A stretch of DNA of 64,000 nt from Ilumatobacteraceae bacterium. Its GTDB lineage: Bacteria > Actinomycetota > Acidimicrobiia > Acidimicrobiales > Ilumatobacteraceae. The notes under the pieces were generated by a model that was not told the origin of the DNA, did not search any database, and worked only from the letters and a program-made list of their open reading frames with translations. Position numbers and translations under genes: made by a program. Of the stretch, positions 1-64,000 are shown one piece after another (the stretch's first letter is position 1; every line of letters starts with the position of its first letter). Where the stretch lies: contig JAJTEL010000001.1 in NCBI GenBank assembly GCA_021299715.1, forward strand, positions 395,171 to 459,170, given 5' to 3'.

Positions 1-542
1 TCGAACTAGCCCTCCGTCGACTAACGACAAGTTCAATTCGCGATCTCGAAACGAGAGAAGCAGGCATGGTCACCATTGGTGGTGTTGTGTCGTCGTTAAA
101 TCGCCGTTTCACAAAGCGTGGCGATCAAATGGCAACGTTTGTTTTAGAAGACATGGATGCAAGCATCGAAGTGACGGTGTTCGCAAAAGTCCTCGCCGAA
201 TTTGGCCACCTTCTCGCGAACGACATCGTTGTAACGGTGACAGGTCGACTCAACAAGCGAGACGACAATCCAGCCAGCTTTAGTGCGCAGCGAATCGTGG
301 TTCCTCAGAACCTCGACCAGCGAATTCCAGAAATTGTGTTAACGCTGCCTGCGGGGTTCACTGCGGAAAAATTAGACACGTTAAAGACCATCATTTCTGA
401 GTTCCCCGGAATGTCGCCCATTCGAATTCAGTTGCCTAGTGGCAAAATGTTCGAGCTTGGGGGTAGCGCGTTGGTCGACATTGAGAAGGCTGTTGCCCCA
501 TTGCGCCTTACTTTCGGCTCTGGTTCGGTCAAAATCGTCTGA
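1..542 (+). CDS. dnaE: DNA polymerase III alpha subunit, C-terminal end (partial)
   Basis: The reading frame is open from base 3, so the 5' part lies outside the window; about 179 C-terminal residues are visible. They form the OB-fold nucleic-acid-binding module that follows the polymerase core of bacterial replicative PolIIIalpha. The segment GDQMATFVLEDMDASIEVTVF matches the family pattern (G.xMAxxxLED.xGxIEVxVF) and is followed by a short C-terminal tail domain. The protein is the catalytic subunit of the replisome. An in-frame ATG at 66 is internal, not the start. A weak hairpin follows the stop. Confidence 0.85.
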   Translation, partial: ELALRRLTTSSIRDLETREAGMVTIGGVVSSLNRRFTKRGDQMATFVLEDMDASIEVTVFAKVLAEFGHLLANDIVVTVTGRLNKRDDNPASFSAQRIVVPQNLDQRIPEIVLTLPAGFTAEKLDTLKTIISEFPGMSPIRIQLPSGKMFELGGSALVDIEKAVAPLRLTFGSGSVKIV

Positions 543-555
543 TTTCATCTCTTTG

Positions 556-578
556 TTTCGGGGTTCTTGCCCTCGAAA
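556..578 (+). terminator. possible hairpin terminator after dnaE
   Basis: TTTCGGGG (556-563) can pair with CCTCGAAA (571-578) with one G-T wobble around a short loop, 14 bases after the dnaE stop. There is no T-run, so this is at best a U-less terminator of the kind proposed in actinobacteria. Confidence 0.3.
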
Positions 579-641
579 TGGCAGAATAGAGGGGTTGTCT
601 CTGGCAGACCCGCCAGTAACCCTAGGGAGCCGTTCCGTTCA

Positions 642-1301
642 ATGTCGTTGGAAGTAGCCACACAGGACTGCAGTGCCCTCACCGAGGCACAGATCGAAGA
701 AATGCTCACCATTGAAGGTGGGTTCGGTCTTGCGGAGTTTCAGAAGGCTCAAGCCGACTGGGTGCTGTGCACATTGGCGCGAATCGACGGAAAACTTCAT
801 GGCGTCACTTTCTCCACTCTTGAGCGAATTGGCGGAACACCATGTGTCCTTATTGGCCTCATGACCATCAAGCGCACCGGAAAGCGTGATGCAGTATTGA
901 AGGGCCTCATGGGCGAGGCGTATCACCGCGCCCTCATGGCGTTCCCCGATGAAGACGTTGTTGTCGGCAGTCGTTTCGTGTCTCCCGATGGAGTTGAGGC
1001 CTTCAAGTCTCTTACCGACATCATTCCGCGCACCGGCCACCGTGCAGACGGTGAGCAGCGTGCGTGGGGCAAGCGCTTGGCTCGTCGATTCGGAGTCGAC
1101 AGCAAGTACGACGGACAAACTTTTGTTGTGGCATCCGACGGACAAAGCGGATATCTCGATTTCGAATCGTCAAAGCCAGAGAAGATCTCTGAAAACATCA
1201 CCGCTTTGTTCTCCACAGTGAATGCGAAAAAAGGTGGCGTCATCATTATTCACGGCTGGACCATGGCCGAAAGCTTGGTCAAGCTCGGCGCTCGTTCGTA
1301 G
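642..1301 (+). CDS. conserved hypothetical protein, 219 aa
   Basis: I do not recognise this family. The ATG at 642 is preferred over in-frame codons further upstream because the upstream residues look like translated spacer. The protein is soluble, with no signal peptide or membrane segment. It has mixed alpha/beta character, with a hydrophobic core (LARIDGKLHGVTFSTLER...PCVLIGLMTIKR) that resembles a beta-sheet core, possibly a GNAT-like fold; that is only an impression. It sits between dnaE and a nitroreductase, 4 bases from the latter, so the two are likely co-transcribed. Confidence 0.7.
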   Translation: MSLEVATQDCSALTEAQIEEMLTIEGGFGLAEFQKAQADWVLCTLARIDGKLHGVTFSTLERIGGTPCVLIGLMTIKRTGKRDAVLKGLMGEAYHRALMAFPDEDVVVGSRFVSPDGVEAFKSLTDIIPRTGHRADGEQRAWGKRLARRFGVDSKYDGQTFVVASDGQSGYLDFESSKPEKISENITALFSTVNAKKGGVIIIHGWTMAESLVKLGARS

Positions 1302-1305
1302 CACC

Positions 1306-1905
1306 GTGGAGTTCGTCGAGCTCGTTCGCACTCGGCGAATGACTCGCTCCTTCACTACAACCCCTGTTCCGTACGATCTGCTTGAACATTGCGTCGACCT
1401 TGGTATTCGAGCGCCTAGTGCGGGTAAGTCACAAGGATGGCATCTGCTTATTCTCACCGGTTCTGAAACTTCTCGTTACTGGAACATTGCATTTCCCGCA
1501 GAGCGACGAGAAGGTTTTGCCTATCCGGGACTTTTTGCTGCACCGGTCATTGCGCTTGTACTAGCCGACGAACAGGCCTATCTCGACCGATATTCCGAAT
1601 CAGACAAGCAACACACCGGGTTAGGTGAATCGCCAACTGCATGGGTGGCGCCGTATTGGACTATCGATGCGTCGTTTTCCACCATGACGTTCTTATTGGC
1701 GCTGCACGATGTAGGCATTGGTGCATTGTTCTTTGCACACGCAGAAGAAAAGTCGCTTCGCCATGAGTTTCACATTCCGCCGTCGGTTCATATTTTGGGA
1801 ACTATCGCGCTTGGTTATGAATCGGGAGACACGGTGCAAGAAGGTCGAAGTGCCAAGCGACCGTTTCGAAGTGCGTCGTCAGTTATTCATCGCGGCCGTT
1901 GGTAG
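1306..1905 (+). CDS. nitroreductase-family FMN oxidoreductase
   Basis: A 199-aa protein of the nitroreductase superfamily (FMN, NAD(P)H-dependent; substrate not predictable). The N-terminal RTRRMTRSF is the usual phosphate-binding RRSxRxF segment. [18 protein letters not shown] matches the APSxGNxQPW flavin motif, and the C-terminal [13 protein letters not shown] matches the typical G.P glycine-rich end. The GTG at 1306, 4 bases after the preceding stop, gives a start matching family N-termini; upstream in-frame codons fall inside the previous gene. Its 3' end overlaps the convergent DUF255 gene by 23 bases. Confidence 0.82.
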
Positions 1906-3877
1906 CCAGACTTTGTCGCAACTGGTCAATGGTGGTTGCGGGCAACATGCACTGGTGATCTCTGCACACGTACGCCGAACCAGGCAGTCTGTTGGTCCAC
2001 ACGGGTGAATCGAACGGTTCACCCCACGCAACAACACTGTGAGGTCGCCACTGTTGTCTGAATTCGCGCAGAAACTCGCCTGCGGGACCAGGAAGAACTA
2101 CTTCCATGGTGCCGTCGGCCAAAAGAAGGCTTGCTGACACTGCATGACAGAACGCAGACGGAGCAGATGGGGCCACTCGCGCAAGAAGCCGCAGAGTGTC
2201 AATGGCATAGGTGCGCCATTGGGCTTCGCCCGTGAGTGCTGACAGTCGTAAGAAGGCCATTGCAGCAACAGAGTTTGCTGATGGTGTGGCATTGTCCATC
2301 AAATCTTTTTGTCGAACGATGAGTTGTTCGGCGGTTGTTCCAACAGTGAAGAAGCCACTGTTTTCTGTGTCCCAGAACTCGTCACATAGTTGTTGTGCTG
2401 TAGCACGTGCAAGAGACAACCATTCATGGCCTGAGGTGAGTTCATACATTCGCACCATTGCATCCACAACATGCGCAAGGTCGTGCGCAAGAGCAGAGTG
2501 CCGGGCCTTGGGTGAGGCATCTGCTTGCCAACTTCTCTTCCATGCCCCGGCCTCGTCACGTAAGTTGTCCGCAAGGAACCGCGCATTCTTTACGGCGGCT
2601 GCAGTGAGTTGTTCGTCCTGAAAAGCTGCAGCCACTTCGCACAAGGACGACAACATCATGGCGTTCCATTCCAGAAGCACTTTGTTGTCTAGACCAGGTC
2701 GAGATCGTTGTGCTCGAACCGAATGAAGTTGCTGTCTCCAGGTTTCGACGTCACTTGATCGCACGATGTCTGACCGTTGAGCTATTCGGTTGGGAATAGA
2801 ACGACCTTCAAAGTTGCCCGCGTCGGTGATGTCCCAATACTCGCACGCAGACGCAGTCGTGTTTCCCAGAACGGCGTGTATCTCGGCTGGAGTCCACGTG
2901 TAAAACGCACCCTCTTCTGAGTGGCCGTGTTCATCTAACGAGTCGGCATCTTCGGCGCTATAGAAACCGCCATCAGGGTGAGACAAATCGGTAAGCACAT
3001 ACGACACAATTTCGCGCACAACTTGCTGGTCTCGTTCTTCTCGGTGAAGTTGCCACATGTGCAGATACACCCGCACAAGAAGTGCTTGGTCGTACAACAT
3101 CTTTTCAAAATGGGGAACTAACCATTTTTCGTCAACGCTGTAGCGAGAGAAGCCGCCACCAATGTGGTCGTACATGCCACCAGCTGCCATGGCATCGAGT
3201 GAGGTGCGCACCATGTCAACAAGTTGGGTGTCATTGTTTAACAGCGACACGCGCAACATGAGGTCTAGTCCAAACGTGGACGGAAACTTTGGTGCTCCAC
3301 TAAAACCACCCCACGTGGCGTCGAATGACGACTGCAAAGCGCCAATGGTGGTTGAGACAAGTTGACGCGCGTCTACTGCGGGAGCAGGTTCAACATGTGC
3401 AGTGCGACCGATTGCTTCAACGAGTGCGTCAACGTTCTGTTGCAATTCATCTCGGCGATTTCGCCAAGCATCGTCGACTGCTTCCATTAACTTCACGAAT
3501 GTTTCGCGCGGATAGTACGTACCGCCGTAGAACGGCTCACCGGTTGGGGTGCAAAAAACAGTCATCGGCCAGCCACCGCGCCCGGTGAGTGCCTGAACCG
3601 CGTCCATATAGACAGCATCAACATCAGGGCGTTCTTCTCTGTCAACTTTGACATTGACAAACAGTTGGTTCATGACCGCGGCAGTTGCGTCGTCTTCAAA
3701 GCTTTCGTGAGCCATGACGTGACACCAATGGCAGGCCGAATAGCCAACCGATAACAGAATTGGTTTACCAGTGCGTTGCGCTTCGGCGAAAGCGTCGTCA
3801 CCCCATTGGTACCAATGAACAGGGTTGTCTCGGTGCTGACGAAGATACGGCGATGAAGCGTCGGCGAGTCTGTTCAC
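1883..3877 (-). CDS. DUF255 / YyaL-type thioredoxin-domain protein
   Basis: A 664-aa member of the YyaL/spermatogenesis-associated-protein-20 family. The N-terminal thioredoxin-like domain (about residues 1-165) carries a CxxC pair at C49/C52 (SACHWCHVM) and the strongly conserved WYQW and GGWPMTVF segments. The rest is an alpha/alpha-toroid resembling N-acylglucosamine 2-epimerases/cellulases. The biochemical role of the family is unsettled. The start is GTG (3877) in the 6-base gap after fabI, so it is probably read in the same transcript as fabI. Its stop overlaps the nitroreductase end. Confidence 0.88.
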
Positions 3878-3883
3878 AAAGAA

Positions 3884-4651
3884 CTATGCACCCATGGCGT
3901 GATAGCCGCCATCAACATGAATGATCTCGCCGGTTGTGGCGGGGAACCAATCTGACATGAGTGCAAGAACAGTCTTTGCGACTGGTGTTGAATCGGTGAC
4001 GTCCCATCCGAGCGGCGCGCGTTCGTCCCACACGTCTTCAAACTTCTTGAATCCGGGGATGGACTTTGCTGCCATGGTCTTAATGGGGCCTGCTGCCACC
4101 AGGTTGCATCGAATTCCACGCGGTCCGAGGTCTTTTGCCAAGTATCGGTTCGTGGCCTCGAACGCAGCCTTTGCCACGCCCATCCAGTTGTACGCGGGCC
4201 ACGCAACTGTGTTGTCAAAGTCGAGACCAATAATGGTGGACCCAGGACTCATGAGGGGGAGGAACGCGTCAGCCATCGTCTTTAACGAATATGCCGATAT
4301 CTCCATTGCTACTGCAACGTCGCTCCATTGGGCTGCTAAAAAATCGTCTCCCAAGCACACCTCAGGTGCAAACCCAATGGCATGCAACACTGCATCAACA
4401 CGACCTAAAGAAGCGCGCACATTTTCACGAACTGACTCGACATGGTCGGCATTGGTGACGTCAAACTCGAACACCTCTACGGGAGTGTCTAATTTGCGTG
4501 CAGTGCGTTGAGTGAGCGACAGAGCGCGTCCGGCGCCGGTGAGAACGATGTGGGCTCCTTCTCGTTGAGCGAGTTGCGCCACACGAAAGGCCAGCGAGGC
4601 GTCGGTAAGCACGCCTGTGACCACAATTTTCTTGCCATCGAGAAGTCCCAT
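3884..4651 (-). CDS. fabI: enoyl-[acyl-carrier-protein] reductase, InhA type
   Basis: A 255-aa NADH-dependent enoyl-ACP reductase for the last step of each fatty-acid elongation cycle (type II FAS, cytoplasm). It resembles mycobacterial InhA closely: MGLLDGKKIVVTGVLTD at the N-terminus, the HAIGFAPE segment, a catalytic Tyr154-x6-Lys161 in PAYNWMGVAK, NLVAAGPIKTMA, and WFPATTGEIIHVDGG near the end. The ATG at 4651 is chosen because family proteins start exactly there and a -10 lies 7 bases upstream; a longer frame reaches 4846 but runs back into npdG. It is divergent from npdG. Confidence 0.93.
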   Translation of the reverse strand: MGLLDGKKIVVTGVLTDASLAFRVAQLAQREGAHIVLTGAGRALSLTQRTARKLDTPVEVFEFDVTNADHVESVRENVRASLGRVDAVLHAIGFAPEVCLGDDFLAAQWSDVAVAMEISAYSLKTMADAFLPLMSPGSTIIGLDFDNTVAWPAYNWMGVAKAAFEATNRYLAKDLGPRGIRCNLVAAGPIKTMAAKSIPGFKKFEDVWDERAPLGWDVTDSTPVAKTVLALMSDWFPATTGEIIHVDGGYHAMGA

Positions 4652-4658
4652 GGTTATG

Positions 4659-4664
4659 ACCGTA
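4659..4664 (-). promoter_or_regulatory. -10 element of fabI (leaderless start)
   Basis: Minus-strand TACGGT lies 7 bases before the fabI ATG, so transcription should begin at or next to the start codon. Confidence 0.5.
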
Positions 4665-4698
4665 GTTCGGTAGGGGTCCATGTGTAAGGCTCTACAGA

Positions 4699-5373
4699 AT
4701 GCGTATTGGAATCCTCGGTGGAACCGGACCTGCTGGAACCGCTCTCGGAGCACGACTTGCGTCGGTTGGCTACGAAGTCGTGCTTGGTTCTCGTTCTCGG
4801 TACCGCGCTCTTGAAGCGTGTGACTCGGTAAAGGCAAAGTGGCCACAGCTAGACCTCAACCTTCAGGCCGGCGATAACCATGCTGCATCTGCGTGTGACG
4901 TGGTCGTTCTTGCTACCCCGTGGGATGGTGCAGCAACAACCGCGCAAGAGCACATCGATTTGCTTGCCGGCAAAGTGGTCATCAGCATGGCGAACGCTCT
5001 TGTTCGCGTGGGTCACGAATTCCAGCCATTGCTTCCGCCACGAGGAAGTGTTGCCGCACACGTCCAAGCTGCCGTTCCTCAATGTCGAGTGGTGGCCGCA
5101 TTCCATCACTTGCCTGCAACAGAACTCGGTCATCTCGGTGATCCCATTGACTCCGATGTTCTTATTTGTTCCGACGATGCTGAAGCCACGCAGATTGCTA
5201 TGGAGATCACATCGAAAATTCCAGGTTGTCGTCCACTCGACGCGGGCGAACTGTCAAACGCCACTGCAATTGAAGCTTTCACTGCGGTACTTCTTCAGTT
5301 GAACGTTCGCTACAAGACTCGTGTCGCTCCAAAGTTGACAGGCATCAAGCGGGACCCTCGGGCTCAGGCGTAA
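4699..5373 (+). CDS. npdG: NADPH-dependent F420 reductase (F420H2:NADP oxidoreductase)
   Basis: A 224-aa Rossmann-fold protein that moves hydride between coenzyme F420 and NADP. The N-terminal MRIGILGGTGPAGTALGARLA is the dinucleotide-binding glycine-rich loop. VVLATPWDGA, the central AFHHLPATEL segment and the C-terminal LDAGELSNATAIEAFTAVLLQLNVRYK pattern are those of the F420-dependent NADP reductase family (Fno/NpdG). It implies F420 is made in this cell, in line with the LLM-type oxidoreductase at 13.9 kb. It is divergent from fabI, with 47 bases between. Confidence 0.87.
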   Translation: MRIGILGGTGPAGTALGARLASVGYEVVLGSRSRYRALEACDSVKAKWPQLDLNLQAGDNHAASACDVVVLATPWDGAATTAQEHIDLLAGKVVISMANALVRVGHEFQPLLPPRGSVAAHVQAAVPQCRVVAAFHHLPATELGHLGDPIDSDVLICSDDAEATQIAMEITSKIPGCRPLDAGELSNATAIEAFTAVLLQLNVRYKTRVAPKLTGIKRDPRAQA

Positions 5374-5376
5374 CGT
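5371..5376 (+). promoter_or_regulatory. -10 element of mshC built on the npdG stop codon
   Basis: TAACGT: its TAA is the npdG stop. It lies 8 bases before ATG 5385, the spacing of a leaderless promoter. Confidence 0.4.
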
Positions 5377-5384
5377 TCATGAGC

Positions 5385-6524
5385 ATGCGGTTGTACGACA
5401 CGGCGCGGCGCGAAGTTGTTCCGTTTACACCCGGAGACACTGTCCTTATGTACACGTGTGGCATCACGCCATACGACGCCACGCATCTTGGGCACGCTGC
5501 AACCTTTCTTGTCTACGACGTCCTTCAACGTCGACTCATCGATCGCGGACACACCGTTCGTTGTGTTCGCAATGTCACGGATGTCGATGATCCGTTGTTT
5601 GCCAAAGCACGCGAGTTGGGTGTGCATTATTTAGACCTTGCTGCGGGCGAGGAAGCTCGTTTCAATCGCGACATGGAAGCACTGAATGCATTGCCTGTGT
5701 TCAGCACGCCCCGCGCATCGTCTGCAATTTCCGACATCCGCGGATTCATTGGCATGGTTCTCGACCGCGGATTTGCCTACGCCGCGGGTGGCTCGGTGTA
5801 TTTCGATGTCACGCAGTTCCCGTCATTCGGTGAAGTGTCTCATTACACACACGAACAAATGATTGACTTCGCTCGTCAGCGCGGTGGCAATGTCGACGAC
5901 CCTCACAAACGAAATCCACTCGATTTCGTGTTGTGGCATCCGTCCGCAGACGACGAGCCATCGTGGGATGCTCAATGGGGTGCTGGTCGTCCGGGATGGC
6001 ACATTGAATGTTCCGCTCTGGCATTACGCGAACTTGGGACCACCATTGACCTTCATGGCGGCGGAAGCGATCTCATCTTCCCTCACCACGAATGTGAGCG
6101 CGCCCAGTCCGAGGCGGCAACAGGGGAGACCTTTGTCCGTCACTGGATGCATGTGGCCATGGTGTTTAAAGACGGCGAGAAAATGTCGAAGAGTTTGGGC
6201 AATCTGGTGTTTGTCGATGCCTTGCGCAAGGAGTGGGACCCCCGCAGTATTCGTCTCGCTGTCATCGAACACCATTATCGAAATGAATGGGAATGGGACG
6301 ACCAACTGATGCCCCGCAACCGTCAACGGTTACAGGCATGGAAGGCCTCTGTGGGCGGAACTGAGTCAACCATTCTCGATCAGGTACGTGAACACTTAGA
6401 CAACGACCTGAATACACCCGACGCCATCGCGGCAATCGACGCTGCTGCCGCTGCTGGTCACGATGTTTCGGCCAGTGCCTCATTGCTGGGCGTGGAATTA
6501 TCTGCGCCTTTGTCTCCCGCATAA
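5385..6524 (+). CDS. mshC: mycothiol ligase (Cys:GlcN-Ins ligase)
   Basis: ATP-dependent ligase joining cysteine to glucosaminyl-inositol in mycothiol synthesis. It derives from cysteinyl-tRNA synthetase but is shorter (379 aa) and carries the MshC signature MYTCGITPYDATHLGHAAT, where CysS has CGPTVYDxxHIGNAR. Also visible are NVTDVDDPL, zinc ligands in YTCG, GWHIECSA and GGGSDLIFPHHE, and the adenylate loop GEKMSKSLGN. The tRNA-anticodon region of CysS is missing, as expected. ATG 5379 is an alternative start 2 codons upstream; 5385 fits the -10. It ends at a strong terminator. Confidence 0.9.
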   Translation: MRLYDTARREVVPFTPGDTVLMYTCGITPYDATHLGHAATFLVYDVLQRRLIDRGHTVRCVRNVTDVDDPLFAKARELGVHYLDLAAGEEARFNRDMEALNALPVFSTPRASSAISDIRGFIGMVLDRGFAYAAGGSVYFDVTQFPSFGEVSHYTHEQMIDFARQRGGNVDDPHKRNPLDFVLWHPSADDEPSWDAQWGAGRPGWHIECSALALRELGTTIDLHGGGSDLIFPHHECERAQSEAATGETFVRHWMHVAMVFKDGEKMSKSLGNLVFVDALRKEWDPRSIRLAVIEHHYRNEWEWDDQLMPRNRQRLQAWKASVGGTESTILDQVREHLDNDLNTPDAIAAIDAAAAAGHDVSASASLLGVELSAPLSPA

Positions 6525-6544
6525 TGCTCTTTGAGCCAATAGTC

Positions 6545-6590
6545 ACAGGTGTATTTACCAATTGTAAATAGTTGGTAACTCCTGTTTTTT
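6545..6590 (+). terminator. intrinsic terminator after mshC
   Basis: A two-part stem: ACAGG (6545-6549) with CCTGT (6581-6585), and TTACCAA (6555-6561) with TTGGTAA (6572-6578), around a 10-base loop. A T-run (6585-6590) follows at once. This is one of only two hairpins in the window with a real U-tract. Confidence 0.7.
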
Positions 6591-6607
6591 GAACGGGATT
6601 TTGGGTC

Positions 6608-6613
6608 TATTGT
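6608..6613 (+). promoter_or_regulatory. -10 element of plsC
   Basis: TATTGT lies 9 bases before the plsC ATG, just after the mshC terminator, where a new transcription unit is expected. Confidence 0.4.
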
Positions 6614-6622
6614 CTGCGGTAC

Positions 6623-7372
6623 ATGACCGAGGACAATGCACCCGACTCAGCCGAACAGCAATCGGCCGCATTGCCCGGAACCGGTCGCGCCCAAATACGT
6701 GCGCGCAGAGTCATTAAGCCACTTCTTAATCGTTTCTGGAATGTCACCATTGAGGGTGCACACAACATTCCAGTCGATGGTCCTGCAATTTTGTGTCCAA
6801 ATCACATCAGTTTTTTCGATTCTGTTTTCACCATGGTGTACGCGAATCGACAAATTAGTTTTGTTGGCAAAGCCGAATACATGGACTCTTGGAAAACAAA
6901 ACATTTGTTTCCTGCACTCGGCATGATTCCCATCGACCGCGCTGGCGGATCAAAGAGCGAAGGCGCGCTCATTGCAGCAGAACACGTGTTGCGCCGTGGA
7001 GAACTATTCGGCATTTATCCCGAAGGAACACGTAGCCGCGACGGCATGTTGTACAAGGGGCACACAGGAGCAGCACGACTTGCGCTGAAGGTGGGATGTC
7101 CAATTATTCCGGTGGGCATAATTGGCACGCGCGAAATTCAACCACCCGACACATTTTTTCCGAAGATTGGGTTGGAATGCACCGTGAAGTTTGGAACTCC
7201 CATTGACCCATCTCGCTATGCCTCTCGTGGTGGTGATCATTTGGTTCTCCGTGAAATCACCGACGAATTGATGTTTGAAATTCGAGAACTCACCGGCCAG
7301 GAATACCGAAATGTGTATGCCACAAAGAAAGCCGAAGCCCTTCCCACCGACACGGCGGTTGTTTCCTCATAA
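6623..7372 (+). CDS. plsC: 1-acyl-sn-glycerol-3-phosphate acyltransferase (PlsC family)
   Basis: A 249-aa LPLAT-family acyltransferase that acylates lysophosphatidate at the inner membrane face to give phosphatidate. It has the catalytic H61-x4-D66 (NHISFFD) and the substrate motif E134-G-T-R (YPEGTRSRDG), with PIIPVGIIGT as motif IV. No clear transmembrane helix is seen beyond hydrophobic patches. Acidic, low-complexity first 25 residues look like a flexible tail. It forms its own unit between the mshC terminator and thrS. The exact acyl acceptor cannot be proved from sequence. Confidence 0.86.
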   Translation: MTEDNAPDSAEQQSAALPGTGRAQIRARRVIKPLLNRFWNVTIEGAHNIPVDGPAILCPNHISFFDSVFTMVYANRQISFVGKAEYMDSWKTKHLFPALGMIPIDRAGGSKSEGALIAAEHVLRRGELFGIYPEGTRSRDGMLYKGHTGAARLALKVGCPIIPVGIIGTREIQPPDTFFPKIGLECTVKFGTPIDPSRYASRGGDHLVLREITDELMFEIRELTGQEYRNVYATKKAEALPTDTAVVSS

Positions 7373-7404
7373 GAAATAGGGCAGGGGCACAGGTGCTCGC
7401 TCCG

Positions 7405-7410
7405 TAGAAT
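7405..7410 (+). promoter_or_regulatory. -10 element of thrS
   Basis: TAGAAT lies 9 bases upstream of the thrS ATG. It would give a near-leaderless transcript. No T-box-like leader fits in the 47-base gap. Confidence 0.4.
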
Positions 7411-7419
7411 GGCTATCTC

Positions 7420-9396
7420 ATGGCTGATATCTCTGTTCTTCTTCCCGATGGCTCGGCGCGTTCCGTACCAGTCGGAGCCACCATCGCCGATGTTGCTGCG
7501 TCTATTGGTTCTCGGTTGGCAAAGGCTGCTCTTGCCGGAACCGTGAATGGTGAAGAAGTAGATCTCTCTACCGTTGTTGAAGATGGTGTCACGGTGTCGG
7601 TGATTACCGCCGATTCCGACGCCGGACGTCATGTGCTTCGCCATTCCACCGCCCATGTTCTGGCACAAGCGGTGGTGCAATTGTTCCCTGGCGCACAGTT
7701 TTCAATAGGGCCAGCAATTGAAGATGGTTTCTATTACGACTTTGAATTACCAGGCGGTCGTACTTTCTCCGACGACGACCTCGCGTCAATCGAGGCTCGT
7801 ATGCGCGAGATCATGAAGGCGAACCAACCGTTCATTCGTTCAGAACTCAGCGCTGCCGATGCGCTCTCGTTATTTGCTGCTCAAAAATACAAATGCGAAA
7901 TCATCGAACGAGTCACCTCTGGTGCAGCAGATGGAAGTGATGCAGGTGAAGTGGGCAACTCTGACACCATCAGCGTGTATCGCAACTCCGATGAGTTTGT
8001 CGATCTCTGTCGCGGTCCACACGTACCGTCAACGTCCAGGCTTGGTCACTTTGCTCTCATGAAAGTTGCAGGCGCCTATTGGCGTGGCAATGAAAAAGGC
8101 CCCATGCTGCAGCGCATCTACGGAACGGCGTGGGAGAGCGACGTCGCACTAAAAGAGCACCTGCACCGTCTTGAAGAAGCGGGAAAGCGTGATCATCGTA
8201 AGTTGGCAAATGAGCTAGATCTGCTGTCATTCCCGTCCGAACTCGGTGGCGGACTTGCGGTGTGGCATCCGAAGGGCGCCATTATTCGCAAGCTCATGGA
8301 GGACTACAGCCGTCAACGTCACCAAGACGGTGATTATCAGTTCGTTTACACGCCACATCTCGCCAACGCCAACTTATTTGTACAGTCCGGCCACCTCGAT
8401 TTCTATGCAGACGGCATGTATCCGCCAATGGAGATGGACAACGGCACGTACTACATGAAGCCAATGAACTGTCCAATGCATTGCCTTATTTATGGCAGTC
8501 GCCAACGCAGTTATCGCGAATTACCTTTACGTCTGTTCGAACTTGGCAACGTTTACCGATACGAACGTGCCGGAACTCTGCATGGTTTGTTGCGTATTCG
8601 TGGCTTTACACAAGACGACAGCCACATCTATTGCACCGAAGATCAAATGGCAGAAGAAATCGCATCTCTTCTCGATTTCATCATGTCAGTCTTGCGCCGT
8701 TTCGGATTCAACGATTTTGAATTCAACTTGTCAACTCGTGATCCGCAGAAATCAGTTGGTTCCGATGAAATTTGGGAAAAAGCCACGCGCGCGCTAGGCG
8801 ACGCTTTGGGTACACACGGACTTGAGTACAAAATCAAAGATGGCGATGCTGCTTTCTACGGGCCAAAAATTGACATCGATGTGCGCGACGCCATTGGTCG
8901 TAAGTGGCAGCTCAGCACCATTCAGTTGGACTTCAATTCGCCAGAACGCTTTGGCCTTGAGTACGTGGGAAATGATGGTCAACGTCGTCGCCCCATCATG
9001 ATTCACCGCGCATTAATGGGGTCTATTGAACGTTTCTTTGGTGTTCTCATCGAGCACTACGCCGGTGCCTTCCCCACATGGCTCTCCCCAGAACAAGTGC
9101 GCGTGTTGCCAGTAGCAGTCGCTCATAACGACTATGCATTGTCAGTAGTGAACAGCCTTAAGGCACAGGGCTTCCGTGTCGACATCGATCATGCAGACGA
9201 ACAACTTGGAAAACGAATCCGAAATGCCAAAACTGGCAAGGTTCCGTACGTACTCGTTGTCGGTGATGACGACGTTGCCAACGGAACTGTCGGAGTGAAC
9301 CCTCGCGGGGGAGATGTAGAACGCGATGTCACCGTTCAGGCATTTATTGCTCGATTGGCAGCAGATGTTGCTGAAGGACAGTCGGGCGGCGAATAG
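7420..9396 (+). CDS. thrS: threonyl-tRNA synthetase
   Basis: A 658-aa class II synthetase. In order: a TGS domain (about 1-62), the second additional/editing domain with HSTAHVLAQAV and later zinc-type histidines (about 70-220), a catalytic core with NCPMHC (zinc Cys), RYERAGTLHGLLRIRGFTQDDSH (motif 2 with zinc His) and PIMIHRALMGSIERF (motif 3), then the anticodon-binding domain (PEQVRVLPV to the end). It is full length and editing-competent by motif. It heads the thrS-HIT-pgsA-patA order known from mycobacteria; the HIT start codon follows its stop directly. Confidence 0.96.
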   Translation: MADISVLLPDGSARSVPVGATIADVAASIGSRLAKAALAGTVNGEEVDLSTVVEDGVTVSVITADSDAGRHVLRHSTAHVLAQAVVQLFPGAQFSIGPAIEDGFYYDFELPGGRTFSDDDLASIEARMREIMKANQPFIRSELSAADALSLFAAQKYKCEIIERVTSGAADGSDAGEVGNSDTISVYRNSDEFVDLCRGPHVPSTSRLGHFALMKVAGAYWRGNEKGPMLQRIYGTAWESDVALKEHLHRLEEAGKRDHRKLANELDLLSFPSELGGGLAVWHPKGAIIRKLMEDYSRQRHQDGDYQFVYTPHLANANLFVQSGHLDFYADGMYPPMEMDNGTYYMKPMNCPMHCLIYGSRQRSYRELPLRLFELGNVYRYERAGTLHGLLRIRGFTQDDSHIYCTEDQMAEEIASLLDFIMSVLRRFGFNDFEFNLSTRDPQKSVGSDEIWEKATRALGDALGTHGLEYKIKDGDAAFYGPKIDIDVRDAIGRKWQLSTIQLDFNSPERFGLEYVGNDGQRRRPIMIHRALMGSIERFFGVLIEHYAGAFPTWLSPEQVRVLPVAVAHNDYALSVVNSLKAQGFRVDIDHADEQLGKRIRNAKTGKVPYVLVVGDDDVANGTVGVNPRGGDVERDVTVQAFIARLAADVAEGQSGGE

Positions 9397-9909
9397 ATGT
9401 CGCTTGAACAGTTGTGGAACGGCTGGCGTGCAGAGTACGTCGGACAAGGGAACTCGCGTAGTTCTGACACATCAAAGTCCGTGTTCACGCACATCTTGGA
9501 ATCTGGTCTTTCCGACGATGAGACCCACATTGTTCATCGTTCATCCCACTGTTTTGCCATTCTGAATGCATATCCATACGCAACGGGGCACGTACTGGTG
9601 CTTCCATATCGTGAAGTTGCCAACCTTGAAGATCTATCGGTTGACGAATCTCTCGATGTATGGGCAACAGTGACTCATGCAACTCTGGCGCTTCGTGCAT
9701 CTCACAAGCCCGATGCACTGAATGTGGGAATTAATCTGGGTGCTGCTGCGGGTGGCAGTATGGCGCAACACTTGCATGTACATGTTGTTCCTCGTTGGAA
9801 TGGCGACTCAAATTTCATGACAGCAGTTGCATCTACTCGAACAATTCCAGAATCACTTCCCGTTACTGCGTCAAAAGTACGTAGTGCCTGGCCCAAGGGG
9901 GACCAATGA
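9397..9909 (+). CDS. HIT-family hydrolase / AP4A phosphorylase-like
   Basis: A 170-aa histidine-triad protein with H125-x-H127-x-H129 in QHLHVHVVPRW, preceded by the NVGINLGAAAGGSMAQH segment typical of the diadenosine-tetraphosphate phosphorylase branch. Such enzymes split dinucleoside polyphosphates or nucleotidyl conjugates. The mycobacterial gene in the same place (thrS-HIT-pgsA) is an AP4A phosphorylase, so the same role is inferred here. ATG follows the thrS stop with no gap. Confidence 0.88.
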   Translation: MSLEQLWNGWRAEYVGQGNSRSSDTSKSVFTHILESGLSDDETHIVHRSSHCFAILNAYPYATGHVLVLPYREVANLEDLSVDESLDVWATVTHATLALRASHKPDALNVGINLGAAAGGSMAQHLHVHVVPRWNGDSNFMTAVASTRTIPESLPVTASKVRSAWPKGDQ

Positions 9910-10412
9910 CAGACGACATCCGCGATCAACTTCCCGAAGATCTCAATGCGGTCGACCACATTGGTGTGTACGACTTTCCCGATAACAGCCGTCGGCGTAT
10001 ACCTGGTGTTATCTATGCAGTCCTTGCTGTTGTATGTCTCGTTGTTTGGAAGATTGCCGACTCCAATGAATCAACGTTGGTCAATCGTGGACTTGTTTTT
10101 GCAGCAGTTGTTCTTGCCGTCATGGCCGTCATCTCCATTACAAGTGGTTGGAGAATGACAGTCGACGAATCAGATGCATTGGTTATTGCCACACGTGAAG
10201 TTGGTTATCCGGTTGGTCACGCATCTGCACAGCAGGTCTGGCGTGGCATTCGCAGCCGCCCTACATGGCGCATTTTTTGCTACAGCGCCGAAGAACCGCC
10301 GCTTCGTCGTGGCTTAGTCCTTGTTGATGCTGTCAATGGTTCGGTTGTTGAGTGCCTTGTGGAGCAAAACCCCGAGGCCGAGGTGACCGCGCCAGAGTCA
10401 TCAGGGGAGTAG
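9906..10412 (+). CDS. hypothetical membrane protein, 168 aa
   Basis: No family recognised. The protein has a soluble N-terminal 30 residues, two closely spaced hydrophobic helices (about 33-50 and 61-80) and a soluble C-terminal half with GWRMTVDESDALVIATREVGYPVGHAS. It overlaps HIT by ATGA, so the two are translationally coupled. Lying between HIT and PIP synthase suggests a role tied to membrane lipid synthesis, but nothing in the sequence proves it. Its TAG stop forms part of the pgsA -10. Confidence 0.75.
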   Translation: MTDDIRDQLPEDLNAVDHIGVYDFPDNSRRRIPGVIYAVLAVVCLVVWKIADSNESTLVNRGLVFAAVVLAVMAVISITSGWRMTVDESDALVIATREVGYPVGHASAQQVWRGIRSRPTWRIFCYSAEEPPLRRGLVLVDAVNGSVVECLVEQNPEAEVTAPESSGE

Positions 10413-10415
10413 CGT
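10410..10415 (+). promoter_or_regulatory. -10 element of pgsA built on the preceding stop codon
   Basis: TAGCGT; the TAG is the stop of the preceding gene. It lies 7 bases before the ATG at 10423. Confidence 0.45.
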
Positions 10416-10422
10416 TCTTTAA

Positions 10423-11127
10423 ATGTTCGACGGCAGATTTCGGGCGCCGATTGAGCGCGCAGTTCGACCTGTCGGAATGTTGCTGCGTCGAACAGGAATG
10501 TCGCCAGATCACCTCACCATTTTGGGAATCGTTGTGGCTGTGGGTGCTGCGTTTGCCATTGGGCAGGGAGCACTTCGCGGTGGTCTAATTTTGGTGATTG
10601 CAGCAGCCTTGCCCGACATGCTGGACGGCGCATTGGCAAAGGCGTCAAACTCGGCTAGCCAACGCGGAGCATTCTTTGACTCGGTTATCGATCGCGTGAC
10701 CGACTCCGTTCTCTTTGGTGGTGTGGCGTGGTACTTCGCATCAGAGAAGAGCGCGCATCTTGCTCTCTTGCCTATGGCCATCATGGGTGTCTCGTCTCTT
10801 ATCTCTTACGAGCGCGCAAAAGCAGAGTCTCTTGGTTTGTATGCGAAGGGCGGACTAATGGAGCGCGCAGAACGAATTGTCGTTTTGTGTATCGGTCTGT
10901 TGTTCGATTCTTTGCTCGTTCCCATCATGTGGATCATGTTGGTGCTCACGGTGATTACCGCAATTCAAAGGTTTGTTCAGGTGTGGAAGCAGGCCGAAGT
11001 GTCCGCTACCACCATGGCGAAACGAGAAGGGCGTCGCGTACGTCGGGTATCTCGTCAAAGTGCACGTGCCTCACGTCGTCAGTTGTCCGTCGTGTCGCGT
11101 CAGCGTCGACGTCAGCACAATGGCTAA
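10423..11127 (+). CDS. pgsA: phosphatidylinositol-phosphate synthase (CDP-alcohol phosphatidyltransferase)
   Basis: A 234-aa integral membrane enzyme with about six helices. It should join CDP-diacylglycerol and inositol 3-phosphate to make phosphatidylinositol phosphate, the base of PIMs. The CDP-alcohol motif is complete in its acids (D65, D68, G82, D86, D90), but the usual Ala-Arg reads Ala-Lys (K73). SYERAKAESLGLYAKGGLMERAERIVVL matches mycobacterial PgsA1 closely, which separates it from glycerol-phosphate transferases. The last 40 residues are very Arg-rich. The patA start overlaps its end by 8 bases. Confidence 0.87.
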   Translation: MFDGRFRAPIERAVRPVGMLLRRTGMSPDHLTILGIVVAVGAAFAIGQGALRGGLILVIAAALPDMLDGALAKASNSASQRGAFFDSVIDRVTDSVLFGGVAWYFASEKSAHLALLPMAIMGVSSLISYERAKAESLGLYAKGGLMERAERIVVLCIGLLFDSLLVPIMWIMLVLTVITAIQRFVQVWKQAEVSATTMAKREGRRVRRVSRQSARASRRQLSVVSRQRRRQHNG

Positions 11128-12043
11128 TCCGCTCGACGACATCAGCGATGCGCTGACCGTTGGTAGTTATCGCGTCGGTTCGCTCATCGCACGGCTTACC
11201 CCCGGCCCGGTGGCACAAGGTGCCGTGTCACTGTTGGCTCCTGGAATTGCATTGTCGTTGCGCAATAAGCGACACATGGTGGAACGCCACCTTCGTCGAG
11301 TGAACCCATCGTTATCTGGACTGTCTTTACGTCGAGCATCGCAGCAGGCCTTCGATAGCTACATGCGGTACTACACAGAAAGTTTCCGCCTACCCACATT
11401 GTCAAAACGCCATGTGGCTCGGTGCTTCACTGTGGATGGCTTTCACCATATTGAAGACGCTCTTCAAAAAGGCAATGGTGCCATTCTGGCCCTGCCACAT
11501 TTAGGTGGGTGGGAATGGGCTGGTCGCTGGATGGCCGATAAGGGTCATCGAATGACGGTCATCGTTGAACCACTCGATCCGCCAGAACTCTTTGAATGGT
11601 TCGCAAAACTTCGCCGTGACCTCGGCATGAACGTGGTTCCACTTGGCCCACAAGCGGCACCTGCAATCATGGCGGCGTTGAAGCGAAATGAGATTGTGTG
11701 TCTGTTGTCGGATCGCGACATACAAGGTGGCGGAGTTGAAGTGGAGTTCTTTGGCGAAAAGACCACTCTTCCGCCGGGTCCTGCCATGTTGGGAATTAGG
11801 GGTAATACGCCAGTACTTCCCGTGGGCGTGTACTTCACAAAATCAGTAGACGGACATCATGCTGTGGTCAGGCCACCACTTCCGCTTGAACGAATTGGTG
11901 GACTCCGTGAATCGGTAGCGGCTGGCACTCAGGCGTTGGCAAAAGAACTAGAGGGGCTCATTCGTCGTGCACCTGAGCAATGGCATTTGTTCCAACCAAA
12001 CTGGCCAAGCGACCCTGGCTATAGCGAGCGATCTATTTCGTAA
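11120..12043 (+). CDS. patA: PIM acyltransferase (PatA-like, LPLAT family)
   Basis: A 307-aa member of the lauroyl/myristoyl acyltransferase (HtrB/LpxL-like) family, which in actinobacteria acylates phosphatidylinositol mannosides at the cytoplasmic membrane. The catalytic-type H127-x4-E132 is in LPHLGGWEWAG; RDIQGGGVEVEFFGEKTTLPPGPAMLG is the conserved second region. The ATG at 11120 is supported by an 8-base overlap with pgsA; frames upstream run within pgsA. Order pgsA-patA-(pimA) equals that of mycobacteria, except that an arsenic cassette intervenes here. Its 3' end overlaps arsR by 11 bases. Confidence 0.82.
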   Translation: MANPLDDISDALTVGSYRVGSLIARLTPGPVAQGAVSLLAPGIALSLRNKRHMVERHLRRVNPSLSGLSLRRASQQAFDSYMRYYTESFRLPTLSKRHVARCFTVDGFHHIEDALQKGNGAILALPHLGGWEWAGRWMADKGHRMTVIVEPLDPPELFEWFAKLRRDLGMNVVPLGPQAAPAIMAALKRNEIVCLLSDRDIQGGGVEVEFFGEKTTLPPGPAMLGIRGNTPVLPVGVYFTKSVDGHHAVVRPPLPLERIGGLRESVAAGTQALAKELEGLIRRAPEQWHLFQPNWPSDPGYSERSIS

Positions 12044-12365
12044 AGAATGATTGAACGGCGTCTGTCGCGCCCGGCGTTACCGAGTACCACACCCAAGTTC
12101 CCTCTTTACGAGATTCCACTAAACCGGCTTCTCGCAAGACCTTCAGATGGTGGCTGATGGTGGGCTGGCTGCGATCTAAGGGTTCCACCAGGTCACAGGA
12201 ACAAATTCCGTCACCACCAGCACGGCGGACCAGATCGAAGAGACGCAAGCGAACGGGGTCGGCAAAGGCCGCGAAGATGGGAACGAGCGAATCTGCGCCA
12301 GCCTCTGACAGAGGTCGACGAGAAAGCGGGACGGTTCGTTGCTGAGTCACGGTCCCACAATACAT
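12033..12365 (-). CDS. arsR: ArsR-family transcriptional repressor
   Basis: A 110-aa winged-helix metalloregulator. LVPIFAAFADPVRLRLFDLV is helix 1-3 of the family, and RSQPTISHHLKVLREAGLV is the recognition helix-turn-helix. Preceding it, C55-x-C57 (GICSCDL) sits where arsenite-sensing ArsR proteins keep their As(III) thiolates. It is divergent from arsI-aquaporin-arsC and surrounded by palindromes, so it should repress both itself and the cassette until arsenite or methylarsenite binds. The gene is convergent with and overlaps patA. Confidence 0.88.
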   Translation of the reverse strand: MYCGTVTQQRTVPLSRRPLSEAGADSLVPIFAAFADPVRLRLFDLVRRAGGDGICSCDLVEPLDRSQPTISHHLKVLREAGLVESRKEGTWVWYSVTPGATDAVQSFFTK

Positions 12366-12378
12366 TGATAATGGTCAA
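12365..12378. promoter_or_regulatory. ArsR operator, proximal to arsR
   Basis: TTGATAATGGTCAA, an imperfect palindrome of the ArsR-box type (TTGA...TCAA), overlaps the arsR start codon. A second copy lies 26 bases away. Confidence 0.55.
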
Positions 12379-12390
12379 TGTATTGATATA

Positions 12391-12404
12391 TTGATAACCA
12401 TCAA
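12391..12404. promoter_or_regulatory. ArsR operator, proximal to arsI
   Basis: TTGATAACCATCAA has perfect 5-base arms (TTGAT/ATCAA) around 4 bases. It overlaps the downstream edge of TATATT (12387-12392), a plausible -10 for arsI. Confidence 0.6.
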
Positions 12405-12441
12405 AGTAACCGCGCTCATGTGCGGTGGAAGTGAGGCGACA

Positions 12442-12888
12442 ATGTCACGAGTTCAGCTTGCTCTCAACGTGGGGGATCTCGACCAAGCCATTTTGTTCTA
12501 CACAAAGATGTTCGGGGTAGGTCCGGCAAAAGTGCGCGAAGGATACGCAAACTTCGCCATCGCCGACCCACCGCTCAAACTGGTTCTCATCGCTGGTCAC
12601 GGCGAGCCAGGCACAATGAATCATGTCGGCGTTGAAGTTGAATCCACCGACGAAGTGTCAGCAAAAATTCAACAAGCAGAGTCTCTGGGGTTGCCCATTG
12701 ACGTGCAAGAGAGCACCACATGTTGTTTTGCTGTTCAAGACAAAGTGTGGGTAAAGGGAAACGAGGTGGCATGGGAGTGGTACACGGTTCTCGAAGATGC
12801 ACCTACCGACACATCGTTGAAGCCAATGCCCATCATGCTCGGAGTTCCTAGCACTGGAAACTGTTGCGGGCCCGAAGGATGCAGCTAA
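12442..12888 (+). CDS. arsI: organoarsenical C-As lyase ArsI (VOC family, CadI/ArsI type)
   Basis: A 148-aa vicinal-oxygen-chelate protein. ArsI enzymes use Fe(II) and O2 to cleave the C-As bond of methylarsenite, yielding arsenite. It shows the expected Fe ligands Q5 (MSRVQLALNV), H61 (MNHVGVEVES) and E112 (WEWYTV), and the vicinal arsenic-binding pair C94-C95 in STTCCFAVQD. A Cys-rich tail (NCCGPEGCS) is also typical. The start is ATG 12442 with a purine-rich GGAAGTGAGG ahead. Some relatives are called cadmium-induced CadI; the arsenic neighbours favour ArsI. It overlaps the next gene by 10 bases. Confidence 0.85.
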   Translation: MSRVQLALNVGDLDQAILFYTKMFGVGPAKVREGYANFAIADPPLKLVLIAGHGEPGTMNHVGVEVESTDEVSAKIQQAESLGLPIDVQESTTCCFAVQDKVWVKGNEVAWEWYTVLEDAPTDTSLKPMPIMLGVPSTGNCCGPEGCS

Positions 12889-13550
12889 ACGCTCGTCATA
12901 CCGGTGCCGAGTTTCTTGGTACCGCATTATTGGTGATGTCTGTAGTTGGGTCAGGCATCATGGCCCAACAATTGACATCCGACGTTGGTGTTCAGTTGCT
13001 AGCAAACGCAATTGCAACGGGTGGGGCACTCTTGGGCCTCATCACTATTTTTGCACCGCTGTCGGGGGCTTCATTTAATCCCGTTGTCACGGTTGTCATG
13101 TCAGTGGTGAATAAATCTGTTCAGTGGCCACAAATGTGTGTCGATGTGCTGGTGCAGTGTGCTGGTGCAGTGTGTGGTGCTGTAGTGGCAAACATCATGT
13201 TTGCGCACCCTTTCTTGGAAACATCCACCAAGATTCGCACGGGCGGACCAACGTGGTTTTCTGAAGTAGTGGCGACAGTGGGTCTCTTGCTCATTATTCG
13301 CGGTGGAACACTGGCTAAGGCAAATGTTGCTGCATTGGTGGCGGCATGGATCACTGGTGCATATTGGTTTACGTCTTCCACCAGCATTGCTAACCCAGCC
13401 GTGGGGTTTGGCCGAATGTTCTCTGACTCGTTTGCCGGAATCGCGCCAGAATCGTGGCCAATGTTCGCTGTGATGCAAATCGTTGGTGGTGTAGTCGGGT
13501 TGACGCTCATTGTTTTTTTATGGCCATCAAAACAAGAGGTCACAGCATGA
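12879..13550 (+). CDS. aquaporin-family channel (AqpS-like, likely arsenite)
   Basis: A 223-aa MIP-family channel with about six membrane helices. The two half-helix motifs are GASFNPVVT (NPV instead of NPA) and SIANPAVGFGR (NPA). ATG 12879 overlaps the arsI stop; a TTG at 12864 is in frame but family N-termini (AEFLGTALLV near residue 11) favour the ATG. In ars operons without a pump, such channels let arsenite leave down its gradient, so that role is inferred from position. It includes a 13-base tandem duplication (13145-13170). It overlaps arsC by ATGA. Confidence 0.82.
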   Translation: MQLNARHTGAEFLGTALLVMSVVGSGIMAQQLTSDVGVQLLANAIATGGALLGLITIFAPLSGASFNPVVTVVMSVVNKSVQWPQMCVDVLVQCAGAVCGAVVANIMFAHPFLETSTKIRTGGPTWFSEVVATVGLLLIIRGGTLAKANVAALVAAWITGAYWFTSSTSIANPAVGFGRMFSDSFAGIAPESWPMFAVMQIVGGVVGLTLIVFLWPSKQEVTA

Positions 13551-13933
13551 GTGGCATCTTGTTTCTATGCATTCACAACGCTGGACGTTCACAGATGGCC
13601 GCCGGATTCGCGCGGGAGATGTCGCAAGGAAGAGTCACTATTTTGTCTGGTGGCTCTGAACCAGCAGATCAGGTAAATCCCATCGCGGTTGATGTCATGC
13701 GTGAAATTGGAATTGACATTGCTGGCTACACACCTCAGCGGTTTACCGACGAACTTTTGAACTCCGTTGATGTCGTGGTCACTATGGGCTGTGGCGATGC
13801 GTGTCCGTTCATTCCAGGAAAGACGTATCTTGACTGGCCACTTGACGATCCCAAAGGACGACCAATTGAAGAGGTGCGTCGCATTCGAGACGACATACGC
13901 ACTCGCGTTGAAGACCTACTGACTCAGTTGTAA
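13547..13933 (+). CDS. arsC: arsenate reductase, mycothiol-dependent type
   Basis: A 128-aa protein of the low-molecular-weight phosphatase fold. The P-loop is C8-x5-R14-S (CIHNAGRSQMA), and the general-acid region is LDWPLDDPKG. MGCGDACPFIPGKTYLDW, with C82 and C86, matches corynebacterial ArsC1/ArsC2, which form an arseno-mycothiol adduct resolved by mycoredoxin. The product, arsenite, can exit through the adjacent channel. The mycothiol gene mshC is in this window. It starts within the aquaporin stop (ATGA) and overlaps the convergent LLM gene by 10 bases. Confidence 0.87.
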   Translation: MSGILFLCIHNAGRSQMAAGFAREMSQGRVTILSGGSEPADQVNPIAVDVMREIGIDIAGYTPQRFTDELLNSVDVVVTMGCGDACPFIPGKTYLDWPLDDPKGRPIEEVRRIRDDIRTRVEDLLTQL

Positions 13934-14838
13934 AGAGAGAACAGCTCGCCAATGGCCTTCGCTTGACCGCCAGTGGTAGACGACATAACGGCAATTGGCG
14001 TAACGCCAGATGCAGCCCATTCTTCAAGTCGGTCACGGACGCGTGTAGGTGAGCCACTAATGGTGCAATCGTCGAGCCACTTATCTGTCATGAATGAGGT
14101 GACAATGTCTTTCTGTCCGGAGTTGATGGCGTTCTCAATTGCATCCATCTCTTCTACGTATCCAGCGGCCTTCCAATAGTTGCGGTAATTGGGGAGCGAC
14201 ACGTAGCCCGTCAGTGTCTTTCTGTTCACTGCACGCGCTGCGTCGATGTCGTCATCGATAACGGTGGGAATCATGTTCGACAAAAAGAACCCGTCTCGCG
14301 TTGAGTGTGGCACCTCTGCAAGTTGTGAACTCATTCGACTCAGCGATGCGTTAGCCCAAATAGCGCCTTCGGCAATGTCGCTCGCGAGTTGAAGCATTTT
14401 GTTTCGAAGAGTTGCCAAATAGATGGGGGGAAGTTGGCCTCCGAAGCGTTCGTTCGCGCGCATTGCGGCAACGTAATCGGAGATGTCGGACAGTGGCTTA
14501 CCTGTGTTGACTCCGAGTCGTTGAGTGACTGGTCCGTGACTGACTCCGATACCAAATCGGAATCGTCCATCTGACATCTCATTGATATGAGCAACGGTGT
14601 TGGCAGCTTCGACGGGGTGGCTGTAATAAATGGGTTGAATTGATGTCCAGTAGTTAATTCGTGATGTCACATGAGCAAGTGACACGCACAAACCCATGGT
14701 TGCCCCAAGACTTGGAATAGCGAGTCCGCTGAACCCGCGAGATTCAGCCTCTGCAGCAAGTTCGAGAATTGCTCGCCGTTTGTTGGGGGTTGCAACAACC
14801 GAAAGAGCGGGACGGAAGGAAGTATCTACCTGGGCCAT
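13924..14838 (-). CDS. LLM-class F420-dependent oxidoreductase
   Basis: A 304-aa luciferase-like (TIM barrel) flavin/F420 enzyme; substrate unknown. It shows the class features AAEAESRGFSGLAIPSLGATMGLCVSLAHVTSRI, HPVEAANTVAHINEMSDGRFRFGIGVSHGPV, the SDIAEGAIWANASL barrel strand and a C-terminal SGSPTRVRDRLEEWAASGVTPIAV. ATG 14838 is chosen because the first conserved strand follows and a -10 lies 6 bases upstream. npdG supports an F420 cofactor. It separates the arsenic cassette from pimA and is divergent from pimA, with just 18 bases between. Confidence 0.83.
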   Translation of the reverse strand: MAQVDTSFRPALSVVATPNKRRAILELAAEAESRGFSGLAIPSLGATMGLCVSLAHVTSRINYWTSIQPIYYSHPVEAANTVAHINEMSDGRFRFGIGVSHGPVTQRLGVNTGKPLSDISDYVAAMRANERFGGQLPPIYLATLRNKMLQLASDIAEGAIWANASLSRMSSQLAEVPHSTRDGFFLSNMIPTVIDDDIDAARAVNRKTLTGYVSLPNYRNYWKAAGYVEEMDAIENAINSGQKDIVTSFMTDKWLDDCTISGSPTRVRDRLEEWAASGVTPIAVMSSTTGGQAKAIGELFSLYN

Positions 14839-14843
14839 TCCGA

Positions 14844-14850
14844 TACCGTA
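14844..14850. promoter_or_regulatory. shared bidirectional -10 element of pimA and the LLM gene
   Basis: TACCGTA reads TACCGT on the plus strand (7 bases before the pimA ATG) and TACGGT on the minus strand (6 bases before the LLM ATG). Both fit TANNNT with leaderless spacing. Confidence 0.5.
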
Positions 14851-14856
14851 GTCGTC

Positions 14857-16023
14857 ATGTTGCGCATAGGAATGGTGAGTCCATACAGCCTCACAATTCC
14901 CGGTGGGGTGCAACAACAAGTTCTTGGCCTCGCGCGCAGTTTGCGGGCCCTTGGTCATGAAGTGCGGGTACTTGGCCCCTGTGATGGTCCGCCACCAGAT
15001 CCGTTCGTGACGCCACTCGGTAACAGTCTTCCCACGGCTGTCAACGGTTCCGTTGCTCCCTTGGCGCCCGATGCGTCGGCAGCGCTGCGCACTATTCGTG
15101 CTCTGAACGACGAGGCGTTTGATGTATTGCATGTACATGAGCCGCTTGTTCCTGGGCCGTCGCTCACATCGTTGTTGGTCAAGCTGGCGCCAGTTGTTGC
15201 CACTTTTCATTCAGCGGGAGATTCGGGCGCTTACAAGGCATTCTCGCGGCAGTTGAAATGGGTGGCCTCACGAATTGATATTCGAGTGGCAGTTTCAAAA
15301 GATGCAGTCGAGTTGGCGCACCGTTACATAGGCGGGGACTACGAAGTTCTGTTTAACGGAATTGAACTTGGTATGTACAACGCGGTGCAATCGCGCCCGC
15401 GAGAGAACGCCATTTTCTTTTGTGGGAGACACGAGCCGCGAAAGGGTCTCAGTGTTCTGCTTGAGGCGCATTCACACTTGCCACAAGACGTGCGTCTTTG
15501 GATTGCATCAGATGGTCCTGAAACCGAAGAATTGAAAACGCGCTATCCGGCCGATGCTCGAATTGAGTGGCTTGGTCGAATCTCAGACGAAGAAAAACTA
15601 GACAGACTTGCTCGTGCCGCCGTTTTTTGCGCACCGTCGTTACGTGGCGAGTCTTTTGGAATCGTCTTGCTTGAAGCAATGGCTGCTGGAACACCTGTTG
15701 TTGCGTGCGACATTGACGGATACCGCAATGTTGCAACACATGGGGAAAATGCGCTTCTGGTCCCTGCGGGAGATAGCGCAGCATTGGCCACAGCGCTTGC
15801 GCGAATCATTGCCGATTCTCGGTTAGCCACATCTCTCACCGTTGCAGGTCGGGAGCATTCTCAGTCGTTTTCCATGGACGCTTTGGCAGTTAAGTATGTC
15901 GAGATGTACTACCGGGCTCTGAACATGGAGGCGGAGAACATCACCACCATCACCGTGCCCCGTATGCTGAAGCGGTTCGAAGGCCGATTTTTACGTCGTT
16001 CTCGCTTCGACTCACGTTCGTAG
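14857..16023 (+). CDS. pimA: phosphatidylinositol alpha-mannosyltransferase
   Basis: A 388-aa GT4 (GT-B fold) glycosyltransferase, the length of mycobacterial PimA (about 386). The N-terminal MLRIGMVSPYSLTIPGGVQQQVLGLARSL closely follows PimA. HVHEPLVPGPSLT, the FFCGRHEPRKGLSVLLEA start of the C-terminal Rossmann half, and the nucleotide-sugar E-x7-E in GESFGIVLLEAMAAG are visible. It should transfer mannose from GDP-mannose to phosphatidylinositol on the inner membrane face. Place in the pgsA-patA-pimA order supports this over a generic GT4 role. Confidence 0.86.
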   Translation: MLRIGMVSPYSLTIPGGVQQQVLGLARSLRALGHEVRVLGPCDGPPPDPFVTPLGNSLPTAVNGSVAPLAPDASAALRTIRALNDEAFDVLHVHEPLVPGPSLTSLLVKLAPVVATFHSAGDSGAYKAFSRQLKWVASRIDIRVAVSKDAVELAHRYIGGDYEVLFNGIELGMYNAVQSRPRENAIFFCGRHEPRKGLSVLLEAHSHLPQDVRLWIASDGPETEELKTRYPADARIEWLGRISDEEKLDRLARAAVFCAPSLRGESFGIVLLEAMAAGTPVVACDIDGYRNVATHGENALLVPAGDSAALATALARIIADSRLATSLTVAGREHSQSFSMDALAVKYVEMYYRALNMEAENITTITVPRMLKRFEGRFLRRSRFDSRS

Positions 16024-16057
16024 AAAACTCAGTCGCATTGTGTCCCCGAAAGGTCTC

Positions 16058-16873
16058 ATGAATCAAAAGCAATGGATTCCCAATGACGAGTCGTTGGAGA
16101 AAAATCTCTCGTACATAACACGCACCAATCGCTACATCGCTGGCGTTGTGTTTGTACTCCTCTCACTCATTGGTCTGGTCGTTGGTCAACTCCTTATCGG
16201 TCTTGCCGCCGGCGTCGTCGCAGCATTTGTCGCACAACGCGTAATTTTTGCTTCTACGCGAAACGTTTTCAACGCAGTTGCCGACACCGTTCCTGCATCG
16301 GAACTTCATCATGCACGTGTTTTCAATGTCATCGACGGGCTATGTGTTGTCAGTGGAGATCAGCGCCCTTCGGTTCGAATTGTTGACTCCGCATTTCCCG
16401 TAGCAACTGTTCTCGTCGGCGACAACGGAAAAGGCATCATCGCAGTGTCTGAATCGTTTGTTCGCACCATGGATCGTGTGGAAGTAGAAGCCGTCATGGC
16501 GCACCTGTTGTGGCGACTGCGTATGGGTCATCCGCAACTCATTGCCTACTTCGCCGGACTTGGTTCGGTCATGTCCAAAGTTGGTCTTTCCGCACTGGTG
16601 TCGCGACTATCGGAAAAAGCGTTGCAACAAGAGATGGTCTTGTGGGCAGACATCGCGGCCTGTCAGGTCACTCGTTTTCCGCCAGCATTAATCTCGGCAT
16701 TAGAGAAGTCAGCTCTTTCTCAGGACCACGTGTCCTGCGGTGTGGCTGAGGCTCTGTGCTTTGCTCTGCCCATTGAGAACCGAAGTGACACCAATCGGGT
16801 GCGCAAGGTTTCTAATGTGGTGATGGCTCGTCCTCTGGTTGCAGAGCGAATCGCCATCTTGAAGGAGATCTGA
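16058..16873 (+). CDS. membrane protein, degenerate M48 peptidase-like
   Basis: A 271-aa protein with two membrane helices near the N-terminus (about 29-64). VRTMDRVEVEAVMAHLLWRLRMGHPQ aligns with the M48 pattern ELEAVLAHELGHxxxxH, but the HExxH zinc motif reads HLLWR (149-153); the later Glu zinc ligand also looks lost (LWADIAACQV). It is therefore likely a non-catalytic relative. ATG 16058, after AAAGG, is preferred to GTG 16040. It follows pimA and precedes a lipoprotein gene, which starts one base after its stop. Confidence 0.72.
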   Translation: MNQKQWIPNDESLEKNLSYITRTNRYIAGVVFVLLSLIGLVVGQLLIGLAAGVVAAFVAQRVIFASTRNVFNAVADTVPASELHHARVFNVIDGLCVVSGDQRPSVRIVDSAFPVATVLVGDNGKGIIAVSESFVRTMDRVEVEAVMAHLLWRLRMGHPQLIAYFAGLGSVMSKVGLSALVSRLSEKALQQEMVLWADIAACQVTRFPPALISALEKSALSQDHVSCGVAEALCFALPIENRSDTNRVRKVSNVVMARPLVAERIAILKEI

Positions 16874-16874
16874 C

Positions 16875-17960
16875 ATGTCTGTACATCGTGCTCGTCTATT
16901 GCGAATTACTGCCTCGCTGGTGGCTGTTTCGGTGCTTGCCGCATGTGGCGGCGGCGGTTCAGACGCATCTAATTCCAATGGCACAGAAAACGGATCAAAC
17001 GATCCCAATAACCCCAATGGCCCTGTGTACCCACTGCTTGGTACGCCTATCTCAGATTCAGGTGCGGCAGCACGCCCAGCCATTGCGTGCAAAATTGACA
17101 ACCACCCCAATGCTCGTCCGCAAACTGGTTTGAACAAGGCAGACATAGTTTTCGAAGAGAATGTTGAAGGCCTTACTCGCTTCGCTGCAGTGTTCCACAG
17201 CCAAGGAAGTGACCCGGTGGGGCCATTGCGTAGTGGTCGTACCCAAGACATCGACATTCTTGGTTCATACAACAAACCACTGTTCTGCTGGAGCGGTGGT
17301 AACTACCGCGTGACACGTGCCGTTAACGCCAGCACGCTCGTCAACGTTGGTTACAGCGCTTCGCGAGGCAAAGGCGGTTACTACCGCGCGAAAGACAAGA
17401 AGATTCCGCACAACTTGTACGCCAAGACCAAAGATTTGTGGACCCTTGCACCCGAAGGTTCGGGTCCGCCACAGCAGCAGTTCACCTACCGCGGCCCAAG
17501 CGATGCCAAACCTGCAACGTCCACCGCAGTTGATGGCGCAAAAGTCTCCATGTACAACGTGAAGGTGTTCTGGAAGTGGGATGCGGCATCGGGAAGTTTC
17601 ATGCGGTTCAATGAAAACTTGAAGCGGGAGATGGAACCACACATGGCCGACGATGGCCAAGTGTCGGCGAAGAATGTGGTTGTTCTGTATGTCACATACA
17701 AGCGCAGCAAGGCCGATCGAAAGAGCCCACACGCAATCACCACAGGTAAGGGCACAGGATTTGTTCTGACCGATGGTGGAATCATTGAGGTGAATTGGGA
17801 ACGCAACGATGTAACGCAACCCTTCGTCTTTACCGATTCGGCCGGCGCGGTCGTTCGAATGACGCCGGGACGTACATGGGTAGAACTTGGCTGGAAGAAC
17901 TCACTGGCACCAGTTGGACCAGGGGTTGACCCATCCACTGTGAAGTGGCCTGCGGTTTAG
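16875..17960 (+). CDS. DUF3048 (YerB-like) lipoprotein
   Basis: A 361-aa exported lipoprotein: signal peptide then lipobox LAAC with C24, followed by a Gly/Asn/Ser-rich linker (about 25-50). The body matches DUF3048: AIACKIDNHPNARPQTGLNKADIVFEE, GLTRFAAVFHSQGSDPVGPLRSGR and the C-terminal GIIEVNWERND...PGRTWVEL. The function of the family is unknown; the domain is shared with Bacillus YerB. An excellent Shine-Dalgarno sequence (GAAGGAG, 16861-16867) sits 7 bases ahead of the ATG. It is co-transcribed with the M48-like gene. Confidence 0.85.
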   Translation: MSVHRARLLRITASLVAVSVLAACGGGGSDASNSNGTENGSNDPNNPNGPVYPLLGTPISDSGAAARPAIACKIDNHPNARPQTGLNKADIVFEENVEGLTRFAAVFHSQGSDPVGPLRSGRTQDIDILGSYNKPLFCWSGGNYRVTRAVNASTLVNVGYSASRGKGGYYRAKDKKIPHNLYAKTKDLWTLAPEGSGPPQQQFTYRGPSDAKPATSTAVDGAKVSMYNVKVFWKWDAASGSFMRFNENLKREMEPHMADDGQVSAKNVVVLYVTYKRSKADRKSPHAITTGKGTGFVLTDGGIIEVNWERNDVTQPFVFTDSAGAVVRMTPGRTWVELGWKNSLAPVGPGVDPSTVKWPAV

Positions 17961-17999
17961 TCACATCAAATCCTTAGGGGTACGGTCCGAATGGCTAGA

Positions 18000-18005
18000 T
18001 AGCCT
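18000..18005 (+). promoter_or_regulatory. -10 element of pdxS
   Basis: TAGCCT lies 6 bases before the pdxS ATG; leaderless spacing. Confidence 0.5.
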
Positions 18006-18011
18006 GACGGC

Positions 18012-18911
18012 ATGAATTCCTCCAACGGATCCTCAGTAGGCACACAGCGCGTAAAACGCGGACTTGCAGAAATGCTGAAGGGCGGCGTCATCATGGACGT
18101 CGTCACGGCCAAAGAAGCAAAAATCGCTGAAGATGCTGGGGCGTGTGCGGTTATGGCACTCGAGCGTGTTCCTGCCGACATTCGTCGTGACGGTGGCGTG
18201 GCGCGCATGAGCGACCCATCAATGATTGAAGAGATTCAGGCCGCTGTCAGCATTCCTGTTATGGCCAAGGTTCGTATTGGTCATTTCGTCGAAGCACAAA
18301 TTCTCGAAGCGCTTGGCGTGGACTTCATTGATGAATCAGAAGTGCTCACACCTGCAGATGAAACACACCACATTGACAAGTTTGGTTTCACTGTGCCCTT
18401 CGTGTGTGGTGCCACCAATTTGGGTGAAGCACTTCGTCGCGTGTCCGAAGGTGCGTGCATGATTCGTTCGAAGGGCGAAGCCGGAACAGGCAACGTTGTC
18501 GAAGCTGTGCGTCATTTGCGCTCCATCTTGGGCGACATTCGCAAAATCACTCAGGCCGATAACGCAGAGTTATTCCAGTGGGCAAAGTCTTTGCAGGCTC
18601 CGCTTCCACTTGTTCAAGAAATCGCCGAAACTGGAAAATTCCCTGTCCCCATTTTTTGTGCTGGCGGAATTGCAACACCAGCCGACGCTGCACTTGCAAT
18701 GCAACTGGGTGCAGAGGCGGTTTTCGTGGGTTCAGGAATTTTCAAGAGTGACAAGCCAGAGCTTCGCGCGAAGGCAATCGTGGAAGCAACAACTCACTTC
18801 CGCGATGCACATGTGCTTGCCCGTGTCAGCCGCAATTTGGGTGCACCCATGACCGGCATTGGCATGGACGAAATTCACGAATCACAGCGCTACGCATCCC
18901 GCGGCAACTAA
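18012..18911 (+). CDS. pdxS: pyridoxal 5'-phosphate synthase, PdxS subunit
   Basis: A 299-aa TIM-barrel synthase that builds PLP from ribose 5-phosphate, glyceraldehyde 3-phosphate and ammonia from PdxT. It has D29 ([35 protein letters not shown] region) and the Schiff-base Lys86 ([35 protein letters not shown] region), both highly conserved. Full length. pdxT follows after 33 bases. In mycobacteria the pdxS/pdxT pair likewise follows the PIM genes. Confidence 0.96.
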
Positions 18912-18944
18912 CACGGTTCTTCATCGTGGATTCGAGGCCTCCGG

Positions 18945-19529
18945 GTGAACATGACGGTTGGAGTACTTGCCCTTCAGGGTGCGTTTGCTGCTCACGCTGA
19001 GTGCATTCAATCGCTGGGGGTTGCCACTGTCGAAGTGCGCACGCCTGAACATCTCGCTGCAGTCGACTCTTTGCTCATGCCGGGTGGCGAGTCAAGCACG
19101 ATGTCGCAATTGTTGTTGTCATCTCAATTGTTTGCTCCCATTGCGTCTCGTATCGCAGAGGGAATGCCAGTCTTTGGAACGTGCGCCGGAATGATTTTGT
19201 TGGCGTCTGAAATTCTCGATGGCCGCTCAGACCAGGTGAGTTTTTCCGCAATCGACATCTCGGTTCGTCGCAACGCATTTGGTCGTCAGGTCGACTCATT
19301 TGAATCATCGATTCATACTCCCATTGGCGATTTTCACGGGGTCTTCATTCGTGCTCCGCGAATTGAGCGCATTGGCAATGGGGTAGAGGTTCTCGGAACA
19401 CTTGGCGATGAGCCAGTATTGGTGCGCCAAGGAAACGTGCTGGCGGCGTCGTTCCATCCGGAACTCACCGGAGATGCTCGTTTGCACGAGTACTTTGTTC
19501 AGAACATGACACAGACGAGGAAGGTGTAG
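18945..19529 (+). CDS. pdxT: pyridoxal 5'-phosphate synthase, PdxT glutaminase subunit
   Basis: A 194-aa class I glutamine amidotransferase that supplies ammonia to PdxS. The triad is clear: nucleophile C80 (FGTCAGM) and H171/E173 (ASFHPELTGD). GVLALQGAFAAH at the start and MPGGESSTM are family hallmarks. The start is GTG 18945 or ATG 18951, two codons apart; sequence does not decide. yebC follows 3 bases after its stop. Confidence 0.94.
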   Translation: MNMTVGVLALQGAFAAHAECIQSLGVATVEVRTPEHLAAVDSLLMPGGESSTMSQLLLSSQLFAPIASRIAEGMPVFGTCAGMILLASEILDGRSDQVSFSAIDISVRRNAFGRQVDSFESSIHTPIGDFHGVFIRAPRIERIGNGVEVLGTLGDEPVLVRQGNVLAASFHPELTGDARLHEYFVQNMTQTRKV

Positions 19530-19532
19530 CCA

Positions 19533-20279
19533 ATGTCCGGCCACTCCAAATGGGCAACTATTAAGCACAAGAAGGGCGCAGCAGACAAGGCGCGCGGAAA
19601 ACTCTTCGCAAAGTTGGCGCGTCAAATTGAAGTTGCCGCACGTGCTGGTGGTGGAGATGTGGATTCGAATGCCGCATTACGAACCATGGTGTTGAAAGCC
19701 AAAGCCGGCCAAATGACCAAAGATGCAATTGATCGAGCCATCAAACGTGGAATTGGCGAGAACGATGGCGCGAACTACGAAAGCATTACCTATGAGGGGT
19801 ATGCGCCGGGCGGAGTGGCCATGTTGGTCGATGTGCTCACCGATAATCGCAATCGCACAGCGGCCGATGTTCGTAGCGCATTTTCAAAATTCGGAGGCTC
19901 CATGGCGGAACCAGGAGCAGTGGGTTGGCAATTCTCTCGCCGCGGAGTCATTTTGGTGCCATCGTCGCTCGACGAAGACACCGTCATGACCGCCGCTCTT
20001 GAAGCTGGCGCCGACGATATTGAACGCGACGGTGACTCGTGGAAAGTTCTCACCGATCCGTCGGTGGTGTACGACGTGAAAGACGCGCTTGATGCCGCTG
20101 GTATTGAAGTGCAAAGTGCCGAGTCCACCATGGTCTCATCAACCACAATTGAAGTCACTGACGTGAATGATGCGAAACAAATACTTCGCATCATGGACTT
20201 GTTGGAAGATAATGATGACGTACAAGATGTCTATGCCAACTTCGACATGGACGAATCAATCATGCAAGGAATTGACTAA
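19533..20279 (+). CDS. yebC: YebC/TACO1-family protein
   Basis: A 248-aa protein starting MSGHSKWATIKHKKGAADKARGKLFAKLARQI, the unmistakable YebC N-terminus. The family is described both as a DNA-binding regulator and as a ribosome-associated factor easing synthesis of proline-rich stretches. A good ribosome site GAGGAAGG (19517-19524) precedes the ATG. It lies just before the ruvCAB genes, as in most bacteria, here with a peroxiredoxin gene between. Its stop shares one base with the next start. Confidence 0.95.
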   Translation: MSGHSKWATIKHKKGAADKARGKLFAKLARQIEVAARAGGGDVDSNAALRTMVLKAKAGQMTKDAIDRAIKRGIGENDGANYESITYEGYAPGGVAMLVDVLTDNRNRTAADVRSAFSKFGGSMAEPGAVGWQFSRRGVILVPSSLDEDTVMTAALEAGADDIERDGDSWKVLTDPSVVYDVKDALDAAGIEVQSAESTMVSSTTIEVTDVNDAKQILRIMDLLEDNDDVQDVYANFDMDESIMQGID

Positions 20280-20731
20280 TGGCAGCCACAATGGGGGAGA
20301 CCGCTCCCGATTTCACGCTTCCCGGAACCGGTGGCACTTCGTACACCTTGTCTAGTTTTCGGGGAAACCCCGTCGTCATCGTGTTCTATCCCGGAGACGA
20401 CTCTCCTGTTTGCACGAAGCAGTTGAACTCGTACAACAACGAACTGTCTGCTTTCGAGGGTGTAGGTGCCCAAGTCTTGGCTATTTCTGCTCAAGACATC
20501 GACAGTCACGAATCGTTTGCATCAAAATACGGATTCAAGTTTCCCTTGCTCGCCGACACCGACAAGGCAGTTGCCACCGCATACGGCACCGTGGGGCCAC
20601 TTGGCTTTCCACGCCGCAGTGTGTTCGTGGTGGACGGACAAGGGGTTATCCGATATGCCCACCGAGCCATAGCGGGACTCACTTTCCGCCCCGTGGACGA
20701 ACTCATAGCCGCTGTCGAAGCCGCTCGCTAA
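20279..20731 (+). CDS. bcp: thioredoxin-dependent peroxiredoxin (Bcp/PrxQ family)
   Basis: A 150-aa AhpC/TSA-fold peroxidase that reduces hydrogen and organic peroxides. The peroxidatic C45 is in FYPGDDSPVCTKQL (PxxxS/TxxC); it is the only cysteine, so this is a 1-Cys form lacking the PrxQ resolving cysteine, and a low-molecular thiol such as mycothiol could serve (inference). GPLGFPRRSVFVVDGQGVIRYAH is the conserved C-terminal strand pair. It is coupled to yebC by a one-base overlap (TAATG). Confidence 0.88.
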   Translation: MAATMGETAPDFTLPGTGGTSYTLSSFRGNPVVIVFYPGDDSPVCTKQLNSYNNELSAFEGVGAQVLAISAQDIDSHESFASKYGFKFPLLADTDKAVATAYGTVGPLGFPRRSVFVVDGQGVIRYAHRAIAGLTFRPVDELIAAVEAAR

Positions 20732-20758
20732 TTCACCATTCCCTGCACCCTCCTGGGG

Positions 20759-20764
20759 TAGCAT
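20759..20764 (+). promoter_or_regulatory. -10 element of ruvC
   Basis: TAGCAT lies 7 bases before ATG 20772. An ATG at 20763 falls inside it, which argues for the later start. Confidence 0.45.
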
Positions 20765-20771
20765 GGAACAT

Positions 20772-21296
20772 ATGTTCGGTCATGTGGTCATGGGGGTCGA
20801 CCCCGGTCTCACGCGGTGTGGCTATGCCGTGTTGTCCATGACCTCGGCTCAGTCCATTACTCCACTCGCCATCGGAGTGTTGCGCACGCCAGCCACCAGT
20901 CCGTTACATGAACGGTTGGCTGAAATTCATAACGAAGTCGATGCGTTGCTGGCTGAATTTCGGCCTCACGCTGTGGCTGTCGAGCAAGTGTTTTTTCAAA
21001 ACAACGTTCGTACCGCAATGTCGGTGGGGCAAGCCAGCGGAATTGTGTTGGCACTGGCTGCACGGGCTGGGTGCCACGTTGCTCAGTACACCCCGTCGCA
21101 GGTGAAGAACACCGTTGCCGGATGGGGTGGTGCCACAAAAGACCAAATTGGTCGCATGGTGCAACAACGCTTATCGCTCGACACCATCCCACAACCCGCC
21201 GACGCTGCCGACGCGGCGGCAATTGCTCTTTGCCATTGTTCAATTGCCCCATTCATCGCATCTCGCGATGCCGCAGTGGCTAGAGGTATTTCATGA
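20772..21296 (+). CDS. ruvC: Holliday junction resolvase RuvC
   Basis: A 174-aa RNase-H-fold endonuclease that cuts Holliday junctions together with RuvAB. Active-site acids are D10 (MGVDPGLTRCGYAV), E71 (AVEQVFF), D144 and D147 (QPADAADAAAIALCH). GQASGIVLALAARAG and YTPSQVKNTVAGWGGATKDQI are family segments. Start ATG 20772 is preferred since the family begins a few residues before the first aspartate and an apparent -10 covers the ATG at 20763. It overlaps ruvA by four bases. Confidence 0.95.
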   Translation: MFGHVVMGVDPGLTRCGYAVLSMTSAQSITPLAIGVLRTPATSPLHERLAEIHNEVDALLAEFRPHAVAVEQVFFQNNVRTAMSVGQASGIVLALAARAGCHVAQYTPSQVKNTVAGWGGATKDQIGRMVQQRLSLDTIPQPADAADAAAIALCHCSIAPFIASRDAAVARGIS

Positions 21297-21886
21297 TCGG
21301 AAGTCTTCGCGGTGTTGTTCTCGAACGATTCACGCCTTCAACGGTTCTTGTTGAAGTGGGTGGAGTGGGGTATCTGTGCGCGGTCACCACAAGTACGTTT
21401 GCTGAACTCGAACCAACGGTCTCATGCTTTCTGCATATTCACCATCACATCCGCGAAGACGCCCAAACGCTCTACGGATTTACAACGCGTGGTGAGCGGG
21501 ACGCATTCAACATTCTCATAAACACCCACGGAATTGGTCCGGCCATGGCCATGGCAATTCTCGGAACATATTCGCCCACTGCGCTTATCAGCATCGTTGC
21601 ATCGCACGACACTGCTGCACTCACTGTTGTTCCAGGTGTCGGAAAGAAAACCGCAGAACGCCTCATGGTGGAACTGAAATCTCGTCTCAATGTCGACAGC
21701 ATTCCCACCACTGGCTCTACAGACACCGTGCAGTCGGCTGCAGCCGATGTTCGTGAAGCGCTCACTGCTCTCGGATACGGTGCCGATGAAATTCGTGACA
21801 CCATGCGCCAGTTGTCTTCCTCCGAAGGGACTGAAGCAATGTTGCGCGATGCGCTTGCACTTCTAGGAGCACGTCGTGCGGGATGA
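21293..21886 (+). CDS. ruvA: Holliday junction branch migration protein RuvA
   Basis: A 197-aa tetrameric junction-binding subunit. [31 protein letters not shown] is the N-terminal OB domain; two helix-hairpin-helix motifs follow ([15 protein letters not shown] and [20 protein letters not shown]), then a flexible linker and the C-terminal RuvB-binding domain ([24 protein letters not shown]). ATGA overlap with ruvC; the ruvB start lies 11 bases inside its end. Confidence 0.96.
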
Positions 21887-22868
21887 ATTTCTCGATCCCA
21901 CGGCGTCGTCAGACATGGAAGTGTCCGACGAAGTAAGTCTTCGTCCGCGACAACTAGACGAGTTTGTTGGTCAACGTGAATTGAAAGAACATCTCGACAT
22001 TGTTCTTGGAGCAGCAAAGCAGCGTGGACAAGCGGCCGATCACATTTTGCTGGCAGGTCCACCAGGCTTAGGAAAAACCACCATGGCCGGCATAGTTGCT
22101 GCAGAAATGGGTGTTGTCCTTCATGTCACTAGTGGACCTGCACTAGAGCGCGCCGGAGATCTTGCAGCAATCCTCACAAAGCTGGGTGAAGGCGACGTGT
22201 TGTTCATCGATGAAATTCATCGACTCTCTCGTTCGGTAGAAGAAATTCTGTATCCGGCAATGGAAGATTTCCAGATTGACATTGTTGTGGGTAAAGGTCC
22301 GGCAGCATCATCAATTCGACTCACTCTTCCCCGCTTCACTCTCATTGGTGCCACCACTCGAACAGGCATGATTACTGGTCCGTTACGCGACCGCTTCGGA
22401 TTAGTTGCTCGTCTAGATTTTTACGACACTGACGAGCTGAATTCAATTGTCACGCGAGCAGCCAGAATTCTCGACGTGCCTATTGACAATGGTGCATCGC
22501 TGCAAATTGCGCGTCGCAGTCGTGGCACCCCGCGAATTGCAAACAGGCTCTTGCGTCGCGTACGAGACTTTGCTGAAGTTCGTGGAGACGGCACCATTAA
22601 TTCTCAGACCGCGACAGAGGCATTGAAAGTTTTTGGCGTCGATGAGCTTGGTCTCGACAAAGTCGATCGTGCAATTTTGCGCAGTTTGTGCGAACAGTTC
22701 GAAGGTGGCCCTGTTGGGCTCACAACATTGGCCATTGCGGTGGGTGAGCAACCAGAGACCGTGGAAGATGTCTACGAGCCATTTCTCATTCAATTGGGAC
22801 TTATTGCTCGAACTCCCCGCGGACGCATTGCGATGGATGCAGCCCGTAGTCACCTCGCTAGCCCGTAA
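21876..22868 (+). CDS. ruvB: Holliday junction branch migration ATPase RuvB
   Basis: A 330-aa AAA+ motor. It has [19 protein letters not shown] at the start, Walker [10 protein letters not shown] (61-69), Walker [16 protein letters not shown], sensor I GATTRTG and the arginine finger region GPLRDRFG, then the winged-helix DNA-binding domain ending [15 protein letters not shown]. The GTG start lies inside ruvA, with AGGAG nearby at 21865. Its TAA stop forms the first half of the queA -10. Confidence 0.97.
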
Positions 22869-22871
22869 CCT
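22866..22871 (+). promoter_or_regulatory. -10 element of queA built on the ruvB stop codon
   Basis: TAACCT; TAA is the ruvB stop. It lies 6 bases before the queA GTG. Confidence 0.45.
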
Positions 22872-22877
22872 TTCGGC

Positions 22878-23885
22878 GTGCACATCTCGGACATTGACTA
22901 CCTTCTGCCCGAAGATCTCATTGCTCAAAAGCCCATCGAGCCCAGAGACTCCGCCCGCTTGCTTGTAGCCGATGGTTCACGCGCACATCATCACGTTGTC
23001 TCGCAGTTGCCACAATTCATTCGTCCGGGTGATGTCGTGGTGGTGAACGACACTCGTGTCCTGCCTGCCCGATTGACCTTGCAAAGAAAAACTGGAGGCG
23101 CAGCAGAGGTGTTGTTGCTCGAGCGTCGTTCGCCCGATGCTCGACTATGGGAAGCCTTGGTTCGCCCTGCTCGGAAGTTGAAGGAAGGCGAAGTTCTTGA
23201 ATATTTCGGTAAGCGAGTGGTTCGAATTGGGCCACGCACCGAAGCAGGCGACACCTTCGTTGTGGAAATTACCGACGATGATCCACTTGCACTCATTCAA
23301 CGCATCGGGTCAATGCCGTTGCCGCCGTACATTCGCGGGTCTCTCAAGGATCAAGAGCGTTATCAAACTGTGTATTCGCAAACGCCAGCCAGCGCCGCCG
23401 CGCCCACGGCTGGTTTGCACTTCACTCCCGAACTTTTGCAACGAGTAGAAGAGGCCGGAGCAGTCATTAAGCGTGTGGAGTTAGTTGTTGGTCTTGACAC
23501 TTTCAAGCCCATCTCCACCGAGAACCCGCTCGAACACGTCATTCATTCTGAGTTCTACAACGTTCCACAAGACACGTGGGATGCATGCGTGTCTGCACAG
23601 AGAGTCATTGCAATCGGCACCACGGCAACACGTGCTCTTGAATCTGCCGCAACATTTGGTGAGTTGTCGGGCCGTACTCGGCTCTTTATAACTCCGGGTT
23701 ACGAATGGAAAATTGTTGACGCAATGCTCACCAACTTTCATATGCCGCGCACATCATTGCTTCTCATGATTGGTGCGTTTGTTGGCGAAGCGTGGAAGTC
23801 GTTGTATCAATCGGCTATCGAAGAGAAATATCGGTTTTTGTCATTTGGCGACGCAATGTTTCTTCAGCGATTAAGGGCGGACTAA
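22878..23885 (+). CDS. queA: S-adenosylmethionine:tRNA ribosyltransferase-isomerase QueA
   Basis: A 335-aa enzyme that moves the ribose of SAM onto preQ1 in tRNA, giving epoxyqueuosine. Diagnostic segments are DYLLPEDLIAQKPIEPRDSARLLV, VVVNDTRVLPARL, SAAAPTAGLHFTPELL, TTATRALES and TNFHMPRTSLLLMIGAF. GTG start with a leaderless-type -10. The tgt gene follows with no gap, so the two neighbouring queuosine steps are co-expressed. Confidence 0.95.
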   Translation: MHISDIDYLLPEDLIAQKPIEPRDSARLLVADGSRAHHHVVSQLPQFIRPGDVVVVNDTRVLPARLTLQRKTGGAAEVLLLERRSPDARLWEALVRPARKLKEGEVLEYFGKRVVRIGPRTEAGDTFVVEITDDDPLALIQRIGSMPLPPYIRGSLKDQERYQTVYSQTPASAAAPTAGLHFTPELLQRVEEAGAVIKRVELVVGLDTFKPISTENPLEHVIHSEFYNVPQDTWDACVSAQRVIAIGTTATRALESAATFGELSGRTRLFITPGYEWKIVDAMLTNFHMPRTSLLLMIGAFVGEAWKSLYQSAIEEKYRFLSFGDAMFLQRLRAD

Positions 23886-24983
23886 GTGTTTAAGGTTCAA
23901 TTAGCAATCACGGCTCGTGACGGCAATGCGCGCACTGGTGTTGCTGCCACGCATCGCGGGTCGTACGAAACCCCATGCTTTATGCCCGTCGGAACTCGCG
24001 GTGCCATTAAGTATCTCAGCGCACGCGATTACGCCGAGTTAGGCGCACGTATTGTCCTTGGAAATACCTACCACCTCATGTTGCGTCCCGGAGCAGACAT
24101 TGTGGAACGCTTTGGTGGTCTCGGTGCATTTGCTGCATGGGACGGACTAACGCTGACCGACTCGGGTGGATTCCAGGTGTTTTCACTCGACCCGAAAGTG
24201 GACGATGACGGCGTCACTTTCAAGTCAACCTACGACGGTTCGTACCATCGCTTCACTCCTGAGATTGCGGTGGAAACTCAACAGAAGTTGGGTGCGGATA
24301 TTCAAATGGTTCTCGACGTGTGTACGTCTCTACCGGCCGAACCACATATTGTTCGTTTGGCACTCGAGCGAACAAGCCAGTGGGCGCAACGCGCGAAGGC
24401 TGCGCATACACGTACCGACCAATCTCTGTTCGGCATTGTTCAAGGTGGAACCGATGCGGCAATGCGCGGTGAGAGTGCGCGACGAACAGCAGACATCGGA
24501 TTTGACGGCTACGCCATTGGTGGTTTGTCGGTGGGGGAAACTCGTGCAGAAATGGTGGAGTCAATAGCCGCATGCATTGGGGACCTTCCCGACGACCAGC
24601 CGCGCTACCTCATGGGTGTTGGTGATCCTGCATCGTTGGTCGAAGCCGTCGCACTCGGTGTCGATCAGTTCGACTGTGTTATGCAAACCCGCCTCGGTCG
24701 TCACGGCACCGCCATGACGTCGGTAGGGAAAGTACACATCAAAAACGCAAAGTACGCCGACTCGGATGACCCACTCGACCCAGCGTGTTCATGCTGGGTC
24801 TGTGCATCTCATTCGCGTGGTTATCTTCGCCATCTCACTCAGGTGGGCGAGCCAACCGCTGCTCGATTGGTCTCCATTCACAACGTGGCGTGGACAATCA
24901 ATCTCATGGCGAGCATGCGCTCAGCCATTGCCGACGGCACTTTTCAGGCACTTCGACGCTCAGTTTTAGAGGTTTGGGGCTAG
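23886..24983 (+). CDS. tgt: tRNA-guanine transglycosylase (queuine/preQ1)
   Basis: A 365-aa TIM-barrel enzyme that exchanges G34 of GUN-anticodon tRNAs for preQ1. D92 in LTLTDSGGFQVFSL is the general base; GIVQGGTDAAMR and YAIGGLSVGE are substrate-site motifs; zinc ligands are in CSCWVCASHSRGYLRHL. GTG start directly after the queA stop. It ends before a perfect hairpin at 24990-25005. Confidence 0.95.
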   Translation: MFKVQLAITARDGNARTGVAATHRGSYETPCFMPVGTRGAIKYLSARDYAELGARIVLGNTYHLMLRPGADIVERFGGLGAFAAWDGLTLTDSGGFQVFSLDPKVDDDGVTFKSTYDGSYHRFTPEIAVETQQKLGADIQMVLDVCTSLPAEPHIVRLALERTSQWAQRAKAAHTRTDQSLFGIVQGGTDAAMRGESARRTADIGFDGYAIGGLSVGETRAEMVESIAACIGDLPDDQPRYLMGVGDPASLVEAVALGVDQFDCVMQTRLGRHGTAMTSVGKVHIKNAKYADSDDPLDPACSCWVCASHSRGYLRHLTQVGEPTAARLVSIHNVAWTINLMASMRSAIADGTFQALRRSVLEVWG

Positions 24984-24989
24984 CGCTAC

Positions 24990-25005
24990 GGGTCCCTTCG
25001 GACCC
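24990..25005 (+). terminator. hairpin after tgt (possible terminator)
   Basis: GGGTCC-CTTC-GGACCC, a perfect 6-bp stem 7 bases after the tgt stop, without a T-run. Confidence 0.45.
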
Positions 25006-25013
25006 AACAGGGC

Positions 25014-25019
25014 TAGGAT
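25014..25019 (+). promoter_or_regulatory. -10 element of yajC
   Basis: TAGGAT lies 8 bases before the yajC GTG, immediately after the tgt hairpin. Confidence 0.45.
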
Positions 25020-25027
25020 TGCCCACC

Positions 25028-25369
25028 GTGAACTCCTTTAGTCTCGCCGCAGAAACCTCCAACTCGAACCAGTCTCCGATCTTTGCAATTGTCATCTACG
25101 CATTGCTGTTCGGTGGTATGTACTTCATCTTCCTTCGTCCTCGTAACCGTCGTATGAAAGAAGCTCGTGCATTGGCTGCCAATCTTGCGGTTGGCGACGA
25201 AGTGGTTCTGAACTCTGGTATCTACGGCTTCGTCTCCGACATCGATGGTGATGTTCTGTGGCTCGACATCGCCGATGGTCACCAGCAGGAGCGCATCGAA
25301 ATTCGTGTCACCCGCGGTGCCGTTGCCCGCAAGGTCACCCCAACGGGTGATGACGCTGCAAAGCAATAG
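25028..25369 (+). CDS. yajC: preprotein translocase subunit YajC
   Basis: A 113-aa single-span protein of the Sec holo-translocon. After a short Ser/Asn-rich N-terminus comes one membrane helix (about 18-38) ending FIFLRPRNRRMKEARAL, the YajC signature, then the small beta domain AVGDEVVLNSGIYGFVSDIDGD. The GTG at 25028 is chosen over frames that extend back into tgt. It leads the yajC-secD-secF operon. Confidence 0.92.
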   Translation: MNSFSLAAETSNSNQSPIFAIVIYALLFGGMYFIFLRPRNRRMKEARALAANLAVGDEVVLNSGIYGFVSDIDGDVLWLDIADGHQQERIEIRVTRGAVARKVTPTGDDAAKQ

Positions 25370-25375
25370 TTCTTC

Positions 25376-26872
25376 ATGTCGCGCCGCCGTCTTCTTTTTC
25401 CACTCATTGCCACGCTTTTCCTAACGTCGGCAGCGTTTATCGGCAACGTGGTCGCGGGCAATGTTCCGTCACTCGGGCTCGACCTGCAAGGTGGTGCATC
25501 AGTCACCATGACGCCAGTTGGGGAATATGAGCCTCAAGCACTCGATGTTGCCGTTGACATCATTCGTCAACGCGTTGACTCTATTGGTGTTGCTGAACCT
25601 GAAATTCAACGTCAGGGTGACAATGTTGTGGTCAACTTGCCTGGCGTGAAAGATCAGCAAGAGGCGCTCGACCTGATTGGTCGAACTGGTGCAGTTGAGA
25701 TGCGCCCAGTGTTGAACATGGCCGAGAACCCAGATCTCACCACAACAACAACCGGCGCGCCCGGCGCAACAACCACAACGGTGAAGGGCGCAACAACAAC
25801 GTTGGCTCCACCAGCAGGCGGCGTCGGTAGTTCCCGGGTTCGCGCCGAAACAACGACCACGACCACCGTTCCCGGAACCGACCCTGAAACTGGCTTGAAG
25901 CCTGGTCAAACAGTGTTGCCTGGTCGTAAAGATGGTCTCATCTATTTGCTCGGAGCTGTTGAGGCCACCGGAGAAGTGTTCAGCAATGACCCGTCAGTGC
26001 AAGTTGAAGGCGGAAGTTTTTCCGTTATCGCGAATCTTCGAGGTGGACCCGCGGGCGAAGACCAGTGGAACGCATTGGCGCGTAAGTGTTACGACGGCGG
26101 AGAAGAGTGCCCCACTAAGCAGATCGCAATTGTGCTCGACGGCGAAGTCATCTCTGCACCTACCGTTCAAACCCCAACTTTTTCTGGTTCAGTGTCTATT
26201 ACCGGAGATTTCAGTCGTGCAGAAGCCGATGAGCTAGCACGCATTCTCCAGTTTGGTGCAGTCCCTGTGCAGTTCGAACTTCCCACTGTTCAAACGGTGT
26301 CGGCAACGTTGGGCAAAGATTCTCTGAATGCCGCAATTATTTCTGGTCTTTTCGGCGTTCTGTTGGTGCTTGCATACCTTATTTTCTATTACCGACTGAT
26401 TGGTGCGGTGGTCATTGCTGGTCTCGGAGTCACCGGGCTTTTGCTGTGGAGTGTGGTGTCGTGGCTGTCAAAGACAAATGGATTGGCACTCACATTGTCC
26501 GGTGCAGCAGGAATCATCGTGTCCGTAGGTGTCACCGTCGACTCGTATGTAGTTTTCTTTGAACGATTGAAGGACGATGTTCAAGCGGGGCGAACTCTAA
26601 GGAACTCTGCTTCGCGCGGTTTCGATTCTGCCTGGCGCACAATTCTTATTGCAGACACTGCCTCTCTGATCGGTGCGTTGGTCTTATGGTGGCTCACAGT
26701 GGGTGCTGTTCGTGGATTTGCATTCTTCTTGGGTCTGTCTACGTTGATTGACCTCATCGTGTCCTATACCTTTACGCGCCCAACGGTATTGCTGTTAGCG
26801 CGAACAAAGCTCTTCAACAACAGAAAAGTTTTGGGTGTTCGTGAAGCTCGAGTAGCGGAAGAGGTGGCGTAA
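25376..26872 (+). CDS. secD: protein translocase subunit SecD
   Basis: A 498-aa RND-type membrane protein that, with SecF, uses proton flow to pull exported proteins across the membrane. It has an N-terminal helix, LGLDLQGGASVTM (SecD motif), a periplasmic P1 region, and a C-terminal six-helix core (from about residue 325) with GVTVDSYVVFFERLKD. A Thr/Pro/Ala-rich low-complexity insert (about 120-180) interrupts P1, an actinobacterial-style extracytoplasmic linker. It overlaps secF by one base (TAATG). Confidence 0.95.
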   Translation: MSRRRLLFPLIATLFLTSAAFIGNVVAGNVPSLGLDLQGGASVTMTPVGEYEPQALDVAVDIIRQRVDSIGVAEPEIQRQGDNVVVNLPGVKDQQEALDLIGRTGAVEMRPVLNMAENPDLTTTTTGAPGATTTTVKGATTTLAPPAGGVGSSRVRAETTTTTTVPGTDPETGLKPGQTVLPGRKDGLIYLLGAVEATGEVFSNDPSVQVEGGSFSVIANLRGGPAGEDQWNALARKCYDGGEECPTKQIAIVLDGEVISAPTVQTPTFSGSVSITGDFSRAEADELARILQFGAVPVQFELPTVQTVSATLGKDSLNAAIISGLFGVLLVLAYLIFYYRLIGAVVIAGLGVTGLLLWSVVSWLSKTNGLALTLSGAAGIIVSVGVTVDSYVVFFERLKDDVQAGRTLRNSASRGFDSAWRTILIADTASLIGALVLWWLTVGAVRGFAFFLGLSTLIDLIVSYTFTRPTVLLLARTKLFNNRKVLGVREARVAEEVA

Positions 26873-27984
26873 TGGCTGGTCGTTGGCATCGTCTATACAG
26901 CGGGGAAACCACAATCAACTTCTACGGTCGCCGAAATATCGGGTTCGTAGCTTCGGGTCTGTTGCTTATTGTCACAATCGGTTCCCTCATTTTTCAGGGA
27001 CTCAACTTAGGAATTGACTTCACAGGCGGCGTCGCCTTTGAATTGCCCGCGAAGGGTCAATTAAACGTTGCCGCTGCCGAGAAGATTCTTGATGACAACA
27101 AGGTTGATTCATCAAACGCCAAGATTCTTACTCTTAGTTCGGGTGATGATCAACGTCTGCGAATTCAATTTGGTGAAGTTGAAGAGAAAATTGAAACTGC
27201 TATCAAAGAAGACTTGTCAAAGAAAGCAAGCGTTGACATTAAGGAAGTGAGTGTCGAGAAAGTCTCTGCCACGTGGGGTCGCAATATCACGTGGGATGCT
27301 GTCCGTGCTCTTGCCGTTTTCCTGCTGCTTGTGTCGTTATTTATTGCGTGGCGATTCGAATCGCGTATGGCAATTGGGTCACTAGTAGCTGTCGTGCATG
27401 ACGTCGTTATCAGCGTCGGGGTGTATTCGGTTCTTCAGCTTGAGGTCACGCCATCCACCGTGGTGTCCTTCCTTACTATTCTCGGATTTTCGTTGTACGA
27501 CACCATTGTTGTGTTCGACAAAGTTCAGGAAAATGTCACGCGTTTCTCTGGCTCACGTGTTTCATATGGAGACATCGTTAATGTCTCGATGAACCAGGTG
27601 CTGATGCGATCACTCAACACCACAATTTCTGCAGTTCTTCCCGTACTCAGTCTTCTTTTGCTTGGTTCAGGCGTGTTTGGTGCGGTGGCTCTTCAGGAAT
27701 TCGCACTTGCGTTGTTGGTGGGCATGGTTGTAGGTGCTTATTCATCAATTTATATTGCAACTCCAATTCTTGGACTTCTGAGAGAGCGATCCGGCGAGTT
27801 TGCATCTAAGCGGGGAGAGCTCAGTCTTGGCAAAGACATGGAGGTTCTGATGGCCACGGGAGCCCCCGCCAGCCGACGTGCGTCGGCGCGAAACAATGAG
27901 TCAGCATCAGAAGTTGCACCGCTTCCAGCGGTTGATGCCATCTTGAGTCATCCGCCGCGCCCTCGGAAGAAGTCACGAAGGTAG
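26872..27984 (+). CDS. secF: protein translocase subunit SecF
   Basis: A 370-aa partner of SecD. It has LGIDFTGGVAFELP (SecF periplasmic motif), six membrane helices and GFSLYDTIVVFDKVQENV in helix 4, with NTTISAVLPVLSLLLLGSG after it. The last about 70 residues form a basic, soluble tail ending PPRPRKKSRR, common in actinobacterial SecF. Its TAG stop is also the first half of the relA -10. Confidence 0.95.
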   Translation: MAGRWHRLYSGETTINFYGRRNIGFVASGLLLIVTIGSLIFQGLNLGIDFTGGVAFELPAKGQLNVAAAEKILDDNKVDSSNAKILTLSSGDDQRLRIQFGEVEEKIETAIKEDLSKKASVDIKEVSVEKVSATWGRNITWDAVRALAVFLLLVSLFIAWRFESRMAIGSLVAVVHDVVISVGVYSVLQLEVTPSTVVSFLTILGFSLYDTIVVFDKVQENVTRFSGSRVSYGDIVNVSMNQVLMRSLNTTISAVLPVLSLLLLGSGVFGAVALQEFALALLVGMVVGAYSSIYIATPILGLLRERSGEFASKRGELSLGKDMEVLMATGAPASRRASARNNESASEVAPLPAVDAILSHPPRPRKKSRR

Positions 27985-27987
27985 CCT
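27982..27987 (+). promoter_or_regulatory. -10 element of relA built on the secF stop codon
   Basis: TAGCCT; the TAG is the secF stop. It lies 6 bases before the relA ATG. Confidence 0.5.
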
Positions 27988-27993
27988 TTCGAT

Positions 27994-30213
27994 ATGGCCA
28001 CTGCCGACCGCGTTCTTCCGTGGAGACGGCACCATAGTGCGCCCATTGAGGAAATTGCGCCGCTACTCACCGCGTACCGAAAGCGTCATCCCAAGGCGTC
28101 AGTAGCACTTGTCAACAAGGCCTATGAAGCGGCTCGTGTTGCTCATATCAGTCAACAGCGTTCGTCTGGCGAGGCGTACATCAACCATCCCATTGCTGTG
28201 GCTCGCATTGTGGCCGATATTGGCTTGGACGACATCTCTCTCGCCGCAGCGCTATTGCACGATGCTGTGGAAGACACTGAGATCACGCTTGAAGACGTGC
28301 AACGCAACTTTGGCGACGAGGTTGCTGCACTCGTCGATGGCGTTACAAAGTTGGAACGACTTCAATTTGATTCGCGTGAGGCTCAACAGGCGGCAACCAT
28401 GCGAAAGATGTTGGTGGCCATGGCACGCGACATGCGTGTGCTCATCATCAAATTGGCCGACCGTCTTCACAACATGCGAACGCTGGCTGGTGTTCCGCTA
28501 GATAAACAGCAACGCATTGCTCAAGAGACTCTCGATATCTATGCGCCGCTTGCAAACCGGTTAGGAATGCAAGAAATCAAACAGCAATTAGAAGATCTCT
28601 CATTTGCCGCGTTATATCCAAAGCGATTCGCTGAACTCGACCATCTCGTTTCATCGCGTACTCCTGAACGAGATGTGTATTTGGAGACCGCCATTACCGA
28701 AGTTCGCGCGCGGCTAGCCGATGTGCACATCATCGGAGATGTCACGGGTCGCGGTAAGCACTTGTGGAGCATCTACGAAAAGATGGTTCAGAAAGACAAA
28801 GACTTTGATGAAATCTTTGACTTAGTTGCGCTTCGCATCATTGTCGACAGTGTGCGCGACTGTTACGGAGCGCTTGGTTGTATTCACGGAAAGTGGCGAC
28901 CAGTTGTGGGCAGGTTCAAGGACTACATCGCCATGCCGAAGTTCAATCTGTACCAGTCGCTGCACACCACTGTTATTGGGCCGGGTGGAAAGCCACTGGA
29001 AGTGCAGATTCGTACACGAGAGATGCACGAACGCGCAGAATGGGGCGTTGCGGCTCACTTTGCGTACAAGCAGGGGACTCAATCTGGCGACTCCGATTGG
29101 TTGAATCGCATTATCGATTGGCAGTCAGACATCACTGACCCCAACGAATTCATGGCGGGTCTAAAGAGCGACCTAGAGCAAGAAGAGATTTTCGTTTTCA
29201 CACCAAAGGGCCGAGTCATCACGCTTCCGTTGAACTCAACACCTGTCGACTTTGCCTATGCGGTACACACCGAAGTAGGGCACGCATGTGTTGGGGCACG
29301 CGTCAACGGGCGACTGGTTTCACTCGATGCAAGTCTCGGCTCTGGTGACACATGCGAAATTTTCACGTCAAAAGTAGACGGAGCGGGGCCATCTCGAGAT
29401 TGGTTGGGCTTTGTCCAGTCGCCACGCGCACGTACGAAAATTAAGAACTGGTTCACTCGTGAGCGTCGAGAAGACATGGTGGAATCTGGTCGAGATGAAC
29501 TCACTGCCGAGTTGCGTCGCGAAGGATTACCAGTTCAAAGAATTTGGACAAGCGATGCCTTCTTGCAAGAACTAGAAGCGCTGAATATGGCAGACATAGA
29601 CACGTTGTTTGCTGCCATTGGCGAACATCACGTGTCAGCTCGTGGATTTGCTCAACGAATAGGCAGAGCCATGCGTCGCGAAGGAAGCGATGAACAACTT
29701 GCCATGCCAATGCGCGTTGATCGCCCCACTACCGAACGTCGCAGTGCAACGGGTATTCACGTTGAGGGTTTAGAAGATGTGTTGGTGCGCTTGTCACGGT
29801 GTTGTACTCCAGTTCCTGGCGACGACATTCTTGGCTTCGTTACCAAAGGCAGGGGAGTCAGCGTTCATCGTGCCGACTGTGCAAATGCCGTTTCTCTTGT
29901 CGTCGATGAGCCAACCCGAATGATCGATGTGGAGTGGTCGAGGGCAACGCCTGGCACCATGTTTACGGCTGGGGTGGAAGTGGTGGCACTAGACCGCAGT
30001 CGATTACTGCGCGACGTATCAAACGCACTCTCTGAGCAACACGTGAACATTGTGGCCTGCAGCACTCACACCGGATCGGACCGCGTGGCAAAGATGCGCT
30101 TCGAGTTTGAACTTGCCGACCCGAACCACTTGGACTCAGTACTGCGGGTAATTAAGGCCATCGATTCGGTGTACGACGCATATCGCATCGTCCCTGGCGG
30201 CAACCCCGACTAG
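27994..30213 (+). CDS. relA: bifunctional (p)ppGpp synthetase/hydrolase Rel
   Basis: A 739-aa stringent-response enzyme. The HD hydrolase domain (about 40-200) carries INHPIAVARIVADIGLD and LLHDAVEDTEIT with an intact HD pair. The synthetase domain holds GRFKDYIAMPKFNLYQSLHTTV, where the RxKD form goes with bifunctional Rel proteins. TGS (VFTPKGRVITLPLNSTPVDFAYAVHTEVGHACVGARV region), a helical/zinc-finger part (RLSRCCTPVPGDDI) and ACT domains follow. Complete. The secD-secF-relA order equals mycobacteria, without apt. Confidence 0.96.
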   Translation: MATADRVLPWRRHHSAPIEEIAPLLTAYRKRHPKASVALVNKAYEAARVAHISQQRSSGEAYINHPIAVARIVADIGLDDISLAAALLHDAVEDTEITLEDVQRNFGDEVAALVDGVTKLERLQFDSREAQQAATMRKMLVAMARDMRVLIIKLADRLHNMRTLAGVPLDKQQRIAQETLDIYAPLANRLGMQEIKQQLEDLSFAALYPKRFAELDHLVSSRTPERDVYLETAITEVRARLADVHIIGDVTGRGKHLWSIYEKMVQKDKDFDEIFDLVALRIIVDSVRDCYGALGCIHGKWRPVVGRFKDYIAMPKFNLYQSLHTTVIGPGGKPLEVQIRTREMHERAEWGVAAHFAYKQGTQSGDSDWLNRIIDWQSDITDPNEFMAGLKSDLEQEEIFVFTPKGRVITLPLNSTPVDFAYAVHTEVGHACVGARVNGRLVSLDASLGSGDTCEIFTSKVDGAGPSRDWLGFVQSPRARTKIKNWFTRERREDMVESGRDELTAELRREGLPVQRIWTSDAFLQELEALNMADIDTLFAAIGEHHVSARGFAQRIGRAMRREGSDEQLAMPMRVDRPTTERRSATGIHVEGLEDVLVRLSRCCTPVPGDDILGFVTKGRGVSVHRADCANAVSLVVDEPTRMIDVEWSRATPGTMFTAGVEVVALDRSRLLRDVSNALSEQHVNIVACSTHTGSDRVAKMRFEFELADPNHLDSVLRVIKAIDSVYDAYRIVPGGNPD

Positions 30214-30216
30214 CCT
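30211..30216 (+). promoter_or_regulatory. -10 element of hisS built on the relA stop codon
   Basis: TAGCCT; the TAG is the relA stop. It lies 8 bases before the hisS GTG. Confidence 0.5.
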
Positions 30217-30224
30217 TTCCTGTC

Positions 30225-31502
30225 GTGCCGTCATTCCAAACAAGTCCGGGGACCCGCGACATCCTTCCGCCTCAGGCCGGACGTTGGCGTGCCTTCTCGG
30301 CTGTATTTGCCGATGTCGTGGAATCTGCAGGGTACGAATGTGTCATCCCACCCATGTTTGAAGAACTGGGTGTGTTTTTGCGTTTGGGCGATGCCACCGA
30401 CGTGGTGACGAAGGAAATGTACGACTTTGAAGACAAGGGTGGTCGCCACATTGCGCTTCGTCCAGAACACACCGCCGGAATATGTCGTGCCTTCGCCCAA
30501 CATCGCCCCGCTACTCCCTGGAAAGTCTGGTACTCCGGTTCTAATTTCCGATACGAAAAGGCTCAAGCAGGGCGGTATCGCCAATTCGATCAAGTAGGCA
30601 TCGAAGTTCTCGGTGCATCCGATCCATTACTCGATGTGGAAGTTATTGCGCTTGGGTGGCAATTCTTCGCAGCATTGGGTCTTCGCAGTGTGGAACTAAT
30701 GGTCAACTCGCTGGGAGACCCCGGAGATCGCACTGCCTATATTGATGCGCTTCGTACATATCTCACTTCTCGTTCGTCCGAACTGTCCGACGAAGCCCGT
30801 GTAACTCTCGATCGGAACCCACTGCGGGTGCTCGATTCAAAGCGACCCCAAGATGCGACTGTCATTGCGGGTGCTCCCACAATCGATGCATATCTCAGCA
30901 ATGAAGCGAAAGAGCATTTCTCGACCGTTATCGCTGGTCTTGACGCCCTTGGAATTCCGTATCGCGTAAATACAGGGCTCGTGAGGGGTTTGGACTATTA
31001 CCAACGCACGGTGTTCGAGTACGTGGCTACTGCGCTCGACAACGCACAAACTGCTGTTGGTGGTGGCGGACGGTACGACGGTCTAGTTGAAGACCTTGGC
31101 GGACCTGAAACCGCGGGGGTTGGCTTTGCGTTAGGCGTCGACCGAACACTGTTGGCGTGTGACAGTGAAGAAGTATTCCTTGCAGAATCACCAGCAGTCG
31201 ACGTGTTTGTTGTAGATGTTGTGAACGGAATGTCCGCGCTCACACTGTGTGACACCATTCGGGCAGCCGGATATGTTGCCGACCGAGCCTTCGACGGACG
31301 CAGCATGAAATCTCAAATGAAATCCGCCGACCGATGCGGGGCACGTCTTGCCGTCATTGTTGGTGCCGACGAGGCCGAAGCCGGTACGTGTACCGTGCGA
31401 AATCTTTCAACATCAGAGCAAACAGTTGTTCAACAATCAGATCTCATTCAGCATCTCGCTCTTGTACTTGGTGAGCGTCAACCCCGAAGGAATACACAAT
31501 GA
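30225..31502 (+). CDS. hisS: histidyl-tRNA synthetase
   Basis: A 425-aa class II synthetase: GTRDILPPQAGRW, motif 2 NFRYEKAQAGRYRQFDQVGIE, the histidine-specific VRGLDYYQRTVFEY and GGGGRYDGLVEDLGG, then the anticodon-binding domain (VFVVDVVNGMSALTLCDTIRAAG). GTG start with a leaderless-type -10. It overlaps aspS by four bases (ATGA). Confidence 0.95.
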   Translation: MPSFQTSPGTRDILPPQAGRWRAFSAVFADVVESAGYECVIPPMFEELGVFLRLGDATDVVTKEMYDFEDKGGRHIALRPEHTAGICRAFAQHRPATPWKVWYSGSNFRYEKAQAGRYRQFDQVGIEVLGASDPLLDVEVIALGWQFFAALGLRSVELMVNSLGDPGDRTAYIDALRTYLTSRSSELSDEARVTLDRNPLRVLDSKRPQDATVIAGAPTIDAYLSNEAKEHFSTVIAGLDALGIPYRVNTGLVRGLDYYQRTVFEYVATALDNAQTAVGGGGRYDGLVEDLGGPETAGVGFALGVDRTLLACDSEEVFLAESPAVDVFVVDVVNGMSALTLCDTIRAAGYVADRAFDGRSMKSQMKSADRCGARLAVIVGADEAEAGTCTVRNLSTSEQTVVQQSDLIQHLALVLGERQPRRNTQ

Positions 31503-33262
31503 AGTCAACGGCAATGCGAACACACATGTGCGGAGACCTCACTGAAGTCAATATCGGCAGCACAGTTTCAGTGTGTGGATGGGTAGGTCGTCGGCGCGAG
31601 CACGGCGAGAAACTTGCATTCGTCGATCTTCGCGACCATTCGGGCGTTATTCAGTGTGTTGTAGATAACGACGTCGATGTTCGTAGCGAATATGTCGTGC
31701 GAGTGACAGGCGTTGTCCGCGCCCGACCCGACGGAACCGTCAACGAGAACCTTGCAACTGGTCGTGTGGAAATTGGTGACTGTGTGGTGGAAGTGCTGAA
31801 CTCGGCCGAACCACCGCCATTTCCTGTTGACCAACGTGCCGACGATGTCGATGAAGGTGTGCGCTTGAAGTATCGCTATATCGATATTCGTCGTGAACGA
31901 ATGCAGCGCAACTTACGAGTTCGTGCTCGAGTTAACAGCGCAATTCGTCGCGCAATGGAAGAGAACGGTTTTCTTGAAGTGGAGACCCCGCTGTTAATGC
32001 CTTCCACACCAGAAGGTGCCCGCGAGTTCTTGGTCCCTTCTCGCAAAGACCACGGATCATTCTTTGCTCTTCCGCAGTCGCCACAGCTATGGAAACAACT
32101 TCTTATGGTGTCTGGCGTTGACCGTTACTACCAGATTGCAAAGTGCTTACGCGACGAAGATTTGCGTGCAGACCGCCAATACGAGTTCATGCAGCTCGAT
32201 GCCGAGATGTCTTTCGTTTCGCAAGACGATGTTCTCGAGTTCATTGGTCGCGCCGTCACCGCAGCGGCGGAGGCAGTCACGGGGGAGAAGCCACCCACTA
32301 TCGAGCGCATTACGTGGCGAGAAGCTATGGAGCGTTTTGGTGTCGACAAACCAGACCTTCGATTTGGAATGGAATTAGTTGAACTCACGCAACTATTTGC
32401 TTCCACAGAATTCAAGGCTTTCTCCGGTGCGCAGTCCATTAAGGGCATTCGTGTTGATGCTGCTACCTACCCAGAAGCCGCTGCATACGGACGCAACAAA
32501 CTCGATGCGCTCACAGACCGTTCAAAGAAGATTGGCGCTAAGGGCCTGGTGTGGATGAAGGTGCAAGCTGGCGGCGCTGTTGAGTCTCCCGTTGCAAAGT
32601 TTCTATCCGATGCAGAGCGCGACGCCTTGGTGGCAACAATGGGCGCCACCGAAGGCGACTTGTTGCTGTTAGTGGCCGATGAATGGATGACCACGTGTGA
32701 AGTGTTGGGACAATTACGCAACGACATTGGACGGCCACCAGTGCATGAGGGGCCGTACCGTTACGTGTGGGTCACAGAATTCCCATTGTTCGTCGGAGCC
32801 GATCCGGTCACGGGTCGTCCACGGCCTGGCCATCATCCGTTCTGTCATCCGCATCCCGAAGACATTGCGTTGTTTGACTCCGATCCGTTACAGGTTCGCG
32901 CACTTGCGTACGACCTGGTTTTGAACGGATGGGAATTGGGTTCGGGCTCCATTCGAATTCATGAACCAGAGCTTCAACGACGCGTCTTCAACATTTTGGG
33001 AATTTCAGACGAAGAAGCAGACAAGCGTTTCGGATTCTTCTTGCAGCCGTTCAAATACGGTGCCCCGCCGCATGGTGGATTCGCATTCGGAATCGACCGT
33101 CTCACAGCAATCCTTGCTGGTGAAGAAAACATTCGAGAAGTCATTGCGTTCCCGAAGACTCAAAGTGGCGCAGACCCAATGACCAATGCTCCAACCCTAG
33201 TGGAGCCTTCACACTTGGCAGACCTCGGACTGCGCCTTCTTCCTCCACCAGCAGGTTCCTAA
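31499..33262 (+). CDS. aspS: aspartyl-tRNA synthetase
   Basis: A 587-aa bacterial-type AspRS with the N-terminal OB anticodon domain (CGWVGRRREHGEKLAFVDLRDHSGVIQ region), class II motif 2 (AKCLRDEDLRADRQYEFMQLD), a GAD insertion domain, and motif 3 (GFAFGIDRLTAILAGE). Whether it also charges tRNA-Asn cannot be read from sequence; that depends on GatCAB/AsnRS elsewhere. The ATG at 31499 is preceded by AAGGA (31487-31491). Confidence 0.96.
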   Translation: MKSTAMRTHMCGDLTEVNIGSTVSVCGWVGRRREHGEKLAFVDLRDHSGVIQCVVDNDVDVRSEYVVRVTGVVRARPDGTVNENLATGRVEIGDCVVEVLNSAEPPPFPVDQRADDVDEGVRLKYRYIDIRRERMQRNLRVRARVNSAIRRAMEENGFLEVETPLLMPSTPEGAREFLVPSRKDHGSFFALPQSPQLWKQLLMVSGVDRYYQIAKCLRDEDLRADRQYEFMQLDAEMSFVSQDDVLEFIGRAVTAAAEAVTGEKPPTIERITWREAMERFGVDKPDLRFGMELVELTQLFASTEFKAFSGAQSIKGIRVDAATYPEAAAYGRNKLDALTDRSKKIGAKGLVWMKVQAGGAVESPVAKFLSDAERDALVATMGATEGDLLLLVADEWMTTCEVLGQLRNDIGRPPVHEGPYRYVWVTEFPLFVGADPVTGRPRPGHHPFCHPHPEDIALFDSDPLQVRALAYDLVLNGWELGSGSIRIHEPELQRRVFNILGISDEEADKRFGFFLQPFKYGAPPHGGFAFGIDRLTAILAGEENIREVIAFPKTQSGADPMTNAPTLVEPSHLADLGLRLLPPPAGS

Positions 33263-33266
33263 TCAC

Positions 33267-34424
33267 GTGGACACGCCAGACCTTTTTACAGAGTCTCTGG
33301 AAGAACAGATTGCACGACGCGCACCGTTGGCTGCGCGGCTTCGTCCCACGTCTCTCGACGACGTTGTCGGACAAAGTCATCTTGTCGGTTCTGGTGGTCC
33401 GCTTCGCCGTCTCATCGACGCTGATCGTGTGTCATCAATTATTTTGTGGGGGCCACCAGGTACGGGAAAGACCACTCTTGCGGAATTGATTGCAACATCT
33501 ACGCGTAGGCGCTTTGAGCGCCTCTCTGCGGTCACGGCCGGTGTGAAAGATATTCGAGAAGTTATTGACTCTGCGAAAAGAGCTCTCACGTACGACGGGA
33601 CCGGAACCGTTGTCTTTATTGACGAGATTCATCGGTTCAGTACGACACAACAAGATGCGTTATTGCATGCGGTGGAAAGTGGGGTTGTCACGCTCATTGG
33701 TGCAACAACCGAGAACCCAGCATTCTCCGTGAATCCTGCTTTGCGCTCACGTTCGTCTGTCTTTGCCCTTCAACCAGTGGGTGAAGACGATGTTTGCGAA
33801 GTTCTGCGTCGTGCGGCCACACTGCTCTCTGTCGCGGCTAACGATGATGCCTTGGCACTTATTGCGCGTCGATGTACAGGAGACGTTCGACAAGCCATAA
33901 CGGCTTTTGAAGTGGCCACGGCACTGGCCGGTGGTGATGTTGTTGCGTTAGAGCACGCCACCACTGCTTTGAATACAAGTGTGTCGCGATTGGGGCGAGA
34001 TGATCACTACGACGTCATCTCTGCATTCATTAAGTCAATGCGCGCAGGGGAAACCGATATTGCATTGCATTGGCTTGCTCGCATGGTTGAAGCGGGAGAA
34101 GACCCACGATTCATTGCTCGACGCCTTGTCATATTTGCGAGCGAAGACATTGGTCTGGCCGATCACACTGCGTTACTTGTTGCAGTTGCCGCAGCCGATG
34201 CGCTCGACCGTGTTGGGCTGCCGGAGGCGCTGCATCATTTGGCACACGCAACCATTCATCTGTCTCGCGCTCCGAAAAGTAGGTCTGTCACCACGGCTAT
34301 CGCGGACGCTGTTCGTGACGTGCGTGAGGGCAAAACAGGTCAGGCGCCACCAACAACTAGCGAACCACCATCATTTCGCCCGTTGGGATTTACCCCGCCT
34401 TCCTACTACCGTGAGTCTCAATGA
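33267..34424 (+). CDS. rarA: replication-associated recombination protein RarA (MgsA)
   Basis: A 385-aa AAA+ ATPase of the RarA/MgsA/WRNIP1 family that acts at stalled forks. It starts with RLRPTSLDDVVGQSHLVGSGGPLRRLI, then Walker A GPPGTGKTTL, Walker B VVFIDEIHRFSTTQQDALL, sensor I GATTENP and the C-terminal tetramerisation region (DHYDVISAFIKSMR...DPRFIARRLVIFASEDIGLAD). GTG start, 4 bases after aspS. A short gene overlaps its stop by ATGA. Confidence 0.93.
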   Translation: MDTPDLFTESLEEQIARRAPLAARLRPTSLDDVVGQSHLVGSGGPLRRLIDADRVSSIILWGPPGTGKTTLAELIATSTRRRFERLSAVTAGVKDIREVIDSAKRALTYDGTGTVVFIDEIHRFSTTQQDALLHAVESGVVTLIGATTENPAFSVNPALRSRSSVFALQPVGEDDVCEVLRRAATLLSVAANDDALALIARRCTGDVRQAITAFEVATALAGGDVVALEHATTALNTSVSRLGRDDHYDVISAFIKSMRAGETDIALHWLARMVEAGEDPRFIARRLVIFASEDIGLADHTALLVAVAAADALDRVGLPEALHHLAHATIHLSRAPKSRSVTTAIADAVRDVREGKTGQAPPTTSEPPSFRPLGFTPPSYYRESQ

Positions 34425-34630
34425 TGAAGAGATTGTTCTGGTTTGTTCTCGGAATGTGTGCCGGTGCGTACGCGGTGTTGTGGGGAAAGCGCAAGGCCGC
34501 GGAAGTCGCGGAAAGCATTACACCCCAGGCCATCATCGGTGTGCTGCTCGATGCAGCCAAATCCCTCGTTCGTCGTCTCATTGCTCTCTATAACGGCGCA
34601 TCTGACGACCCGCCACCTTCTGTCCTCTAA
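34421..34630 (+). CDS. small membrane protein, 69 aa
   Basis: A short gene coupled to rarA by ATGA. One N-terminal helix (about 4-21, RLFWFVLGMCAGAYAVLWG) is followed by a Lys/Arg-flanked amphipathic stretch (ITPQAIIGVLLDAAKSLVRRLIALY). Similar small membrane proteins occur just before alaS in actinobacteria, and the tight overlap supports a real gene. Function unknown. Confidence 0.7.
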   Translation: MMKRLFWFVLGMCAGAYAVLWGKRKAAEVAESITPQAIIGVLLDAAKSLVRRLIALYNGASDDPPPSVL

Positions 34631-34662
34631 CTAATTCTCCCGTTCCATGGAAGGGCGGTGGG

Positions 34663-34668
34663 TAACAT
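34663..34668 (+). promoter_or_regulatory. possible -10 element of alaS
   Basis: TAACAT lies 10 bases before ATG 34679; slightly further than the other leaderless-type promoters in this window. Confidence 0.3.
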
Positions 34669-34678
34669 AGAGATTTCC

Positions 34679-37312
34679 ATGGTGACTCCGTCTTCATCCT
34701 CTACGCCACGCAGCGCCGACCAGCTTCGGTCAGCGTTTTCTGGTTTCTTTCATGAGCGGGGCCACTCAGTTGTTCCTTCAGCCAGCCTTATTCCCCATGA
34801 CCCAACGTTGTTGTTCACTGTGGCCGGAATGGTTCCGTTCAAGCCCTATTTCATGGGAGACGAAGTTGCGCCGTATAGCCGGGCTGTCACCGTCCAAAAA
34901 TGTGTCAGAGCTGGCGGAAAGCACAATGACCTCGACGATGTTGGTCGGACAAAGCGTCACCTTGTTTTCTTCGAAATGCTGGGCAATTTCAGCTTTGGTG
35001 ACTATTTCAAGACCGATGCCATTCCCTGGTCGTGGAAGCTCGTCACAGAGGTCTTCGGATTTGACGGTGATCGTTTGTGGATCACAGTTCATGAATCGGA
35101 CGACGAAGCAGAAGCAATTTGGCACGAGCAGGTTGGCGTTCCGATGGAACGCATTCAACGCTTAGGAGACAAAGACAACTTCTGGCAAGCAGGAGACACC
35201 GGACCATGTGGGCCGTGCTCTGAAATTCACTTCGACCGTGGCCCAGCGTTTGGTCCAGATGGTGGACCACAAAACGACCCGCACGGCGACCGCTTCATGG
35301 AGTTCTGGAACCTTGTGTTCATGCAATACAACCAATCGGCCGACGGTTCACGGTCTGCATTGCCGAAGCCAAGCATTGACACAGGTGCAGGTCTCGAGCG
35401 AATTTTGGCCCTTGTGCAAGGTGTCGACTCTGTGTGGGAAACAGATGTTTTGTACCCACTCATTGAACAGGCGCAGTCAACCACAGGTGCCACGTATAGA
35501 AGTGGCGACTATAACGATCGCGACAGTTTCAGTCTGCGCGTTCTTGCCGAGCACGCGCGTTCCGCCACAATGCTCATCAACGACGGTGTGTTCCCTAGTA
35601 ACGAGAACCGTGGCTATGTTCTTCGTCGAATCATTCGACGTGCGGTACGTCATGCATTCTTGTTGGGCACAGAAAAACTTGTCATGCCCAGTTTGTCGAA
35701 TGTGGCTATCGATGTCATGGGTAACGCATATCCCGATGTTGTAAAGAACCGCGATTTCATCGTTGGGGTTCTTACAAAAGAAGAAGAACGTTTTCGAAAC
35801 ACCCTCAAGACAGGTCTTTCAATTTTGGAAGATGACTTTGCGGCCGATGCAAAGAAACTTTCTGGCCGTTCGGCATTCCTCTTGCACGACACGTACGGAT
35901 TCCCGCTTGAACTCACACAAGAAATTGCCGGTGAACGCGGTGTTGAAGTGGACATTGAGGGTTTCGAAAAGGAAATGAACGAGCAACGAACCCGTGCGAA
36001 AGATGCTCGTAAAACTGGCCGCGCAGATGGCGATCGTGTCGATGCGTATCGCGAAGTTATGGAAGCTCACGGGACTACTGAATTTGTTGGTTACGTTCAT
36101 AACTCAGCAGAAGCGACAGTTCTGGCGGTCATTTCCGGTGACGATAACTGCGTTGAAGTTTTTCTCGACCATACGCCCTTCTATGCAGAAAGCGGCGGAC
36201 AAGTGGGTGACATCGGATCACTGTCGAACGACGACTTCTCCTTGGAAGTAATCGACACAACGTTTGCGTTGCCTGGCTTGCGACGTCATGTTTGTCGAGT
36301 TGTACGGGGTGAACCTGTCGAAGGTGCCGTCGTGTCTGCTCGCATCAATACCGACGCTCGTGTTGCAACGCGGCGTAACCACACCGGAACACACGTGTTG
36401 CATTGGGCTCTTCGTGCGGTGCTCGGAGAACATGTCAAGCAAGCGGGTTCATTGGTGTCACCAGACCGTCTCCGCTTCGACTTCAGCCATTACGAAGCAG
36501 TCACTGCAGAAGAAATAGAACGTATTGAACTTTTGGCAAATGCCGAAGTGTTGGCAAACGCTCCAGTCGACGCATTTGAAACGTCCAAAGAAGAAGCGTT
36601 GGCTGCTGGCGCAATTGCCTTCTTCGGAGACAAATACGGCGACACGGTTCGAGTCCTAAAGGCGGGTGCATCAACAGAACTCTGTGGCGGAACACACGTG
36701 TCGGCCACCGGTGATATTGGCACCATCAAGATTGTCGCTGAATCGTCTATTGGTTCAAACTTGCGTCGTATCGAAGCAGTTACAGGTGAAAATGCAGTTC
36801 GTTACATTCAGAAGACAAACGACATTTTGCAACAAGTGGCTACAGCGGTGGGTACCCGAACGGAAGATGCTCTAGACGGTGTCTCGCGCAAACTTGATGA
36901 ATTAAAGGCAGCACAAGATGAGATAAAGGCGCTGCGTTCGCGTTTGGCAGCCGGTCGTGCAACGGAATTGTCGGCTAACGCTGTCGATGGCATCGTTGTT
37001 GAACGCATAGATGGCCTGTCTGCGAATGATCTCCGCGACCTCACAGTTGCCGTTCGACAGCAGCCACATGTTCGTGCGGTCGTACTCGTGGGTGTCACAG
37101 ACACTGGCGGGGTATCTCTTGTGGCAGCAACAGCGACAGCATTGAAGTTAAACGCCGGTGACCTCATCAAAGATGCCGCACGTGCAGTTGGTGGCGGTGG
37201 TGGTGGTAAAGGCGATATTGCTACTGCGGGTGGAAAGAATCCCGAGGGAATTGACGAAGCCCTCTCGATCGCGCGGGAGAAGGCGAGAGCGCTCGTCGGC
37301 TCCGCTTCGTAG
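34679..37312 (+). CDS. alaS: alanyl-tRNA synthetase
   Basis: An 877-aa class II synthetase. The aminoacylation core starts at RSAFSGFFHERGHSVVPSASLIPHDPTLLFTVAGMVPFK; motif 3-like DTGAGLERIL follows. The editing domain has zinc ligands HTGTHVLH and CGGTHVSATGDIG. A coiled-coil (about 720-760) and the C-Ala domain (VGGGGGGKGDIATAGGK) end the protein. ATG 34679 is preferred because the family begins near SADQLRSAF; GTG 34658, with GGAAGGG just ahead, is a real alternative. No T-box is seen upstream. Confidence 0.95.
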   Translation: MVTPSSSSTPRSADQLRSAFSGFFHERGHSVVPSASLIPHDPTLLFTVAGMVPFKPYFMGDEVAPYSRAVTVQKCVRAGGKHNDLDDVGRTKRHLVFFEMLGNFSFGDYFKTDAIPWSWKLVTEVFGFDGDRLWITVHESDDEAEAIWHEQVGVPMERIQRLGDKDNFWQAGDTGPCGPCSEIHFDRGPAFGPDGGPQNDPHGDRFMEFWNLVFMQYNQSADGSRSALPKPSIDTGAGLERILALVQGVDSVWETDVLYPLIEQAQSTTGATYRSGDYNDRDSFSLRVLAEHARSATMLINDGVFPSNENRGYVLRRIIRRAVRHAFLLGTEKLVMPSLSNVAIDVMGNAYPDVVKNRDFIVGVLTKEEERFRNTLKTGLSILEDDFAADAKKLSGRSAFLLHDTYGFPLELTQEIAGERGVEVDIEGFEKEMNEQRTRAKDARKTGRADGDRVDAYREVMEAHGTTEFVGYVHNSAEATVLAVISGDDNCVEVFLDHTPFYAESGGQVGDIGSLSNDDFSLEVIDTTFALPGLRRHVCRVVRGEPVEGAVVSARINTDARVATRRNHTGTHVLHWALRAVLGEHVKQAGSLVSPDRLRFDFSHYEAVTAEEIERIELLANAEVLANAPVDAFETSKEEALAAGAIAFFGDKYGDTVRVLKAGASTELCGGTHVSATGDIGTIKIVAESSIGSNLRRIEAVTGENAVRYIQKTNDILQQVATAVGTRTEDALDGVSRKLDELKAAQDEIKALRSRLAAGRATELSANAVDGIVVERIDGLSANDLRDLTVAVRQQPHVRAVVLVGVTDTGGVSLVAATATALKLNAGDLIKDAARAVGGGGGGKGDIATAGGKNPEGIDEALSIAREKARALVGSAS

Positions 37313-37317
37313 TTCGC

Positions 37318-37752
37318 GTGCGGGTACTCGGAGTTGACCTAGGTTCAAAACGAATCGGCGTTGCAACATCTGACATCAGTGGAACGCTTGCCACTCCGCT
37401 GACGGTTCTTACACGGGCTAAATCTCAACGGTTAGATCATGAAGAACTGGAGCGTCTGGTGCGCCAGGAAGAGGCAGAAGCAATTGTTGTTGGGCTTCCT
37501 CTCAATATGGATGGTTCGGAAGGAGCCGCGGCCATTGCTGCCCGACGAGAAGTCGAACGAATGGCTACGGTGGTCAGCGTGCCGGTGTATTTGCATGATG
37601 AACGTCGAACAACGGTTGAAGCCGATCGCGTCATGATGGAACGAGACCTGAATGCACAAGAGCGGCGAAAAGTTGTCGACAAAGTGGCTGCTGCGTTCAT
37701 CTTGCAAGCATGGCTCGACGCCGGACAACCCGGAGCGAATCATGGCCGGTGA
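37318..37752 (+). CDS. ruvX: putative pre-16S rRNA nuclease RuvX/YqgF
   Basis: A 144-aa RNase-H-like nuclease. MRVLGVDLGSKRIGVATSD holds the first acid; IVVGLPLNMDGSEG and VYLHDERRTTVEADRVM carry the family motifs; VDKVAAAFILQAWLD ends the fold. YqgF matures the 5' end of 16S rRNA in E. coli; a recombination role is also proposed. GTG start, 5 bases after alaS. The alaS-ruvX-mltG-aroE order is conserved in actinobacteria. Confidence 0.92.
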   Translation: MRVLGVDLGSKRIGVATSDISGTLATPLTVLTRAKSQRLDHEELERLVRQEEAEAIVVGLPLNMDGSEGAAAIAARREVERMATVVSVPVYLHDERRTTVEADRVMMERDLNAQERRKVVDKVAAAFILQAWLDAGQPGANHGR

Positions 37753-38917
37753 TCCTCTTTTGCCAAACGATTGGCGTGCCGACCCGTGGGATGACGTGTC
37801 GGTCGTACCAGAAACTGCAACAGAGGAATTACGCCCAGGGTTCGATTACTTGCGCGGCCCAGTGCGCATGGTGGTCACCATGGTCGTTGCGACTGTTCTG
37901 TTGCTCGGTGCCGCCGGATGGTGGACTATTCATCAATTGAATCCATCAGGTGACCCCGGAGCACCAGTGAATTTCACCATCAACGACGGTGACACAATGT
38001 CGTCTGTTGCTTCACGTCTCGATGCCGACGGAATCATTGCCAACGCAACATTGTTCCGTTGGTATGCATCAACAAAGGGCAACATCACATTGGTGCCGGG
38101 CTACTACGCGCTGAAACCAGGTGACAACGCAGGCAACATCATCGAAGCGTTGTCCACTCCACCTGCACAAACATTTGTGTCCGTCACATTCCCCGAAGGA
38201 ATGACCATTGCACAAATGGGTGAACGTCTGTCATCAAAGCTCACATTTATGTCTCAGGCAGACTTTGTTGCTGCAGCCACCGATGGGTCTATCGTGTCCG
38301 ACCTTTTGCCAAAGGGCGTGACATCGTTAGAAGGATTGTTGTTCCCCGACACGTATCAAGTGTCGGGTGACGGGTCAGAGGCTCGAGTGGTGTCCACAAT
38401 GGCCGGAATGATGCAGCGTGTTGCACGACAAGTTGATTTGAAGTCGGGCGCAAAAATTCGCGGCTTTTCTCAGTATGAAATTCTCATTATTGCGTCGCTC
38501 ATTGAACGCGAAGCAAAGGTTCCGGAAGACCGCGCAAAAATTGCACAAGTCATCTACAACCGCTTAGCCGAAAAAATGAAACTGGAAATTGATGCCAGTG
38601 TGAAGTACGGACTTGATCCCGAAATGACATGGACCGAAATGAAGGCCACAGATCATCCGTACAACACCTACATTTATCCAGGTCTCCCTCCAACACCCAT
38701 TGCAAATCCAGGCCGTGCATCTATCCAAGCAGCGCTTGCACCGTCTGGACCACCGCCAAAGACAGATGAAGCGTGTGTGGGGTTACCGGCAGGGGAGAAA
38801 TGTCGTTATTTGTACTACGTCCTGGCAGACAAGACGGGTCGTCATGTCTTCGCTACAACGTATGAACAGCATCTTGCAAACATCGAGAAGTCCAGAGCAG
38901 CTGGAGTGCTTCCGTGA
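37742..38917 (+). CDS. mltG: endolytic murein transglycosylase MltG (YceG-like)
   Basis: A 391-aa membrane-anchored enzyme that cuts nascent glycan strands and ends their growth. The cytoplasmic N-terminus (about 45 residues) precedes one membrane helix (VRMVVTMVVATVLLLGAAGWW). A LysM-like subdomain (TINDGDTMSSVASRLDADGII) is followed by the catalytic domain with the conserved Glu in ASLIEREAKVPEDRAKIAQVIYNRL and the SVKYGL and PYNTYIYPGLPPTPIANPG segments. ATG 37742 overlaps ruvX by 11 bases. Confidence 0.93.
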   Translation: MAGDPLLPNDWRADPWDDVSVVPETATEELRPGFDYLRGPVRMVVTMVVATVLLLGAAGWWTIHQLNPSGDPGAPVNFTINDGDTMSSVASRLDADGIIANATLFRWYASTKGNITLVPGYYALKPGDNAGNIIEALSTPPAQTFVSVTFPEGMTIAQMGERLSSKLTFMSQADFVAAATDGSIVSDLLPKGVTSLEGLLFPDTYQVSGDGSEARVVSTMAGMMQRVARQVDLKSGAKIRGFSQYEILIIASLIEREAKVPEDRAKIAQVIYNRLAEKMKLEIDASVKYGLDPEMTWTEMKATDHPYNTYIYPGLPPTPIANPGRASIQAALAPSGPPPKTDEACVGLPAGEKCRYLYYVLADKTGRHVFATTYEQHLANIEKSRAAGVLP

Positions 38918-39762
38918 CATCAACTCATCCGCTTCTTGGTGCGGTTATCGGAACACCCGTATCTCATTCAATGTCTCCGCATCTCTATGCGGCGGCTTTT
39001 CAAGAACTGGGACTTAGTGGGACGTATCAAGCAATCGATTGCGATGCCACGGCGCTTCCCAGAATCTTTAATGAGTTACTACAACAACGCATTAAGGCGT
39101 TGTCTGTCACTATGCCATTGAAAGAATCGGTCATATCGGTTCTTTCATCTCTCGACGAAGATGCCGTGCTTTTGAACGCGGTGAACTGTGTGTCGTTCGA
39201 GGGTGATACGCCAGTTGGTCACAACACCGATGGTGACGGATGTTGTGATGCGCTTACCGAACAAGGTGGTGCAGAATTATCCGATGCGCATGTGGTGTTG
39301 TTGGGCGCAGGTGGAACAGGTCGTTCCGTTGCCTTGGCGCTTGGCCGACGCGGTGCGCATGTGGCAGTACTAAATAGAACTCAGTCGCATACTGATTCGC
39401 TTATCACTCGACTCGCGCCCGCAATCACTGCAGCAGGCGGGTCGGTGCGAAGTGGTTCCGTTGCCGATGTACGGTCGGCATCGGTTCTTGTCAACACAAC
39501 ATCGGTTGGTATGAACTCGTCTGACAGTCCACTTCCCGTCGATGTTCTCCATGCAGGACTTGTCGTGCTTGACGCCGTCTATCAACCCCTCACAACTGCG
39601 TTGCTGTCGTCTGCCCAGGCTGTGGGCGCTACAACGGTCGATGGCTTATGGATGCTCATTCAGCAAGCACGGCGCCAATGTGAACTGCAATTTGGGGCAA
39701 AGCCGACCGCACATGCCTTGCGAGAGGCCGCAGAACGCGAACTTGCGCGTCGCCACAAGTAG
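38914..39762 (+). CDS. aroE: shikimate dehydrogenase (NADP+)
   Basis: A 282-aa enzyme that reduces 3-dehydroshikimate to shikimate. It has the substrate site VIGTPVSHSMSPHLYAAAF, the catalytic Lys in SVTMPLKES, HNTDGDGCCDAL, the NADP loop GAGGTGRSVALALGRRGAHVAVLNRT and NTTSVGM. The order aroE-aroC-aroK-aroB-aroQ forms a shikimate operon. GTG start (GTGA overlap with mltG). Its TAG stop starts the aroC -10. Confidence 0.93.
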   Translation: MTSTHPLLGAVIGTPVSHSMSPHLYAAAFQELGLSGTYQAIDCDATALPRIFNELLQQRIKALSVTMPLKESVISVLSSLDEDAVLLNAVNCVSFEGDTPVGHNTDGDGCCDALTEQGGAELSDAHVVLLGAGGTGRSVALALGRRGAHVAVLNRTQSHTDSLITRLAPAITAAGGSVRSGSVADVRSASVLVNTTSVGMNSSDSPLPVDVLHAGLVVLDAVYQPLTTALLSSAQAVGATTVDGLWMLIQQARRQCELQFGAKPTAHALREAAERELARRHK

Positions 39763-39765
39763 CCT
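39760..39765 (+). promoter_or_regulatory. -10 element of aroC built on the aroE stop codon
   Basis: TAGCCT; the TAG is the aroE stop. It lies 7 bases before the aroC GTG. Confidence 0.5.
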
Positions 39766-39772
39766 TTCCTCT

Positions 39773-40939
39773 GTGCTTAGGTACCTCACAGCTGGCGAAT
39801 CTCACGGGCGGGCCCTTACTGTCATCGTTGAAGGCTTGCCCGCTGGTCTTCCCATTTTGGCTGAGCATATTGAGAACGATCTAGCCCGTCGCCGTCTGGG
39901 CTACGGGCGTGGTCCACGGCAACGTTTTGAAAAAGATGTCATTACGTTGGTGGGTGGTGTTCGCCACGGTCGCACGCTTGGTTCTCCTGTTGCCATTGAA
40001 ATTCAAAACTCAGAATGGTTTCGTGGCGACAAATGGCACGAGGAGATGTCGCCTGAGCCGGGTGCAACGAAGACTCCATTAACACAGCCGCGTCCTGGAC
40101 ATGCCGACCTTGTCGGTATGCAGAAGTACGGTTTCAACGATGCTCGAGATGTTCTTGAACGAGCAAGTGCGCGCGAAACGGCAGCGCGCGTGGCTGCGGG
40201 CGCCTTGGCAAAGCAGCTCTTGTCTCACATCGGAGTTGGTGTACTCAGTCACGTTGTTCAAATTGGTTCTGCGCGAGCATCGCGCGATGTTCTGCCGGCA
40301 ATGTCCGATCTCGACGCCATCGACGCTTCTGAAGTTCGTTGCTTCGACCCCGCAGCCGAAGCCGCAATGATCTCAGCAATTAAAGAAGCAGCAAAAGAGG
40401 GAGACTCACTCGGCGGCATTGTTGAAGCAATTGCGTATGGCGTCCCAATCGGTTTGGGCAGCCATGTTCATTGGGATCGAAAAATAGACGCATTGCTTGC
40501 TCAAGCGGTCATGAGCATCCAGGCCGTAAAGGGCGTGGAAATTGGTGATGGCTTTGAAGTGTCTGGCTTGCGCGGCAGTGAATCGCACGACCCCATTCAT
40601 TGGGACGCGGCGAACCGTAAGTACGTTCGCGAAGGTCATCGTTCTGGCGGTACAGAGGGAGGTATCACAACTGGTGAACCTCTCATTGTGCGTGCAGCCA
40701 TGAAACCGCTAGCCACGCTGAACAAGCCAACTCTGAAAACCGTCGACACAGTCACCAAAGAAGAGACTGTGAGTTTCAAAGAGCGCACCGATGTAACAGC
40801 CGTTCCCGCTCTTGGTGTGGTTGTCGAAACAATGGTGTCGTTGGTCTTGGCAGCAGAGGCTCAACGAAAGTTTGGCGGAGATTCATTGTCTGAATTCGTT
40901 CGCAACGCGGCGGCCTTCGAGGCCACACTGGAGTCGTGA
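39773..40939 (+). CDS. aroC: chorismate synthase
   Basis: A 388-aa FMN-dependent enzyme that makes chorismate from EPSP. N-terminal LRYLTAGESHGRALTVIVEGLPAGLPI, RLGYGRGPRQRFEKD, PGHADLVGMQKYG with RDVLERASARETAARVAAGALAKQLL, and HRSGGTEGGITTGEP are all diagnostic. The GTG at 39773 is fixed by the universal start of the family; the frame also runs on upstream inside aroE, but that is not family sequence. aroK follows with a GTGA overlap. Confidence 0.96.
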   Translation: MLRYLTAGESHGRALTVIVEGLPAGLPILAEHIENDLARRRLGYGRGPRQRFEKDVITLVGGVRHGRTLGSPVAIEIQNSEWFRGDKWHEEMSPEPGATKTPLTQPRPGHADLVGMQKYGFNDARDVLERASARETAARVAAGALAKQLLSHIGVGVLSHVVQIGSARASRDVLPAMSDLDAIDASEVRCFDPAAEAAMISAIKEAAKEGDSLGGIVEAIAYGVPIGLGSHVHWDRKIDALLAQAVMSIQAVKGVEIGDGFEVSGLRGSESHDPIHWDAANRKYVREGHRSGGTEGGITTGEPLIVRAAMKPLATLNKPTLKTVDTVTKEETVSFKERTDVTAVPALGVVVETMVSLVLAAEAQRKFGGDSLSEFVRNAAAFEATLES

Positions 40940-41496
40940 CTACTCCGCGCATCATTGTTCTCGTCGGCTTGATGGGAACTGGAAAGACAACTATTGCTCG
41001 TGGACTCGCCCAACATTTTGGTGCCGACTGTCTCGACACAGACAAACTTGTTGAGTTACATGCCGGTAGATCTGTACGAGAAATTTTTGCAAGTGACGGA
41101 GAAGATGCATTTCGCACGCGTGAATCTGACGTTCTGGCTCAGTGTCTCCGATCTCCTGGCCCAGTAGTTGTAGCAGGAGCAGGTGGTGTTGTGGTGCGAG
41201 AAGAAAATCGAATCATGTTGAACGAGGCCCGCTCAAGAGGAGATGTCACTGTGGTGTGGCTCCATGCACGCCCCGAAGTTCTTGTGGCTCGCACCATGAA
41301 GGGGAGTCACCGACCTTTGTTGGACAATGACCGTGAGGGAACCCTGCGAGCCATGGCAACAGAACGCGCTCCCATGTACGGCGAAGTTGCCGATGTTGTG
41401 GTCGATGTATCTGATCGCTCAGCCGAGTCGGTCGTGTCGCTCATCATTGAATCAATTGATGTGGCAGAAGGAGAGAGGCGCGGTAGTAATGAGTGA
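40936..41496 (+). CDS. aroK: shikimate kinase
   Basis: A 186-aa P-loop kinase phosphorylating shikimate. Walker A GLMGTGKTTIARGLA, shikimate-site DTDKLVELHAG and FRTRESDVL, GAGGVV before the Walker-B-like strand, and the lid arginine in KGSHRPLLDND are present. The start is GTG inside the aroC stop. The aroB start lies 8 bases within its end. Confidence 0.93.
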   Translation: MTTPRIIVLVGLMGTGKTTIARGLAQHFGADCLDTDKLVELHAGRSVREIFASDGEDAFRTRESDVLAQCLRSPGPVVVAGAGGVVVREENRIMLNEARSRGDVTVVWLHARPEVLVARTMKGSHRPLLDNDREGTLRAMATERAPMYGEVADVVVDVSDRSAESVVSLIIESIDVAEGERRGSNE

Positions 41497-42529
41497 AATG
41501 AATGAGGTGACTATCAACCTTGGGGATCGGTCGTATCCCGTCCTGGTCGGACGCGACATACTGCACAAGACTGCGTCGCTACTTCCATCGTCTGCGCGTC
41601 GAGTTGCCGTTGTCACCCAAGAAGGAATTCCTGCTCAGTACATTCCAGAATTTCCCGGTCTGAGTGTGTCGGTCCACACCATCGGTGTGGGTGAAGACCA
41701 CAAATCGCTGACCACAATTGCTTCTTTGTGCAGCCAGTTCGCTCAACACGGTCTTACTCGCTCCGATGTTGTTGTCGGTGTGGGTGGAGGAATGGTCACA
41801 GACGTTGCCGGATTCGCTGCAGCCTCGTATCACCGTGGCATTCCGGTCGTTCATGTTGCGACAAGTCTGTTGGCAATGATTGATGCAGCCGTCGGCGGCA
41901 AAACAGGTGTGAACATTCCCGAGGGAAAAAACTTGGTGGGTGCATTTTGGCAACCGAGTGGTGTTGTCTGTGATCTCTCTACCTTGGACTCGTTATCAGA
42001 CCGCGAGACTCGATGCGGTTTGGGCGAGATGGCGAAGTATCACTTCATTGTTCGTGAGAACCTCAACGAAATTGAATTTGATCAACGAGTCGCTCGCTGT
42101 ATTCAAATTAAAGGTGACATTGTGGCGGCCGATGAACGCGAAGGCGGAATTCGTGCGTTCTTGAATTACGGACACACTTTGGCGCATGCCTTAGAAATCG
42201 ACACCAATTTTTCTATCGCTCACGGCGAGGCAGTTGCTCTCGGAGTGCTCTATGCAGCACACGTCGCTCAACAAATGAATCGCATCTCAGAAGACAGGGT
42301 CAATCAGCACTATCAGGTTGTGCACGATGTTTATGGTCTTCGTCGTCAGTTGCCCGAAGGCCTTTTCATACAGTCGCTGATTGCGGCAATGGGTCGCGAT
42401 AAGAAGGCAGTTGACTCGCTTACTTTTGTTCTCGACTCTGTCGACGGACTTGAAGTGGTTCCTGGTATTACCGAATCTGTTTTGAAGGGTGCCTACAAAG
42501 ACTTTGAATCGCGCTTAGCCACGGTATGA
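41489..42529 (+). CDS. aroB: 3-dehydroquinate synthase
   Basis: A 346-aa NAD- and zinc-dependent cyclase forming 3-dehydroquinate from DAHP. VVGVGGGMVTDVAGFAAASYHRGIPVVHVATSLLAMIDAAVGGKTGVN is a long, almost unchanged family core (cited by ends only); the zinc ligands are in GLGEMAKY, NYGHTLAHALE and AHGEAVALG. ATG 41489 has GGAGAGAGG (41470-41478) ahead, one of the best ribosome sites in the window, and overlaps aroK by 8 bases. Confidence 0.95.
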   Translation: MSEMNEVTINLGDRSYPVLVGRDILHKTASLLPSSARRVAVVTQEGIPAQYIPEFPGLSVSVHTIGVGEDHKSLTTIASLCSQFAQHGLTRSDVVVGVGGGMVTDVAGFAAASYHRGIPVVHVATSLLAMIDAAVGGKTGVNIPEGKNLVGAFWQPSGVVCDLSTLDSLSDRETRCGLGEMAKYHFIVRENLNEIEFDQRVARCIQIKGDIVAADEREGGIRAFLNYGHTLAHALEIDTNFSIAHGEAVALGVLYAAHVAQQMNRISEDRVNQHYQVVHDVYGLRRQLPEGLFIQSLIAAMGRDKKAVDSLTFVLDSVDGLEVVPGITESVLKGAYKDFESRLATV

Positions 42530-43077
42530 GATATCGCACAGAACGTCTCGCCTTGCGAACATGGTGTGAAGACGATCTGGAACCGTTCGCTGAAATCTGT
42601 TCAGATCCAACAGTAATGGAACATTTCCCATCTGTGATGAGCCGCGATGAGTGTGTACAGATGATTCAAGGAATCTCTGAACGATTTCAGGAAAATGGTT
42701 TCGGGCTGTGGGCAGTAGAAATTGACAAACGTTTCGCTGGGTATGTCGGTCTCAACCGTACGGGCCCCGCTTTCACCACGTCATTTGCACCGTGTCATGA
42801 GGTGGGCTGGCGCCTTGCCCCGTGGGCGTGGGGTCATGGTTATGCCAGCGAGGCTGCGCGAGAAAGCCTTCGCATTGGGTTTCAGGAATACGGTCTCGAC
42901 ACCATTTATTCATGGACCACAACAAAAAATGTCCGAAGTGAAGCGGTGATGAAGCGCATCGGAATGAATCGCCGTGCGGACCTTGACTTCGAACACCCGG
43001 GTACACCAGGTTGGCATGGGGCACCCCACATTGTTTATTCACTCTCTCGTGACCAGTGGCGGGAGTACCGTGGCTGA
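42526..43077 (+). CDS. GNAT acetyltransferase (RimJ/RimL type)
   Basis: A 183-aa GNAT of the RimJ/RimL-like group: TERLALRTWCEDDLEPFAEICSDPTVMEHFP at the N-terminus, GWRLAPWAWGHGYASEAARESL as the acetyl-CoA P-loop (WGxGYAxEA), and TTTKNVRSEAVMKRIGMNR as motif B. The substrate may be a protein N-terminus or a small amine; not predictable. It is inserted between aroB and aroQ, overlapping aroB by ATGA. Confidence 0.86.
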   Translation: MRYRTERLALRTWCEDDLEPFAEICSDPTVMEHFPSVMSRDECVQMIQGISERFQENGFGLWAVEIDKRFAGYVGLNRTGPAFTTSFAPCHEVGWRLAPWAWGHGYASEAARESLRIGFQEYGLDTIYSWTTTKNVRSEAVMKRIGMNRRADLDFEHPGTPGWHGAPHIVYSLSRDQWREYRG

Positions 43078-43078
43078 T

Positions 43079-43519
43079 ATGGCACTCTCATCGGTTCTCG
43101 TCCTCAACGGCCCCAACCTCAATCTGTTGGGTCAACGTGAGCCAGACGTATACGGGTCTGAAACACTGAACGACCACATGGATGCCTTGCGTCAACGGGC
43201 TCAGTCGCTCGGATTGTCCGTGTCTGATTTTCAGTCCAATTCCGAATCCGACTTAGTTTCTGCTGTCCAGTCAGCGCGTGGTGTGCACGACGCAATCATT
43301 CTGAATGCCGGAGCATTTACTCACTACTCGTGGGCTCTCCATGATGCAGTGCGCTCGTTCTCGGGACCGGTCATTGAAGTGCATCTCTCAAATCCCACTG
43401 CGCGAGAAGAATTTCGCCATGTCAGCGTTCTGTCAACAGTCGTGAAGGGCAGCATTTCTGGCTTTGGTGGAAACAGCTACGTACTGGCTCTCGAAGCGCT
43501 TCAATTAATCGCTCGGTAA
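43079..43519 (+). CDS. aroQ: 3-dehydroquinate dehydratase, type II
   Basis: A 146-aa dodecameric type II dehydroquinase. VLVLNGPNLNLLGQREPDVYG carries the catalytic Arg and Tyr region, FQSNSESDLVSAVQSA and NAGAFTHYSWALHDAV are core motifs, and the catalytic His is in IEVHLSNPTAREEFRHVS. ATG 43079 gives the usual length; GTG 43070, just after GGGAG, is an in-frame alternative. It closes the shikimate gene group. Confidence 0.94.
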   Translation: MALSSVLVLNGPNLNLLGQREPDVYGSETLNDHMDALRQRAQSLGLSVSDFQSNSESDLVSAVQSARGVHDAIILNAGAFTHYSWALHDAVRSFSGPVIEVHLSNPTAREEFRHVSVLSTVVKGSISGFGGNSYVLALEALQLIAR

Positions 43520-44604
43520 TGACTATCTCGTCGCGGTTGCAGAGTTTTTACTCGTGTGATTCCTCGCCATTTGTTCTGGTGCTTCGCATACAGGACATAC
43601 GGTGGCTCACTGGGTTTACGGGCAGTACTGCTCGATTGCTCATAGATCGCCGCACACAATCGTCGTACCTCATTGTCGATGGTCGCTACATAGAGCGTGC
43701 CGAACAAGAGTTAGCGCACGCCCACAGTCCTACACATGTCGTGTCGCTGAATAGCGGAGACACCATGGTCAATGTTTTGTCTCAGCGAATCAATGGTGAG
43801 ATTGCGTTGGACTACAACCACATCACAGCCGCGCAGTTGCGAGAACTGACAGAGGCATTCCACGTCGTGGAAGAGTCAGGTCACCTGGATCGATTACGTC
43901 GTGTGAAAGACGATGAAGAGATTGAACTCATGGCGCAGGCAGCGTCAATTGCAGATAGGGCTCTCCAGCATGTGGTGAGTGAAGGTCTGCTCGGAGAAAC
44001 CGAGAAACAAATACGCAATCGGCTCGATGCCGCAATGCGCCAGTTTGGGGCCGACACCGTCAGTTTCGACACCATCGTTGCGACTGGTGCGAACGGTGCG
44101 CGACCACATCATGAGCCAAGCGACATGGTGGTTGAGATGGGTCACGGTGTTGTTATCGACATGGGTGCGGAAGTGAAGGGCTACCGAAGTGACATGACTC
44201 GAACCATTCGAGTGGGCGAGTGGAGTGCTGAATATGCCCAGATGTTCGCATTTGTACGAGAAGCACAAAGTGCCGGATTGGCATCTGTTCGCGCGGGCGT
44301 GCAGGGGTCAGATGTTGATGCAGCAGTTCGCGAGGTGTATCGCAGAGAAAATGTTGAACATGAATATGTGCATGGCACGGGCCATGGGGTGGGTCTGTAT
44401 ATCCACGAAGAGCCCATCTTGTCTCCGCGTTGTACCGCAGTTCTCTCTGAAGGAGAGGTGGTGACTGTGGAACCTGGGCTCTATCGTAAAGGGGTCGGTG
44501 GCGTCCGGATTGAAGATCAGGTCGTCGTCACAGGCTCTCAGTGCCGAATTCTTACACTCAGTCCTAAGGAACTCTCATGCCCGCGATCACTACGAACGAT
44601 CTGA
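43519..44604 (+). CDS. pepQ: M24 metallopeptidase (Xaa-Pro dipeptidase/aminopeptidase)
   Basis: A 361-aa pita-bread peptidase of the aminopeptidase P/prolidase group. It has an N-terminal creatinase-like domain (1-130), then the dinuclear metal ligands in [19 protein letters not shown] (two Asp), [14 protein letters not shown] (His), VTVEPGLY (Glu) and VRIEDQVVV (Glu). It starts one base into the aroQ stop. Its last 28 bases overlap efp in another frame. In actinobacteria pepQ regularly precedes efp. Confidence 0.9.
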
Positions 44605-45140
44605 AAAACGGAATCACTCTCGAACTCGACAACGGACTTTTCACCGTCGTCGAATTTCAGCATGTGAAGCCAGGCAAGGGCGGCGCTTTTGTTCGTACAA
44701 AGCTGCGCAACTTGCGTAATGGCAACGTGTTCGAAAAAACCTTCAACGCTGGTATCCGAGTTGAGCAAGCAATTCTCGATAAGCGCGATATGCAGTTCCT
44801 CTATAAAGACGGTTCCGATTTCGTTTTCATGGACACCGAGTCCTACGACCAAACAACAATTTCTCCAGCAGCGTTGGGCGATGCGGCCGACTATCTCATC
44901 GAGCAAGCCATGGCAATCATTGCGTACTACAACGGCGAAATTGTCACGGTCGAAATTCCAGCTTCGGTGGAATTGGTCATTTCCGAGACAGAGCCCGGCG
45001 TTCAAGGCGACCGTGTGTCTGGCGCGAAGAAGCCTGCAACATTGGAAACTGGAAAAGTCATTCAGGTTCCCTTGTTTGTCAACGTCGGAGACAAGGTCAA
45101 AGTTGACACTCGCTCTGGTGACTACATCACCCGCGTCTAA
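44577..45140 (+). CDS. efp: translation elongation factor P
   Basis: A 187-aa three-domain factor that rescues ribosomes stalled at polyproline. Domain I has the tip lysine in [18 protein letters not shown], the site modified in other bacteria; domains II and III end with [24 protein letters not shown]. The ribosome site AAGGA (44566-44570) lies inside pepQ, giving a 28-base gene overlap. nusB starts one base into its stop. Confidence 0.95.
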
Positions 45141-45568
45141 TGACTGACGACGCGGAAGCATTTCGCCAGTACGACCCACGGACCGACGCTCGTGAGCAAG
45201 CAGTCATGCTTCTCTATGAATCAGAACAACGTTCGGTCTCGCCACTTGACCTAATGGTTGAACGTGGAGTGGCGTCAGAAGACATGGCTCGTGCACTCCT
45301 CGAAGGTGTTGAAGCGTCTCGTGCGCATATTGACTCAGAAATTGTCACTCATGCTCGCGGATGGGCACTCGATCGCATGCCTGCACTCGATCGAGCCATT
45401 CTTCGACTCGCAATCCATGAGCTTCTCGATCGACCCGATGTGCCTGTCGCAGTCGTCATTGATGAAGCGGTCGAGCTTGCTAAACGCTTTTCCACCGATG
45501 ATTCGGGTCGGTTCGTGAACGGTGTGCTTGCGGCGGTGGCCAAAACATCCCGTCCTTCTGCGGAATGA
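45140..45568 (+). CDS. nusB: transcription antitermination factor NusB
   Basis: A 142-aa all-helical protein that binds boxA of rRNA operons with NusE. REQAVMLLYESEQR at the start and WALDRMPALDRAILRLAIHELL, VVIDEAVELAKRFSTDDSGRFVNGVLAAV are the family core. One-base overlap with efp. Ends the block that in mycobacteria also ends at nusB. Confidence 0.92.
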   Translation: MTDDAEAFRQYDPRTDAREQAVMLLYESEQRSVSPLDLMVERGVASEDMARALLEGVEASRAHIDSEIVTHARGWALDRMPALDRAILRLAIHELLDRPDVPVAVVIDEAVELAKRFSTDDSGRFVNGVLAAVAKTSRPSAE

Positions 45569-45575
45569 TGGTGCC

Positions 45576-47033
45576 GTGGATTCCACGGTTGACTTTGTTC
45601 GCTCCTGTCGGGACTCGTTACGCCGGGTTTCGCCTTGGACCTGGGTGGTTTTTGCCGTGTGTTGCGCGCATGCATTCTGGATGTCGTGGCTGCAGGTAAA
45701 TCTTCATCGTGGTTTAGGAACATTTGCCTATGACGTTGGCTTGTACGACCAAGGAGTCTGGTTGTTGTCACGTGGGCAGGCTCCGTTTGTCACGCTGATG
45801 GGTCGAAACCTTTTTGGCGACCACGCATCACTCATTCTGGTTTTTCTGGTGCCGTTGTATTGGATTATTCCTGGCACGGCGACTCTGTTGGTTGTCCAGG
45901 CAGTCGCCATTGCAGGCGGTGCGATTCCTTTGTATCTCTTCGCCCGCCGAGTTCTACAGAGTGAACCATTGGGAGTGTGTGCGGCGTTTTTATGGCTTGC
46001 TAATCCCGCTGTAAACGGAACGGGAATGGAGAACTTCCATCCGGATTCATTTCTCGGTCTCTTCTTGCCGCTGGCGCTCTACGCGCTGTACGAACGGAAG
46101 TGGCGTCTGTACGCCGTCGCAGTCTTCTTGTGTTTGCTGGTGAAAGAAGATGTCGTTCTTGTCATGGTTCCTCTTGGAATTTTTGTTGCATTTCGATTTG
46201 ATCGCAGAAAGGGGCTGTGGACGGCGTTTGCTTCGCTGTTTGCCACTTTCGTGGGCATGTTCCTTCTCATGAAATCTCTAATTGGGGTTCCCACTAGAAA
46301 CACATGGCGAATTCCCTTCGGTGGTTTGTGGGGGTTTCTTCACGAACTCGTCACGAACCCACGTGCAGTTGCTCAATACCTGGTGTCGGAAGATCGAGCC
46401 CTCTACATGTTCCAAATGGCAGCACCGTTTGCTGCTGTCTTTGCATTGTCTCCATGGTTGACACTGGTCGCAGTCCCGGTCATTGCATCGAACGTTGTGA
46501 GTACGTTCTGGTATCAGCACAGCATTCAGTACCACTACTCATTGGTGGCGGTGCCAATTCTGGTGTGCGCCACAGTTTTTGGTGTGAAGGCTGTGGTGGC
46601 GAAATGGCGCGGGTTCGTGATGGCTGGCGTTGTTGTCACTACTGCGGTCACATTCATTGCGTGGGGTCAACACCCACTAGCTATCACTCCACGTTCGGTT
46701 CTTTCGTCCGACGCTGCTGTGGCTGTCGCGGCACGACAAATTGTGAAAGAGGTTCCCCAAGATGCGGTGGTCTCTGCTTATGACCCCCTTGTTACGTATT
46801 TGGCGCATCGCAAAGAGATCTACTTCTTCCCAAACCCGTTCCGGGCGGTGTACTACGGCGTGGGAACAGAAGTGGAGGGAACCAGACTCCCAGCAGCAGA
46901 CCGTGTGGAATATGTGGTGCTCCCTCGCATTTTGAACGAAACGCTCCGATGGGACTGGGCCGAGGTCAGCGCGGACTTCGAGGAAGTCTCAGGAAACCAG
47001 TACTGGCAGATTTTTCGCCGAAAACAGCGTTAG
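45576..47033 (+). CDS. DUF2079 polytopic membrane protein
   Basis: A 485-aa integral membrane protein with about ten helices. The N-terminal AYDVGLYDQGVWLLSRGQAPF and GRNLFGDHASLILVFLVPLYW are the DUF2079 hallmark, a family with GT-C glycosyltransferase-like architecture (acidic residues in the first extracytoplasmic loop). HPDSFLGLFLPLALYALYERKW and VKEDVVLVM follow. A role in polyprenyl-linked sugar transfer is possible but unproven. GTG 45576 is the first plausible start after nusB. It lies at the joint between the nusB and pyr blocks. Confidence 0.8.
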   Translation: MDSTVDFVRSCRDSLRRVSPWTWVVFAVCCAHAFWMSWLQVNLHRGLGTFAYDVGLYDQGVWLLSRGQAPFVTLMGRNLFGDHASLILVFLVPLYWIIPGTATLLVVQAVAIAGGAIPLYLFARRVLQSEPLGVCAAFLWLANPAVNGTGMENFHPDSFLGLFLPLALYALYERKWRLYAVAVFLCLLVKEDVVLVMVPLGIFVAFRFDRRKGLWTAFASLFATFVGMFLLMKSLIGVPTRNTWRIPFGGLWGFLHELVTNPRAVAQYLVSEDRALYMFQMAAPFAAVFALSPWLTLVAVPVIASNVVSTFWYQHSIQYHYSLVAVPILVCATVFGVKAVVAKWRGFVMAGVVVTTAVTFIAWGQHPLAITPRSVLSSDAAVAVAARQIVKEVPQDAVVSAYDPLVTYLAHRKEIYFFPNPFRAVYYGVGTEVEGTRLPAADRVEYVVLPRILNETLRWDWAEVSADFEEVSGNQYWQIFRRKQR

Positions 47034-47053
47034 CAAGACTGAGTCCGATGATG

Positions 47054-47059
47054 TAGAGT
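47054..47059 (+). promoter_or_regulatory. possible -10 element of the pyr operon
   Basis: TAGAGT, with TTAGCA (47030-47035) 18 bases upstream as a weak -35. Transcription would then begin near 47066, right at the foot of the PyrR hairpin. Confidence 0.4.
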
Positions 47060-47067
47060 TGACCTGA

Positions 47068-47098
47068 CCGTAAAACGAGTCCTGTGAGGCTCGAACGG
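47068..47098 (+). promoter_or_regulatory. PyrR-binding RNA hairpin (pyr leader)
   Basis: The lower stem CCGT/ACGG (47068-47071, 47095-47098) and the upper stem CGAG/CTCG (47076-47079, 47090-47093) are separated by a purine bulge (AAAA opposite A), with the loop TCCTGTGAGG. The AGTCCNGNGAGGCT core and the bulge are those of known PyrR-binding loops. UMP-bound PyrR should bind here and lower expression of the operon. Confidence 0.85.
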
Positions 47099-47107
47099 AA
47101 GGAAAAC

Positions 47108-47191
47108 ATGAATCTACGAATTCCCACACACGCACGCCCCTTACACGGGGCGTTTTTCATGCCCACACACATTTTCATCGCTTGCCGGTGA
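47108..47191 (+). CDS. pyr operon leader peptide, 27 aa
   Basis: A short ORF starting ATG 47108 behind a strong ribosome site GGAAGGA (47097-47103) that touches the 3' strand of the PyrR hairpin. It encodes a basic, His/Pro-containing peptide ([20 protein letters not shown]...) and stops at TGA 47189-47191, overlapping the pyrR GTG by four bases. Codons 9-17 cover an intrinsic terminator. Translation is inferred from the ribosome site, the ATG and the stop/start overlap; the peptide itself looks unremarkable. Confidence 0.55.
47134..47157 (+). terminator. intrinsic terminator (attenuator) in the pyr leader
   Basis: ACGCCCC (47134-47140), loop TTACAC, GGGGCGT (47147-47153), then TTTT. A perfect 7-bp stem with a U-tract, located between the PyrR hairpin and pyrR and wholly inside the leader ORF. 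Confidence 0.75.
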
Positions 47192-47724
47192 GCGCTGTGA
47201 CAACCACTGCGGTTGACATTCTTGGCGCCGACGACGTGTCGCGCGCCATCACCCGCATTTCTCACGAGATTGTTGAGCGAAATCCGGCTCTTGATTCGGT
47301 GGTCATTGTCGGAATGCAGACTGGCGGTACGTGGATTGCAAAGCGCTTGTGTGAGTCGGTGAACAAAATTGTTGAAGGTGCCAATGTGCCCTTGGGCGCT
47401 ATCGATATCTCGCTCTACCGCGATGACTACAGCTTGCGACCTGTCGTGCTGTCTGCACCCACCGACATTCCTGTCGATCTCACAGGCCGCACCGTTGTCC
47501 TTGTCGATGACGTCCTTTTTACTGGCCGCACTGTACGTGCTGCTTTAGAAGCCCTGAACGATTACGGACGTCCTCGTGCGGTTCAACTGGCTGTCATGGT
47601 GGACCGCGGTCACCGTGAACTGCCCATTCGTCCTGACTACGTGGGCAAGAACATCCCTACGCACTTCAGTGACGAGGTGGCGGTAGGTCCCAATGGCGTC
47701 ACGGTTTCGGCGGTGGCGACGTGA
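47188..47724 (+). CDS. pyrR: pyr operon regulator / uracil phosphoribosyltransferase PyrR
   Basis: A 178-aa PRTase-fold RNA-binding regulator of pyrimidine synthesis. [31 protein letters not shown] and the PRPP loop [21 protein letters not shown] are diagnostic. GTG 47188 is chosen as it overlaps the leader ORF stop (GTGA), which suggests translational coupling; TTG 47182 is in frame but lacks support. It should bind the hairpin upstream in its own transcript. Overlaps pyrB by GTGA. Confidence 0.93.
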
Positions 47725-48671
47725 AGCATCTTCTCGACACTCACGACCTGTCCATAGACGACATTGTCAACATTCTCGACGTGGCGGACCGAATGGCCGA
47801 AGTAAATCGTCGTCAAGTTCCGAAGGTCCCCGCACTGAAGGGGAAAACCATCGCCACTGTGTTTTTTGAAGATTCCACACGAACTCGTCTGAGTTTTGAA
47901 ACTGCAGCTCGTCGTTTGTCTGCAGATGTGCTCACATTTCTCGCGTCTAGTTCAAGCGTGAACAAAGGCGAGAGCCTGCGTGACACCATTGAAACGTTGT
48001 CAGCCATGGGTGTCCAAGCCTTTGTCGTTCGGCACAAGTCCAGTGGAGTTCCATTACAACTTTCTCAGTGGACCGACGCATCTGTCATTAATGCTGGCGA
48101 TGGGTGGCATCAGCATCCAACGCAAGGTCTCTTAGACGCCTACACCATCACTCGTGAATTCGGAACTCCAACGTCGCTTGCTGGTCGCACAGTTGCCATT
48201 GTTGGTGACATTAAACATTCGCGCGTTGCGCGCAGCAACATAGACCTTTTCACTCGGTTGGGTGCACGAGTTGTCCTTGTAGCCCCACCATCACTGTTGC
48301 CATCACATGTAGAGACGTGGCCAGTAGACGTTCGCTCAACCATGGACGATGTCATCGACAATGTCGACGTGGTCTATCTGCTTCGCATGCAATTAGAGCG
48401 TATGCAGTCGGCATCTATTCCCAACTTGGCGGAGTACACGCGCTTGTATGCGTTAACCCCAGAACGCGCTGCTGTTTTGCAAGATCATGCGTTGCTGATG
48501 CATCCAGGGCCAATGAACAGGGGAGTTGAAATTACGGTCGATCCCGCCGATGTAGCCGGCTCTCGCATTCTTCAGCAAGTAACAAACGGAGTGTCCATAC
48601 GTATGGCGGTGTTGTTTACCTTGCTAGGCGGCGACAGTGTGTCCAGTTTGACTGCAGGTGGGGAAGCATGA
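47721..48671 (+). CDS. pyrB: aspartate carbamoyltransferase, catalytic subunit
   Basis: A 316-aa transcarbamoylase condensing carbamoyl phosphate and aspartate. The phosphate site [33 protein letters not shown] and [13 protein letters not shown] are all present. There is no pyrI regulatory subunit nearby. GTG start in the pyrR stop; ATGA overlap into pyrC, so carbamoyl-aspartate synthesis and ring closure are coupled in expression. Confidence 0.96.
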
Positions 48672-49948
48672 GCCAGTCACTTCTTCTTCAGAATGTCACG
48701 GTGGTCAATCCCGATGCGGTGTTCGTTTCCGATGTGCTTATTCAGAACGGCCGTGTCTCTGCAATAGGGAACGGGCTCACTGGCGACATCGTTGTGAATG
48801 GCTCTGGGCTCTACGCATCGTCAGGGTTTGTCGATTTGCACACTCATCTTCGCGAACCCGGCAAGGAAGAAGCAGAGACCATTGAAAGTGGTAGTCGTGC
48901 CGCAGCATTGGGTGGGTATACCGCTGTTGTCGCAATGCCCAATACGGACCCAGCGCAAGACAATGTTGCGACAGTTGCATTTGTTCGGGAACAAGGCATC
49001 AAGGCCGGACTCTGTGAGGTGCTTCCTTCTGGATGTATCACGGTGGGTCGCCTGGGCGAATCGCTCGCACCGTTCGATCAATTGGCAAAAGTGGGTGTCA
49101 CTCTCTGCACCGATGATGGCAACGGAGTGCAAAGCGAATCTCTGATGCAGCAGGCGCTAGTTGCTGCCAAAAAACTAAATATCACCATGGCCCAACATTG
49201 CGAAGTCTCAGAGATGACCATTGGTGCTGCCATGCACGACGGCGAATGTTGCTCACATCTTGGAGTTCCCGGATGGCCAGCAGAAGCAGAAGTGCAGATG
49301 GTACTTCGAGACATCGAACTTGTTCGTCGCACCGGCGGTCGCTTGCATCTCTTGCACCTCTCCACTGCTGAGAGCGTGGCTCTCGTTCGCGATGCAAAGA
49401 AGGAGGGGCTGCCGATCACTGCCGAAGTCACTCCTCACCATCTGTCATTACAAGACACTTTGCTAAAGAGTTTCAATCCCATCTTTAAGGTGAACCCGCC
49501 GTTGCGCACACCGCGCGACATTGAAGCGCTGAAGGAAGGACTTGCAGACGGCACAATCGATGCAGTCGCTACCGATCACGCACCACACGCCGGGCACACA
49601 AAAGAACAACCACTCGATGTGGCGCCACCAGGCATGTTGGGACTTGAAACCGCACTAGCGGTGGTCAACACCGCAGTCACACTCGACGTTCAAAAACTTG
49701 CTGCACTGATGTCATGGAACCCTGCGCGTATTGCTCGCCTTGAATCCCATCAAGGGCGGCCTCTCGCAGTGGGGGAACCCGCAAACATCGCAGTGTGGGA
49801 CACCACATCGGTGTGGACCGTGCAAAAAGATGCACTTGCGAGCAAAAGCAAGAACACTCCGTATCACGGAATGGCCGTACGTGGCCGCGTGCACCACACC
49901 ATTTTCAACGGAGAACTCGTCGTACATGAAGGAAAGGCACTGAAGTGA
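48668..49948 (+). CDS. pyrC: dihydroorotase, class I
   Basis: A 426-aa amidohydrolase closing carbamoyl-aspartate to dihydroorotate. The zinc motif is in FVDLHTHLREPGKEEAETIESG; the catalytic Asp in VATDHAPHAGHTKEQP. Histidines in MAQHCEVSE and HLLHLSTAES complete the site. It ends with the usual RGRVHHTIFNGELV beta sandwich. It overlaps carA by GTGA. Confidence 0.95.
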   Translation: MSQSLLLQNVTVVNPDAVFVSDVLIQNGRVSAIGNGLTGDIVVNGSGLYASSGFVDLHTHLREPGKEEAETIESGSRAAALGGYTAVVAMPNTDPAQDNVATVAFVREQGIKAGLCEVLPSGCITVGRLGESLAPFDQLAKVGVTLCTDDGNGVQSESLMQQALVAAKKLNITMAQHCEVSEMTIGAAMHDGECCSHLGVPGWPAEAEVQMVLRDIELVRRTGGRLHLLHLSTAESVALVRDAKKEGLPITAEVTPHHLSLQDTLLKSFNPIFKVNPPLRTPRDIEALKEGLADGTIDAVATDHAPHAGHTKEQPLDVAPPGMLGLETALAVVNTAVTLDVQKLAALMSWNPARIARLESHQGRPLAVGEPANIAVWDTTSVWTVQKDALASKSKNTPYHGMAVRGRVHHTIFNGELVVHEGKALK

Positions 49949-51033
49949 CCAACTCGCTTACCTCAATCGCACTCGTCTTAGAAGATGGTTCCGTCTTTGA
50001 AGGCGAGGCAATCGGACACATTCCTTCAAACGGAATCGCCGCCGGAGAAGTGGTGTTCAACACCACGCTGACTGGGTACCAGGAAGTTATTTCCGACCCG
50101 TCGTATGCAGGTCAAATCATCACCTTCACTACGTCGCACATTGGTAACTATGGCGCTACATCTGCAGACGCTGAATCACGTGGCACGTTTGCGCGAGGAG
50201 TCATCGTGCGCGACATGGCGCGACGTCGAAGCAACTGGCGAAGCGAAGAAGACCTAGACACCATGTTGAAGTCTCACAACTTGCCGGGAATTGCTGGTCT
50301 CGACACTCGCCGTCTCACACGCCTTCTTCGCGACTCGGGGTCACTTCGTGGTGCATTTGGCACGGCGAGCGAAAAAGAACTTCATGCCGCGGCTCAAGCC
50401 GAAACTGGAACATCGGGCATCGACCTTGTTGCTCAGGTCACGACTCCACAGTCCTATACGTACGGAGATGGGAAGTTCTCTGTGGTTGCATACGACTTTG
50501 GTATCAAGACCACCATCTTGCGATGCTTGTCAGAAATTGCTCGTGTCACAGTTGTTCCCGCGGGAACCTCTGCTGAAGAAGTCCTCGCGTTGTCTCCCGA
50601 CGGAGTCTTTTTGTCGAATGGTCCTGGAGACCCTGAAATGGTGAGTGGCGCAACGCAGAACATTCGCGCCATCGTGGAAGCTGGTACTGCCACGTTTGGA
50701 ATTTGTCTCGGTCATCAACTTTTGTCGCGTGCATTCGACGGGCACACATTCAAGCTTCCGTTTGGTCACCACGGCGGCAATCACCCTGTTCGAAACTTGG
50801 CGACCGGCGCGGTGGAAATCACCAGCCAGAACCACAACTTCTGTGTCGATCCCGATTCGCTCGCCGCAGTTGCTGACATCACACACATCAACTTGAACGA
50901 CAACACGAACGAAGGAATGCGCTTGAAGAAGCATCGAGCGTTTTCTGTTCAGTATCACCCTGAAGCAGGTCCTGGGCCGCACGACAGCCGCTACCTCTTC
51001 GCCCAATTCGCAGAACTGATGGAGGGCAAGTAA
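49945..51033 (+). CDS. carA: carbamoyl-phosphate synthase, small (glutaminase) subunit
   Basis: A 362-aa subunit that frees ammonia from glutamine. N-terminal [36 protein letters not shown]; class I amidotransferase triad Cys in [14 protein letters not shown] and His/Glu in [17 protein letters not shown] start; its TAA shares one base with the carB ATG. Confidence 0.96.
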
Positions 51034-54000
51034 TGCCACGCCGTAACGACATTCATAACATTCTCATCATCGGGTCTGGCCCAATTGTGATTGGCCAAGC
51101 GTGCGAGTTCGACTACTCCGGAACACAAGCGTGTCGAGTATTGAAGTCGGAGGGATATCGCGTTGTGCTTGCCAACTCGAACCCGGCCACCATCATGACC
51201 GACCCTGACTTCGCGGACCGCACGTACATCGAGCCGCTCACACCAGAGATACTGGCCAAGATCATTGAACGTGAAAAACCCGATGCAGTGTTGCCAACAT
51301 TGGGCGGACAAACAGGTCTGAACCTTGCCATGGCGCTCTACGAGCAAGGACTAGTTGGTGTTCCAGGAACTCCAGAACTTATTGGCGCTAACGCAGAAGC
51401 AATTGCCACTGCAGAAGACCGTGACAAGTTCAAGCAAGCCATGATTGAAATAGGGCTCGATGTGCCGCGTAGTGGCATAGCGCACAACATGGACGAAGCA
51501 ACAGCAGTGTTGGAAGAGATTGGGTTGCCGGTCATTATTCGCCCTGCGTACATCTTGGGTGGTCGCGGTACCGGAATTGCCAACACCATGGAAGAGTTCT
51601 TGAAGGTGGCACACGATGGTCTAGATGCAAGCCCTATCCGTGAAATTTTGATTGAGACTTCCATCGTTGGATGGAAGGAGTACGAACTTGAAGTGATGCG
51701 CGACAAGGCAGACAACTGCGTCATTATCTGCAGCATTGAGAACTTCGACCCAATGGGCGTTCACACGGGTGACTCCATCACGGTTGCACCCGCACAAACA
51801 TTGTCCGATGTTGAATATCAGCGCATGCGCGACGCAGCCCTTGCGTGCATCCGCCGAGTAGGTGTTGAGACCGGCGGTTCAAATGTTCAGTTCGCACTGA
51901 ATCCCGCAAATGGCGACATGGTTGTCATTGAAATGAATCCTCGTGTATCGCGCTCATCGGCGTTGGCCTCAAAGGCAACAGGTTTCCCCATTGCCAAAAT
52001 TGCTGCCAAGTTGGCTGTGGGTTACACGCTCGACGAAATTCCCAACGACATCACACGTATGACGCCGGCGAGTTTTGAACCAACAATCGACTATGTCGTC
52101 ACCAAGATTCCACGATGGGCATTCGAAAAACTGCCAGGAACATCGGGAGTTCTGGGAACACAAATGCAAAGCGTTGGTGAGGCCATGGCCATTGGCAGAA
52201 CTTTCCCCGAAAGTTTGCAGAAGGGTCTGCGCTCACTTGAGCAAGGCCGTCTCGGCTTGAACTGCGACCCGGGCGAATCCCTCTATGACCCATTGAGCGA
52301 CGAAGCGTTGTTGGCGAAAGCTGCTGTAGCTACTCCCGAGCGAATCTTCCAGGTAGGTGAAGCGTTGCGTCGAGGCATGGGCGTTGACCGCGTGCATGAT
52401 GCAACAAAGATCGACCCATGGTTCCTCGACCAAATGCAGATCATCATTGATGAACGTGAAGCAATGGAAGGAAGCACAATCACCTCGCTCACTCGAGCAC
52501 AGATGCGTCGTGCAAAGCGCCTCGGATTCTCCGATGCACAACTTGCATACCTCTTGAAGAGTGATGAACTGTCTGTACGTGCGCACCGAGAAGATCTAGG
52601 TGTCATTCCTACATACAAGACCGTCGACACATGTAGTGCAGAGTTTGCGGCGCAAACTCCGTATCACTACTCAACCTATGAAGACGAGAACGAAGTGCGA
52701 CCATCAGATCGTCCACGCGTCATCATCTTGGGTTCGGGTCCGAACAGAATCGGTCAAGGAATTGAATTTGACTATTGCTGTGTACATTCCAGCTTCGCTT
52801 TGCGAGATGCAGGCTTCGAGACAGTCATGGTGAACTGCAACCCTGAAACGGTGTCCACCGACTACGACACGTCCGATCGTTTGTACTTCGAGCCTCTTAC
52901 TCGAGAGGATGTGCTGAATGTCATTGCTGCGGAAACCTTGGCTGCAGGGGGAGTGCCACCGAAAGTCATTGTGAGTCTTGGTGGTCAGACACCGCTAAAA
53001 CTGTCTGGCCTTATTGACCCTGCTCTCATTGCTGGTACATCTCCACATTCCATCGATCTCGCAGAAGACCGCGAGAAGTGGAATCAACTGTGTGAGAGTT
53101 TGTCCATCCCTCAGCCTCCAGGTGGAACCGCTGTGACACTGGACGAAGCCCGCACTATTGCACAGCAGGTGGGATTCCCCGTGTTGGTTCGTCCTAGTTA
53201 CGTATTGGGCGGCCGAGCAATGCAAATTGTCCACGACATGGGTGCGCTCGAACGCGCCATGGAACAACTTGCTGCCGATGGAAGTTTGGGCAAAGAAGGC
53301 GGACTCTCGGCTGAGCGACCTGTTCTCATCGACCGTTTCCTCGCCGACGCTACGGAAGTAGATGTGGATGCAATTCGAGATCACACCGGCGAAGTTCTCA
53401 TTGGCGGCGTGATGGAGCACGTGGAGGAAGCAGGAGTTCACTCCGGAGACTCAGCGTGTGCCATTCCGCCACAAACACTTCCTGCATGGGTAGTTGAAGT
53501 TATTAGCGAGTACACATCATCAATTGCACACGCTCTTGATGTGCGCGGGCTTATCAATGTGCAGTTTGCGGTGCTCGGTACAACGGTGTATGTCATTGAA
53601 GCCAACCCGCGTGCATCACGCACAGTGCCGTTTGTTGCAAAAGCCACCGGTGTGCCACTAGCAAAAGTGGCCAGCCGTGTCATGTTGGGTGCAACCCTCA
53701 ATGAACTACGCACTGAAGGACTTCTCACGCCGCCAGTAACAGGCGGACATGTGTCTGTGAAGGAAGCCGTCTTGCCTTTCAGTCGATTCCCCGAAGTCGA
53801 TACAGCGCTGGGACCAGAAATGCGTTCCACGGGTGAAGTCATGGGAATCGACAGAACGTTTGGTCGAGCGTTTGTGAAATCACAAACTGCTGCCGGAACA
53901 GTTCTTCCCACATCGGGAATGGTGTTCTTGTCGCTGAACGATGGAGATAAGCCGGCAGGATTGGTGGTGGCCAAACGACTACGTGCATTAGGTCTTGGCA

Positions 54001-54326
54001 TCGCAGCCACCACTGGTACAGCTGAGTATCTGGCCAAATTCGGATTACCTGTCGACCGAGTGGTGGGCAAGTTGTCAGAGATGGCGGGAACAAGTATGGA
54101 CAATGCAGTCGATCTTGTCGCTCAAGGAGAAATCAGTTTTGTGGTGAATACACCGCATGGTCGTGGTTCCCGTGAAGATGGAGAAGCAATTCGTAAAGCC
54201 GCGAACTCCAATCGCGTCTCATCTGTGACCACTGTCGAAGCAGCACTCGCAGCAGTGAACGGTTTGTGGGAACAACGCGAGTCAGAAATTGAAGTGTGCT
54301 CGTTGCAGGAGTATCACGGACGATGA
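51033..54326 (+). CDS. carB: carbamoyl-phosphate synthase, large subunit
   Basis: A 1097-aa synthetase with two ATP-grasp halves. [30 protein letters not shown] opens the carboxyphosphate half; [23 protein letters not shown] (from about residue 567) opens the carbamoyl-phosphate half; [22 protein letters not shown] and [22 protein letters not shown] are the paired metal/ATP motifs. The last about 140 residues are the MGS-like allosteric domain. Full length. It feeds both pyrimidine and arginine synthesis. Confidence 0.97.
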
Positions 54327-55276
54327 TGAAGAACAGGCGTGGTGAAGCGGCTCTCCAAACATTGGGGTCGGTGACCGTTGGGGGAGTCACTCTCTCTACG
54401 CCGTTCCTCACTGCGTCGGGTACTGCTGGTCACGATGTTGAATTTGCTTCGTACATGCCAATGAATAAATTGGGCGCAACTGTTGCCAAGAGTTTGTTTC
54501 ATGAAGAGTGGGCCGGAAATCCCGCGCCGCGCGTGCATGTGGCTCGTGGTGGCATGGTGAATGCTGTGGGTCTACAAGGGCCTGGGGTTGTGGTATGGGT
54601 TCGCGACTCGTTGCCGAAATGCGAATCTCTTGGTGTCACCGTTGTTGCAAGTATTTGGGGTCGCACAATTCAGGAATATGTTCGTGCCGCAGAACTGCTT
54701 CGCGATGCCGGAAACCGCATTGCCGCTGTAGAGGTGAACTTGTCCTGTCCAAACTTGGAAGGCCGCAGCGGAATCATTGCCCACGACGCAGATCTTTCGG
54801 GCCGCATCATCTCTGAAGTCTGCGCAGTTACCGCGGTGCCAGTGTGGGCCAAGCTGAGTGCTAACACAGATCGCATCATCGACGTTGCAGAGTCTGTGGT
54901 TGGTGCTGGTGCTATGTCTCTCACCCTCATCAACACCATTCTTGGTATGCAGATCGATGTGCGTACCGGTAAGCCCACTTTGGGTAATGGTGGTGGCGGA
55001 CTGTCTGGTTCAGCAATTCATCCCATTGCAGTTCGCGCAGTTCACGATGTACGTGTTGCAATGCCATCGGTGGACATCATCGGAGTGGGCGGTGTCTCCT
55101 CTGGGGCTGATGCGCTTGAAATGATGATGGCCGGCGCTAATGCGGTGCAGGTCGGTACAGCCTCATTTGCAAACCCGGCGGCAACATGGAACATCGCGTG
55201 CGACGCCGCACGCCAAGCGAGGTCACAAGGCGCTCGCACATGGGGTGACATTGTCTCAGTGATGCATCGCACCTAG
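54323..55276 (+). CDS. pyrD: dihydroorotate dehydrogenase, class 1 (1B-like)
   Basis: A 317-aa FMN enzyme oxidising dihydroorotate to orotate. The catalytic Cys is in [58 protein letters not shown] resembles class 1[30 protein letters not shown] is the FMN phosphate site. Class 1B normally pairs with PyrK, which is not encoded next to it here. Mycobacterial operons have pyrF at this place, and use a class 2 PyrD elsewhere. ATG 54323 overlaps the carB stop. Confidence 0.9.
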
Positions 55277-55306
55277 GGGTTCCGTTGCGTGCGAGGTTCT
55301 CGCAAC

Positions 55307-55312
55307 TACAAT
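55307..55312 (+). promoter_or_regulatory. -10 element of mihF
   Basis: TACAAT lies 6 bases before ATG 55319, with TTGCGT (55285-55290) 16 bases upstream as a -35-like element. Leaderless spacing. Confidence 0.5.
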
Positions 55313-55318
55313 CACCAT

Positions 55319-55606
55319 ATGGAAAGCAGAAATCGCGACCTCGAGACCGTGTCTCGGCTGCGCACTGCTCGTCTTCACGCCGTTGGGGCTGCTTCACGTG
55401 GGGAAATGGAGTCGCTGTTGCGTCACTCCACACCTGAGGCGTCGCAGGTGTACGTAGTGAAGTTGTTCGATGTTCACCCTCGGTTCGGCAAAGTGGCAGG
55501 TCGCCGTTTGCTTGCCCAGTTGAATGTTCCGCCTTTTGCGCGAGTCGCCAATCTCAGTTCGCAGCAAGTTGATGCTTTGTTGCAGGCCGTAGGGGAGCCA
55601 TCATGA
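55319..55606 (+). CDS. mihF: actinobacterial integration host factor (MihF-like)
   Basis: A 95-aa nucleoid protein. LRTARLHAVGAASRGEMESLLRHS followed by VYVVKLFDVHPRFGKVAGRRLLAQLNVPPFARVANLSSQQVDALLQAV matches the MihF layout (helix, then a helix-two-turn-helix with LLESLPGVGKVRAxxIME-like core), though it diverges: DVHPRFGKVAGRRLL replaces the glycine-rich loop. Place before gmk-rpoZ-coaBC-metK-priA is the typical one. ATG 55319 is chosen because of the -10; GTG 55289 is an upstream alternative. ATGA overlap with gmk. Confidence 0.85.
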   Translation: MESRNRDLETVSRLRTARLHAVGAASRGEMESLLRHSTPEASQVYVVKLFDVHPRFGKVAGRRLLAQLNVPPFARVANLSSQQVDALLQAVGEPS

Positions 55607-56157
55607 GTGCCCCCATCATTGTTGTGGTCTCAGGCCCAGGTGGCGCTGGTAAGGGAACCATCGTTGAAGAATTGGTGCAACGTGATTCGGCGCTGTGGCT
55701 GAGTCGATCGTGGACCACGCGAACACAACGCGACGGCGAATCAAGTGATGCGTATGTGTTTGTGTCGCGTTCTGAGTTCGAGCAGCACATCGCTAGTGGG
55801 GGCTTCTTGGAGTGGACCGAGTTCCTCGGCAATTTGTATGGCTCACCCATGCCGAATGTGGACGATGGGCGAGACATTGTTCTGGAAATTGAGCTACACG
55901 GCGCCACCCAGGTAAAGGAACGGCATCCCGATGCCATCTTGGTGTTTGTTCAGCCACCGTCAAGAGAAGAGCAGCGCCGTCGTCTTCAGGGCCGCGGCGA
56001 CTCAGAGCAGCACGTGGTGGAACGCCTAAAGAAGGCCGAAGACGAAGAACGTCTGGGGGCCGAAATTGCCGACGTCATCGTTGTAAATGACGACTTAGAG
56101 CGTGCTGTGGCCGAGATTCAGGGCATTATCGGTGCGGCCCGTAACCGCTCCCGATAG
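55603..56157 (+). CDS. gmk: guanylate kinase
   Basis: A 184-aa kinase converting GMP to GDP. P-loop SGPGGAGKGTIVEEL, where the usual Ser of GPSGAGKGT is Gly; GMP-binding RSWTTRTQRDGESSDAYVFVS and FLEWTEFLGNLYGSP; lid VFVQPPSREEQRRRLQGRG. Overlaps mihF by ATGA. Its TAG stop is also the first half of the rpoZ -10. Confidence 0.93.
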   Translation: MSAPIIVVVSGPGGAGKGTIVEELVQRDSALWLSRSWTTRTQRDGESSDAYVFVSRSEFEQHIASGGFLEWTEFLGNLYGSPMPNVDDGRDIVLEIELHGATQVKERHPDAILVFVQPPSREEQRRRLQGRGDSEQHVVERLKKAEDEERLGAEIADVIVVNDDLERAVAEIQGIIGAARNRSR

Positions 56158-56160
56158 CCT
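56155..56160 (+). promoter_or_regulatory. -10 element of rpoZ built on the gmk stop codon
   Basis: TAGCCT; the TAG is the gmk stop. Unlike the others it leaves a short leader (about 18 bases) with a ribosome site GGAGG (56173-56177), 7 bases before the rpoZ ATG. Confidence 0.4.
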
Positions 56161-56184
56161 TTAGCCGACTTCGGAGGTCTTCAC

Positions 56185-56526
56185 ATGTCCCGTCAACACG
56201 ACTCCATGATTCACCCCAGCATTGAAAATTTGTTGAACCGCGAGAGCCTCGAGGGTTCAAAATTTGCGCTCGTCACCCTTGCTTCGTACCGCGCACGTCA
56301 AATCAACTCGTACTTCAACCAGCTCGGTGAAGGTCTCGGACAAATGGTGCCACCTCAGGTGTCCTCCGTTGCCCGCAAGCCACTGTCTATCGCATTCGAA
56401 GAAATCGCAGCCGACAAGATTGTAAAAATCGAACGCCTTCCATACGACGAGATGGAAGCAGAAGCAGAAGAACTCTTCGGTGCCGATAGTGCCGAAGACG
56501 ACACTGCCGAGTCTGACGCCGAATAG
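56185..56526 (+). CDS. rpoZ: RNA polymerase omega subunit
   Basis: A 113-aa subunit that assists beta-prime folding and assembly. MIHPSIENLLNRESLEGSKFALVTLASYRARQINSYFNQLGEG is the omega core; RKPLSIAFEEIAADKI follows. The Glu/Asp/Ala-rich tail (about 85-113) is a low-complexity acidic extension. Order gmk-rpoZ-coaBC-metK-priA is conserved. Confidence 0.93.
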   Translation: MSRQHDSMIHPSIENLLNRESLEGSKFALVTLASYRARQINSYFNQLGEGLGQMVPPQVSSVARKPLSIAFEEIAADKIVKIERLPYDEMEAEAEELFGADSAEDDTAESDAE

Positions 56527-56567
56527 GTCTGCATACCGGTCCGTCTTCACGCACTGGAATCAGTTAC

Positions 56568-57770
56568 ATGGAATCGGTCCGCGGTCGTCGCATTGTCCTT
56601 GGGGTCTCTGGGGGAATCGCTGCCTACAAATCTGTTGAGGTGTGTCGTCGTCTCGTTGATGCTGGCGCGCATGTTTCTACCATCCTCACCGAGGATGCTC
56701 ATCGGTTCATTGGCCCTGTCACGTTGTCGGCATTGTCATCCGAACCGGTGCATACAAGTTTGTGGGACGACACATCGCCCATTCCTCACACGCGTCTCGG
56801 TCAAAATGCAGATCTCATTGTTGTTGCGCCTGCAACAGCGCGGGTGCTTGCCGCCTACGCAATGGGTCTGTCCCACGATTTGCTGATTGCCACTCTCATT
56901 GCCACCCGCGCACAGGTTGTTGTTTGTCCTGCAATGCACACAGAAATGTGGGAGCACCCATCAGTTCAAGACAATGTTGCGCTTCTTCGATCCCGCGGAG
57001 TCATTGTTGTCGAACCGCAGTCTGGTCGTCTCGCTGGTGGCGATGTTGGTACGGGCCGATTGGCTGATGTCGACTCAATTTTGAACGCAATAGACAACGC
57101 ATTGTCCGGACGTACCCGCGACTTAGAAGGACTGTCCGTTGTTGTTTCGGCAGGTGGAACACGCGAGCCCATAGACGCGGTTCGGGTGTTAGCCAATCGC
57201 TCAAGTGGCAAGCAAGGGTATGCAATTGCAGAACAAGCGCTTGCCCGTGGCGCCCAGGTCACACTTGTGACCACGGTTGATCGTGTCACGCTTCCTGGCA
57301 TTACCCGCGTCGATGTAGAAACCGCTCAACAGATGTTCGACGCCATGACTGCACAGGCTGAGCATGCAGACATTGTTGTTATGTCGGCAGCAGTTGCAGA
57401 TTTTCGCCCTTTCGTTGCCGCCGCCGGAAAAATCAAGAAAGAGGGGGGAGTGCCAGAAATAGTGCTGGAACCAACTCCCGACATCTTGGCCGCACTTGGT
57501 GCATCGAAGCGAAAGGGTCAAACTCTTGTGGGGTTTGCGGCCGAGACATCGAACCTTGTGGATAACGCAAAAGGCAAGCTGGCTCGGAAGAATCTTGACC
57601 TCATCGTTGCGAATGATGTGTCAGCCGAAGGGGTTGGATTTAGCCACGACACCAATGCAGTCACCATTTTGGCTGCCGATGGCTCATGTCGCCAGGTAGG
57701 CCTCAGCAGTAAACACGCAATCGCTACAGAGGTTTTAGATAGCGTGGTCAAAGTTCGGTCAGCCCCTTGA
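56568..57770 (+). CDS. coaBC: bifunctional phosphopantothenoylcysteine decarboxylase / PPC synthetase
   Basis: A 400-aa fusion making 4'-phosphopantetheine for coenzyme A. The N-terminal CoaC flavoprotein has [18 protein letters not shown] and [14 protein letters not shown]; the active-site PAMN reads PAMH, as I recall for other actinobacteria. The C-terminal CoaB (from about residue 185) has [39 protein letters not shown] and the Lys motif KIKKEGG. Complete. Confidence 0.93.
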
Positions 57771-57792
57771 CCGTAAAAGTGAAGGAGTTGTT

Positions 57793-58983
57793 GTGAGGAA
57801 ATTCACGTTCACATCGGAAAGCGTGACCGAGGGTCATCCCGACAAGATGGCAGACCAGGTCTCCGACTCAGTTCTCGACGCAATCTTGGCAAAAGACCCT
57901 GAGAGTCGCGTTGCTTGTGAAACGCTCCTCACCACTGGTTTGTGTGTTGTGTCTGGTGAAATTACCACCGATGCATATGTCGACATTCCGGCCATTGCGC
58001 GTCAAGCCATTAACAACATCGGTTACAACGATGCAGCTTTTGGTTTCGACGGAAATACATGCGGTGTCTTGGTTGCTCTCGATGCGCAAAGCCCAGATAT
58101 TGCACAAGGTGTCGACAAGAGCGAAGAGCAGCGCAGTGGTTCGTCAGAAGACAAACTGAACAGCCAAGGTGCTGGCGACCAGGGAATGATGTTCGGCTAC
58201 GCATGTAACGAAACACCCGATCTCATGCCTTTGCCAATTTGGTTGGCTCATCGCATGGCAGAACGCCTCACCGAAGTTCGCAAGAGTGGTCTTGTTCCGT
58301 ACCTTCGCCCCGACGGTAAGACACAGGTCACCTTTGAGTACGAAGACGGAAAGCCTGTGCGTCTCACGACGGTTCTCATCTCAACGCAACATGCCGAAGG
58401 CATTAATCGCGAGACACAGATTCGTCCCGACCTCATTCAAGAGGTCATCATGCCCACTATTCCTGCACAGTTCGCTGGCGACAATCCGTCCATCTATGTC
58501 AACCCAACGGGCAAGTTTGTGTTGGGTGGACCACACGCTGACACTGGTCTGACAGGCAGAAAAATCATCGTCGACACATACGGTGGTATGGGACGTCACG
58601 GTGGTGGAGCGTTCTCCGGCAAAGACCCATCAAAGGTGGACCGTTCGGCAGCATATGCAGCACGTTGGGTTGCAAAGCACGTGGTTGCAAGTGGTGCAGC
58701 AGACCGTTGTGAAGTACAAGTTGCATACGCAATTGGTATGGCACAGCCCGTCAGCATCTTGGTGGAAACATTCGGCACCAATACGGTTAGCGAAGAGTCA
58801 ATCGAAGCAGCAGTCCGTAACGTCTTCGACCTTCGCCCCGCTGCAATTGTTCGTGACCTCGACCTCAAGCGTCCTATCTATTCAAAGACGGCTGCATACG
58901 GCCACTTCGGCCGTTCAGAGCCAGAGTTCACGTGGGAAATTGTCTCGCGTTTGTCTGAATTCAAATCAGCCCTCAACATTTAA
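57793..58983 (+). CDS. metK: S-adenosylmethionine synthetase
   Basis: A 396-aa enzyme that makes SAM from methionine and [30 protein letters not shown], the signature [12 protein letters not shown] and [25 protein letters not shown] are intact. The GTG start is fixed by GAAGGAG (57781-57787) five bases ahead. The 22-base gap leaves no room for a SAM riboswitch. It supplies SAM to QueA and the rRNA/tRNA methylases. Confidence 0.96.
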
Positions 58984-59009
58984 CGAGTCTGTCCGCGCTG
59001 GTTGCATCA

Positions 59010-60740
59010 GTGGTGCCCGATGTATCGGGTATCGACAAAATCTTCGACTACCTCGTCCCAGAGTCTCTTGCTGGGCGTATTCAGGTGGGTCATCGAGTTC
59101 GTATCAATCTGAATGGTCGCCGAGTAGGCGGGTGGGTTGTCTCTCTTCTCGCTTCGGAAGATGCTGCAGAACACCTCACGGTTCCTTTTGAACGATTGGT
59201 GCCAATAGTCAGCGTGTCTGGACACGGTGTTGAACAAGAGTTGGTGTCACTTACTCGCTGGATGGCAGATGAATTCTTTGGGTCATGGCGTGCCACATTG
59301 TCGCGTGCAAGTGCACCGCACGTGCGTGCTCACAACGTTCACGCGCGACACGGCTCGTCGCCATCTCTCCCCACCGATTCAGTCGCTACTCACGCTGTGC
59401 AATTGGCAAATGCCGGAGGGGGACTCCTCGTTGTGCCGCCGTGTGCGTCGGCACTAAACGCGGTGGCGTCATTAACGGCACGCGGACCAGTGCTTGCTGT
59501 GTGTCCAACACAGCGCATGGCAGTGCTGGGTGCTGCAGCCTTACGTCGTCGTGGCCTCACCACCGCAGTAGTAGATGACGAATGGGATAACGCACGAGCC
59601 GGAGTGGATGTTGTGATTGGTGCTCGTTCGGCAGTGCTGGCACCTTGTGCGAACTTGTCAGCCATCGTGGTCATTGATGAACACGATGAACTACATCACG
59701 ATGAACGCGCACCAACGTGGAACGCAGTATCAGTTGCACAAGAGAGGGCTCGACGGGCGGGAGTGCCGTGTGTGCTAACAACAGCCACGCCATCGGCCGA
59801 ATCGTCTGTGCTGTTCGAACATGCAGTTGAACGCGTTGCTGAAGGACCACAATGGCCACGCATTGTTATTGAGAATCTCGACGCTGTTCCCGTCGCGGGC
59901 TCTTTGTTGTCGTCGCAGTTGTTGACTGCTGTTTCGTCTCAGGGTTCCACCACTGTGTGTGTCTTGAATACGAAGGGGAAAGCACGTCTTATCGTGTGTA
60001 AGTCGTGTCGGGAAGTTCAGAAATGTTCTCAATGCTCTTCGCTTTTGTCTCAAGATGATCAGGGCGCGTTGACATGTTCACGGTGCGACGAGTCGAAGGG
60101 TTCTGTGTGTCAGTCATGTGGTCGAACATCTTTTACCGTTCCGCGTGGCGGCGTATCGCAACTGGTGTCTCAGTTAGAAAAGTCAACGCAGCGTTCCATC
60201 ATTGAGGTGACCGCCGAGTCGGACGATAACTGGACAACAGGTTCGGTTTTTGTTGGAACTGAAGCGGTTTTGTTTCGAGTCCCGCAAGCGAACACCGTTG
60301 TGTTTGCTGACATAGATCGTGACCTAGGAGCTCCACGAATTACTGCTCAACGTGAAGTGTTGTCGCTTATCGCGCGAGCATCGCGTTTGGTGGGAACCAA
60401 CGGAACTGTTGTGGTGCAGACTCGTTCCCCCGGCCACCCGTTGCTTGTGGCGTTAGGCCAACACGATGTGTCCGAGGCTCTTCACGCATGGAATGAAGCA
60501 GATGTGGCGCAACGGCGGGCGTTCACCTTGCCGCCGTATGCAGTAATGGCCCATGTCTCGTTAGCGGAATCGCATTCCTTCAGCGCCTTGCCAACTTTCG
60601 ACGACGTTCATGTTGCCCGTGATGGTGAGGCACTCATTCTTCGTGCATCATCACGAGACCAGGTGCGTCACGCTGTGCAAATGCTGCGAGAAACGTATGG
60701 AACGGCGTTGCGAGTGCACGCGGACCCAACTCGCTATTAG
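59010..60740 (+). CDS. priA: primosomal protein N' PriA, helicase motifs degenerate
   Basis: A 576-aa PriA relative, shorter than E. coli PriA (732). The N-terminal DNA-binding domain (VSGIDKIFDYLVPESLAGRIQVGHRVRINLNGRRVGGWVV region) and the eight-cysteine zinc region (CKSCREVQKCSQCSS...CSRCDESKGSVCQSCG) are kept. The Walker A reads GGGLLVVPPCASALNAV with no GKT, and Walker B is VVIDEHDELHHDE instead of DEEH. So ATP hydrolysis is unlikely; actinobacterial PriA is known for this. Its role may be structural in replication restart. Tail-to-tail overlap with the methyltransferase, 4 bases. Confidence 0.88.
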   Translation: MVPDVSGIDKIFDYLVPESLAGRIQVGHRVRINLNGRRVGGWVVSLLASEDAAEHLTVPFERLVPIVSVSGHGVEQELVSLTRWMADEFFGSWRATLSRASAPHVRAHNVHARHGSSPSLPTDSVATHAVQLANAGGGLLVVPPCASALNAVASLTARGPVLAVCPTQRMAVLGAAALRRRGLTTAVVDDEWDNARAGVDVVIGARSAVLAPCANLSAIVVIDEHDELHHDERAPTWNAVSVAQERARRAGVPCVLTTATPSAESSVLFEHAVERVAEGPQWPRIVIENLDAVPVAGSLLSSQLLTAVSSQGSTTVCVLNTKGKARLIVCKSCREVQKCSQCSSLLSQDDQGALTCSRCDESKGSVCQSCGRTSFTVPRGGVSQLVSQLEKSTQRSIIEVTAESDDNWTTGSVFVGTEAVLFRVPQANTVVFADIDRDLGAPRITAQREVLSLIARASRLVGTNGTVVVQTRSPGHPLLVALGQHDVSEALHAWNEADVAQRRAFTLPPYAVMAHVSLAESHSFSALPTFDDVHVARDGEALILRASSRDQVRHAVQMLRETYGTALRVHADPTRY

Positions 60741-61372
60741 GTCTTTTTTACTTCTACGACACGAAAACCTTTGCTGCTGGAAAGTTTGTGTGCTGTAAAG
60801 CCGTTGCTGTTGAGCCAATCGGTGAGTGAGTCGGCTCCAAGGTTTTTGCTGACAACCATATGTGCGCGGCCGGTGGACGATAGTCGAGAGAGCCAGAGAG
60901 TCAACATGTCTCGCAACTGGCTTTTGCCAATTCGAATCGGTGGGTTGGACCACAACAATTCAAGGGAAGTGTCAACAGATACATCATCGGGATGCGCAAC
61001 CCAAATATTCGTAATTTTGTTTCTTTCGGCATTCTCTGAGCACAGTTGTCGTGCACGTTCATTCACATCAACGGCAAGAACTGTGCAGTGTGGAAAAAGA
61101 ACGGCCAATGCGAGGGCAATGGCGCCACTGCCACATCCGAGGTCGCACACGATGGAGCCATCTTCGATGTGGGGTCGTTCTCTTCGTTGCAGCGAATCGA
61201 GCAACACCGCGGTTCCTTTGTCGAGCCCGTGTTGGCTAAAGACACCGGCATCTGCAGACAAGGTGAGTTCACGGTCGCCAACCTGAATGGTGAAGTCACT
61301 ACGTCGTGACGCAGTGGTGGGGGATTCTGAGAAGTAATGCGATCCCGGCGAGTTGTCAGACGGCGTGTTCAT
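60737..61372 (-). CDS. class I SAM methyltransferase (RsmC/RlmG-like)
   Basis: A 211-aa protein resembling the C-terminal half of RsmC/RlmG 16S/23S rRNA guanine-N2 methyltransferases. GVFSQHGLDKGTAVLLDSL precedes SAM motif I VCDLGCGSGAIALALAVLFP; AVDVNERARQLCSENAERN is motif II; the catalytic motif is WSNPPIRIGKSQLRDML. The rRNA substrate is inferred from the NPPIRxGK motif. Its start is divergent from def with 22 bases between. Confidence 0.85.
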   Translation of the reverse strand: MNTPSDNSPGSHYFSESPTTASRRSDFTIQVGDRELTLSADAGVFSQHGLDKGTAVLLDSLQRRERPHIEDGSIVCDLGCGSGAIALALAVLFPHCTVLAVDVNERARQLCSENAERNKITNIWVAHPDDVSVDTSLELLWSNPPIRIGKSQLRDMLTLWLSRLSSTGRAHMVVSKNLGADSLTDWLNSNGFTAHKLSSSKGFRVVEVKKT

Positions 61373-61380
61373 GGTGCAGG

Positions 61381-61386
61381 TAGCCT
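61381..61386 (+). promoter_or_regulatory. -10 element of def
   Basis: TAGCCT lies 8 bases before the def ATG; leaderless spacing. Confidence 0.5.
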
Positions 61387-61394
61387 TTCAGATT

Positions 61395-61919
61395 ATGGGC
61401 TATGACATTCGCACCTACGGAGATCCGGTTCTCACGGCAGTCGCCGAGCAGGTGGAAAACATCGACGGCAAAGTCATTCGACTTACCCAGGCAATGTTGC
61501 AGGCCATGTACAAGGCCCCAGGTCTTGGTTTGGCGGCTCCGCAAATTGGAGTTCAAAAGCAAATTTTTGTGTATGACATCGACGGTGAACCCATCACTCT
61601 TATTAATCCTCGCATTGTTGAGTCGCGTGGAGAATGGGTCTACGACGAAGGCTGCCTGTCCATCCCCGGCCTGTATGTAGAGATGCTGCGCCCCAAAGAA
61701 GTCCTTCTTGAGGCTGTTGATTTAAGCGGAAACACCATCCAAGTAGAAGCCGACGAGCTGCTCGCACGTCTTTTCCAGCACGAGCTCGACCATCTCAACG
61801 GAGTGCTCATGTTCGATCGCATGACTCCCGAACAGCGTGAGGAAGCAATGCAGGAATACAAGCGCATCGCAGATGGTGGAAGTTCTGCTGGTGAGACACG
61901 CCACATTGGACTGAAATAA
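61395..61919 (+). CDS. def: peptide deformylase
   Basis: A 174-aa Fe/Zn hydrolase removing the formyl group from nascent proteins. All three motifs are intact: GLGLAAPQIG, EGCLSIPG and QHELDHLNG (HExxH with Cys as third ligand). ATG 61395 gives the canonical MGYDIRTYGDPVL start; the upstream in-frame region overlaps the divergent gene. fmt follows after 3 bases, so formylation and deformylation are co-expressed. Confidence 0.95.
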   Translation: MGYDIRTYGDPVLTAVAEQVENIDGKVIRLTQAMLQAMYKAPGLGLAAPQIGVQKQIFVYDIDGEPITLINPRIVESRGEWVYDEGCLSIPGLYVEMLRPKEVLLEAVDLSGNTIQVEADELLARLFQHELDHLNGVLMFDRMTPEQREEAMQEYKRIADGGSSAGETRHIGLK

Positions 61920-61922
61920 TTC

Positions 61923-62810
61923 ATGACCATCGAGGGTCGTTCTCTCGTTTTTCTGGGAACACCAGTTGCTGCCGCAACTGTGCTTGAACACTTGCTGACC
62001 AGCGGTTTCACGATTGAGCATGTTGTTACTCAGCCCGATGCGAAGCGTGGTCGCGGTTCTGCATTGTCGCCAAGCCCTGTAAAAGAAGTTGCGTTGCGGC
62101 ACAGCATTCCCGTCAGTCACGACCTCACCTGGATTCAGCAGAACGCAGAACGCGGTCTTTTTGGCATTGTTGTGGCCTACGGAAAGATCATTCCAACAGC
62201 TGTGTTGAATGCGGTGCCCATGATCAACATCCACTTCTCTCTTTTGCCACGATGGCGCGGAGCTGCACCAGTAGAACGTGCACTGATGGCGGGCGATTCT
62301 GTGACTGGCGTGTGCATCATGGACATTGAGCCCACTCTCGACACGGGTGCTGTATATGCACGCCAAGAAGTAAACATCACTGAACAATCGACAACGCTGT
62401 CGTTGACCGCAGAATTGGCAGACGCTGGCGCTCACCTGTTGGTGCAGACATTGCGTGATGGTCTTGGTTCTCCAATTCCCCAAGGCCAGGGTGTAACGCA
62501 TGCCGCAAAAATATCGCGTGATGAATTGCGTATCTCGTGGACGCAGTCTGCGGTTGACATTCATCGTCGTATTCGGGCCATTCGGGCATTTACGGAAATC
62601 GATGGCGCACGGCTTCGCATTTTGGAAGCGAAGGTGGAACCGCATTCGCCACCTGTTCAGCCGGGAGTTCTTCTTCCCTCTGGCAAAGTGGGAACAGGGG
62701 AGGGGGTTCTTCAGTTGCTTGTTGTTCAGCCTGAAGGAAAGTCCGCCATGGATGCTGCATCGTGGATTCGCGGCCGCCCCGCCTCGGCATCGTCTGTCTT
62801 TACTCTGTGA
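61923..62810 (+). CDS. fmt: methionyl-tRNA formyltransferase
   Basis: A 295-aa enzyme formylating initiator Met-tRNA with 10-formyl-THF. LVFLGTPVAAATVLEHLL, VVTQPDAKRGRG, VVAYGKIIP, INIHFSLLPRWRGAAPVERALMAGD (catalytic Asn/His) and a C-terminal OB-like domain (from about residue 205) are seen. Complete, slightly shorter than E. coli (315). Confidence 0.95.
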   Translation: MTIEGRSLVFLGTPVAAATVLEHLLTSGFTIEHVVTQPDAKRGRGSALSPSPVKEVALRHSIPVSHDLTWIQQNAERGLFGIVVAYGKIIPTAVLNAVPMINIHFSLLPRWRGAAPVERALMAGDSVTGVCIMDIEPTLDTGAVYARQEVNITEQSTTLSLTAELADAGAHLLVQTLRDGLGSPIPQGQGVTHAAKISRDELRISWTQSAVDIHRRIRAIRAFTEIDGARLRILEAKVEPHSPPVQPGVLLPSGKVGTGEGVLQLLVVQPEGKSAMDAASWIRGRPASASSVFTL

Positions 62811-62842
62811 AAATTCATCGGCCAGTCCATTCTCGCTGTGGA

Positions 62843-62848
62843 TAGCCT
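62843..62848 (+). promoter_or_regulatory. -10 element of hisG
   Basis: TAGCCT lies 6 bases before the hisG GTG; leaderless spacing. Confidence 0.5.
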
Positions 62849-62854
62849 CATGAC

Positions 62855-63727
62855 GTGCTGAAGTTCGTACTCCCTAAAGGCTCTCTCGAGAAAGCCACTT
62901 TCGATCTCTTTGATGCGGCAGACCTTTCTATTAATCGGTCATCTGCAGTGGACTACAAGGCAACAATTGATGATCCGCGCGTTGATGAAGTGCGCATTCT
63001 TCGTCCACAAGAAATTGCCTCGTACGTGCAAGAAGGATTATTCGACATTGGCATCACAGGACGCGATTGGATTGAAGAGACCAATAGCGATGTCGTCAGT
63101 TTGGGTGAACTGAAATATTCGAAGGCAACATCGCTTCCCATTCGTGTTGTGGTGGCAGTGGCGCAAGATTCGCCAGCACAAACAGTGGCCCACTTAAAAG
63201 ATGGTGTGCGAGTCACCACGGAATATCCCGAGATGACCCGTCGTTATTTTGCAGAGCGGGGCGTAAAGGCAGACATTCGCCTCAGTTACGGTGCAAGCGA
63301 AGCAAAGATTCCCGACATTGCCGACTGTGTGGTCGACATCACGGAAACTGGTCGAGCATTGCGCGCAGCAGGCCTTCGCATTATTGACACCATGCTCACC
63401 AGTTACACAGAACTCATTGCTAATAAGCAATCGTGGGAAGACCCCGCGAAGCGACATGCAATGGAACAAATCATGACTTTGTTAACAGGCACATTGGAGG
63501 CGCGAGACAAGGTGTTGTTGAAGTTGAATGTGGCGAAGTCGGCGATGGACGGGGTGTTGCAGTTGCTGCCATCGGCAAAGTCGCCCACCATCGCTCAGCT
63601 CGCGTCTGGAGACTTCGCGGTGGAAACTGTGGTTCCAAAGCGCGGCATCAACACGCTTATCCCGGCGCTTATCGATGCGGGCGCATCAGACCTTCTCGAG
63701 ATTCCTATCTCGAAGATCATCCACTAG
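62855..63727 (+). CDS. hisG: ATP phosphoribosyltransferase (long form)
   Basis: A 290-aa first enzyme of histidine synthesis. LKFVLPKGSLEKATFDLFDAADLSI, the segment GLFDIGITGRDWIEE, and VVDITETGRALRAAGLRIID are the catalytic domains; the C-terminal ACT-like domain (from about residue 215, ending SDLLEIPISKIIH) marks the long form that is feedback-inhibited by histidine and needs no HisZ. GTG start. Confidence 0.95.
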   Translation: MLKFVLPKGSLEKATFDLFDAADLSINRSSAVDYKATIDDPRVDEVRILRPQEIASYVQEGLFDIGITGRDWIEETNSDVVSLGELKYSKATSLPIRVVVAVAQDSPAQTVAHLKDGVRVTTEYPEMTRRYFAERGVKADIRLSYGASEAKIPDIADCVVDITETGRALRAAGLRIIDTMLTSYTELIANKQSWEDPAKRHAMEQIMTLLTGTLEARDKVLLKLNVAKSAMDGVLQLLPSAKSPTIAQLASGDFAVETVVPKRGINTLIPALIDAGASDLLEIPISKIIH

Positions 63728-63734
63728 TAGTCAC

Positions 63735-63947
63735 ATGACCACATCGTCACGACTCACTGGTGTGGTTACCCAATTCGATGCACGTCGCGGATTGGGAGAG
63801 ATCACAGACAACACAGGCCAGGTGTGGCCGTTTCATTGTGCGGTTATTGCCGATGGGTCTCGTTCAATAAATGTGGGCGAATCAGTCACGTTTACTACTG
63901 CGTTCCATGTGGTGCGCGACGAAGCGTTCGACATTCAGCCCCAGTAA
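63735..63947 (+). CDS. cold-shock-domain-like small protein
   Basis: A 70-aa protein. SSRLTGVVTQFDARRGLGEITDNTGQVWPFHCAVIADGSRSINVGESVTFTTAFHVVRDEAFDI follows the CspA layout: G-x-V-x-x-F-x-x-x-x-G-x-G-x-I, then an aromatic strand (WPFHC in place of xFFH). The RNA-binding aromatics are partly replaced, so nucleic-acid binding is inferred. ATG 63735 follows hisG by 7 bases. Confidence 0.7.
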   Translation: MTTSSRLTGVVTQFDARRGLGEITDNTGQVWPFHCAVIADGSRSINVGESVTFTTAFHVVRDEAFDIQPQ

Positions 63948-64000
63948 CTACTGGGTGGGGCTGGACTTCTGAACGTAGACCAAGCGAATATTTCCGAGGG
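63948..64000 (-). CDS. possible 3' end of a minus-strand gene (partial)
   Basis: On the minus strand one frame is open from the window edge to TAG at 63950-63948 and would end ...GNIRLVYVQKSSPTQ, directly abutting the stop of the cold-shock-like gene. This fits the tail-to-tail packing seen elsewhere in the window, but 17 codons cannot establish a gene. Confidence 0.25.
   Translation of the reverse strand, partial: LGNIRLVYVQKSSPTQ

Follow-up and report, generated by a model that had tools for sequence, protein, structure and literature searches.

PyrR-binding hairpins lie 5′ of pyr genes and are recognised by a UCCNGNGAGGC core, an upper stem, a purine bulge and a lower stem. For Mycobacterium smegmatis, Fields and Switzer are said to have found in 2007 that PyrR represses translation and that the leader has no terminator. 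For the Thermus strain ZO5, Van de Casteele et al. reportedly proposed in 1997 that PyrR attenuation works with no antiterminator and that a translating ribosome keeps the terminator from forming. In Bacillus subtilis, as described in a passage of PMC4347634, PyrR stabilises an anti-antiterminator. In Escherichia coli pyrBI, according to PMC5021804, the leader ORF pyrL holds an intrinsic terminator that is suppressed as ribosomes advance. The abstract of PMC4833913 is about leader genes near structural genes in Actinobacteria and others and discusses reinitiation.

The stretch of DNA analysed here, called the window throughout, comprises 64,000 nucleotides (positions 395171-459170 of its contig) from the 1.9 Mb genome, 92.8% complete, of a freshwater actinobacterium. 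It carries a pyrR-pyrB-pyrC-carA-carB operon with overlapping gene ends (Table 1), whose PyrR scores 212.2 bits with the PyrR family NF003549 (cut-off 138). The initial annotation had described in front of pyrR a PyrR hairpin with a purine bulge, a ribosome site sharing bases with the 3′ strand of this hairpin, a 27-codon ORF whose stop overlaps the GTG of pyrR, and a U-tailed terminator inside this ORF. All of these are present exactly where it had placed them, and the hairpin with its bulge can be read directly in the sequence.

Table 1. Elements of the pyr leader and neighbouring genes in the window
Feature	Position	Strand	Remarks
nusB and DUF2079 membrane-protein gene	5′ of the pyr operon		DUF2079 gene lies between nusB and pyrR
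DUF2079 membrane-protein gene	45522-47033		Ends about 20 nt 5′ of the -10-like element
-10-like element TAGAGT	47054-47059	+	Just 5′ of the PyrR hairpin
PyrR hairpin	47068-47098	+	CCGT-AAAA-CGAG-UCCUGUGAGG-CUCG-A-ACGG; lower stem CCGU/ACGG, bulge AAAA/A (purine bulge AAAA 47072-47075), upper stem CGAG/CUCG, loop UCCUGUGAGG
SD of the leader ORF, GGAAGGA	47097-47103	+	GG 47097-47098 common to the 3′ strand of the hairpin (2 nt)
Leader ORF	47108-47191	+	ATG at 47108, 27 codons, passes through the terminator; TGA 47189-47191 overlaps pyrR GTG 47188-47190 (GTGA)
Intrinsic terminator	47134-47157	+	ACGCCCC-UUACAC-GGGGCGU and U run, inside the leader ORF; stem 47134-47153, T run 47153-47157; -13.4 kcal/mol
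pyrR	47188-47724	+	GTG start overlaps the leader stop; alternative in-frame start TTG at 47182
pyrB, aspartate carbamoyltransferase	47721-48671	+	Start overlaps the pyrR stop
pyrC-like dihydroorotase (amidohydrolase)	48668-49948	+
carA	49945-51033	+
carB	51033-54326	+	Name from reading frame and place in the operon

As in M. smegmatis, the first ribosome site of the operon adjoins the PyrR hairpin, and in the window the two overlap. The leader of the window does have a terminator, which begins 26 nt into the leader frame; the M. smegmatis leader is reported to lack one. The likeness to Thermus ZO5, which belongs to another phylum, is that a ribosome would stand in the place of the antiterminator; a terminator within pyrR, the stop–start overlap, a terminator read in two frames and codon evidence across an order, all seen here, are not known to have been described for Thermus. 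With the attenuator of B. subtilis, as far as the passage cited above describes it, the locus shares the hairpin type, the protein family and, as a sequence signal, an intrinsic terminator before the first pyr gene, pyrR, but here the gap between hairpin and terminator is short, an SD and an ORF lie between them, and an antiterminator is not favoured in most leaders. An intrinsic terminator inside the leader frame (translated in pyrL) is also found in E. coli pyrBI. That system has no PyrR; in the window, regulation would act on the ribosome site itself.

Transcription probably starts at the hairpin or just 5′ of it. A TANNNT element ending 8-16 nt 5′ of the hairpin was found in 139 of the 190 leaders from the family and the order, with peaks at distances of 8 nt (58 leaders) and 10 nt (54), where the average position has 5.4. 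The hairpin of the window is the single exact match of GTCCNGNGAGGCYC in the whole genome. For the SD of the leader ORF a pairing energy of -6.3 kcal/mol was calculated (10th and 50th percentiles of the background -7.9 and -3.7); pyrR itself has no SD, with a value of +1.3 kcal/mol. A Pfam scan of the leader peptide gave no match. When the full-length RNA is folded, the PyrR hairpin and the terminator form jointly (z -2.0; equalled by 5 of 200 shuffles). Terminator-like sites between 44000 and 56000 number 17, close to what shuffled sequence yields (mean 12.1, sd 3.5), and the leader terminator ranks first among them with the most G–C pairs (6 of 7).

The Rfam family RF00515 (PyrR) aligns with 47064-47160 at 32.1 bits, short of its gathering score of 54, and the Rfam scan of the window returned no family at gathering score. 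Judged by motif and stem, independently of the Rfam model, the window does contain a PyrR-binding hairpin. Since the gathering score of RF00515 was reached by just one (L234) of 20 leader loci scanned, the window among them, the PyrR sites of Actinomycetota are probably under-annotated.

Spread of the hairpin and of the leader ORF

Of the 200 family genomes searched for the comparison, 187 had a match to the PyrR query, a few of them a weak one, and 111 family leaders were read (110 loci from the matching genomes and L200). A PyrR above the family cut-off was present in 140 of 148 genomes from the order, in 106 of 120 from the class and in 144 of 149 from the phylum; for three other classes the numbers are 29 of 31, 34 of 36 and 23 of 27. 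We read 89 of 147 loci from the order and those with the best-scoring PyrR from the class (30 of 118) and the phylum (30 of 149); the three other classes gave 25, 21 and 19 usable loci. Eight loci without an acceptable PyrR match (L286, L327-L333) were left out, as were 13 of 325 loci without a recognised hairpin, one of them (L011) cut by a contig end, and three below the score limit. Doubtful low-scoring hairpins, e.g., L071 (genus g16, on a cut contig) and L158, were kept among the remaining 309. The clusters and genera counted are coded groups and partly related lineages.

These 309 hairpin boxes comprise 197 distinct cores, in 172 to 196 of which the six stem pairs are formed, with compensatory types of pairs. 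An SD motif is situated at -5 to +20 nt from the end of the hairpin in 281 of the 309 leaders, all forms taken together.

Terminators were searched with a folding-based finder, which replaced a simple finder that missed bulged hairpins, and the main counts were obtained with strict settings. Loose settings were discarded: 134 of 945 shuffles were positive, and false matches appeared at six loci of genus g4 (tails TTGTTCG or TTGTTGG). Even so they point in the same direction as the frame counts given below, with 70 of 87 leaders spanning and 45 of 87 overlapping (other frames 2 and 5). With the strict settings a terminator lies 3′ of the hairpin in 154 of 309 leaders compared with 14 of 927 dinucleotide shuffles. 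The positive leaders (28 of 106 in the family, 51 of 85 in the order, 9 of 29 in the class and 66 of 89 elsewhere) are spread over 108 of the 191 genera and 68 of the 93 families sampled. The hairpin without a strict terminator is seen in every group sampled.

The genus of the window, g1, is uniform. In 19 of its 20 loci read the hairpin is followed by an SD and by an ORF of 25-27 codons which runs through the terminator and whose stop overlaps the start of pyrR (as GTGA, ATGA, TGATG or TAGTG); the twentieth, L011, lacks its 5′ part. The terminator stems of two members, L031 and L032, have quite different sequences. Both leaders of genus g3 show the same arrangement with 31 codons and a terminator that is built differently. 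The alignment of related genomes proposed along with the initial annotation thus bears out the co-conservation of hairpin, SD, ORF and terminator in the genus. The idea that leader translation is the switch gains from this and from the tie between stop and start, and it loses from the wider family, where a strict terminator was detected in five of the 25 genera sampled (g1, g3, g12, g22 and g24) and was absent from the other 20, one of which, g16, is known from a cut contig. Most leaders of this family (78 of 106) have the hairpin and no strict terminator, and by this comparison the terminator is dispensable within the family of the window.

The median pairing energies in g1 are -6.3 kcal/mol at the leader start and -3.9 kcal/mol at the pyrR start (background median -3.7). 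SD-like pairing of -4 kcal/mol or better at the pyrR start occurs in 8 of 19 g1 leaders and in 20 of 28 of the wider phylum; together with the moderate SD of the leader ORF this means that coupling would not necessarily be obligatory.

In the strict set 69 terminators lie in the pyrR frame behind its start codon and 85 are separate, at a median of 30 nt from the hairpin (35 nt in the window). Between hairpin and terminator 78 of these 85 leaders have a start codon and seven have none. The first frame spans the terminator in 64 of the 78 (14 do not span), where 48.5 ± 3.5 are expected from shuffles, and the 78 first frames include 42 whose stop overlaps a pyrR start and 59 whose stop is no more than 15 nt away from one. 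For the other two frames the corresponding numbers are 24 and 53 spanning, 2 and 4 overlapping, and 6 and 16 within 15 nt. Counted per genus (48 genera) the first frame spans in 35.5 (25.8 ± 2.9 expected to be open), overlaps in 19.3 (other frames 1.5 and 3.5) and ends within 15 nt in 32.2. The first frame spans in all 20 family and all five class members; among the 53 leaders from the remaining phylum it spans in 39 (26.7 expected) and its stop overlaps in 17. The arrangement with a separate ORF is therefore firm in our sample of the window's class and more mixed elsewhere in the phylum.

These numbers bear on the possibility that the association is due to chance, i.e., that the terminator belongs to the upstream DUF2079 gene and that the ORF is accidental. 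Short frames are indeed commonly open, as the expectation of 48.5 in 78 shows, and the upstream gene ends just 100 nt earlier. The -10-like element and the hairpin, however, stand between this gene and the terminator, the stop–start overlap is concentrated in a single frame, and in other families the terminator lies in pyrR. We regard this explanation as extremely improbable.

On a FastTree phylogeny of 174 PyrR proteins the three leader states change at least 35 times, compared with 77-80 times in three shuffles. The count, which does not separate gain from loss, indicates that the leader forms swap often.

In seven leaders read by eye, L026, L070 and L096 (g12, g24) and L024, L065, L068 and L078 (g22), the ATG nearest to the SD opens an out-of-frame ORF of 8-9 codons. 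In the first three the stop of this short ORF abuts the terminator, and the pyrR frame, which starts at an overlapping GTG or ATG, continues through the terminator; in L024 the terminator is no longer present. With such a two-start arrangement a terminating ribosome might sit at the foot of the terminator.

Terminators within pyrR and the choice of codons

Terminators of the other order members lie within the coding sequence of pyrR. A TPPxGGVF-like motif is present at the N-terminus of PyrR in 64 of 89 order loci, and its codons mostly are the terminator (ACGCCCCC....GGGGGCGTTTTY). The valine of this motif is encoded by GTT in 47 of 58 cases, compared with 5% of the 636 valines in the remainder of pyrR, and its first glycine by GGG in 45 of 59 compared with 27% in the remainder. 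For GTT the binomial p is 2e-49, a value that treats related sequences as independent and is indicative only. Valines in the neighbourhood (from 16 codons before to 25 after the motif, the two beside Phe excluded) are GTT in 8 of 189 cases, and the valine directly after the Phe is GTT in 36 of 50. Third positions are A/T-rich in the first codons behind the start (five positions with G+C 0.34-0.55) and G+C-rich from there to the motif. Because of this G+C-rich stretch and the low use of GTT nearby, a bias general to the start of genes fails to account for the U tract. In some lineages the peptide is kept and the U tract is not (GTC in 8 and GTG in 3 of the 58). In L179-L181 ACC..GGG replaces ACG..GGC, both sides of the stem being changed at synonymous sites. 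The U tract is weakened to GTCTTC in two of these three loci, and their terminators are perhaps decaying.

An alignment of 15 leaders showed that the terminators of g1 and of the rest of the order align as DNA. The same sequence is read as HARPxxGAFF in the separate ORF of g1 and as TPPxGGVF in pyrR elsewhere; the terminator that the initial annotation had seen inside an ORF thus stays inside an open frame even where this frame is a different one. As far as the alignment goes, the RNA signal and the open frame are kept and the peptide is not, which favours translation as such over a functional peptide. The distance from start codon to terminator is similar in both forms (median 21 nt in separate, 24 nt in fused leaders). 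Along with the anatomy of the leader, its conservation and the tie between ORF stop and pyrR, selection on the terminator at the level of codons is evident from the sequences compared.

The codon data also bear on a translational repression of the mycobacterial type alone, in which PyrR hides the first ribosome site and the hairpin with its U tract is a leftover or a constitutive brake. The prevalence of terminator-free leaders in the family, and their presence in all groups, agrees with this explanation. It does not account for a U tract kept by codon choice against the usage nearby, for a terminator conserved across a change of reading frame, or for the many genera and families with strict terminators, and a strong terminator ahead of the whole operon would need some relief. 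We consider repression alone unlikely.

The question of an RNA antiterminator

In an attenuator of the Bacillus type an RNA antiterminator would compete with the PyrR hairpin and the leader ORF would be incidental. We therefore looked at the unfinished RNA which ends before the 3′ arm of the terminator. In the best fold of the window RNA the hairpin is present and the arm unpaired, a result that is not clear-cut, the probability of the stem being 0.49. The median probability of the outer stem of the hairpin in unfinished RNA is 0.57 in g1, 0.70 in the order and 0.64 in separate leaders of the phylum, compared with a median hairpin-stem probability of 0.02 in three Bacillota controls. The competing structure is weaker than in shuffles in g1 (medians 0.35 vs 0.89 kcal/mol; 1 of 18 leaders at p<=0.05) and in the order (0.22 vs 1.11; 1 of 51), and it is stronger in the Bacillota controls (2.5 vs 0.92; 1 of 3), a comparison bounded by the small control set and by the limits of the energy model.

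These values come from a test that uses the outer stem of the hairpin only. An earlier version was discarded since it forced a register of the loop-proximal stem which differs from the best fold; its absolute values were too low (g1 1.33 vs 1.81, order 1.54 vs 2.23, none of three controls at p<=0.05). Pairing of the 5′ arm of the terminator with upstream sequence proved uninformative, since a C-rich arm finds partners in many G-rich stretches and the values for controls were similar.

An antiterminator of the Bacillus type is in keeping with the RF00515 alignment, which covers both hairpins, and with a number of unfinished leaders which do fold in this way (L007, L012, L031, both g3 leaders, L235 and L306). 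The competing fold disrupts the hairpin of the unfinished RNA in L007, L009, L012, L031 and the two g3 leaders, and in L007 and L012 the probability of the hairpin stem is near 0. Against it stand the best fold of the window, the weakness of the competing structure in g1 and the order, and the stop–start overlap, which would go unexplained. We take this explanation to be quite improbable; replacing the first test by the outer-stem test lowered our estimate for it slightly and raised that for repression alone by still less.

In the unfinished leaders of L235 and L306, from another class, AAGGATGGTAA pairs with TTACCTACCTT in what may be a Bacillus-like antiterminator. An ORF that ends near pyrR lies next to it, and both mechanisms may coexist in this class.

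The proposed ribosome-dependent attenuator and its timing

We infer binding by PyrR, blocking of the SD, termination and its relief by the ribosome, and we consider it probable that the leader of the window is a PyrR attenuator in which a translating ribosome replaces the antiterminator. The terminator lies inside a conserved frame that starts upstream of it, as is expected at the sequence level for an attenuator which depends on ribosomes. At low UMP ribosomes would load at GGAAGGA and cross the terminator sequence before or while it folds; their passage would let the polymerase continue, and pyrR would be reached by start–stop coupling. At high UMP PyrR-UMP would hold the hairpin and cover the SD, no ribosome would enter, the terminator would form and transcription of pyrR-pyrB-pyrC-carA-carB would end near 47157; in transcripts that escape pyrR would stay untranslated. 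The relatives with the terminator in the 5′ end of pyrR itself would follow the same logic, and in this form, seen in Acidimicrobiales, the short RNA would end after GGGGGCGUUUU. In simpler relatives, which have the hairpin and the SD only, control would act on translation alone.

The joining of attenuation and translational control envisaged by the initial annotation is not new as a concept, given the proposal reported for Thermus in 1997. Among the papers listed by a literature search that left out most subscription journals, none had a title or abstract on a translated PyrR leader in Actinomycetota, which is weak evidence that no such paper exists. As a hypothesis, the ribosome-gated interpretation is the best supported one, with unusually good comparative evidence, and it is not wholly new in concept. 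The reinitiation discussed in the abstract of PMC4833913 mentioned above fits the overlap of stop and start.

The main difficulty is one of timing. A passage of the review PMC7858274 cites work in which terminators lying within the first 100 nt of an ORF were about 100% efficient, and it also mentions pausing of the polymerase in this part of ORFs. If early termination is as nearly complete as this passage has it, the ribosome may arrive too late at 26 nt unless the polymerase pauses. The organism of the termination work cited in that review is presumably E. coli. One of three things would have to hold: a pause of the polymerase, a difference in these bacteria, or a relief of termination by something other than the ribosome.

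A pause of the polymerase would resolve this objection, and it is central to a control of the E. coli pyrBI type, in which the nucleotide level acts via pausing and via the spacing between ribosome and polymerase, PyrR being secondary. As in pyrL, the terminator is within the leader ORF. The hairpin is found by the SD with or without a terminator, however, and PyrR is therefore the constant element; moreover we saw by eye no conserved U-rich run in the g1 leaders. We judge a control of this type very improbable.

Ribosome gating may also apply more widely. It is possible, though we lean somewhat against it, that the old PyrR control in much of Actinomycetota is a ribosome-gated attenuator with a terminator about 20-35 nt into the first frame, often in pyrR. 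PyrR would decide on the loading of the first ribosome, and the terminator would read this decision within a few dozen bases of polymerase travel. If this is true, a newly loaded ribosome can beat an intrinsic terminator at a distance from the start codon much shorter than the termination data in the literature would permit, and the terminator persists while the reading frame and the peptide change. The leaders compared do show an intrinsic terminator conserved within protein-coding sequence via synonymous codons. For the model reportedly proposed for Thermus they offer a natural experiment, since all have the same hairpin where the first ribosome binds, whereas the terminator is in a separate ORF, in pyrR or absent. 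They raise the question how early after initiation a ribosome can prevent termination; the data in the passage of PMC7858274 say not so early.

The C-rich arm of the terminator encodes prolines, RP in the window and PP in many relatives. A passage of PMC5021804 describes that, in the absence of EF-P, a stall at polyproline leads to more termination at a terminator located downstream, and by analogy a dependence of the proline-coding terminators on EF-P is conceivable.
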